This document shows, one piece after another, positions 1-26,461 of a stretch of DNA of 26,461 nucleotides. The notes under the pieces were generated by a model. That model ran no database searches and was not told where the DNA came from. It saw only the letters and a list, made by a program, of their open reading frames with translations. Within the stretch, counting starts at the first letter, position 1. Each line of letters begins with the position of its first letter. The stretch is from positions 1 to 26,461 of the IMG/VR virus record IMGVR_UViG_3300010354_000536. One strand, written 5' to 3'. Source of the DNA: a virus. The position numbers and the translations under genes were made by a program.

Positions 1-144
1 ATGAAAGCCAATCCCACTCCAGCCCAGCAGGAGTACAACTACGCTTTGCAGTTTTGGGATTTGGTCAAGAAGCATGAGGAAGCCGACCGGCTTCTGGAAC
101 TACACAAGGACAGTGGTGCTCCCGCTGTGACCGAGGAGGAATAA
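1..144 (+). CDS. Small hypothetical protein, 47 aa (possibly 5'-truncated)
   Basis: An ATG lies exactly at the first base and opens a 47-residue frame ending in TAA at 142-144. The protein is short and charged, with a helical-looking middle (QFWDLVKKHEEADRLLELHK) and an acidic tail. Because the window begins here, the true start could lie further upstream. The next gene starts inside its stop codon (TAATG), which is typical translational coupling in a phage operon. I do not recognise a family. Its place ahead of the virion genes suggests a small late-module protein, but that is inference. Confidence 0.6.
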   Translation: MKANPTPAQQEYNYALQFWDLVKKHEEADRLLELHKDSGAPAVTEEE

Positions 145-284
145 TGGACGTCAAGCCAGAACTGGTGATTCAGGGGTTGGCACGCACGATTGCGGACCAA
201 GCAGTCCGCATCGCTGCGTTGGAAGCCTTGTTGACGGCTGAGCAGGAAAAGGGTCAGGAACCTGCTCCAACTGTGGAAATGTAA
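144..284 (+). CDS. Small hypothetical protein, 46 aa
   Basis: The ATG shares its first base with the upstream stop codon (TAATG). The frame runs 46 residues to TAA at 282-284. The peptide begins MDVKPELVIQGLARTIADQA and reads as one amphipathic helix or short coiled coil, ending in a Glu/Gln/Pro-rich tail. No family is recognised. The coupling to the preceding gene and the short gap to the next gene at 303 place it in the rightward late operon. Confidence 0.6.
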   Translation: MDVKPELVIQGLARTIADQAVRIAALEALLTAEQEKGQEPAPTVEM

Positions 285-302
285 CATTTAGGGGTATTAA
301 CG

Positions 303-746
303 ATGAGCAACGTGGATTATCTTGGTTATGAGCAAAGGAAGCGGGCTGCTGGTAGCCAGTATGGCGCCTCCGCAGCCCGTAATGCGTATGCCCGTTTTCT
401 CGCCCAGCAACGGGGTAGCAGGGCAGGTTTTGATATTGGTCGCAAGTACCAACGTGAAATGCCGGGGTTCATAAGCGGATACACACGGCGTGGTTTGGCT
501 GGTCCGGGAGTTCGGTCTGGGATTTATAGCCGTGGGTTGCAGGATTTTGCAAATCAGCAGGTTGAGGAGCAGAACAGGGCACGTCAGGAGATGCTTGAGT
601 CTTTGAGGGAGGCTGATTTGACTGAGGCTGATTTGAAGGCTGAGTACCAGACTCAGTTGGCTGAGTTGGAAGCGCAGAAGCAGAATCAGATTGCTCAGAC
701 TGCTGCAACTTTGAATTCGTTTAAACCATTTCTAGGAGGGTACTGA
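303..746 (+). CDS. Probable virion-associated protein, 147 aa
   Basis: ATG follows an AGGGG ribosome-binding-like stretch about 8 bases upstream. The N-terminal half (about residues 1-75) is rich in Arg, Gly, Ala and Tyr. Residues 80-135 are strongly Glu/Gln/Leu/Ala-rich and look like a coiled coil (EEQNRARQEMLESLREADL and so on), and the protein ends FLGGY. The next gene's ATG overlaps the last base of its TGA. Proteins like this lie just upstream of large internal virion proteins in some podovirus-like phages, so a structural or ejection role is plausible. No named family is recognised. Confidence 0.75.
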   Translation: MSNVDYLGYEQRKRAAGSQYGASAARNAYARFLAQQRGSRAGFDIGRKYQREMPGFISGYTRRGLAGPGVRSGIYSRGLQDFANQQVEEQNRARQEMLESLREADLTEADLKAEYQTQLAELEAQKQNQIAQTAATLNSFKPFLGGY

Positions 747-1834
747 TGGCTAGCAAGAGAATGAAACCAGCACAGACGGGTCAGCAACGTGACGATGAGT
801 TGAATCGTAAGCGTCTTGAGTTGGCTAAGCAGCGTGCTGCTGGGGTGACTACTGGTCGTATTACTCCTGCGCAGCCTACTGCTGCTCAGTTGAATAAGTC
901 TCGTTTGTTTGAACTAAACAAGGAACCACGACCTGCCAGCAGTTATGTCTCTCCTTCTATGGCTGGGTACCGTCCAAAGGGTCAGACTCAAACTGTTGGT
1001 GTTGATGTTTTGACACAACTTGAAGAAGCAGCACGGAAGGAAGCATTGAAGGATATTGGTGCAACTGGTGGTGGTGCTGGTGGGCCGTCTGCCCTTGACC
1101 GTTATACCCAGATGTTGCAGGGCATGTTGAAGCGTGGCGATTACACCAGTGGTTCTCGTGGTGCTCTTGCTGATTACTTGTCAGGTCAAGAGCAGATGCG
1201 TCAAGGTGAATACGATAGGATGGCTGGGCGTTATCAAACACGTGGTGCTGATTTGTTGCGCCAGTTGGGTGTGGTTTCTGGTCAGGCTGAAGGAACTGTC
1301 GGTTCGGCGTTTGACCAGTTGCAGAACTATTTGAAAACAAGCCAGTCTAACCCGTATGCCCAGTTTCAGGCTGCTGGGTTGGGCGAGGCTGCGCCTGCAC
1401 CAACCGCAGCGCTCGCTGATGTATTAGCAACTCAGGGTGTTTCACAGTCTCCGGTAAATGAGTACGCAAATATGCTTGCACAGCAGAATGCTGGGCAGGC
1501 TAATGCGTTCCAGAACATTGCGAACGTGTTGTCTGCTAATCAGGCTCAGGCAAACATTGGGCGTCTACAGGATGTGGCTGCTCAGCGTGCTTTGGCGATG
1601 CAGGATTTGGCTGGGCAACGTGCCGGTATGCAGTTTGGTGTGAATGCTCAGACTCAGGATTTGTTGGACAGGCTAATGGCTGAGGATGCGAAGGCTGCAC
1701 GTGAGACTGCTCAGTTTGGTTTGGAGCAGCGTTTTAACTTGGCTAATCAGGAAGAAACCCAGCGTCAGAACTTGCTTGAGTTGTTGATGAGTGCGGTCGC
1801 TAAAGGCGGTCGCACGAAAGGAAGGTTAATCTGA
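746..1834 (+). CDS. Gln/Ala-rich probable internal virion protein, 362 aa
   Basis: The ATG overlaps the previous stop (TGATG) and is preceded by TAGGAGGG, a strong ribosome-binding site. The protein is very rich in Gln, Ala, Leu and Gly, with a basic N-terminus (MASKRMKPAQTGQQRDDELN), a Gly-rich linker near residue 110, and long Gln/Ala helices in the C-terminal half (about residues 210-350) ending in a basic tail. This composition resembles internal virion or DNA-ejection proteins of podoviruses, which form helical assemblies in the capsid. No catalytic motif is visible. Function is inferred from composition and from lying two genes upstream of the giant virion protein. Confidence 0.78.
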   Translation: MASKRMKPAQTGQQRDDELNRKRLELAKQRAAGVTTGRITPAQPTAAQLNKSRLFELNKEPRPASSYVSPSMAGYRPKGQTQTVGVDVLTQLEEAARKEALKDIGATGGGAGGPSALDRYTQMLQGMLKRGDYTSGSRGALADYLSGQEQMRQGEYDRMAGRYQTRGADLLRQLGVVSGQAEGTVGSAFDQLQNYLKTSQSNPYAQFQAAGLGEAAPAPTAALADVLATQGVSQSPVNEYANMLAQQNAGQANAFQNIANVLSANQAQANIGRLQDVAAQRALAMQDLAGQRAGMQFGVNAQTQDLLDRLMAEDAKAARETAQFGLEQRFNLANQEETQRQNLLELLMSAVAKGGRTKGRLI

Positions 1835-2775
1835 TGGACCCGACACTTTTGGCTTTGCTCGCTTCTGCTAGGGACAGGAATAAGAATGTTTCTGGCGTTT
1901 TGGGAAATCTAGATAATCCACTGTTTGCTTATTTGGCTGGTGTGTACGACCCGAATACAGAGTTTTCTAGCGGTGCATCAGATATGCCAATGTACTCTCG
2001 TTACTCTAGCGACCCGAATACACCGGAGTTGATTAGGAATATTCTTTCTTCGGTTGAGGCTGGTTATACGAAGTATGACATTGAGGGTCAGATTGACCAG
2101 TTGGCTGCTGCGAATCCTGAACTGCTTGCGCAGACCGGGATGCAGGTTGACACGCTGAAGAGTCTTGCTGGGGAGATTAGCAAGGAGTACTCCGAGGGTG
2201 CTGGTGGTGGTACTTCTAGTAAGACTTGGTGGAAGAAGGCTGGGTTGCCTAACCCTCTTGAGTTGTATACGACTGAGACTGTTCCGCTTGGCGAAACTTC
2301 ACGCCAGCAGGTTGCTGCTTTGCGTGAACCTTTGGAGATGCTGGCTTCTAAGAAGGCTGCAAGAGGTGCGAGCGTTCGTGAGACTTTGGACAAGGCTCGT
2401 GGTGTGAAGGCTGCTGTTATGAAGCCTGATGACAATTTCGGTAAGAGCGTTCTTGGTTTTGGTGCCAAGCAGTTGATGAATATTTTGCAGATGCCGAACA
2501 TGCCATTGCCTACCAGTCTTGCTGTGCAATCCGTTAAGGGTAAAACGAAGACCAAGAAGGCTTCCAAGGATTATGTTGATGTGACTTCTCCTGAGTACAA
2601 GGCGTATGAGAAGGCTGCTCTTGAGCGGGCAAATGTGGAGACCGAAATCTCTAACCGCAAGAGGCAGGAAGAGGCGATTCGTCGGGGCAGGCTGAGGGCT
2701 TATGAGGAGTCCGGCAAGACCCCGACTGGTGATGCTATGGCTGCGATGCTTAAGTTAATCACCAAGTCCGCTTAA
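1834..2775 (+). CDS. Probable virion protein, 313 aa
   Basis: ATG at 1834 overlaps the preceding TGA (TGATG), with AGGAAGG upstream as ribosome-binding site. The first 60 residues are acidic and turn-rich (DPNTEFSSGASDMP). The rest is helical, with a Lys-rich segment near residues 235-250 (KGKTKTKKASKDYVDV) and a charged C-terminal helix. No enzyme motif is seen. It sits between the Gln/Ala-rich protein and the giant ejection-type protein, which suggests the three are assembled or ejected together. Family not recognised. Confidence 0.75.
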   Translation: MDPTLLALLASARDRNKNVSGVLGNLDNPLFAYLAGVYDPNTEFSSGASDMPMYSRYSSDPNTPELIRNILSSVEAGYTKYDIEGQIDQLAAANPELLAQTGMQVDTLKSLAGEISKEYSEGAGGGTSSKTWWKKAGLPNPLELYTTETVPLGETSRQQVAALREPLEMLASKKAARGASVRETLDKARGVKAAVMKPDDNFGKSVLGFGAKQLMNILQMPNMPLPTSLAVQSVKGKTKTKKASKDYVDVTSPEYKAYEKAALERANVETEISNRKRQEEAIRRGRLRAYEESGKTPTGDAMAAMLKLITKSA

Positions 2776-2798
2776 GTAACGATTAAGGCTGTTGTTGT

Positions 2799-5700
2799 AT
2801 GGCTAGCCCTATAGATGACCCTAGGTACGCTCTTGCCCGTTTGAGAGCCTCTCAGCAGGCTTCTGGCGTCTCCCAAGGGGGGTCTAGGGGGTTGGTGCTG
2901 GGTAAGCCCACATCGGCTGAAGCATCCCGTCTGGGTGCGTCTGCTGCGAACCTGATGGTCACTAACCCAACCTTGAAGGACCAGATTGACCGCATCAGGC
3001 TCGGCAAGCCTGCTGACGGTCGTGGGATTACCGGGGCGATTGCTGGCGCTGGCATTGGTGCACTCAAGGCTTTGGATGTATTCGCAATGCCGGGTCGTGC
3101 GGTGGTGTCCGGTATCCGTGAAGGCATCGATTTGATTGATGCTAACCCTGAAACAAAAGCCTCTGTCAAGGATTTTGTTAAGCAGGTTAAAGACCCGACA
3201 TTTGGTGTTGGTAAAGCGTTTAAGATTGACACGGGCAATATTTGGATTGACCGTGGCTTGGGTTTCATCGGTGACGTTGCTCTTGACCCGTTGACGTATG
3301 CGACGTTTGGTGCTGGCAAGTTTGCTGGCGCATCTGGTCGTTTGGCTTTGGCTGAGAAGGTTCTTACGACTACAGGCGATAATGCTTTGGCGACTTCTGT
3401 TGCACGTTTGGGTCGTAGCGCAATTAAGGACGCTGAGATTCTTGAGCGTGTGGGTGCTAACCGTACTGGTGTGTACTTTTTGGGTAAGCGTATTAAGGTT
3501 GGTGCAAAGGACCAAGGTTGGCGTTTGCCTTTGTCTGGTGCTATTGGTGAACTTGGCGATACCGCTTTGACCAAACTTCGTTTGGCTGCAAGCGATACGA
3601 AGTTGGGCAAATACATGCAGAAGTTGACGACAGCACCTGATATGCGTGCTGCTCGTATTGCTTTGGCTAGAGGTGAGGTGACTCCTGATGCTGGTGGTTT
3701 GCTGATTCCGTTGATTAACTCTCGTAACACTCAGAGGGCTGCTTTGGGTGAGGCTTTGGATTTGGCCAATGTTGAGTTGAAGCAGTTGGTTGATTCGGAG
3801 ACACCGCAGTCTTTAGATTTGTATCGCACTACGGTTCACCGTCTGCTTGAGAACCCTGCTGCGTTGGAGACGGCTACACCCGGGGAGCAGCGTGCGTTTG
3901 AGGTGTGGAGAAAGTTTTTTGCTGACAAGGAGAATGTTGTTGGCAATGCTTGGAAGGAAGTTGACCCTGAGACTAACTGGCAGGGTGTGCAGAACTATTT
4001 CCCGCACCAAGTCAGCGAGGATGGTTTGCGTTTCAGTCAGGGTGATTCGCTGTTTGCTGATGAGTTGCGTACCACGTTTGGTAATGACCCGTTTGACACC
4101 CTTGGCGCTTTCCGTAGTAGGAAGTTGCGTGAGGGTGACAAGTTCTTCGGATACAAACTGAAGGGCGACGACCTTACGGTCGAACGCCTTAATCAGATTG
4201 CCCGTGAGTATGGCAAGATTGATTTTGATTTTTTTGAGACTGACATTGTGAAGGTTGCTCAGTCGTATGTCAGCGACTTTGCTCACCACATGGGTTTGAT
4301 TGCACGCAACAAGCATCTTGCTGATACTGGTGTTTGGAAGAAGATGGACGACATGCGTGTCTTCAAGACGTTTGTTGACTCTGAGGGTGTTGAGGCTGCG
4401 AAGCAGACTGTTAAGCGTTCCGTTGATGATGTGAGCGATGCTCTCAAGGGGTCTAAGTCTGCGTTGGAGAATTTGGTTGCTACTGTGCGTGAGCGTCAGG
4501 GTGCGACTGTGAAGGCGTTGGCTGCAGCAACCGAACCGGTTGTGACAGCCACCGAAGCGTCTGGTCGTTTGACTGCTGCTTTGGAGGCGGTTGCGGATTC
4601 ACGCACGGAGTTGTTGCAGGCTCGCCAGAAGTTTGCGACGTTGTTTGGTAGTCCTTCGGATTTGAAGCCGGGTGATGTGCCGGGTATTGGTCAGGCTGCT
4701 ATTGATTACATGTCTGAGTTGGATGACCGTATTGCTTCGTTGAAGGACGAGATTGAGCAGTTGGCTACTGATGTGGTTGAGCCTGCTGCTTTGAACTTCG
4801 AAGCAAAGCAAGCCAGACTTGAAACTGTTCTTGAGCAGTTGGAGCAGACCGGCAGGGCGATTGATGCTGCTGAAGCGAACATGAAGCGTGTTGCCGAGTT
4901 CGGCAACGTGCTTGAAGAAAACATGGAGCGCATCATTTCTGGTAAGGATATTAACTCTACGTTTGCTCAGGAAATCAGAAACATTCAAGACATCATTGGT
5001 GTTCGTGGCAAGAGTGCGGGTACAGAACTGAAGAAGGTCCGTCAAGGGATGGGTGTTCGTGGTTCGTTTAAGTCTTTTGTTCAGCGTGATGTGAGGAGCA
5101 AGAGGGCTGACAGTTTCTGGAAGCGTTTCAACGATGTGCCCGAGGTGAAGATTACCCAAGAGGCAGTTGAAGAGGGAATGACTGCTGCCAAGGTGCAGGA
5201 GTTCATAACCAAGTTGTTCACTGAAAGCCTGAGTTTGACGCAGGTGCGTACTCTCGGCTTACACATGCTGATGACGGATTCCTTTGTGCACGGTGCAAAC
5301 ATTCCAGAGTTCCTTGTGCCATTTAGGAACACGTTGATGGATGCCTTGGAGAAGGCTAAGACTGCAGACTTTGCAATCAAGATGGATACCCAGTCGGTTG
5401 CTAAGGGCAACCGTACTTCTGCTCTCAGAACATTTGAGTCCACTTGGGAGCCAGCGAACTTGGTTGCCACAAACATCTCTGATGAAATGTCATCCATGGA
5501 TGACTTTCTTCGCATCTTTTCTGGTGGGCTGACAGCAGGGACTAAGGCTTCCGAGGAGATGTCACCGTCGTTCATTAACAACCTGAGCCGTAGGTACCCT
5601 TGGCTTGGCGTCATGTTTGACGAGCACATGGAGGGTGCAAGACTGATTGAGTCTAATCAGGATTTGGTTGACCAAATTAAGTTGCGTCGTGCGGAGTTGG

Positions 5701-8700
5701 GTGAGGCTTATGAAGCCCCGTCAATTAAGGTTGGTCAGGGTGCTACGGAGAATGTGTACTCGCCACGACAGGTTCTTGAGTTATATCCGTCGAAGCGTGC
5801 GGAAGCACGCCGAATCATGTACCCCGCCGGTATAGATTTTGTCGCTACAGCAAAGGAAGACCTGAAACGTGCTGTGATGCAGTACGCAATGTTGTCGGAA
5901 GTTGGAACACGCTTTAGTGCGTTGTCTAACGTCCTCCTACCATACGGGTTCATCCCCAGCGAAAGAATGTATTCTGCGATTACAGCAGCGGTTGCTGAGA
6001 AGTTCATGCCAGCGATTGATACGAGACTGGCTGCAATTGACCAAGCACGTTCAATTGTTGATAATATGCGTTCAGCGTATGCTGAGGCTTGGTCATTGGA
6101 GCGTCAAGTTGGTAATGCTAATCGTAAAGTTTCAATCTTTGACAAGGGATATAAAGAGTTTGAGGTTCGTTCCGCTGGTCAAGTGTTCAAAGATGTTGTT
6201 CAGCAGTTCTTGGATGGACCTGATGGTCCAATCCTGCGTGAAGCCATTGGTGAACGTCTCGTCACAATGGACGACCCGTTTGATATTTGGAAGGGTTGGA
6301 AGGACGCAAGTTCTGCTACCAAGCAGGGAAGCAAGTTTGATGCCCGTATTGCTAGCAACAACTGGTACGAAACAAAGGTTAAGCCTTGGTTTGAGGCTAC
6401 ATTCCCAGACCAACCGGTAAGTAAGAAGGCTGCTTCGGACAAACTGAAGGCTTTGTACCCGTCCACCTCTAAGGCTGCTGGAAGAAATGTACGTTCAGCA
6501 TTCTCTGATGACGCCACACCAAGCATGGTTAGCGCTTGGTTTGATGACATTCTTGGTGGTGAAGTAAAAGTTGGCACCACTCCCATGAACCGCATGGATG
6601 TTGGTCGCACTTTGAGCGAACCAATAAAGATTAAAAAAGAAGGTTTGCTTTCTATTAAAACAAAGAAAGATAGACAATTTCAACGGATGCTTGAAACAAT
6701 GCTTGACCCCAATATCAACATTGGAGTATTCCTAAATGACCCAACACTTGCACAGTCCACGCCATCGCTCTATGCAAGAATGTTGAACAACCATGCTGAT
6801 GAATTGCAAGCGTTGCTTGATAAGCGTCTTGCCTTGGGAGTTGAAAAGCAAGAACAAAGACTTGCAGAACAGGCTTTGGATTTCCAAATCAAGGAAGCAC
6901 AGAGAAATATCCAAGGTTTGAAGCGTGGACCAAAGACACCACGTGACCAGTACCCATTGGCTGTGACTGGCGAACAGCCGAGCACTTCGGCTCGGACTGT
7001 TCTTGGCAAATATAACGAGGCGATGTCAACGCCTGATTACATGAAGGCGAGAAACGACGAAGAGATTGTCGGAGCGTTGGACCAGTTGGCTCACTTGGAC
7101 CTCAGCGTTCACGCTGATGGTTTCATCCTGCGACCTGCTGTCACAGAAACACTTGAGGATGGTTCCGTAGTCACAACTGCCCCCGCTTTGTATGCGACCA
7201 TTCTGAACAAGCAAACCGGTCAGCGTGAGATTATTAAGTTCAGCGAGGCTGAATGGGATTCGCTGTATGCCGGTGTTCCATCTGAGACCAAGATTAAGAA
7301 GTTGCGTAGCGACCTCACCGCATCACGTCGTGATACGGCTCGGTTGCGTCGTGAGCGTGAGGAATTGCTTGCTCGTCGCAAGACCCTACAGGATACGTAT
7401 GACAGCATTGTGCGTTCAAGAGCGGGCACAGAGGTTGCGCTTAGCCCTGCTGCTGAGAAGAAGTTTGCTAAGGCTGTTGGTGATGTTGATAAGCGTGTCA
7501 AGTTCCTTAGTGAGCAGATTGACATTAATCAGAAGTTCAACGATGAGTGGTTGGCTGAACTTGAGGCTATTGCCAACCCCGAGGTTCGTGCTTCCGCTTT
7601 GGAAAAGATGCGTGTTCTTGTCAACGGTAGTGGTGACCAGCCTGCTTTCTTCACAAAGGAAGAAATCAGTCGGTTTATCAATTTTGATTCGGCAACACAG
7701 AAGGCGTTGAAGGATGCTCAGGGCAGGAATGCTGGTCAGTTCTTGGGTGGTCGTCAACTTGGTAGCCGATATGTTCGTGGTGTTGGTGGCGATGTTGCTA
7801 ACCGCAAGTTGCGTCTACAGCAGGCATGGCAGGCTACACCTGAGTACAGGTATTTGAACGATGTTGTCAAGCCGTTGGAGAATGACGCTCACGTTATCAT
7901 GTATCAGCAGTACGCAAACAATATTCCGTTGTTGCGTCAGCAGATTGCTGCAGCACGGGCAAAGGCTGACCAGATTGATACTAGGTCTAAAAATATTGTT
8001 TCTAAGATTTTTGGTGGAGAAGTTACTACAAGAGTATTTGGTGAAGACCAAATTACAAATGTAGTTGGCGAGTATGAGCGTGCTCTTGGAACTCTTGAAC
8101 GTGGAATTGAATCTGCTCGGGGGGCTGGCATCGATGTTGCGCCAATTGTTGGAGAGTTTGGTGGTGAACTTGGTCAGGGTGACATTATTGGTGAGTTGAG
8201 GCGTATTGCTGGTGGTCTAGAAACAGCACGTCCTGCTGGTTCACGTATACAAATGGATGATACCGCTAGGTTGGCTGCTGAAGGCGAGCGTGCAGCGCTG
8301 GGCGCACAGCGTGAGCAGGATATCGCCAACGCCCTTGAGGCGTTGTCTCAGGCTGGCACAGCGGGGCGTGAACTTGGTGCTGGTCGTGCTATGGCACGTG
8401 AGGCTGCAGGGAAACTTGAGTTCGCTAGGAAGGTTCGTGCTTCTCTGGAGACCTTCTTGCAAACAGAGCGTGAGGATTTGCGTCTACAAATCCCTGAGTT
8501 GCGCCGAGCATACGATGAGGCGTTGGTAAACCAAGGCGCTGAGGAGTTCAGCATCATTGCGACATATGGCTCCCCAGAAGAACTCAACAGGGTTATTGCT
8601 GAAGGTCAACCAGTTGTGGACGCATTGCAGTCCGAGGTTGATTCGTTGAATCGTTTGGTTGCCGACTTGCCGAAGATTGCACAGAAGGCATCTGGCAAGA

Positions 8701-10289
8701 ACCTGAAGAGCGCAGAAAAGATTCGGGAGTTCAACGAGGAAGTTCAGAAGTGGATATTCCAAAACCAAGATGCCCTGCGTGTGCTCGCAGAGAACCCGGA
8801 TGACCCTGTGGCTAAGGCTTGGGCTGCTGCTTCTGTTGCTGAGTCTCGTTTCTTGAAGGCTCAACTTGCACGCAGCAAAGCCGATGAGGCTTTGTCTGCT
8901 GCTAAGGCGGGCACAATTCAGGAGAAGGTCATCAAGCCTTGGCAACAGTCATATGAGAAGTTGGCTAAGAAGTTTGCTGAAGAACAGGGCATTGAGTACA
9001 AGAAGTTGATTTCGTTGCGCGAGTTTGATTTGCCCAGTTACGGCATCGAGCCTGAGGTCTACAGGTTCTTGAAGAATGCTGAGCGCATTCAGACACCAAA
9101 GATTGCTAGAGAGTTGTCTAACTTCTTGGGCGGATACACACGGTTCTTCAAGGCTTACGCTACGCTCAGCCCGGGTTTCCATGTGCGTAACGCAATGAGC
9201 AACACTTTTATGATTTTTGCTGGTGGTGCAGATGTGCGCAACATGTTTGATGGTTTGAAGTTGTATAAGTCAATGGTTGACGCTTTGGCTAATGGCAGAA
9301 CAATTGATGAGTGGGTTTCCACTTTGCCGAAGAATGTTCAGCCACGTGCTGACGTTGCAGCCCGTGTCACGATGGCTATGGGTGGCGGTCAGATTACCGA
9401 GGCGTTGGCTGGGTTGCCAACTGGCGGTGGACGCCTGACTGACAACATCGCTTTGCGTGCTTCACGCAAGGTTGGTAAGAACGTGGAAGGTTCCGGTCAC
9501 TTCATGATGGCGTATGACTCAGCCGTCAAGGACATGGATTTCAACACGGCGTTTGCAAGGACAAAGCGGTTCCTGTTCGACTACGGCGACCCGACACAGT
9601 TGGACTTGACTGTGCGTACCATCATTCCTTTCTGGACGTGGATGAGTCGCAACCTGCCGTTGCAGGTTGTGAACCAGTGGTCAAATCCGAAGGCTTACGT
9701 TGCGTACAAGCGGTTTGCTAACAACATGGAGAACAGGGAAGACGACACAGTTATCCCGGGTTATATTCGTGAGCAGGGTGGAATCAACCTTGGTGGTGGA
9801 ATGATTCTTTCACCAGACTTTGGTTTCAACCGTTTGGAACAGACGATTCGTGAACTCAACCAACCTAGAAGGTTGGCTTCGTATGTGAACCCTGCTTTGC
9901 GTGTTCCGTTTGAGTTGATGGGTAACACGAAGTTGTATTCGGGTCAGCAGTTCCGTGACAAATACATCCCAGTTGAGGGAATGTTCAAGGCTTTGATTCC
10001 GGTGCTGGCTGCTTCTGGTCAGTTGGAGTACAACTCGCAGGGTCAGCCGATGATGACAGAGAAAGCGATGTATGGTTTGATGAATCTGGTTCCACCGATT
10101 TCGGCAGCGGAACGTCTGTTCCCGTCAACCGAGCAGTACCAGCGTGGGCATTCATCTCGGGTGGCTTCTTGGTTTGGTTTGCCGTTGCGTGAACTGCCAC
10201 CAGAAGCACAAGGTGACGAGTTGGCTCGTAGAACAAGGGAGTTGGCAGCACTTCGTGCTAAGCAACGAGCGATTGAGGAGGGGAAATGA
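2799..10289 (+). CDS. Giant internal virion / DNA-ejection-type protein, 2496 aa
   Basis: A single uninterrupted 7.5 kb frame fills over a quarter of the window. The N-terminus holds a Gly/Ala-rich amphipathic stretch (about residues 78-106), then the motif DRGLGFIGDVALDPLTYATF (about 151-170), which I associate with very large virion proteins of environmental phages. The middle has several long charged coiled coils, for example around residues 545-710 and 1510-1570. The C-terminal quarter has hydrophobic/aromatic segments such as ATLSPGFHVRNAMSN (about 2120-2135) and RTIIPFWTWMSRNLPLQ (about 2270-2290), which could contact membrane. No lytic-transglycosylase or peptidase motif was identified. 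An internal ejection protein is favoured; a tape measure is the main alternative. The stop overlaps the next gene by 4 bases. Confidence 0.85.
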   Translation: MASPIDDPRYALARLRASQQASGVSQGGSRGLVLGKPTSAEASRLGASAANLMVTNPTLKDQIDRIRLGKPADGRGITGAIAGAGIGALKALDVFAMPGRAVVSGIREGIDLIDANPETKASVKDFVKQVKDPTFGVGKAFKIDTGNIWIDRGLGFIGDVALDPLTYATFGAGKFAGASGRLALAEKVLTTTGDNALATSVARLGRSAIKDAEILERVGANRTGVYFLGKRIKVGAKDQGWRLPLSGAIGELGDTALTKLRLAASDTKLGKYMQKLTTAPDMRAARIALARGEVTPDAGGLLIPLINSRNTQRAALGEALDLANVELKQLVDSETPQSLDLYRTTVHRLLENPAALETATPGEQRAFEVWRKFFADKENVVGNAWKEVDPETNWQGVQNYFPHQVSEDGLRFSQGDSLFADELRTTFGNDPFDTLGAFRSRKLREGDKFFGYKLKGDDLTVERLNQIAREYGKIDFDFFETDIVKVAQSYVSDFAHHMGLIARNKHLADTGVWKKMDDMRVFKTFVDSEGVEAAKQTVKRSVDDVSDALKGSKSALENLVATVRERQGATVKALAAATEPVVTATEASGRLTAALEAVADSRTELLQARQKFATLFGSPSDLKPGDVPGIGQAAIDYMSELDDRIASLKDEIEQLATDVVEPAALNFEAKQARLETVLEQLEQTGRAIDAAEANMKRVAEFGNVLEENMERIISGKDINSTFAQEIRNIQDIIGVRGKSAGTELKKVRQGMGVRGSFKSFVQRDVRSKRADSFWKRFNDVPEVKITQEAVEEGMTAAKVQEFITKLFTESLSLTQVRTLGLHMLMTDSFVHGANIPEFLVPFRNTLMDALEKAKTADFAIKMDTQSVAKGNRTSALRTFESTWEPANLVATNISDEMSSMDDFLRIFSGGLTAGTKASEEMSPSFINNLSRRYPWLGVMFDEHMEGARLIESNQDLVDQIKLRRAELGEAYEAPSIKVGQGATENVYSPRQVLELYPSKRAEARRIMYPAGIDFVATAKEDLKRAVMQYAMLSEVGTRFSALSNVLLPYGFIPSERMYSAITAAVAEKFMPAIDTRLAAIDQARSIVDNMRSAYAEAWSLERQVGNANRKVSIFDKGYKEFEVRSAGQVFKDVVQQFLDGPDGPILREAIGERLVTMDDPFDIWKGWKDASSATKQGSKFDARIASNNWYETKVKPWFEATFPDQPVSKKAASDKLKALYPSTSKAAGRNVRSAFSDDATPSMVSAWFDDILGGEVKVGTTPMNRMDVGRTLSEPIKIKKEGLLSIKTKKDRQFQRMLETMLDPNINIGVFLNDPTLAQSTPSLYARMLNNHADELQALLDKRLALGVEKQEQRLAEQALDFQIKEAQRNIQGLKRGPKTPRDQYPLAVTGEQPSTSARTVLGKYNEAMSTPDYMKARNDEEIVGALDQLAHLDLSVHADGFILRPAVTETLEDGSVVTTAPALYATILNKQTGQREIIKFSEAEWDSLYAGVPSETKIKKLRSDLTASRRDTARLRREREELLARRKTLQDTYDSIVRSRAGTEVALSPAAEKKFAKAVGDVDKRVKFLSEQIDINQKFNDEWLAELEAIANPEVRASALEKMRVLVNGSGDQPAFFTKEEISRFINFDSATQKALKDAQGRNAGQFLGGRQLGSRYVRGVGGDVANRKLRLQQAWQATPEYRYLNDVVKPLENDAHVIMYQQYANNIPLLRQQIAAARAKADQIDTRSKNIVSKIFGGEVTTRVFGEDQITNVVGEYERALGTLERGIESARGAGIDVAPIVGEFGGELGQGDIIGELRRIAGGLETARPAGSRIQMDDTARLAAEGERAALGAQREQDIANALEALSQAGTAGRELGAGRAMAREAAGKLEFARKVRASLETFLQTEREDLRLQIPELRRAYDEALVNQGAEEFSIIATYGSPEELNRVIAEGQPVVDALQSEVDSLNRLVADLPKIAQKASGKNLKSAEKIREFNEEVQKWIFQNQDALRVLAENPDDPVAKAWAAASVAESRFLKAQLARSKADEALSAAKAGTIQEKVIKPWQQSYEKLAKKFAEEQGIEYKKLISLREFDLPSYGIEPEVYRFLKNAERIQTPKIARELSNFLGGYTRFFKAYATLSPGFHVRNAMSNTFMIFAGGADVRNMFDGLKLYKSMVDALANGRTIDEWVSTLPKNVQPRADVAARVTMAMGGGQITEALAGLPTGGGRLTDNIALRASRKVGKNVEGSGHFMMAYDSAVKDMDFNTAFARTKRFLFDYGDPTQLDLTVRTIIPFWTWMSRNLPLQVVNQWSNPKAYVAYKRFANNMENREDDTVIPGYIREQGGINLGGGMILSPDFGFNRLEQTIRELNQPRRLASYVNPALRVPFELMGNTKLYSGQQFRDKYIPVEGMFKALIPVLAASGQLEYNSQGQPMMTEKAMYGLMNLVPPISAAERLFPSTEQYQRGHSSRVASWFGLPLRELPPEAQGDELARRTRELAALRAKQRAIEEGK

Positions 10290-10747
10290 CGGTCAATAAG
10301 ACTGACTACTACAACTGGCAGAAAGCAACACCGTTGGACAAGCAACGGTTCAAGTCTGCGTCACCGAACTTGGTGGCGTTGAACGATTACTTGGTCAAGC
10401 GTTTCGGTGGCACCAACTTGGGTATCTACAATCGGCGTGAGGTGCGCTCCGGTGGTGCGCCCTCATCGCACTCGTTTGGTGCAGCGCTGGATTACAGGTA
10501 CGACTCACGCAATGAGGCGACGAAGCACATCCTGCCGTGGCTGGTGAAGAACTCTAAGGAGTTGGGAATCCAAATCATTCAGGATTATGTGGGCTGTGCC
10601 ATCTGGTCGCCACACAAGGGATGGCGTATTGTTGGCAAGGACGGAGAGTTTGGTCAGCCGTGGGCGACATGGTTCCACATTGAAACCACAAAGACCGATT
10701 GGAAGAACGGTACCCGCATTGAATCTAGGGGGATTGTACTACCGTAG
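10286..10747 (+). CDS. M15-type (D-Ala-D-Ala carboxypeptidase-like) peptidase, endolysin candidate, 153 aa
   Basis: ATGA overlap with the giant virion gene, preceded by GAGGAGGGGAA, an excellent ribosome-binding site. The motif SHSFGAALDYR (about residues 61-71) supplies His62 and Asp69, and FHIE (about 130-133) supplies His131. This is the H...D...H zinc-ligand pattern of M15/VanY-like and related peptidoglycan peptidases. There is no signal peptide and no separate wall-binding domain. It would cleave peptide bonds in the host wall, either as endolysin or as a virion-associated enzyme; being last in the structural operon fits both. Its last 23 bases overlap tail-to-tail with the leftward gene ending at 10725. 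Confidence 0.82.
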   Translation: MTVNKTDYYNWQKATPLDKQRFKSASPNLVALNDYLVKRFGGTNLGIYNRREVRSGGAPSSHSFGAALDYRYDSRNEATKHILPWLVKNSKELGIQIIQDYVGCAIWSPHKGWRIVGKDGEFGQPWATWFHIETTKTDWKNGTRIESRGIVLP

Positions 10748-11330
10748 TGAACGGCGACCCTGTGTATGGGTCAAACTTCCCTGCTATTGAGAGCGCTTTT
10801 GTGACAATACGTTTTCCAGTAGCGATGTCAACTGACCGATTTCCAAGTAGAGCGTTGAGTGCTCCGAGTGCGTATGGTGCACCGGTTCCCACGGCGTAGA
10901 TTCCGTTGCTGTCTGAGGTCCATCCGTAGTCAGATTCGATGACATAAATGATGCCGTGTATCGCAACAACGATTGTTGAATTCTGTTGCGCAAGGTGTTC
11001 TTTCTCTTCGTTGTCGGGCATCGCATACCCTTGAGTCTCAAAACACTCCCGCAGTGCGGGCACAAACTTGTTCGTGATAAACGCATCTAGTCTTTTTCCT
11101 TTTGCTGTCGCTGGTGGTGTTGGTGGTGTGAACGCATGATGGAGAATGTTGATGGCTCGCACGTCGCCGGCTGCGCCTAAGACGTACTTGCCATTCGTGC
11201 CAAGTTTGGATGAGCCTGCACCTAGCGTTGTGATTTGGTACGCCATACCAGAGGAGTCAAACGAGGAGATGCGTGAGTCGGTTCCCAGCAGGGCGTATCC
11301 GTCTCCTTGGATTGCAACGATGGTTGTCAT
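10725..11330 (-). CDS. HslV/proteasome beta-like Ntn-hydrolase, 201 aa
   Basis: The protein begins MTTIVAIQGDGYALLGTDSR, matching the start of HslV (MTTIV...). Removal of Met would expose Thr as the N-terminal nucleophile. Counting that Thr as 1, Asp falls at 17 and Arg at 19, as in proteasomal subunits. The SKLG Lys lies at 41, consistent with Lys33 displaced by a loop insertion of about eight residues. Later segments GTGAPYALGALNALLGN and KALSIAGKFDPYTG match the conserved C-terminal half of HslV. No propeptide is visible and no unfoldase gene is in this window. It is the last gene of the leftward operon, coupled by ATGA to its upstream neighbour. Self-assembling peptidase activity is inferred. 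Confidence 0.85.
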   Translation of the reverse strand: MTTIVAIQGDGYALLGTDSRISSFDSSGMAYQITTLGAGSSKLGTNGKYVLGAAGDVRAINILHHAFTPPTPPATAKGKRLDAFITNKFVPALRECFETQGYAMPDNEEKEHLAQQNSTIVVAIHGIIYVIESDYGWTSDSNGIYAVGTGAPYALGALNALLGNRSVDIATGKRIVTKALSIAGKFDPYTGSPFTTVVQSP

Positions 11331-11608
11331 TGGTCTTCGTAAGGGTCAATGTCGGATTCGGCTAGGGCTTCTTCCATTGTGCCAAGTAGGGCGAGCACAA
11401 GGTTGATGGCAAGTAGCCACGATTCTCTTTCGCCTCGTTGCATACCGTGCAGACTGCGAACGGTTTTAATCATGTCTTCTTCGTACATCATGAGGGTCAT
11501 CTCGTAGAACGTATCGTGACCTTTCACGATGCGTTCTGATTTAGCCTGTAACTGTTCCACATCTTCCGGTGGAATCAGGTTCTTAATCCATTCGTTTGGG
11601 TCGCTCAT
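11327..11608 (-). CDS. Hypothetical protein, 93 aa
   Basis: I chose the ATG at 11608 (MSDPNEWIKNL) over an in-frame start about 70 bases further up, because the upstream region codes for another small gene in a different frame. The protein is mainly helical and amphipathic, Met/Glu-rich in the middle, with an acidic tail (ESDIDPYEDQ). No family is recognised. Its stop overlaps the start of the Ntn-hydrolase gene (ATGA), so the two are probably translated together and could be functionally linked. Confidence 0.7.
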   Translation of the reverse strand: MSDPNEWIKNLIPPEDVEQLQAKSERIVKGHDTFYEMTLMMYEEDMIKTVRSLHGMQRGERESWLLAINLVLALLGTMEEALAESDIDPYEDQ

Positions 11609-11756
11609 TGTGTACCACCAAGTAGTCGTTCGGTATGCCGTTAACGGTGACACCGGAACCAATCTCCACGATGTCATACCATGCTTCTAGAACTCGCTTG
11701 AGTTCCCGAACATCCACCGGCTCCGCAAAGGCGACGGTGAACTGTCGGGTTTTCAC
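11583..11756 (-). CDS. Small hypothetical protein, 57 aa, GTG start
   Basis: A GTG at 11756 overlaps the TGA of the upstream gene (GTGA), opening 57 codons to TAA at 11583. The protein begins (V)KTRQFTVAFAEPVDVRELK and contains VNGIPNDYLVVHNE, reading as a compact mixed alpha/beta fold. It overlaps the following gene by 26 bases. It fills what would otherwise be a 145-base gap in a fully packed operon, which supports it being real. No family is recognised. Confidence 0.65.
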   Translation of the reverse strand: MKTRQFTVAFAEPVDVRELKRVLEAWYDIVEIGSGVTVNGIPNDYLVVHNERPKRMD

Positions 11757-11938
11757 TGCGAATCTTCTTCTCCCATTTGACGCTCAATCTCACGGGAGAC
11801 AAGGACGATTTCTTCAACGGCTGCGGGACCGAACTTGCTTTCAAGATAGTGGATGATTGCGAACACATTTGCGACCAACCATTGAAAGTTGATAACGCCT
11901 TCTTCTTGAGGCTCTGTTGATTCTGGTGTGTCAGACAT
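11753..11938 (-). CDS. Small hypothetical protein, 61 aa
   Basis: ATG at 11938 overlaps the end of the sigma-like/DUF1599 gene by 8 bases. The first 14 residues are acidic and disordered-looking (SDTPESTEPQEE). The rest forms one or two helices (FQWLVANVFAIIHYLESKFG; IVLVSREIERQMG). The short hydrophobic run is amphipathic rather than clearly transmembrane. No family is recognised. It shares an operon and tight overlaps with its neighbours. Confidence 0.65.
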   Translation of the reverse strand: MSDTPESTEPQEEGVINFQWLVANVFAIIHYLESKFGPAAVEEIVLVSREIERQMGEEDSQ

Positions 11939-12731
11939 AGGTATCTCCTAGTTGTAGTTGAAATGACCCCTCGTTGAACATTAAGGCTATAACACAGTAG
12001 CCAACAATGTCTTTGAGTGTGTCAACGATTGATTCGTTTTTTGCTTCGGTGCCTCGTGCCAGCAGATTTGCGTAGCGTTCTACTTTGTCGGACATGCGAA
12101 CGACGATGCCGAACATTCCGAAGGCGTTGATGTTGCCGTGACCGTAGTCGTGTTGCTTGGAGCACAGCAGGGTTGTCATCTGTCCCGAGTCCCATTCATC
12201 AAGTCTGCGTAGTTCACGAACGGTTGCTTCCGCAACCATTATGAACAAGCGCTGTGATGGTTCGTCGTCGTTCACAACGCAGTCTCTCATCATGTCTCGC
12301 CAGTTAGCCAGAGACCCAGCCAAGTTTGTTGAGACGAGTTTGTCACCCTTGAACGAGGTTGCCCATTGTCCTGCTGCTTGTTCCCATGTGTCTGCCATTT
12401 GTACTCGCTTTCGTATGTCTGGGTCGGCTTGCATTTTCGCTTTGAGTTTATCAAACGCTTGGTTTCTTAAGCGCCACACATGCGTTTTGGTGATGCCAAG
12501 TTGGTCAGCAATTTGCTGAAGGCTGAGACGCTCTGTCATGCAGGCGTTAATAATCCACAGGTCTCGTGGTTCTAGTTCGTCAACATACTGGGCGACCACA
12601 TCACGGAGAGCGTTTAGGTCATCGTTGACTTCTCGTGGTTCTTCAAGCGGTGTTGATTCCATCAGCGCTTGATACTCGTTGAATGGCAGTCGTGCATCAA
12701 CGGTGTTCCACAGACCGTTGATGTCACTCAT
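11931..12731 (-). CDS. Sigma-region-4-like HTH fused to a DUF1599 (Nmad1)-like domain, 266 aa
   Basis: Residues about 55-100 read as a sigma-factor region 4 type helix-turn-helix (RDLWIINACMTERLSLQQIA, then DQLGITKTHVWRLRNQAFDK). Residues about 185-252 carry the pattern KQHDYGHGN...FGMFGIVVRMSDKVERY...NESIVDTLKDIVGY, characteristic of DUF1599 / nucleotide-modification-associated domain 1 proteins, often related to MazG-type NTP pyrophosphohydrolases. The fusion suggests a nucleotide-linked enzyme that also binds DNA or RNA polymerase, but no regulator role is proven. It lies between a nuclease-like gene and small unknown genes and overlaps both neighbours by 8 bases. Confidence 0.78.
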   Translation of the reverse strand: MSDINGLWNTVDARLPFNEYQALMESTPLEEPREVNDDLNALRDVVAQYVDELEPRDLWIINACMTERLSLQQIADQLGITKTHVWRLRNQAFDKLKAKMQADPDIRKRVQMADTWEQAAGQWATSFKGDKLVSTNLAGSLANWRDMMRDCVVNDDEPSQRLFIMVAEATVRELRRLDEWDSGQMTTLLCSKQHDYGHGNINAFGMFGIVVRMSDKVERYANLLARGTEAKNESIVDTLKDIVGYCVIALMFNEGSFQLQLGDTYV

Positions 12732-13182
12732 CGTAATCAGCGCTCACCATCATCTCCATAACATCTGACGGTTCCAAGATGTACCCCCTTGCTGGATTGT
12801 CTGAGTTCTTTGCGAAGTCACGCATCTCGAGACGCTTGGAGTTCTTCTTGATGAACTTCTTCAAGCGACGTACCGGCACGATTACGAATGTGCCATCGTT
12901 GCGGTCAAGGGTGAACACATACACCCACCACTTTGCTTTGGTGACGACGATGCCCGAGTCTTTCCACATCTGCTCACCGTTGTCATCAACGGCTCGCCGT
13001 GGATTCTGCATCACTTCCACAGCCATGCGTCCGTTGCGATAGCGGTCTGTCTTTACTTCAAAGGCACCGTCATCCAGAACTTTGAGAAACGAATTGACAA
13101 GTTTCTCGCCTTGCTTGCCGAACGCTAGGTCTCGTCGAAAGTTGAATCGTTGTGCAGGAATGTCCCAGTCCGACCTGCTCAT
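12724..13182 (-). CDS. Probable PD-(D/E)XK nuclease-like protein, 152 aa
   Basis: The N-terminal part has GKQGEKLVNSFL (about residues 22-33), then FEVKTDRYRNGRMAVEVMQN (about 41-60). A Glu in the first helix followed by an E-x-K strand and a further Glu fits the PD-(D/E)XK nuclease core. The C-terminal half is basic and Tyr/Trp-containing and could bind DNA (VRRLKKFIKKNSKRLEMRD). It lies directly upstream of the sigma-like/DUF1599 gene and downstream of a RusA resolvase, so a recombination or DNA-processing role fits. The assignment rests on a short motif and is moderate. Confidence 0.65.
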   Translation of the reverse strand: MSRSDWDIPAQRFNFRRDLAFGKQGEKLVNSFLKVLDDGAFEVKTDRYRNGRMAVEVMQNPRRAVDDNGEQMWKDSGIVVTKAKWWVYVFTLDRNDGTFVIVPVRRLKKFIKKNSKRLEMRDFAKNSDNPARGYILEPSDVMEMMVSADYDE

Positions 13183-13514
13183 TTGCGTACCCTCAGTTCT
13201 CGTACTTGTTTGTCGTCCACATAGGCAACACCGTTCAATCCGTCAAGGATTGATTTTGCGTAGTTGTCCACATCGCCCCGAAGTGTGGGTGTGTCTTGGT
13301 CGGTTTCTTTGATTGTGATTTTCACTTTGTCTTTGCTGAGAAGAATGTCAACAGCGACCGGTCCTTCAAAGCGTGGACCTAGGTAGGCATCTGCGATTGC
13401 TCGCTCGTATTCCAAAGTTGTTTTGGGTGTGAAGACGCGCCCACGGCGTGTCATTCGTGGACGTGCTTTTACTTTTGGTCTGATTTTGACGGTGACGGTG
13501 TATTTCTTATTCAT
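13179..13514 (-). CDS. rusA: RusA-family Holliday junction resolvase, 111 aa
   Basis: Length and motifs match RusA. The N-terminus KVKARPRMTRRGRVFTP (about 14-30) matches the family RPR...TP start. The core GDVDNYAKSILDGLNG (about 80-95) followed by VAYVDDKQV (about 96-104) gives the conserved acidic metal ligands (Asp81, Asp83, Asp100/101) and a Lys. RusA proteins act as homodimers and resolve four-way DNA junctions formed during phage replication and recombination before packaging. It lies between the primase gene and the PD-(D/E)XK-like gene, with an ATGA overlap downstream. Confidence 0.92.
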   Translation of the reverse strand: MNKKYTVTVKIRPKVKARPRMTRRGRVFTPKTTLEYERAIADAYLGPRFEGPVAVDILLSKDKVKITIKETDQDTPTLRGDVDNYAKSILDGLNGVAYVDDKQVRELRVRK

Positions 13515-14400
13515 TGAAGACTTTCTGAACTATGTTGGCAATCTCCTTGTCACCATCTGGTCGGAGATAGAACTTTCCCCAGCGTTCGTCTGCTGAGCGA
13601 ACAAGCGAGAACACTTCATCCGGTTGGAAGTTGTCCTCTTTCAGACGATAAGCCATTCGTATGAGAGTACCAGAACGGTCACTTCCTTCAAGCGGACCGT
13701 CACGCCACATGAGAAACGGGATGGCGCTAGCACGACGCAACAACAACTTCACATCATGACTGACTTCGGAGATTCTGATTTGTTGCACAGGTGGAAGACG
13801 GAACAAGTCTGCAATGTCTTGCAGTTCTTCACGGTTGTTTCTGTTGATAATCGCAAGGTCAATGAACCGTTCCAGTTCCAACGGCTTGTCGTCATCGTCC
13901 ATCACATATCTGTTCTCCGGTATGCCTGCGTACCCTTTCGGGTACGGCAGGCGCACGTAGTTGCCGAAGCCCGAGCCGGGGTCTTCCTGTTTGGGGTTGA
14001 CCTCTTTCGCTGGGTAGTTGATGGCTTGATGTGCTGACAGCAACGCTCGTCGCATTGTGCTCGCTGGCACAAGCGTATTGGCGAACACCCAGACGTGGTA
14101 GCCCTTGCGTGTGCGTTCAACCCAAGACACGATGTTCTTCATTGACAACGCCATCTGCAGGTTTCGTGCAGCGTCTAGGTCGTCAACATCAATGTCCGTG
14201 CATCCCCACACACAACCCCAGCCACCTTCAAACGGTACGAGTGGGTACACGCCGATGAGTTCGGAGCCATTCAGGTGTGATTCAAACACTTGAGGTGTCA
14301 ATGGTCTGCGTACACAGACACCTTCCCAACCGCCGTATGCGTCACCACGCCCACGAAACAACTGGATGAAGTCTTCTAGAAGATTTCTTGTTGTTTCCAT
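13507..14400 (-). CDS. Archaeo-eukaryotic-type (AEP/TOTE-like) DNA primase, 297 aa
   Basis: The motif CTDIDVDD (about residues 67-74) provides the catalytic DxD of archaeo-eukaryotic primases. It is followed by ERTRKGYHVWVF (about 95-106) and EVNPKQED...GFGNYVRLPYPKG (about 133-156), the pattern seen in TOTE-type and phage AEP primases. I chose ATG 14400 (METTRNLL) because the ATG at 14451 would overlap the helicase gene by 76 bases. The C-terminal region (about 220-297) is helical and may be an accessory domain. It would make primers at the fork with the adjacent helicase. No DNA polymerase is in the window. Confidence 0.85.
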   Translation of the reverse strand: METTRNLLEDFIQLFRGRGDAYGGWEGVCVRRPLTPQVFESHLNGSELIGVYPLVPFEGGWGCVWGCTDIDVDDLDAARNLQMALSMKNIVSWVERTRKGYHVWVFANTLVPASTMRRALLSAHQAINYPAKEVNPKQEDPGSGFGNYVRLPYPKGYAGIPENRYVMDDDDKPLELERFIDLAIINRNNREELQDIADLFRLPPVQQIRISEVSHDVKLLLRRASAIPFLMWRDGPLEGSDRSGTLIRMAYRLKEDNFQPDEVFSLVRSADERWGKFYLRPDGDKEIANIVQKVFNE

Positions 14401-15425
14401 TGTGCGCCCATGAGGTACTGGTCGGGCAGTTCGTCGTTTCGCAACTGCCACAACTTGCCGGTCTTAATGTTCAACTCAAAGTCCACATCGTCAACGAGCA
14501 TTCCAGCAGGACGCTTGTTCTTCAGCAGGCTGAGAGTGATGGTGTATTCGTGGATACGCAACCAGTACTGCAGTTCCTCAAGTCGTTCCTGCGCACGCTC
14601 GTTGTGTGAGCGGTCAAGTTTCTCTTTGAGTTCCTGAATCTCGGATGCAATCTCATACTTCTTGCGTCGTACACCAATGATGGATGTTGCTTGTTGCTCA
14701 CCGCCGTATGCACCGGATGAGATGGTCAACTTGCGACCCTCCGCACCGGAGGTGCGTGAGGTTTGGTGCAACACCAGCAACGGGATGTCGTGCCGGCGAC
14801 CGAAACTCTTGAGGAAGCCAGCCTTCTCAGGGACTTGCTCACCGGCTTCTACGAGTTCCAAGTAGTCAACAACAACGAGGTCGGGCTTGTCACCCCACAC
14901 ATCGCACAGTTCTGCGTAAGCCCGTTCCATGTCAGATGGAACAAGAGGCTGGTCAAACACGGCGAGGTTCGGAAATGATTCTTCAGCGGTTGACCTGAGA
15001 AGGTCAATGGCTTGCTTGTCATCGTCGGCTACACGCTGTTCCAGTTCTCGTGCATCAATGTTGTGATGCATACATGTCAGTTTGGTGAGGACGAGAGTCT
15101 TCGGTTCATCAGGAATGAACAACGCAACTTTCTTGTCACGGTTGTTGTCCAATGCGTGCAACAGCACGAGCGTCTTACCGCCGTGACTGTAGCCCAACAT
15201 CATTGACAGTTCACCGTTTGCGATGCCTCGCATCTCGTTGTCAATCGGTTCAATCCCAAGGTAGATGCGCTGGTTAGGGTTCTGCGCCCAACGCACGAAT
15301 GAATGTGCTGCTTCGCTGAGTGGCTTGTACAAGCGGTACTCCCTAGGAATGGCGAGAGCGGAACCTTCCGGTTCCGCCCCCACCGATTCCCACCCTGAAG
15401 CAATCTGTTCAGGGGTAAGTCTCAC
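14376..15425 (-). CDS. DnaB/RecA-like replicative helicase, 349 aa
   Basis: A RecA-fold ATPase core is clear: Walker A GYSHGGKT (about residues 78-85), Walker B DLVVVDYLE (about 182-190) and a downstream sensor-like LHQTSRTSG (about 219-227). A conserved SSGAYGGEQQATSIIGVRRK (about 236-255) may be the DNA-binding/arginine-finger part of DnaB C-terminal domains. A charged helix pair near 260-290 is unusual and could mediate oligomer contacts. There is no typical DnaB N-terminal domain, so this is a short, phage-type hexameric helicase. It overlaps the primase start by 25 bases, supporting a helicase-primase unit. Confidence 0.87.
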   Translation of the reverse strand: MRLTPEQIASGWESVGAEPEGSALAIPREYRLYKPLSEAAHSFVRWAQNPNQRIYLGIEPIDNEMRGIANGELSMMLGYSHGGKTLVLLHALDNNRDKKVALFIPDEPKTLVLTKLTCMHHNIDARELEQRVADDDKQAIDLLRSTAEESFPNLAVFDQPLVPSDMERAYAELCDVWGDKPDLVVVDYLELVEAGEQVPEKAGFLKSFGRRHDIPLLVLHQTSRTSGAEGRKLTISSGAYGGEQQATSIIGVRRKKYEIASEIQELKEKLDRSHNERAQERLEELQYWLRIHEYTITLSLLKNKRPAGMLVDDVDFELNIKTGKLWQLRNDELPDQYLMGAQWKQQEIF

Positions 15426-15823
15426 TTGCGACCCTTCGGTTCCCAGTAAGCCTTCTCCTTGTCATTCACAGCCTTGAACCAAGGGCGACGTGGGTTCTCT
15501 GCAAGACCATCACGGTTGTCGTACACCTCGGTCACACCGTCTGCCTGACAAGCAGCGATGAGCCACTCGGGGAGCGGTCCGTGTTGCTTGCCACGAATCT
15601 TGACGCCGAACTCAGCCTTGGTGCCAAATGCTGATTCCAACATCTCAACTGGTGTGGTGTTAGTCATGGTTGTGGTTGTGGTGTCACCGAAGATTGCGTC
15701 AATCAGAAGGTCTTTCACCTCTGCGAATTTGAGCGCATAGTCTTCAATGCTGATGTTGTTGATAGCAAGTTCGCTGGCAATCTTTGCCGAAACTTGCGTG
15801 ACGATGGACATATCCTTATCCAT
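15422..15823 (-). CDS. Conserved replication-module protein, possibly ssDNA-binding-related, 133 aa
   Basis: ATG 15823 is chosen because it follows AGGAGG at ideal spacing; an in-frame ATG at 15856 lacks this. The N-terminal half is helical (SAKIASELAINNISIEDYAL) with a Thr run (DTTTTTMTNTT). The C-terminal segment GPLPEWLIAACQADGVTEV then YDNRDGLAENPRRPWFKA strongly recalls a C-terminal module of small actinophage proteins placed next to helicase genes. A single-strand DNA-binding or helicase-loading role is possible but unproven. It overlaps the helicase gene by 4 bases. Confidence 0.7.
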   Translation of the reverse strand: MDKDMSIVTQVSAKIASELAINNISIEDYALKFAEVKDLLIDAIFGDTTTTTMTNTTPVEMLESAFGTKAEFGVKIRGKQHGPLPEWLIAACQADGVTEVYDNRDGLAENPRRPWFKAVNDKEKAYWEPKGRK

Positions 15824-16679
15824 TGTTTTCCTCCTGTGGAGTGTTGTCTTGCTCACTTACATGAGCACCTTTGCAGATTGACCAGAACGAGCACCACTTC
15901 GATGAGCAGAGATTGTTCTGGTCGTTTGCCAACCACGGCATGTCAACGCTGGTACGCAATGCTTGCGTCACGATGTTCTCAACCTGTCGTTGAATCCATT
16001 GTGCATGGGCTTGTGTGCGCACAACCTTGACAATCTGACCCACACTCTTTGAGGTGCGTGTCATGACGCCGTAGTTGAACTGGACTGGATAATCGCTCCA
16101 GCCCTCTTTTACAACAGCATGGGCGTACACACTCGCTTGAATGCTCTGCTTCTGCTTGTCGTTCTGTGAATACTTTCGGGCTGCTGTCTTCCAGTCCCAG
16201 ATGACACCGCTTGGTGTCACATAGTCCATCGTTCCGTTGAACAGAATCTTGACTGGCTTCCCGTTGTATTGGAATACACCATCGAGCGTGCTGAGTTCGT
16301 GAGTGAATGTGTGTTCAACACGACCGCCAAGTTCAACACTTGGCAGAATGTCACGCCTGAATGAATCAACCATCAACAAACCAAACTCACGCATCTCGTT
16401 GACGCTTGACATGGAGTTGAACTTGAACGGTTCTTCTTTCACTAGGTCATCTAGTGCAAGCACGAACTCTTCGTTCATGTATGTCACCTCGGTTGTTCCG
16501 GTGAGTATCTTCTCAATCGCCGTGTGAACAGCGGTGCCAAGCACCGTTGCGTCACTTGATGAACGCCATGTCGGCAACATGATTGCGAGGCGTGACCGCT
16601 CAGGGCAAATCATCGCATCGTTCAACCATGACTGGCGAACATACACATTCACCACATCGTCTTTCTCGTCAATCTTCAT
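15816..16679 (-). CDS. Cas4/RecB-like PD-(D/E)XK exonuclease with probable Fe-S cluster, 287 aa
   Basis: The nuclease core is visible in order: Cys25 in ICPERSRLA, GTAVHTAIE with His52, Asp152 in NGTMDYVT, the catalytic DWKT (about 162-165), and QASVYAHAV (about 181-189), the RecB-family QxxxY motif. Three C-terminal cysteines in CSSKWCSFWSICKG (Cys258, 263, 269) together with Cys25 match the Cas4/AddB-type iron-sulphur cluster. Asp-Trp-Lys in place of the usual Asp-Tyr-Lys is a mild variation. It probably processes DNA ends in phage recombination or replication. It lies directly upstream of the helicase companion gene and overlaps it by 8 bases. Confidence 0.9.
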   Translation of the reverse strand: MKIDEKDDVVNVYVRQSWLNDAMICPERSRLAIMLPTWRSSSDATVLGTAVHTAIEKILTGTTEVTYMNEEFVLALDDLVKEEPFKFNSMSSVNEMREFGLLMVDSFRRDILPSVELGGRVEHTFTHELSTLDGVFQYNGKPVKILFNGTMDYVTPSGVIWDWKTAARKYSQNDKQKQSIQASVYAHAVVKEGWSDYPVQFNYGVMTRTSKSVGQIVKVVRTQAHAQWIQRQVENIVTQALRTSVDMPWLANDQNNLCSSKWCSFWSICKGAHVSEQDNTPQEENNG

Positions 16680-17148
16680 AGTAGTACTCTCCGCACTCTT
16701 TCATTCTGCGTCGTAGTTTTGAAACATACGACTTGTGTATTTCCACATTGTGTTCTTCCATCATCAAGCGCACTATCGGTGTTGGCTCGTAGCCTTCCCG
16801 TATTCTGTCCTTGAGCCAGATGAACTGACCGTCAGTCAGTTTAACATTTCCCTTACGGGTCATGAAGGAACCATCTGCTGACTTCTCAATCTTGTTGCGT
16901 GACAGCAACATTTGAATCCGACGCTCATCTTGAATGAGTCGCATTCCCTTGTCCCATTCGGTCAAGAAACGAGCGAACTCTTCTCGTGTGTACGGTGGTG
17001 AGAAATCAATCAGCCTCGCTACAAACTCTCCGTGTTGAAGGTCTGAAGGAACGGTGGTTTTGATTGGAACTGGGTTCTTTACAACTACATCGCAAAGGCA
17101 ATGCTCGTTATGGCTGCGAACCCCACAGCCGGTTTTTCTCCTTGTCAT
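16669..17148 (-). CDS. Putative DNA-binding HTH protein with Cys-rich N-terminus, 159 aa
   Basis: ATG 17148 follows AGGAAAG with good spacing; the longer frame reading upstream crosses a strong hairpin and a C-tract and is unlikely. The N-terminus has TGCGVRSHNEHCLCDVV (about residues 6-22), a possible zinc site. The C-terminus has LTDGQFIWLKDRIREGYEPT (about 107-126) then VRLMMEEHNVEIHKSYVSKL (about 129-148) and a basic RRRMK, resembling a helix-turn-helix. It could be a regulator for the downstream replication genes, or could recognise one of the repeated sites nearby, but no target is shown. It overlaps the nuclease start by 11 bases. Confidence 0.68.
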   Translation of the reverse strand: MTRRKTGCGVRSHNEHCLCDVVVKNPVPIKTTVPSDLQHGEFVARLIDFSPPYTREEFARFLTEWDKGMRLIQDERRIQMLLSRNKIEKSADGSFMTRKGNVKLTDGQFIWLKDRIREGYEPTPIVRLMMEEHNVEIHKSYVSKLRRRMKECGEYYYED

Positions 17149-17168
17149 ACGCTTTCCTGTGTACGCAA

Positions 17169-17196
17169 GCGCACCGCACCCTGAGGTGCGGAGCGC
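17169..17196 (-). promoter_or_regulatory. Strong stem-loop in leader of the HTH gene
   Basis: The sequence forms GCGC-A-CCGCACC / CTGA loop / GGTGCGG-A-GCGC: seven then four GC-rich pairs separated by one A-A mismatch. It sits 21 bases upstream of the HTH gene start, in the 5' leader of a leftward transcript. No U-tract follows on either strand, so it is not a standard intrinsic terminator. It may be a leader structure, an RNA-processing site or an operator. Confidence 0.65.
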
Positions 17197-17209
17197 AACT
17201 GGTCTGGTG

Positions 17210-17237
17210 CCCCCACCCCCTGTAGTCCCCCTCCCCC
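17210..17237 (-). promoter_or_regulatory. C-tract element (potential G-quadruplex on minus strand)
   Basis: Four runs of five C are arranged CCCCC-A-CCCCC-TGTAGT-CCCCC-T-CCCCC. On the minus strand, the sense strand of local genes, this is four G5 tracts with loops of 1, 6 and 1, a textbook G-quadruplex pattern. It lies in the non-coding gap between the zinc-ribbon gene and the HTH gene. A related C-tract around TATAAT occurs at 25145-25173. Folding in vivo is unproven. Confidence 0.6.
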
Positions 17238-17280
17238 GTCCTGCGACAGGGGAGCATAGCAACAAGGGGTGGAGAGAATG

Positions 17281-17421
17281 TCAACGCTTGTTGACCGGCA
17301 CCATCTGTACGGGGTGATTGCCCTTGTGATTTGTGCAGGTTGGTGACACAACCAACCGCACATACACGACGGTCTCTTGACCGCACCTAGGACACCGCCA
17401 GCGCTCTTGTAAGGCTCTCAT
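17281..17421 (-). CDS. Small zinc-ribbon protein, 46 aa
   Basis: ATG 17421 overlaps the TGA of the Rpf-domain gene (ATGA). The product starts MRALQERWRCPRCGQETVVY and continues with VSPTCTNHKGNH, giving a CPRC knuckle and a later Cys/His pair typical of a one-domain zinc ribbon. Such mini-proteins bind nucleic acid or partner proteins; nothing more specific can be said. Tight coupling to the lysin gene and the correct frame support it being expressed. A 132-base non-coding gap follows before the HTH gene. Confidence 0.72.
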   Translation of the reverse strand: MRALQERWRCPRCGQETVVYVRLVVSPTCTNHKGNHPVQMVPVNKR

Positions 17422-17939
17422 ACGCCTTTACCCCACGCATCCTTCACCGGAGGGTCTAGGTACTCACGATTGCGAATACAGCCCCAGCCACGATACCCAG
17501 CAGGGTAACGGAACTTGCCAGACGGTCTTGTCCAGCCACGAATTGCGATGCGGTTAGCCACGATGATTTGATGGCGTCGGCTAGCGAGCGAGGGGTGAGG
17601 GGCGAATTCGCCACCACCCCAAGCAAGCCATGTCTTGTCAAAGATGCCGAGACCACCAGCCCATCTGCCTTTGTCCTGCCAGTTGCTAGCGGTTTCGCAT
17701 TGGGCAACCTTGTCCCAATACTCGTCGGCTGGCACAGGCAGTTGCTTGAACCATTCCGGTGACCATTTCTCAGGCTTCGGTTGTGGTTCAGGTTTCTCAT
17801 ACAGAAACACAGCAGAGGTAAGGCGTGTGATTTGGTCGGGCGGGGCTTGCGCCACTACTGGACTGACTACGCCAGTCAGCATCAGTAGAGCGCACGCTAC
17901 CGCCTTGTACTTCAGGAGTCTTCTCCGCTCAAAGCGCAA
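17418..17939 (-). CDS. Secreted Rpf-like (resuscitation-promoting factor) muralytic protein, 173 aa
   Basis: Residues 1-32 form a signal peptide: basic RFERRRLLKYK, hydrophobic core AVACALLMLTGVV, then a VVAQA cleavage-like end. Residues about 75-155 match the Rpf/transglycosylase-like fold: WDKVAQCETASNW with catalytic Glu82 after Cys81, GGLGIF, and ASRRHQIIVANRIAIRG, closing with a Cys154 likely paired to Cys81. Rpf domains cleave peptidoglycan glycan strands and are hallmark actinobacterial proteins. The only in-frame start is TTG at 17939, inside the previous gene with no clear ribosome site, so the start is uncertain. It may aid lysis or host-wall remodelling. Confidence 0.85.
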   Translation of the reverse strand: MRFERRRLLKYKAVACALLMLTGVVSPVVAQAPPDQITRLTSAVFLYEKPEPQPKPEKWSPEWFKQLPVPADEYWDKVAQCETASNWQDKGRWAGGLGIFDKTWLAWGGGEFAPHPSLASRRHQIIVANRIAIRGWTRPSGKFRYPAGYRGWGCIRNREYLDPPVKDAWGKGV

Positions 17940-18139
17940 GCAAGAACAGACTCACATTCGGCTTTCGCACGAAAGAGAAGCAAGTATTCACTTGCAATGT
18001 CGTCTGCTTTGCTATTGGCTCCAAGCCGTTGCACCTTCTTGGCAAGTTGGTCTGCGCCGATAGACAATGATTTGACTACGGCACGTAACTCTTGCAAGGT
18101 AAGTGAAACCTCGAGAGTCGGTTCGTATTTGTTGTTCAT
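17912..18139 (-). CDS. Hypothetical protein, 75 aa
   Basis: ATG 18139 overlaps the preceding stop (ATGA). The protein is almost entirely helical, with heptad-like leucine/valine spacing (VSLTLQELRAVVKSLSIGAD; ASEYLLLFRAKAECESVLAC), suggesting a small coiled-coil or helical hairpin. No family is recognised. Its last 28 bases overlap the Rpf-domain gene, an unusually long overlap in this operon that makes the start of that next gene uncertain rather than casting doubt on this one. Confidence 0.65.
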   Translation of the reverse strand: MNNKYEPTLEVSLTLQELRAVVKSLSIGADQLAKKVQRLGANSKADDIASEYLLLFRAKAECESVLACALSGEDS

Positions 18140-18417
18140 GATGCTTCCTGTTCTGATGTTTCTGTGAAGATAAGGTCAAGGTATTTCTTGACTGCATCTC
18201 TGTCCCATACAGAGTAGTTCGTGTTGCCAAATACAGACGGGTACAAACCAAGTTTGTGAACCATCATTGACTCACTAATACACTCAAATGTCACATTGCA
18301 GAAATCGTAGGAAATGTTCAGTTTCCAATAGCGACTTCCGTCACATGGCTCCATTTCTAGGGCAGAAACAAGCATGCCTCTACCTAGGTCTGTGTCTAGA
18401 AAGATTTGCTCTTTCAT
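18136..18417 (-). CDS. Hypothetical protein, 93 aa
   Basis: ATG 18417 overlaps the upstream stop (TGATG). The sequence has a beta-rich N-terminal half (YWKLNISYDFCNVTFECIS) and a helical C-terminus (WDRDAVKKYLDLIFTETS). No catalytic or metal-binding pattern is evident and I do not recognise a family. It is the second gene of the unit that begins at 18956 and lies just downstream of the palindromic operator candidate. Confidence 0.65.
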   Translation of the reverse strand: MKEQIFLDTDLGRGMLVSALEMEPCDGSRYWKLNISYDFCNVTFECISESMMVHKLGLYPSVFGNTNYSVWDRDAVKKYLDLIFTETSEQEAS

Positions 18418-18956
18418 CAGAACACCACCCGTGAGTTGCCGTTCTGGTCAACGCCGATGGTCGCAGCAGACTGCTCCACATCAACACCATCTTCCATCTC
18501 CGCCTCAACACACTTGGCAATCCTGTCATAGACAGTCTTGATTATTGAATGTTGCACATCTTGGATACCGCCAGACTTGGCAAAGATTGTTGCAAGCCAG
18601 CGAGCCGTGATTGTCGGCAACTCTGTAGTAGGACTGCCGTTCTCGTCACGAACATACTTGCCATTGCTATTCCAGCCATCAACCAAGTCATCAAGACCGA
18701 TACGACGCCCAATCGTGTAGGCGCTGTTGCTTCTTGTGCCTACATTCCTGTACTTGCGAGACACCCATTGGTCTTGCTTATTCCATTCCACTAGGCGGTC
18801 TTGGAACTGTTCATGAACAGCACGCATCGCTTCGTAGATGAAGTTCTCAGCGTCGTTGCCTGCTTGCCAATTTGTGTCGGCTTTGACAACAATTCTGATA
18901 CTTGTGTCAACGACCCATGTCTTGAGTTCGTTGGTTGGTTCTTGTTCTGTAGTCAT
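18417..18956 (-). CDS. Hypothetical protein, first gene of the replication unit, 179 aa
   Basis: I chose ATG 18956 (MTTEQEPTNELKTW) because it follows a purine-rich AAGAAAGAGAG and because the longer frame would run through the palindromic site at 19000-19015. The protein combines a beta-strand-rich N-terminus (TWVVDTSIRIVVKADTNW), a central region with Tyr/Asn/Gly, and an acidic C-terminus (EAEMEDGVDVEQSAATIG). No family is recognised. As the first gene after the palindrome, it is likely expressed early and strongly. Confidence 0.68.
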   Translation of the reverse strand: MTTEQEPTNELKTWVVDTSIRIVVKADTNWQAGNDAENFIYEAMRAVHEQFQDRLVEWNKQDQWVSRKYRNVGTRSNSAYTIGRRIGLDDLVDGWNSNGKYVRDENGSPTTELPTITARWLATIFAKSGGIQDVQHSIIKTVYDRIAKCVEAEMEDGVDVEQSAATIGVDQNGNSRVVF

Positions 18957-18999
18957 TGTGGACTCTCTTTCTTGTGTTGGTGTTACTGTAATTAGTGTG

Positions 19000-19015
19000 T
19001 TATACGGTTGTATAA
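19000..19015 (-). promoter_or_regulatory. Palindromic operator/promoter site 1 (TTATAC-N4-GTATAA)
   Basis: A perfect 6+6 inverted repeat, TTATACGGTTGTATAA, lies 43 bases upstream of the 18956 start in a short non-coding gap. Three more copies or near-copies occur at 21177, 22479 and 23203, always ahead of a leftward unit. Half-sites resemble a TATAAC -10 element but no -35 box is obvious. It probably binds a dimeric regulator or forms part of the promoter. Confidence 0.75.
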
Positions 19016-19023
19016 TTTCGTTA

Positions 19024-19935
19024 TCAGACGGCACGGCTGTATCCAAACTCTAGGTCATCTTCGTCGTCCCACTTGGGCAGATAACAACCATGCGTGGAAG
19101 ACCACACATAGTCTTGTGGTTCGTATGAACGCATCTCGTCAGGAAAACAATCACAGTCACCGGACAAAGCGCTCATCTCGCAGTAGTAACAAGTGAAACA
19201 CTTAGGACACGAAAGCGTATCGTCAATGTTGTACTCGTCTACCTGCTCAACATGACCGCAAAAGTTGCATGACCATTCCTCGTGGAAATGGTATGTCTGC
19301 TCAGGTTCTGTCTTGCTGACAGTCTTGGTTGACGGTTGCCAACCAGACGCATACATGCCGTAACCCACATTTGAGTATGTGCGTGTCCACTTGTATGAAC
19401 TGTTAGACCACCACACACCATTGACCCAATGACCTAGGTTCTCGTTGATGATGTAGTACGGGTTCTTGTTGTTCTTGTTGGCTGTCAAGATGACCAACTT
19501 GGAACCCTCAGCAAACTTGGAAATCTTCTTCCGCATTTTCTTAGAGTCCAAGATGGGTGTGCCACCGCTTGCAGGCAGAATGTCTTCGGCAAAGACACGA
19601 GTGTCAGAGCGACCATTCTGTTCTTCTAACGGCAACATACCGTTGTGAGCAAGCACAGAGTGCTTGTCACGACCAATCTGGAACGGGTGACAGTTAGCCT
19701 TGTTCGTGCCACCATGCGTAGTGATACGAGAGTGGAACAAAGCAGGACCGCTATGCTTGTTGCGTTGCTTCATGAACTCATCAAGCACCTGCTCAAACAC
19801 CATGCCGTGACCACGAAGAACCGTAGACCCAGCATGTATAGCCCAACCGAAACCGTCGGGATTGTTGTCGGCACCGACACGCAAATCTGTATCGCTTGCG
19901 GTGGTTCCTTCTTGCATGAATGTAAGTAGACACAT
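19024..19935 (-). CDS. Class II glutamine amidotransferase with C-terminal zinc cluster, 303 aa
   Basis: ATG 19935 is chosen over 19941: it puts Cys at position 2 (MCLLTF), the required N-terminal nucleophile of class II amidotransferases, and gives GAAAGGGG ideal spacing. Conserved motifs follow: NPDGFGWAI (about 25-33), FHSRITTHG (about 67-75), NCHPF (about 81-85), LAHNG (about 95-99) and SDTRVF (about 110-115). A C-terminal Cys-rich part (about 222-263: CNFCG, CPKC, CYYC, CDC) looks like zinc knuckles. It releases ammonia from glutamine, presumably for the amidoligase encoded just upstream, whose stop precedes this start by 2 bases. Confidence 0.92.
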   Translation of the reverse strand: MCLLTFMQEGTTASDTDLRVGADNNPDGFGWAIHAGSTVLRGHGMVFEQVLDEFMKQRNKHSGPALFHSRITTHGGTNKANCHPFQIGRDKHSVLAHNGMLPLEEQNGRSDTRVFAEDILPASGGTPILDSKKMRKKISKFAEGSKLVILTANKNNKNPYYIINENLGHWVNGVWWSNSSYKWTRTYSNVGYGMYASGWQPSTKTVSKTEPEQTYHFHEEWSCNFCGHVEQVDEYNIDDTLSCPKCFTCYYCEMSALSGDCDCFPDEMRSYEPQDYVWSSTHGCYLPKWDDEDDLEFGYSRAV

Positions 19936-19937
19936 TG

Positions 19938-21137
19938 TCATACCCCTTTCTCTGTTGCGTATTCGCTGAATGTTGTGTAGCCCTCGTCAGTAGCGAACTG
20001 ACGGAACTTGTCCCAACTGTAGGACTGTTTGATGTTGCCCTTGTACACCATGTTGCGTGCAAAGCGACACGCTGCATCGACGGCTTCGATGCGAGCGTTG
20101 AGCGACCTTGCGTTGAGCGTACCCTTAAAGAACCGCAACTCAATAGTTGAGTGGTTCTGCAAGTTGAGCGCAACATAGCGGTCAAAGTTGGCAGACTGAC
20201 CGATACGACCATGAGTGGTGATGTACCTGATGTAGTCCATCATGTTCTCACGCTCTTGGTCAGACCAGCGTGCGTAGGTTGACTCGCTACGACCAGCAAT
20301 CTTGCGCCATTGCTCATTGTTCGCATGGAACAACGCCATGAAGCGATACATGCTGGTGATGTTCTTCTGGAAATACTTGCGACCCACATGAATGTGAAGA
20401 CCGCAAGTGTTCGTGTTGGAAGAACGCATGCCCATGTTTGCCAACTCACGAAGACGAGTTGTATCAACACGCTCACGCCAGTAATCAAGCGTAAATGGGT
20501 GAGTCACAATCTCGTAACCGTTGTTGAGTGAACCGTCGCTCTTGAGATACGCAAGACTGCCAAAGATTTCTTGGGCAAGACGAGCGCCATCGTAACGGTC
20601 ACAATGAACAGCCTCTGTCTCTAACTCTATACCAAGCGTCGGCTTGTCAACCGAACTAGGCATGGCGTTAGCGTTAGACAAGATGACTTTCTTGCCGTGA
20701 CGAGTGGACACAAAGTGGAACTCTGCACGAGGCTTGTAACAATAACCCTTGATGAGACCTTCGTCTTCATCTTCTTCTGGGTCATCTTCGCACCGGTAAC
20801 AACCGTTGCTGTCGGAGTAGTGATAGTCGTGCCGTGAGCAATAACTCACACGCCTATCCCAACAACTCTCGCACCAATAATCATCGCTGTCATCTAGCCA
20901 ACGACAATCCTCGGTGAAGAACTGTTCCTCACAGTAACAACAAATAGTTGTGTACTCTGCAACACAGTCGTCACAGATGGTGCTGCTTTGTATCTCAAAC
21001 GATGGTTGATACTCATGTTCGTCTGACTCGTCCGTGTCATTGACAAGGAACTCGTTACAACATGAGTCACACGACCATGTTTCTGGTGGTTCTGCTTCGT
21101 TGTTGATTTCTTCTGGTGTTTCGTTTATGTCAGTCAT
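19938..21137 (-). CDS. Amidoligase (COOH-NH2 ligase) with N-terminal zinc cluster, 399 aa
   Basis: Residues about 20-117 are unusually Cys-rich and acidic (CDSCC, CDDC, CCYC, CESC, CYRC), forming several probable zinc knuckles. From about 165 on, the amidoligase (PF12224-like, glutamine-synthetase fold) motifs appear: GIELETE (169-175), SDGSL (200-204), GYEIVTHP (207-214), CGLHIHVG (245-252) and STIELRFFKGTL (330-341). These supply ATP/Mg ligands and catalytic residues. The enzyme would join an amine to a carboxylate with ATP use. It has its own AAAGGAAA ribosome site and a palindromic operator 39 bases upstream, and is paired with the amidotransferase gene. Confidence 0.9.
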   Translation of the reverse strand: MTDINETPEEINNEAEPPETWSCDSCCNEFLVNDTDESDEHEYQPSFEIQSSTICDDCVAEYTTICCYCEEQFFTEDCRWLDDSDDYWCESCWDRRVSYCSRHDYHYSDSNGCYRCEDDPEEDEDEGLIKGYCYKPRAEFHFVSTRHGKKVILSNANAMPSSVDKPTLGIELETEAVHCDRYDGARLAQEIFGSLAYLKSDGSLNNGYEIVTHPFTLDYWRERVDTTRLRELANMGMRSSNTNTCGLHIHVGRKYFQKNITSMYRFMALFHANNEQWRKIAGRSESTYARWSDQERENMMDYIRYITTHGRIGQSANFDRYVALNLQNHSTIELRFFKGTLNARSLNARIEAVDAACRFARNMVYKGNIKQSYSWDKFRQFATDEGYTTFSEYATEKGV

Positions 21138-21176
21138 GACATTTCCTTTCTGTTGTTTGTTGTGTTTGTGTTTCTG

Positions 21177-21192
21177 TTATACATCTGTATAA
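21177..21192 (-). promoter_or_regulatory. Palindromic operator/promoter site 2 (TTATAC-N4-GTATAA)
   Basis: TTATACATCTGTATAA lies 39 bases upstream of the amidoligase start, the closest spacing of the four sites. The leader between it and AAAGGAAA is A/C-rich on the coding strand. Site arms are identical to sites 1 and 4, while the 4-base centre differs, as expected for a dimeric protein's operator. Confidence 0.78.
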
Positions 21193-21206
21193 CGAGATTT
21201 GTTGGT

Positions 21207-21278
21207 TCATTTGTCTGCAAACCACATCATGATGAAAGCCAGCATAATCAGCCAGCCCACAATCAAGTATGTCATCAT
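21207..21278 (-). CDS. Single-pass membrane micro-protein, 23 aa
   Basis: ATG 21278 overlaps the preceding TGA (ATGA); a second ATG follows at once. The 23-residue product MMTYLIVGWLIMLAFIMMWF-ADK is almost wholly hydrophobic, so it reads as one transmembrane helix with a short charged end. It is the last gene of the unit starting at 22420. It could be a tiny holin-like or signalling peptide, but size and hydrophobicity alone do not show this. Confidence 0.5.
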   Translation of the reverse strand: MMTYLIVGWLIMLAFIMMWFADK

Positions 21279-21484
21279 TCCTCACCCCCCATCTCCGCTA
21301 TTGTGTCGTGAACCCAGCGTATGCAATAACCGTAGGTACCTAAGGCACCGGCTACCACATCGTCGTTGCGAAACAATGTGCATTGCCATTCGCCATGTCG
21401 CATGATGTCATCTGTTTCGGTATGGCGGTACGCCGGTTCCGGAACGATGACATAAGTGAACTCACCTAGTTGTTGGTAACTCAT
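21275..21484 (-). CDS. Hypothetical protein, 69 aa
   Basis: I chose ATG 21484 (MSYQQLGEFTYVIV), one base after the stop of the preceding zinc-binding mini-gene. The longer in-frame extension overlaps that gene fully and lacks sense. The product is beta-rich, aromatic and His/Arg-containing (EPAYRHTETDDIMRHGEWQC), with an acidic C-terminus. No family is recognised. Confidence 0.6.
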   Translation of the reverse strand: MSYQQLGEFTYVIVPEPAYRHTETDDIMRHGEWQCTLFRNDDVVAGALGTYGYCIRWVHDTIAEMGGEE

Positions 21485-21485
21485 G

Positions 21486-21647
21486 TCATGCCAACCTTTC
21501 TTTACACCAGTCGCACTTGCGACCCTCGTACAACAGCGTGTCGCCTTCGTACAAATCTTCTGATGAGATGACTTGACTACGACCATGAGACAGACAGTAT
21601 GTGTACCGCCCGTTCTTCCACGCTTTCGGTTCTTTCTCGTTACTCAC
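21486..21647 (-). CDS. Small zinc-binding protein, 53 aa, GTG start
   Basis: GTG 21647 follows AGAGGAAACAG with good spacing and overlaps the preceding stop by 8 bases. The product has YCLSHGRSQVISSEDLYEGD followed by YEGRKCDWCKERL. A Cys/His pair and a CxxC pair separated by about 22 residues indicate a single zinc ribbon or treble-clef-like knuckle. Functions of such mini-proteins in phages are mostly unknown. Confidence 0.65.
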   Translation of the reverse strand: MSNEKEPKAWKNGRYTYCLSHGRSQVISSEDLYEGDTLLYEGRKCDWCKERLA

Positions 21648-21852
21648 CTGTTTCCTCTTTCTGTTCTATCTCCTCAGCAATGTTGAGAAGAAAATCTATG
21701 TACGCAAGCAAACAAACATACGACGCATTAAACTCATCGTAATGTTCTTCTTCATCTTCGTAAATATGCGACTGTTCTGGTTCACCTAACCATTTGTCAA
21801 ATGCTAGATACCACTCGTCACTAAAGCGAAACTCGCCCCAATAGTTCTTCAT
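21640..21852 (-). CDS. Acidic hypothetical protein, 70 aa
   Basis: ATG 21852 overlaps the upstream stop (ATGA). The protein is aromatic at its N-terminus (MKNYWGEFRFSDEWYLAFDK) and strongly acidic later (IYEDEEEHYDEFNA; IAEEIEQKEETGE). An acidic, aromatic small protein expressed from an early unit could mimic DNA or bind a basic host protein, but there is no direct evidence. No family is recognised. Confidence 0.62.
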   Translation of the reverse strand: MKNYWGEFRFSDEWYLAFDKWLGEPEQSHIYEDEEEHYDEFNASYVCLLAYIDFLLNIAEEIEQKEETGE

Positions 21853-22169
21853 TGTGGCAACTCCTCAAAGTATTTCTTTGCTCGCACAATTGCTTGCATG
21901 ACTATCTCTCCTTCTGTTGCATCTTGCAACAAGTGGTATCTGACTTTTCCTTTGGGTTCTAACTGAATGATGTCATCTGAATTGGCAGAGTCAAACCATT
22001 CACGCAGAGGAACAAGACAAATGCCCATGAAACTGTTACTGCTACGAGCAACAAGAGCCATCTCCTTTCCCGTTATGTATGAGTCATCATCTGACGATGT
22101 TTCCACAATGGACAACCAGTAGTTATCGCTACCGATGTTGATAGTGATGTGGTCACGCTTGATTTCCAT
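21849..22169 (-). CDS. Hypothetical protein, 106 aa
   Basis: ATG 22169 shares a base with the previous stop (TAATG). The product is mixed alpha/beta: beta strands near the start (DHITINIGSDNYWLSIVETS), a middle EMALVARSSNSFMGICLVPL, and a C-terminal helix (EGEIVMQAIVRAKKYFEELP). No active-site pattern is recognised. It is the second gene of the unit controlled by palindromic site 3. Confidence 0.65.
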   Translation of the reverse strand: MEIKRDHITINIGSDNYWLSIVETSSDDDSYITGKEMALVARSSNSFMGICLVPLREWFDSANSDDIIQLEPKGKVRYHLLQDATEGEIVMQAIVRAKKYFEELPQ

Positions 22170-22420
22170 TACTTCACCTCATCTGCGTATACAGGCGAAA
22201 GCAACAAGCCTTCACTCTCGTACATGTTAAGCAACGCTGTTCGCTCGCATGGAATGAAATCACATTCCTGCACCCAGTTTGTACCCGCAATGCCAGATGA
22301 GAAAGCACGATAGCCAACTACTTGTCGCCCATTGCGACGGTAGTAATCCATCATCTCCAAAGCGGTAGGCAACGCCGGACGCTTGCTGTTATCTGTTCTT
22401 GTTTCTGTTGATGTATCCAT
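22169..22420 (-). CDS. Hypothetical protein, 83 aa, first gene of its unit
   Basis: ATG 22420 follows AAAGGAAAC at good spacing, and palindromic site 3 lies 58 bases upstream. The N-terminus is polar (DTSTETRTDNSKR). The rest contains MMDYYRRNGRQVVGYRAFSS and a single pair of distant cysteines. No family is recognised. Its position right after the operator indicates early or regulated expression. Confidence 0.65.
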   Translation of the reverse strand: MDTSTETRTDNSKRPALPTALEMMDYYRRNGRQVVGYRAFSSGIAGTNWVQECDFIPCERTALLNMYESEGLLLSPVYADEVK

Positions 22421-22443
22421 TTATGTTTCCTTTATTTGTATTT

Positions 22444-22502
22444 GGCTAGCCGTTGTGATTAGCCACCACTACCCACCGCTATACAACTGTATAACGGTGA
22501 GC
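22444..22502 (-). repeat. 59-bp repeat copy A carrying palindromic site 3
   Basis: This block matches 23168-23226 at 48 of 59 positions by manual alignment with no gaps. It contains palindrome site 3, CTATACAACTGTATAA (22479-22494), with one base changed in the left arm, followed on the minus strand by a conserved GGTGGG leader and a CACAAC stretch. Because conservation extends beyond the palindrome into the transcribed leader, it looks like a duplicated promoter-operator-leader cassette rather than a lone binding site. Confidence 0.8.
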
Positions 22503-22520
22503 AGTAATAGACAATCAGAC

Positions 22521-22685
22521 TCAGTAAGTCTGGTGCCATTCTCCTTCCTCGTCTTGCCAATCGTAAATGAAACCATCACGCTTGTCACGCATAATGTCCC
22601 ACTTCATAGTTGCCCATGCAGAAACAACCACAACAACCGACACAAGACCAATCGTTGCGAGAATGTCACGAATAACCATTTCCAT
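22521..22685 (-). CDS. Small membrane protein, 54 aa
   Basis: ATG 22685 lies 8 bases after the stop of the upstream gene with GAGG nearby. Residues about 8-26 (ILATIGLVSVVVVVSAWAT) form one clear transmembrane helix. The rest (MKWDIMRDKRDGFIYDWQDE) is charged and probably cytoplasmic. The size and single helix are compatible with a holin- or antiholin-like protein or a membrane-targeted inhibitor, without direct support. It ends just before the 22444-22502 repeat. Confidence 0.65.
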   Translation of the reverse strand: MEMVIRDILATIGLVSVVVVVSAWATMKWDIMRDKRDGFIYDWQDEEGEWHQTY

Positions 22686-22693
22686 GACCAACC

Positions 22694-23131
22694 TCACTTA
22701 GCCTTGCGAGCGTTGGCGAGCAAGTAGCGAGCGTATTCCTCGATTTGGCTCGGTGACATTTCGTTGCGGAGACGACGCAAGTCGTTCTCTGCACGCTTAG
22801 TTGGCGTTGCCTTCTTGTTTCGCTTGTTGCCATTGTCATCGTTGTACGACGCTTTCGTCGTGCGAAGATGAGACATGGACTTAAACTCAGAACGCTTGTA
22901 GCCCATTTCGTTAGCCCACTTGACATAGCCAACCATCTGACCAATCGTGTTCTCTGACCAATCATCATTGACTGACGCTTTAGCGTATTCGCTAACTGTC
23001 TCTGCACCAGAGACAACGAAGTCTGCATAAGCGTTCCACCAGCCTTCTAACGCTGTAAGTGAGCCAGCGTTAATAAGCCCGATGATGTTCTTGCTCGTGA
23101 AGTTTGACTTCACCTTCTTGCTAGTAGCCAT
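22694..23131 (-). CDS. Hypothetical protein, 145 aa, first gene of its unit
   Basis: ATG 23131 follows AAAAGGAAAAC, and palindromic site 4 lies 71 bases upstream. The protein has a basic N-terminus (MATSKKVKSNFTSKN), a helical middle with Trp/Tyr (ALEGWWNAYADFVVSG), and a Lys/Arg-rich linker (NGNKRNKKATPTKRAEN) before a C-terminal helix (NEMSPSQIEEYARYLLANAR). The basic linker suggests nucleic-acid contact. No family is recognised. Confidence 0.66.
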   Translation of the reverse strand: MATSKKVKSNFTSKNIIGLINAGSLTALEGWWNAYADFVVSGAETVSEYAKASVNDDWSENTIGQMVGYVKWANEMGYKRSEFKSMSHLRTTKASYNDDNGNKRNKKATPTKRAENDLRRLRNEMSPSQIEEYARYLLANARKAK

Positions 23132-23167
23132 TGTGTTTTCCTTTTGTGTTTCACGCTCTTGCGTGAT

Positions 23168-23226
23168 GGATAGTCATTGTGACTAACCACAACCGCCCAC
23201 CGTTATACAACCGTATAACGATGAGC
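23168..23226 (-). repeat. 59-bp repeat copy B carrying palindromic site 4
   Basis: This is the second copy of the promoter-operator-leader cassette, aligned to 22444-22502 with an offset of 724 bases. It carries the perfect palindrome TTATACAACCGTATAA (23203-23218). On the minus strand it reads palindrome, then a GGTGGGCGGTTGTGG leader, then the ribosome site of the 23131 gene. It starts 13 bases beyond the stop of the gene ending at 23239. Confidence 0.8.
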
Positions 23227-23238
23227 GACAGTCGCTAT

Positions 23239-23433
23239 TCACGAACAACGCTTACGCATCTCCCTCTCTATGTCCTTCACTTCCCAATAAGTCATGCGAG
23301 TGTGTCCACCGTCGAACCCCTCGCAAGTGACATCGAGCAAGTAATCCAAATAATCAACTCTCTTTCGTCGTTCATTCACAAGTGTTCGGAATGACCACGA
23401 ACGCAGTTCGCTTGAGCGTGTAAATGTTCTCAT
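23239..23433 (-). CDS. Hypothetical protein, 64 aa
   Basis: ATG 23433 shares one base with the preceding TGA (TGATG). The product is basic (MRTFTRSSELRSWSFRTLVN ERRKR) with a Tyr/Asp-rich centre (VDYLDYLLDVTCEGFDGG) and a charged C-terminal helix ending RKRCS. No family is recognised. It lies just ahead of palindrome site 4, so it ends its own transcription unit. Confidence 0.58.
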   Translation of the reverse strand: MRTFTRSSELRSWSFRTLVNERRKRVDYLDYLLDVTCEGFDGGHTRMTYWEVKDIEREMRKRCS

Positions 23434-23624
23434 CACGACCACGCCAACAGATTTGCAATTTCGTGTGCAAGCGTTACACGAATAGAGCAAGTGTCGCACC
23501 AGTACCAACTACAGCCAATTTCTTCGTACTTGCATTTGTGGAACTTGTCAATGAGTGCAAGGCGCTCATTAAGAACACGATTACGCTCACGCAACCGCTG
23601 TTCTCTTTCTTCTTTCGGTGACAT
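23433..23624 (-). CDS. Small Cys-containing protein, 63 aa
   Basis: I prefer ATG 23624 (MSPKEEREQRLRERN), which follows AGAAAGAGAAC. An in-frame ATG at 23678 would add 18 basic residues but would include a perfect hairpin (23648-23667) in the coding region. The N-terminal half is a charged helix. The C-terminal half has KCKYEEIGCSWYWCDTC, four cysteines that could bind zinc, followed by a hydrophobic helix. A His-Glu pair (LAHEIANLL) recalls half of an HExxH motif, but the second His is missing. Family not recognised. Confidence 0.58.
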   Translation of the reverse strand: MSPKEEREQRLRERNRVLNERLALIDKFHKCKYEEIGCSWYWCDTCSIRVTLAHEIANLLAWS

Positions 23625-23647
23625 TGGATAGGTTCTCTTTCTCTTGG

Positions 23648-23667
23648 TGCAGGATTTCGTTCCTGCA
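23648..23667 (-). promoter_or_regulatory. Perfect 7-bp hairpin upstream of the 23624 start
   Basis: TGCAGGA-TTTCGT-TCCTGCA forms a seven-pair stem with a six-base loop, 23 bases upstream of the chosen start. It may be a leader RNA structure. There is no U-tract, so it does not look like a terminator. Confidence 0.5.
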
Positions 23668-23679
23668 GAGCGCCCCATT

Positions 23680-23925
23680 GTTGGAACTCTCGCCCTTGTT
23701 CTGGCGGGCTTTTAGCCGGTTCATGTTGCCCGTGTTTATTGGCTCAAATGCGTGCGTTTGCGTGCACAAGCGCAACCCCCTAGGGGGCGCACGACCCCCC
23801 CGTACCCCCAAACATCAAAGGGACTCATTTGAGCCAGAGCGAGGCAGGTCTGCGGATAGGGGTACCTTGGTGCGGTTTGGAGTCCCGGACGTCTTAGAAC
23901 GCATTGTGGTGCGTCTGAGGGGGTG
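23680..23925. other. Poorly coding stretch with inverted repeats and C-tracts
   Basis: About 245 bases have no convincing gene. The stretch holds an 11-base perfect inverted repeat, TGGCTCAAATG (23740-23750) and its complement (23826-23836). Between the arms lie a 12-base palindrome CCCCCTAGGGGG (23776-23787) and a C7-GTA-C5 tract (23795-23809). Two weak leftward frames exist: 29 residues at 23815-23904 (MRSKTSGTPN...) and 45 residues at 23587-23724 (MNRLKARQNK...). Neither has a good ribosome site. I read the stretch as regulatory or structural, possibly an origin or processing region. Confidence 0.5.
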
Positions 23926-24015
23926 TTATTCGTCGTCTTCGTCTTCCCCGCAAACGCTTATTGGGGGCGGGTTTTCGCAGGGACAGATAGGGGATGGGTG
24001 GCCCTTGATTTTCAT
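23926..24015 (-). CDS. Possible Cys-containing micro-protein, 29 aa
   Basis: ATG 24015 lies 16 bases after the preceding stop, with GGAG four bases upstream. The peptide MKIKGHPSPICPCENPPPIS then VCGEDEDDE has a CPC and a later Cys plus an acidic tail. It continues the spacing pattern of the operon, which favours it being translated, but at this length chance is not excluded. No family is recognised. Confidence 0.42.
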   Translation of the reverse strand: MKIKGHPSPICPCENPPPISVCGEDEDDE

Positions 24016-24031
24016 GGGACTCCGGTTCTGT

Positions 24032-24349
24032 TTATGAACCTTTTACCCACTTGCGGTTTTTGGGTTGGGCTGTTTTGCTGGGGGACCACTTCACACGGTC
24101 TGCCCAGTAGGCAGCGGACATTGGTCCTTTGGAGATGTTCTTAGCGTGGCGTGATTTAAAGGCTTCTCGTTGACCGGCTGTCTGGTTGGTTTTAACGCCT
24201 TGCTGCCCGAAGCGGATGGTTTTGACTTGCCCGCCTGATTTGGCTACGACAATGTGGGACTTGGTGGGATGTCCGGGTGTGCGCTTTGGCTTGTTGTATC
24301 CGCTCACACCTGCACGTGCTAGCCGTGGGTCTTTTTTTGCAGCCATCAT
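24032..24349 (-). CDS. Conserved basic phage protein, 105 aa
   Basis: ATG 24349 overlaps the upstream stop (ATGA). The product is strongly basic (MMAAKKDPRLARAGVSGYNK; SHIVVAKSGGQVKTIRFGQQ) and ends with KGPMSAAYWADRVKWSPSK and a Lys/Arg tail. I recognise this as a type of small Lys-rich protein widespread in environmental phages, often next to DUF5872-like genes, but I cannot give a function. The basic charge suggests binding to DNA, RNA or an acidic partner, possibly packaged in virions. Confidence 0.75.
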   Translation of the reverse strand: MMAAKKDPRLARAGVSGYNKPKRTPGHPTKSHIVVAKSGGQVKTIRFGQQGVKTNQTAGQREAFKSRHAKNISKGPMSAAYWADRVKWSPSKTAQPKNRKWVKGS

Positions 24350-24750
24350 TTAGCCTTTCTTGCTCGTCTACCTGCCGCTTTGGCGGCTGGGGTGTTGGGT
24401 ACGAATTGTTTGCCTGCCTTTGTGCCACGGCGCTTCTTGTCGCTGGTGGCTTTATACTCGGCAGCACTGAGGGAGCGGATTGCCTTCTTGGGCAGATACC
24501 GCTCACCGGTTGCTTTTGGTCCCTGTGTGGATGGTTTACCTGACTTGGTACCCCAGTCTTCTTTGGTCCATTTGCTCAGGTTCTTTTGGTTGCTGGTTTT
24601 AGCCCCGGTGTATCCGCCTCCAGCCTTCTCGTAGCGTTGTGCTACAAGTTGGGCTTTACGGGCTGACCATTGCCCGGGACGGCCACCTTTGCTGCCAGCC
24701 ATCACTTCGTTTTTAATGCGATTCCTAAGAGAAGGTTTTGTGTATCCCAT
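24346..24750 (-). CDS. DUF5872-like basic protein, 134 aa
   Basis: The motif GSKGGRPGQWSARKAQLVAQ (about residues 19-38), then KAGGGYTG and YLPKKAIRSLSAAEYKATSD (about 84-103) and KAGKQFVPN near the end, match the DUF5872-type family found in phages and giant viruses. The product is very rich in Lys, Arg, Gly and Ala. ATG 24750 has no good ribosome site; an alternative ATG at 24702 (MAGSKGG) would leave all motifs intact. Function is unknown. It is coupled to the next basic gene by ATGA. Confidence 0.78.
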   Translation of the reverse strand: MGYTKPSLRNRIKNEVMAGSKGGRPGQWSARKAQLVAQRYEKAGGGYTGAKTSNQKNLSKWTKEDWGTKSGKPSTQGPKATGERYLPKKAIRSLSAAEYKATSDKKRRGTKAGKQFVPNTPAAKAAGRRARKAK

Positions 24751-24786
24751 TAGTCAAGCACCATGCAACCGCACCGGCAGGGGCGG

Positions 24787-24945
24787 TTACTTGCCTTTGC
24801 GCTTCTTCGCAGTCGCTTTGCGTTGCTCTGAAAGAGCAATCGCAATTGCCTGCTTGCGTGACTTAACAACAGGTCCACCTTTGCCAGAGTGGAGTGTGCC
24901 GGTCTTGTACTCACGCATCACCTTCTGAACTTTGGTCTTTTTCAC
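24787..24945 (-). CDS. DUF6496-like basic mini-protein, 52 aa, GTG start
   Basis: GTG 24945 overlaps the previous TGA (GTGA). The product includes KVMREYKTGTLHSGKGGPVV (about 7-26), then KSRKQAIAIALSEQRKA (about 28-44), matching the DUF6496-like pattern of a short Lys-rich protein with a conserved KQAIAIALS helix. Such genes are common in phages and some bacteria and have no known function. Total charge is strongly positive, in line with its neighbours. Confidence 0.75.
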   Translation of the reverse strand: MKKTKVQKVMREYKTGTLHSGKGGPVVKSRKQAIAIALSEQRKATAKKRKGK

Positions 24946-25046
24946 TTAGACTTCTTCTTTGGGGGGTAAGCCGAAGGCTTCATCCCGCCGGTCTTTGCCT
25001 TCTTAGCCTTGGCGTGTGAATCAACAGACTTGTACTTAACTGGCAT
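24942..25046 (-). CDS. Lys-rich micro-protein, 34 aa
   Basis: ATG 25046 follows AAAGGGG at good spacing, the best ribosome site in this cluster. The product MPVKYKSVDSHAKAKKAKTG then GMKPSAYPPKKKSK is about one third lysine. It is the first gene of the leftward basic-protein cluster and is coupled to the next by GTGA. No family is recognised; nucleic-acid association is plausible from composition only. Confidence 0.65.
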   Translation of the reverse strand: MPVKYKSVDSHAKAKKAKTGGMKPSAYPPKKKSK

Positions 25047-25069
25047 GACTGCCCCTTTCATGTAACGGT

Positions 25070-25097
25070 TCGGGCTTCGGCTTTTTGCCTCGCCCGA
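25070..25097 (-). promoter_or_regulatory. Leader hairpin upstream of the basic-protein cluster
   Basis: TCGGGC...GGC-TTTTT-GCC...GCCCGA makes a two-part stem (6 and 3 pairs with small internal bulges) about 24 bases upstream of the 25046 start. On the minus strand it lies in the transcript leader and the loop reads AAAAA. It may control translation of the cluster; no known riboswitch is recognised. Confidence 0.5.
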
Positions 25098-25118
25098 TGT
25101 GTACGCCTCTTGGAACCG

Positions 25119-25136
25119 CCGTTCCCTTAGGAACGG
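25119..25136 (+). terminator. Hairpin with weak T-tract; terminator-like or bidirectional boundary
   Basis: CCGTTCC-CTTA-GGAACGG forms seven perfect pairs, followed within 5 bases on the plus strand by TTTTCCC. The T-run is short and no rightward gene ends just upstream, so a true terminator role is uncertain. It separates the leftward and rightward units. Confidence 0.4.
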
Positions 25137-25144
25137 ACGGTTTT

Positions 25145-25173
25145 CCCGACCCCCCCTATAATCCCCCCCACCC
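25145..25173 (+). promoter_or_regulatory. C-tract element with embedded TATAAT (-10 candidate)
   Basis: The arrangement is CCC-GA-C7-TATAAT-C7-A-CCC. TATAAT at 25157-25162 is a perfect -10 hexamer on the plus strand, about 40 bases ahead of the rightward gene. No -35 box is visible at 17 bases. The minus strand has four G-tracts and could form a G-quadruplex. The element parallels CCCCC-TGTAGT-CCCCC at 17210-17237. Confidence 0.55.
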
Positions 25174-25179
25174 GTAACC

Positions 25180-25194
25180 TAAGAATGATTCTCA
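25180..25194 (+). promoter_or_regulatory. Fur-box-like palindrome
   Basis: TAAGAATGATTCTCA differs at one position from the perfect 7-1-7 inverted repeat TGAGAATNATTCTCA associated with Fur-family regulators. It sits between the TATAAT and the 25202 start, where a bound repressor would block transcription. It may be a host-regulator site or a chance palindrome. Confidence 0.35.
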
Positions 25195-25201
25195 TTTCAC
25201 T

Positions 25202-25651
25202 GTGACGATTAGACCCCTAGGTATGAACGAAAATTTGGACGTTGTGCTGACCCAAGCCCAGACTGATTATCTAGAATGGTTGTGCACAGCCCCCAGCGAG
25301 CGAACGCCACCTACCAAGGTGAAGTTTGCTGACATGGTTGGAGTGGATGTCAAGACACTCCGACGCTGGGAGAAAAAGCCGGTGTTCCGTGATGAGTGGG
25401 AACGCCGTGTGAACCACATTCAGGGGTCGCCTGAGCGTACACAGCGTTTGTTGGATACCCTGTATGCCAAGGCTCTTGATGGAGATACCAAGTCTGCCCA
25501 GTTGTATCTTCAGGCTACGAACCGGATGGCTCCGCAAACTTTGGAGATTAAGTCTGATAAGTCTGCTGCCCAGTTGTCTGACACGGAGTTGGATGAGTTG
25601 ATTGCTGCTATGGCTTCACGTGAGAAGCAGGCTCGGCTCAAGGTTGTGTGA
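25202..25651 (+). CDS. Probable terminase small subunit, 149 aa
   Basis: Residues about 16-60 contain a helix-turn-helix (LTQAQTDYLEWLCT; FADMVGVDVKTLRRWEKKPV), followed by helices RTQRLLDTLYAKALDGDTKS and AQLYLQATNRMAP. This order (N-terminal HTH, long helix, NRMAP-like end) resembles phBC6A51-type small terminases, which bind the packaging site. GTG 25202 or ATG 25223 could be the start; neither has a good ribosome site. The large terminase is not in the window, so the assignment depends on protein pattern alone. Confidence 0.65.
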   Translation: MTIRPLGMNENLDVVLTQAQTDYLEWLCTAPSERTPPTKVKFADMVGVDVKTLRRWEKKPVFRDEWERRVNHIQGSPERTQRLLDTLYAKALDGDTKSAQLYLQATNRMAPQTLEIKSDKSAAQLSDTELDELIAAMASREKQARLKVV

Positions 25652-25764
25652 TGGAACTGGAGGAGTGCCCAAAGTGCGGGGAGGAGTTTCCGACCGCATG
25701 GCAGGGGTGCCCCTATTGTGACAGTGGGGAACAACCTCTCCTTAGGATGAGGGACGATTTTTAG
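25651..25764 (+). CDS. Zinc-ribbon mini-protein, 37 aa
   Basis: ATG 25651 shares a base with the preceding TGA (TGATG). The product MELEECPKCGEEFPTAWQGC then PYCDSGEQPL has CPKC and CPYC pairs about 11 residues apart, a complete zinc-ribbon motif in a 37-residue protein. Function is unknown. The gene lies in the rightward operon just before a gene with a strong ribosome site. Confidence 0.7.
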   Translation: MELEECPKCGEEFPTAWQGCPYCDSGEQPLLRMRDDF

Positions 25765-25772
25765 GAGAGTCA

Positions 25773-26048
25773 ATGGGTTTTACGAATGATGAGATGTTTC
25801 ATGAGTTGGCTGCCATTTATGGCTCCAACTTGATGTTGGGTGATTTGCTTGCTAGATGGCAGGCAGATAATCCCAGTTATGTGTGGGCTACGGCTTGGCA
25901 GTGGTATATCGACAATGGTGCTGTTGGTGGAACTTTAGGTGACGCTGCGAACTATTACTGGAGCACACTTTCGGGTGGTCTTCAGTTGTTGTCGGAGGAC
26001 GGAACACATATCAGGACCGAAGCCAACAAATTTATAACTACGGAGTGA
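25773..26048 (+). CDS. Hypothetical protein, 91 aa
   Basis: ATG 25773 is preceded by TAGGAGAGTCA, a strong ribosome-binding site. The product is helical at the start (MGFTNDEMFHELAAIYGSNL) and Trp/Tyr/Gly-rich in the centre (VWATAWQWYIDNGAVGG). No family is recognised. It lies next to the tail-collar gene and may be a small virion or tail accessory protein. Confidence 0.7.
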   Translation: MGFTNDEMFHELAAIYGSNLMLGDLLARWQADNPSYVWATAWQWYIDNGAVGGTLGDAANYYWSTLSGGLQLLSEDGTHIRTEANKFITTE

Positions 26049-26051
26049 TTC

Positions 26052-26461
26052 ATGGCTAATATTAAAATTTCGGAACTACCCGCAGTTACATCAATCTCCA
26101 AGGGAGACGTTGTTGCTGTTGTGCAGTCAGGAACTACAAAGAAAGCAGACTTTGACTTCTTTCTTCCTGCAGGAATTATTGTTCCATTTGCAGGCAACAC
26201 CTCACCAAACGGATGGCTGCTTTGCTATGGGCAGGCTGTAAGTCGTTCTGGTTACAGTGCGTTGTTTAACGCAATTGGAACATCGCATGGTGTTGGTGAC
26301 GGAAGCACGACATTTAATCTTCCAGACCTAAGAGGTCGTACCATTGCTGGCCTTGACAACATGGGTGGTTCTGCTGCAAGCAGAATCACTAGCGCTATTT
26401 CTGGTATTACGGCGACAACGCTTGGTGCTGCTGGTGGAGACCAGCGTGTACATCAACACAC
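26052..26461 (+). CDS. Tail-collar-domain protein (tail fibre), partial, over 136 aa
   Basis: ATG 26052 lies 3 bases after the previous stop. Residues 1-40 are a short N-terminal segment; residues about 44-97 hold the phage tail-collar (PF07484-like) signature: IIVPFAGNTSPNGWLLCYGQ, ALFNAIGTSHGVGDGSTTFN and LPDLRGRT. Collar domains are found in receptor-binding tail fibres and in phage-like surface proteins. The frame is open at the end of the window, so the C-terminal receptor-binding part is not seen. Confidence 0.85.
   Translation, partial: MANIKISELPAVTSISKGDVVAVVQSGTTKKADFDFFLPAGIIVPFAGNTSPNGWLLCYGQAVSRSGYSALFNAIGTSHGVGDGSTTFNLPDLRGRTIAGLDNMGGSAASRITSAISGITATTLGAAGGDQRVHQH

Follow-up and report, generated by a model that had tools for sequence, protein, structure and literature searches.

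A tandem amidoligase and class II glutamine amidotransferase with cysteine arrays, obligately paired in viral loci, as a candidate split amidating enzyme

What might be made by two adjacent viral genes that encode an amidoligase and a glutamine amidotransferase (GAT), each with an extra set of cysteines, and do their products act as a single enzyme? The two genes lie on the minus strand of a 26,461-base linear virus record, the whole of which is the stretch analyzed here (the window). The features of the pair are as follows.

19938..21137, minus strand: amidoligase (glutamine-synthetase-fold carboxylate-amine ligase), 399 aa; PF12224, phrog_16683, phrog_2443, structure model and Foldseek
20790..21071, minus strand: ligase N-terminal Cys-knuckle (predicted zinc) array, residues ~23 to 116; 5 CxxC and 15 Cys, residue conservation, weak zinc-finger profile similarity
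19941..20645, minus strand: ligase catalytic domain, glutamine synthetase (GS)-like, residues ~165 to 399; invariant residues in 59 sequences
19024..19935, minus strand: class II GAT, 303 aa, Cys2 nucleophile; PF13230, phrog_25883, structure model and Foldseek
19147..19269, minus strand: GAT C-terminal 8-Cys (predicted zinc) module, residues ~223 to 263; conserved Cys in alignment A4

The GAT reading frame has two in-frame ATG codons, at 19941 and 19935. The ATG at 19935, which lies 2 nt beyond the ligase stop codon, has the superior Shine-Dalgarno spacing, yields a protein with Cys at position 2 and is the sole start in most homologues. A megablast search with 16 kb of the window found no matching record in the INPHARED phage set. 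At the protein level, distant phage homologues of the ligase were found in 24 records and of the GAT in 21, mostly Marvin-type mycobacteriophages.

The upstream gene encodes a PF12224 amidoligase in which the acidic, His and Arg residues of the active site are conserved and the predicted fold is GS-like. It scored 38.6 bits against PF12224 (Amidoligase_2; cut-off, 22), matched phrog_16683 at 2.5e-32 and the amidoligase family phrog_2443 at 9.8e-12, and carries the motifs GIELETE and CGLHIHVG. We aligned 59 ligases (alignment A3), the other members of which are 24 to 42% identical to the window protein, and found G169, E171, E173, K199, D201, S203, E209, H248, H250, R283, E333 and R335 to be invariant. 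Foldseek matched the AlphaFold model (mean pLDDT, 89) to YbdK, the top hit, and to GS, GmaS, Dop and PafA; the first four of these matches had a probability of 1.00, with low global TM-scores (0.25 to 0.36). A phmmer search against the PDB gave no direct sequence match, and a profile search returned zinc-finger matches only.

The downstream gene product scored 27.6 bits against PF13230 (cut-off, 23), so that both genes were above the cut-off in the profile searches, and matched phrog_25883 at 1.8e-37. It contains the motifs MCLLTF, NPDGFG and HNG, and across 60 sequences (A4) the residues C2, N25, G28, G30, H68, R70, T73, G75, H83, P84, H97, N98, G99 and D111 were invariant. The glutaminase set C2, R70, T73, H97-N98-G99 and D111 is thus kept, and the protein is predicted to be a class II glutamine amidotransferase with a catalytic Cys exposed upon removal of Met, an Arg, an Asn-Gly oxyanion hole and an Asp. 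The AlphaFold model (mean pLDDT, 85) matched the GlmS glutaminase, PurF and EgtC in Foldseek, and the sequence scores favored GlmS/PurF-type glutaminases over EgtC. These profiles, motifs and folds bear out the identities that an earlier note on this DNA had assigned to the two genes, and the catalytic Cys2, Glu and His, rather than being lost, are invariant in ~60 diverse homologues. Given the intact active sites and the fold matches, both proteins are predicted to be working enzymes.

In viral loci with enough sequence, the pairing of the two genes is obligate. Every locus found in a search with the GAT alone carries a ligase directly upstream, and in wider viral scans the ligase lay beside the GAT in 77 of the 77 GAT-found loci with enough upstream sequence, while the GAT lay beside the ligase in all 78 ligase-found loci with enough downstream sequence. 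Five exceptions each begin or end at a contig edge. The ligase always comes first, and the median intergenic gap is 5 nt. IMG/VR holds at least 258 relatives of the GAT and at least 438 of the ligase, counts that come from single scans and may overlap. Around the pair, in a nonredundant set of 63 loci, a WhiB-like gene was near 31 and a DnaB-like helicase gene near 27, and the pair is frequently close to replication genes. No other neighbor is as constant as the partner, so the pair looks self-sufficient. One viral locus (L028) has a second, partial ligase match upstream. No true ligase-GAT fusion protein was found, and a single 749-aa open reading frame (ORF) at locus L254 was rejected as proof of fusion or docking since comparison with L234 suggests a frameshift at the junction in this metagenome-assembled genome. 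PADLOC matched no known defense family.

The genome scan was run with profile A1, A3 being too diverse. With the ligase profile, at least 127 places were detected in cellular genomes, mainly in Clostridia but also in Coriobacteriia, a Phycisphaerales contig and a Bdellovibrio contig, and a GAT-like gene accompanies the ligase at 67 of 80 cellular loci, in nearly every case immediately downstream. One scan of cellular genomes with the GAT profile found no relatives, and a plasmid search with a clostridial GAT returned mostly GlmS. We ran Pfam on the flanking ORFs of a sample of these cellular loci, mostly from gut Clostridia, and the serine recombinases, phage integrases, RecT and YqaJ that it recovered make the sampled pairs look mobile-element-borne. 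The genome of Butyricicoccus pullicaecorum has six amidoligase loci (L198, L203, L204, L205, L208 and L210), which likewise suggests spread on mobile elements. Three clostridial loci (L216, L220 and L221) have two tandem Cys-array amidoligases followed by a single GAT.

The earlier note had also described extra Cys clusters on both proteins, and these proved to be real and conserved in relatives. The segment ahead of the catalytic core of the ligase contains 15 Cys and 5 CxxC motifs, with C66 invariant and C69, C89 and C92 at least 90% conserved in A3. At the C terminus of the GAT lie 9 Cys, arranged in 4 overlapping CxxC motifs; in A4, C223, C226, C243, C246, C249, C252 and C263 are invariant and C261 is at least 90% conserved. 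The two arrays differ in distribution. That of the ligase is present in 57 of 57 nonredundant, mainly viral ligases with a locatable core and in all 67 cellular pairs, whereas the GAT module is present in 61 of 63 GATs of the phage set (the exceptions are L020 and L021) and in just 1 of the 67 cellular pairs, being absent from the other 66 with the ligase array intact. From these counts, the ligase array is a general feature and the GAT array a clade-specific one. The proposal that the two proteins dock through matching zinc clusters is therefore unsupported, since pairs stay together where the GAT cluster is missing. Both arrays are predicted to bind metal, and that of the ligase shows weak profile similarity to LIM, ZZ and HVO_2753-type zinc fingers. 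Modules of the LIM, ZZ and related types have proteins or nucleic acid as their usual ligands.

A palindrome lies upstream of the pair, at the first of four sites in the window.

21177..21192, no strand: palindrome TTATACNNNNGTATAA / TTATACATCTGTATAA, upstream of the pair; motif count, conserved in sibling contig L002
19000..19015, no strand: second copy, upstream of the next minus-strand gene; motif count
22479..22494, no strand: third copy, with 1 mismatch; motif count
23203..23218, no strand: fourth copy; motif count

With up to 2 mismatches allowed, TTATACNNNNGTATAA occurs 4 times in the window against 0.29 expected, and three of the sites are also present in the sibling contig L002. The palindrome that had been ascribed to the pair as its own operator is real, but it is not private: the four CGTTATACNNNNGTATAACG-like palindromes each stand upstream of a minus-strand gene start, and the pair is probably one unit of a small phage regulon.

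The host is probably an actinobacterium, as judged from an Rpf-like transglycosylase in the window that resembles those of Mycobacterium and Rhodococcus phages, from WhiB genes in 21 of 35 related records (the window record has none) and from an HslV-like gene 49% identical to a protease gene of the Actinomycetia phage DSL-LC01. This last gene (10725-11330, minus strand; PF00227, phrog_1040) encodes an HslV/proteasome-like NTN peptidase that keeps its N-terminal Thr. A further minus-strand gene, at 11931-12731, joins a sigma-70 region 4-like helix-turn-helix to DUF1599 (nucleotide modification-associated domain 1), an unusual combination.

How might the pair work? Lacking a synthase domain, the GAT should need a separate acceptor enzyme, and no candidate but the ligase is constantly present. 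We infer that the pair is a split glutamine-dependent amidating enzyme that turns a carboxylate into a primary amide with ammonia and finds a macromolecular target through its Cys array, a reading to which we assign a probability of about 0.48. Cys2 of the GAT would hydrolyze glutamine to release ammonia, the GS-fold ligase would use ATP to convert a carboxylate to an acyl phosphate, and attack by the ammonia would give the amide. The Cys-knuckle array of the ligase would probably pick the macromolecular substrate, which might be a host protein, wall peptides or their carrier, and the amide would possibly alter the host during infection, either by changing the wall or a receptor against competitors or by controlling a host protein. 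Actinobacteria amidate wall peptides, which makes a wall target plausible; a protein substrate would suit the zinc array no less well. An ATP-driven reaction with ammonia from glutamine had been predicted earlier, and the enzyme classes, the intact catalytic residues and the obligate pairing make it plausible.

The match of the GAT model to EgtC speaks against coupling through ammonia. EgtC is a gamma-glutamyl hydrolase and supplies no ammonia, and GS-fold ligases often use amines besides ammonia (YbdK, PafA and GmaS). Because of this second fold match, the main rival is a cycle of gamma-glutamyl addition and removal in metabolite protection or salvage, in which the ligase, like YbdK, EgtA or PuuA, would join glutamate to an amine and the resulting amide would later be hydrolyzed by an EgtC-like action of the GAT-fold partner. 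The top fold match of the ligase, YbdK, is a carboxylate-amine ligase, the NCBIfam YbdK model matches the ligase weakly, and GlmS and EgtC both recognize the gamma-glutamyl group. We nevertheless regard this cycle as doubtful: the GAT sequence scores point to the GlmS/PurF type and not to EgtC, the Cys array would suit a macromolecular partner better than a small molecule, and metabolite pathway genes are not conserved near the pair.

The fold matches of the ligase to Dop and PafA raise another alternative, in which proteins of the host or phage would receive an amino acid or a peptide from the ligase, in the manner of Pup attachment by PafA, the GAT would prepare the tag and the HslV-like peptidase would act downstream. 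The N-terminal Thr of that peptidase and the capacity of Cys knuckles to bind proteins are consistent with such tagging, and a link of the peptidase to protein turnover is possible. However, the peptidase occurs in 15 of the 51 searched records with an amidoligase-GAT pair, so we rejected it as an obligate partner, and clustering of ORFs of 50 codons or more revealed no conserved small peptide gene beside the pair in most loci. We consider tagging quite improbable. Cys knuckles could also bind nucleic acid, and with the sigma region 4-DUF1599 gene and the frequent proximity of the pair to replication genes they would fit amidation of a carboxylated base in phage DNA or RNA. That reading is very improbable, as the window proteins scanned include no base-modification genes beyond DUF1599.

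Which known system is the pair closest to? A phage amidoligase-GAT link has been predicted since 2009 (Iyer et al., as cited in PMC10580990), and such pairs are known from OM43 phages and from Marvin (PMC10580990). The closest named relative of the window pair is gp105-gp106 of Marvin (Marvinvirus), with the same two genes in the same order and Cys arrays on both; identity is 35% over 87% for the GAT and ~30% over 56% for the ligase. The Marvin pair sits at the end of a 65-kb genome in which the surrounding gene order differs from that of the window. Marvin gp105 (JF704100.1, L019:2773-4134) and its relatives are labeled "glutamine amidotransferase domain protein," as is gp106, but gp105 is the amidoligase partner. 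The OM43 phages MEP401 and MEP402 carry a like tandem of amidoligase and GAT, but the MEP402 GAT has no C-terminal Cys module and the host group differs; the paper describing these phages treats the two genes as auxiliary metabolic genes (PMC10580990). In the clostridial and coriobacterial pairs on mobile-element-like DNA (L194-L271), a class II GAT comes immediately after a Cys-array ligase, but this GAT lacks the Cys module and is of another subfamily. The reaction proposed here would, by analogy, follow the same logic as the wall amidation enzymes MurT-GatD and AsnB/LtsA, which combine glutamine-derived ammonia with an ATP-using ligase to give a primary amide (PMC3267633). The folds of those enzymes are of the Mur-ligase or asparagine-synthetase type, and GatD is a class I GAT, whereas the window GAT is class II.

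RIO-1-like podoviruses, including phiEco32 and LUZ24, have a seven-gene cassette for which changes to peptidoglycan and a block to superinfection have been predicted (PMC5498523). The link of amidoligase-GAT pairs to wall modification that the earlier note had mentioned is real as a prediction (PMC5498523, PMC10580990), and the OM43 phage paper likewise cites wall modification and superinfection exclusion as prediction only (PMC10580990). The window pair could be a remnant of such a cassette, making unusual wall-peptide linkages that block superinfection. In the cassettes of phiEco32, LUZ24, RIO-1 and PSA-HP1 an amidoligase precedes an adjoining class II GAT, and their catalytic motifs are related to those of the window pair at the profile level, the phiEco32 and LUZ24 proteins being distant relatives of the window pair. 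The podovirus cassette has in addition a COOH-NH2 ligase, a RimK-like ATP-grasp protein and a gamma-glutamyl cyclotransferase (GGACT), and its GAT is longer. Among 16 records, the COOH-NH2 ligase PF14395 was found in none, with LUZ24 and phiEco32 detected as positive controls, and GGACT was absent from the window record and from 15 of the 16. A Pfam scan of part of the ORFs of the window, itself a fragment, turned up no RimK-like ATP-grasp ligase. The LUZ24 ligase, unlike that of the window, has no Cys array, and the wall role is itself a prediction. We consider descent as a cassette remnant improbable, and the window pair is most fittingly classed as a two-gene form, with zinc arrays, of the predicted phage system, the enzyme types and pairing of which were already known in phages.

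We found no measured function for the pair, the zinc-finger-bearing two-gene version of which is widespread: it is common and, in phage loci with enough sequence, never split. A broader idea, which we think unlikely, is that phages and gut mobile elements share a mobile-element-encoded, zinc-array-guided amidation of a specific host macromolecule that would disable a host function or defense. If the amidation reading is true, in phage lineages with the HslV-like peptidase the reaction could tie to protein turnover. Marvin is a phage of M. smegmatis with the stand-alone two-gene form, which makes the question of function testable.
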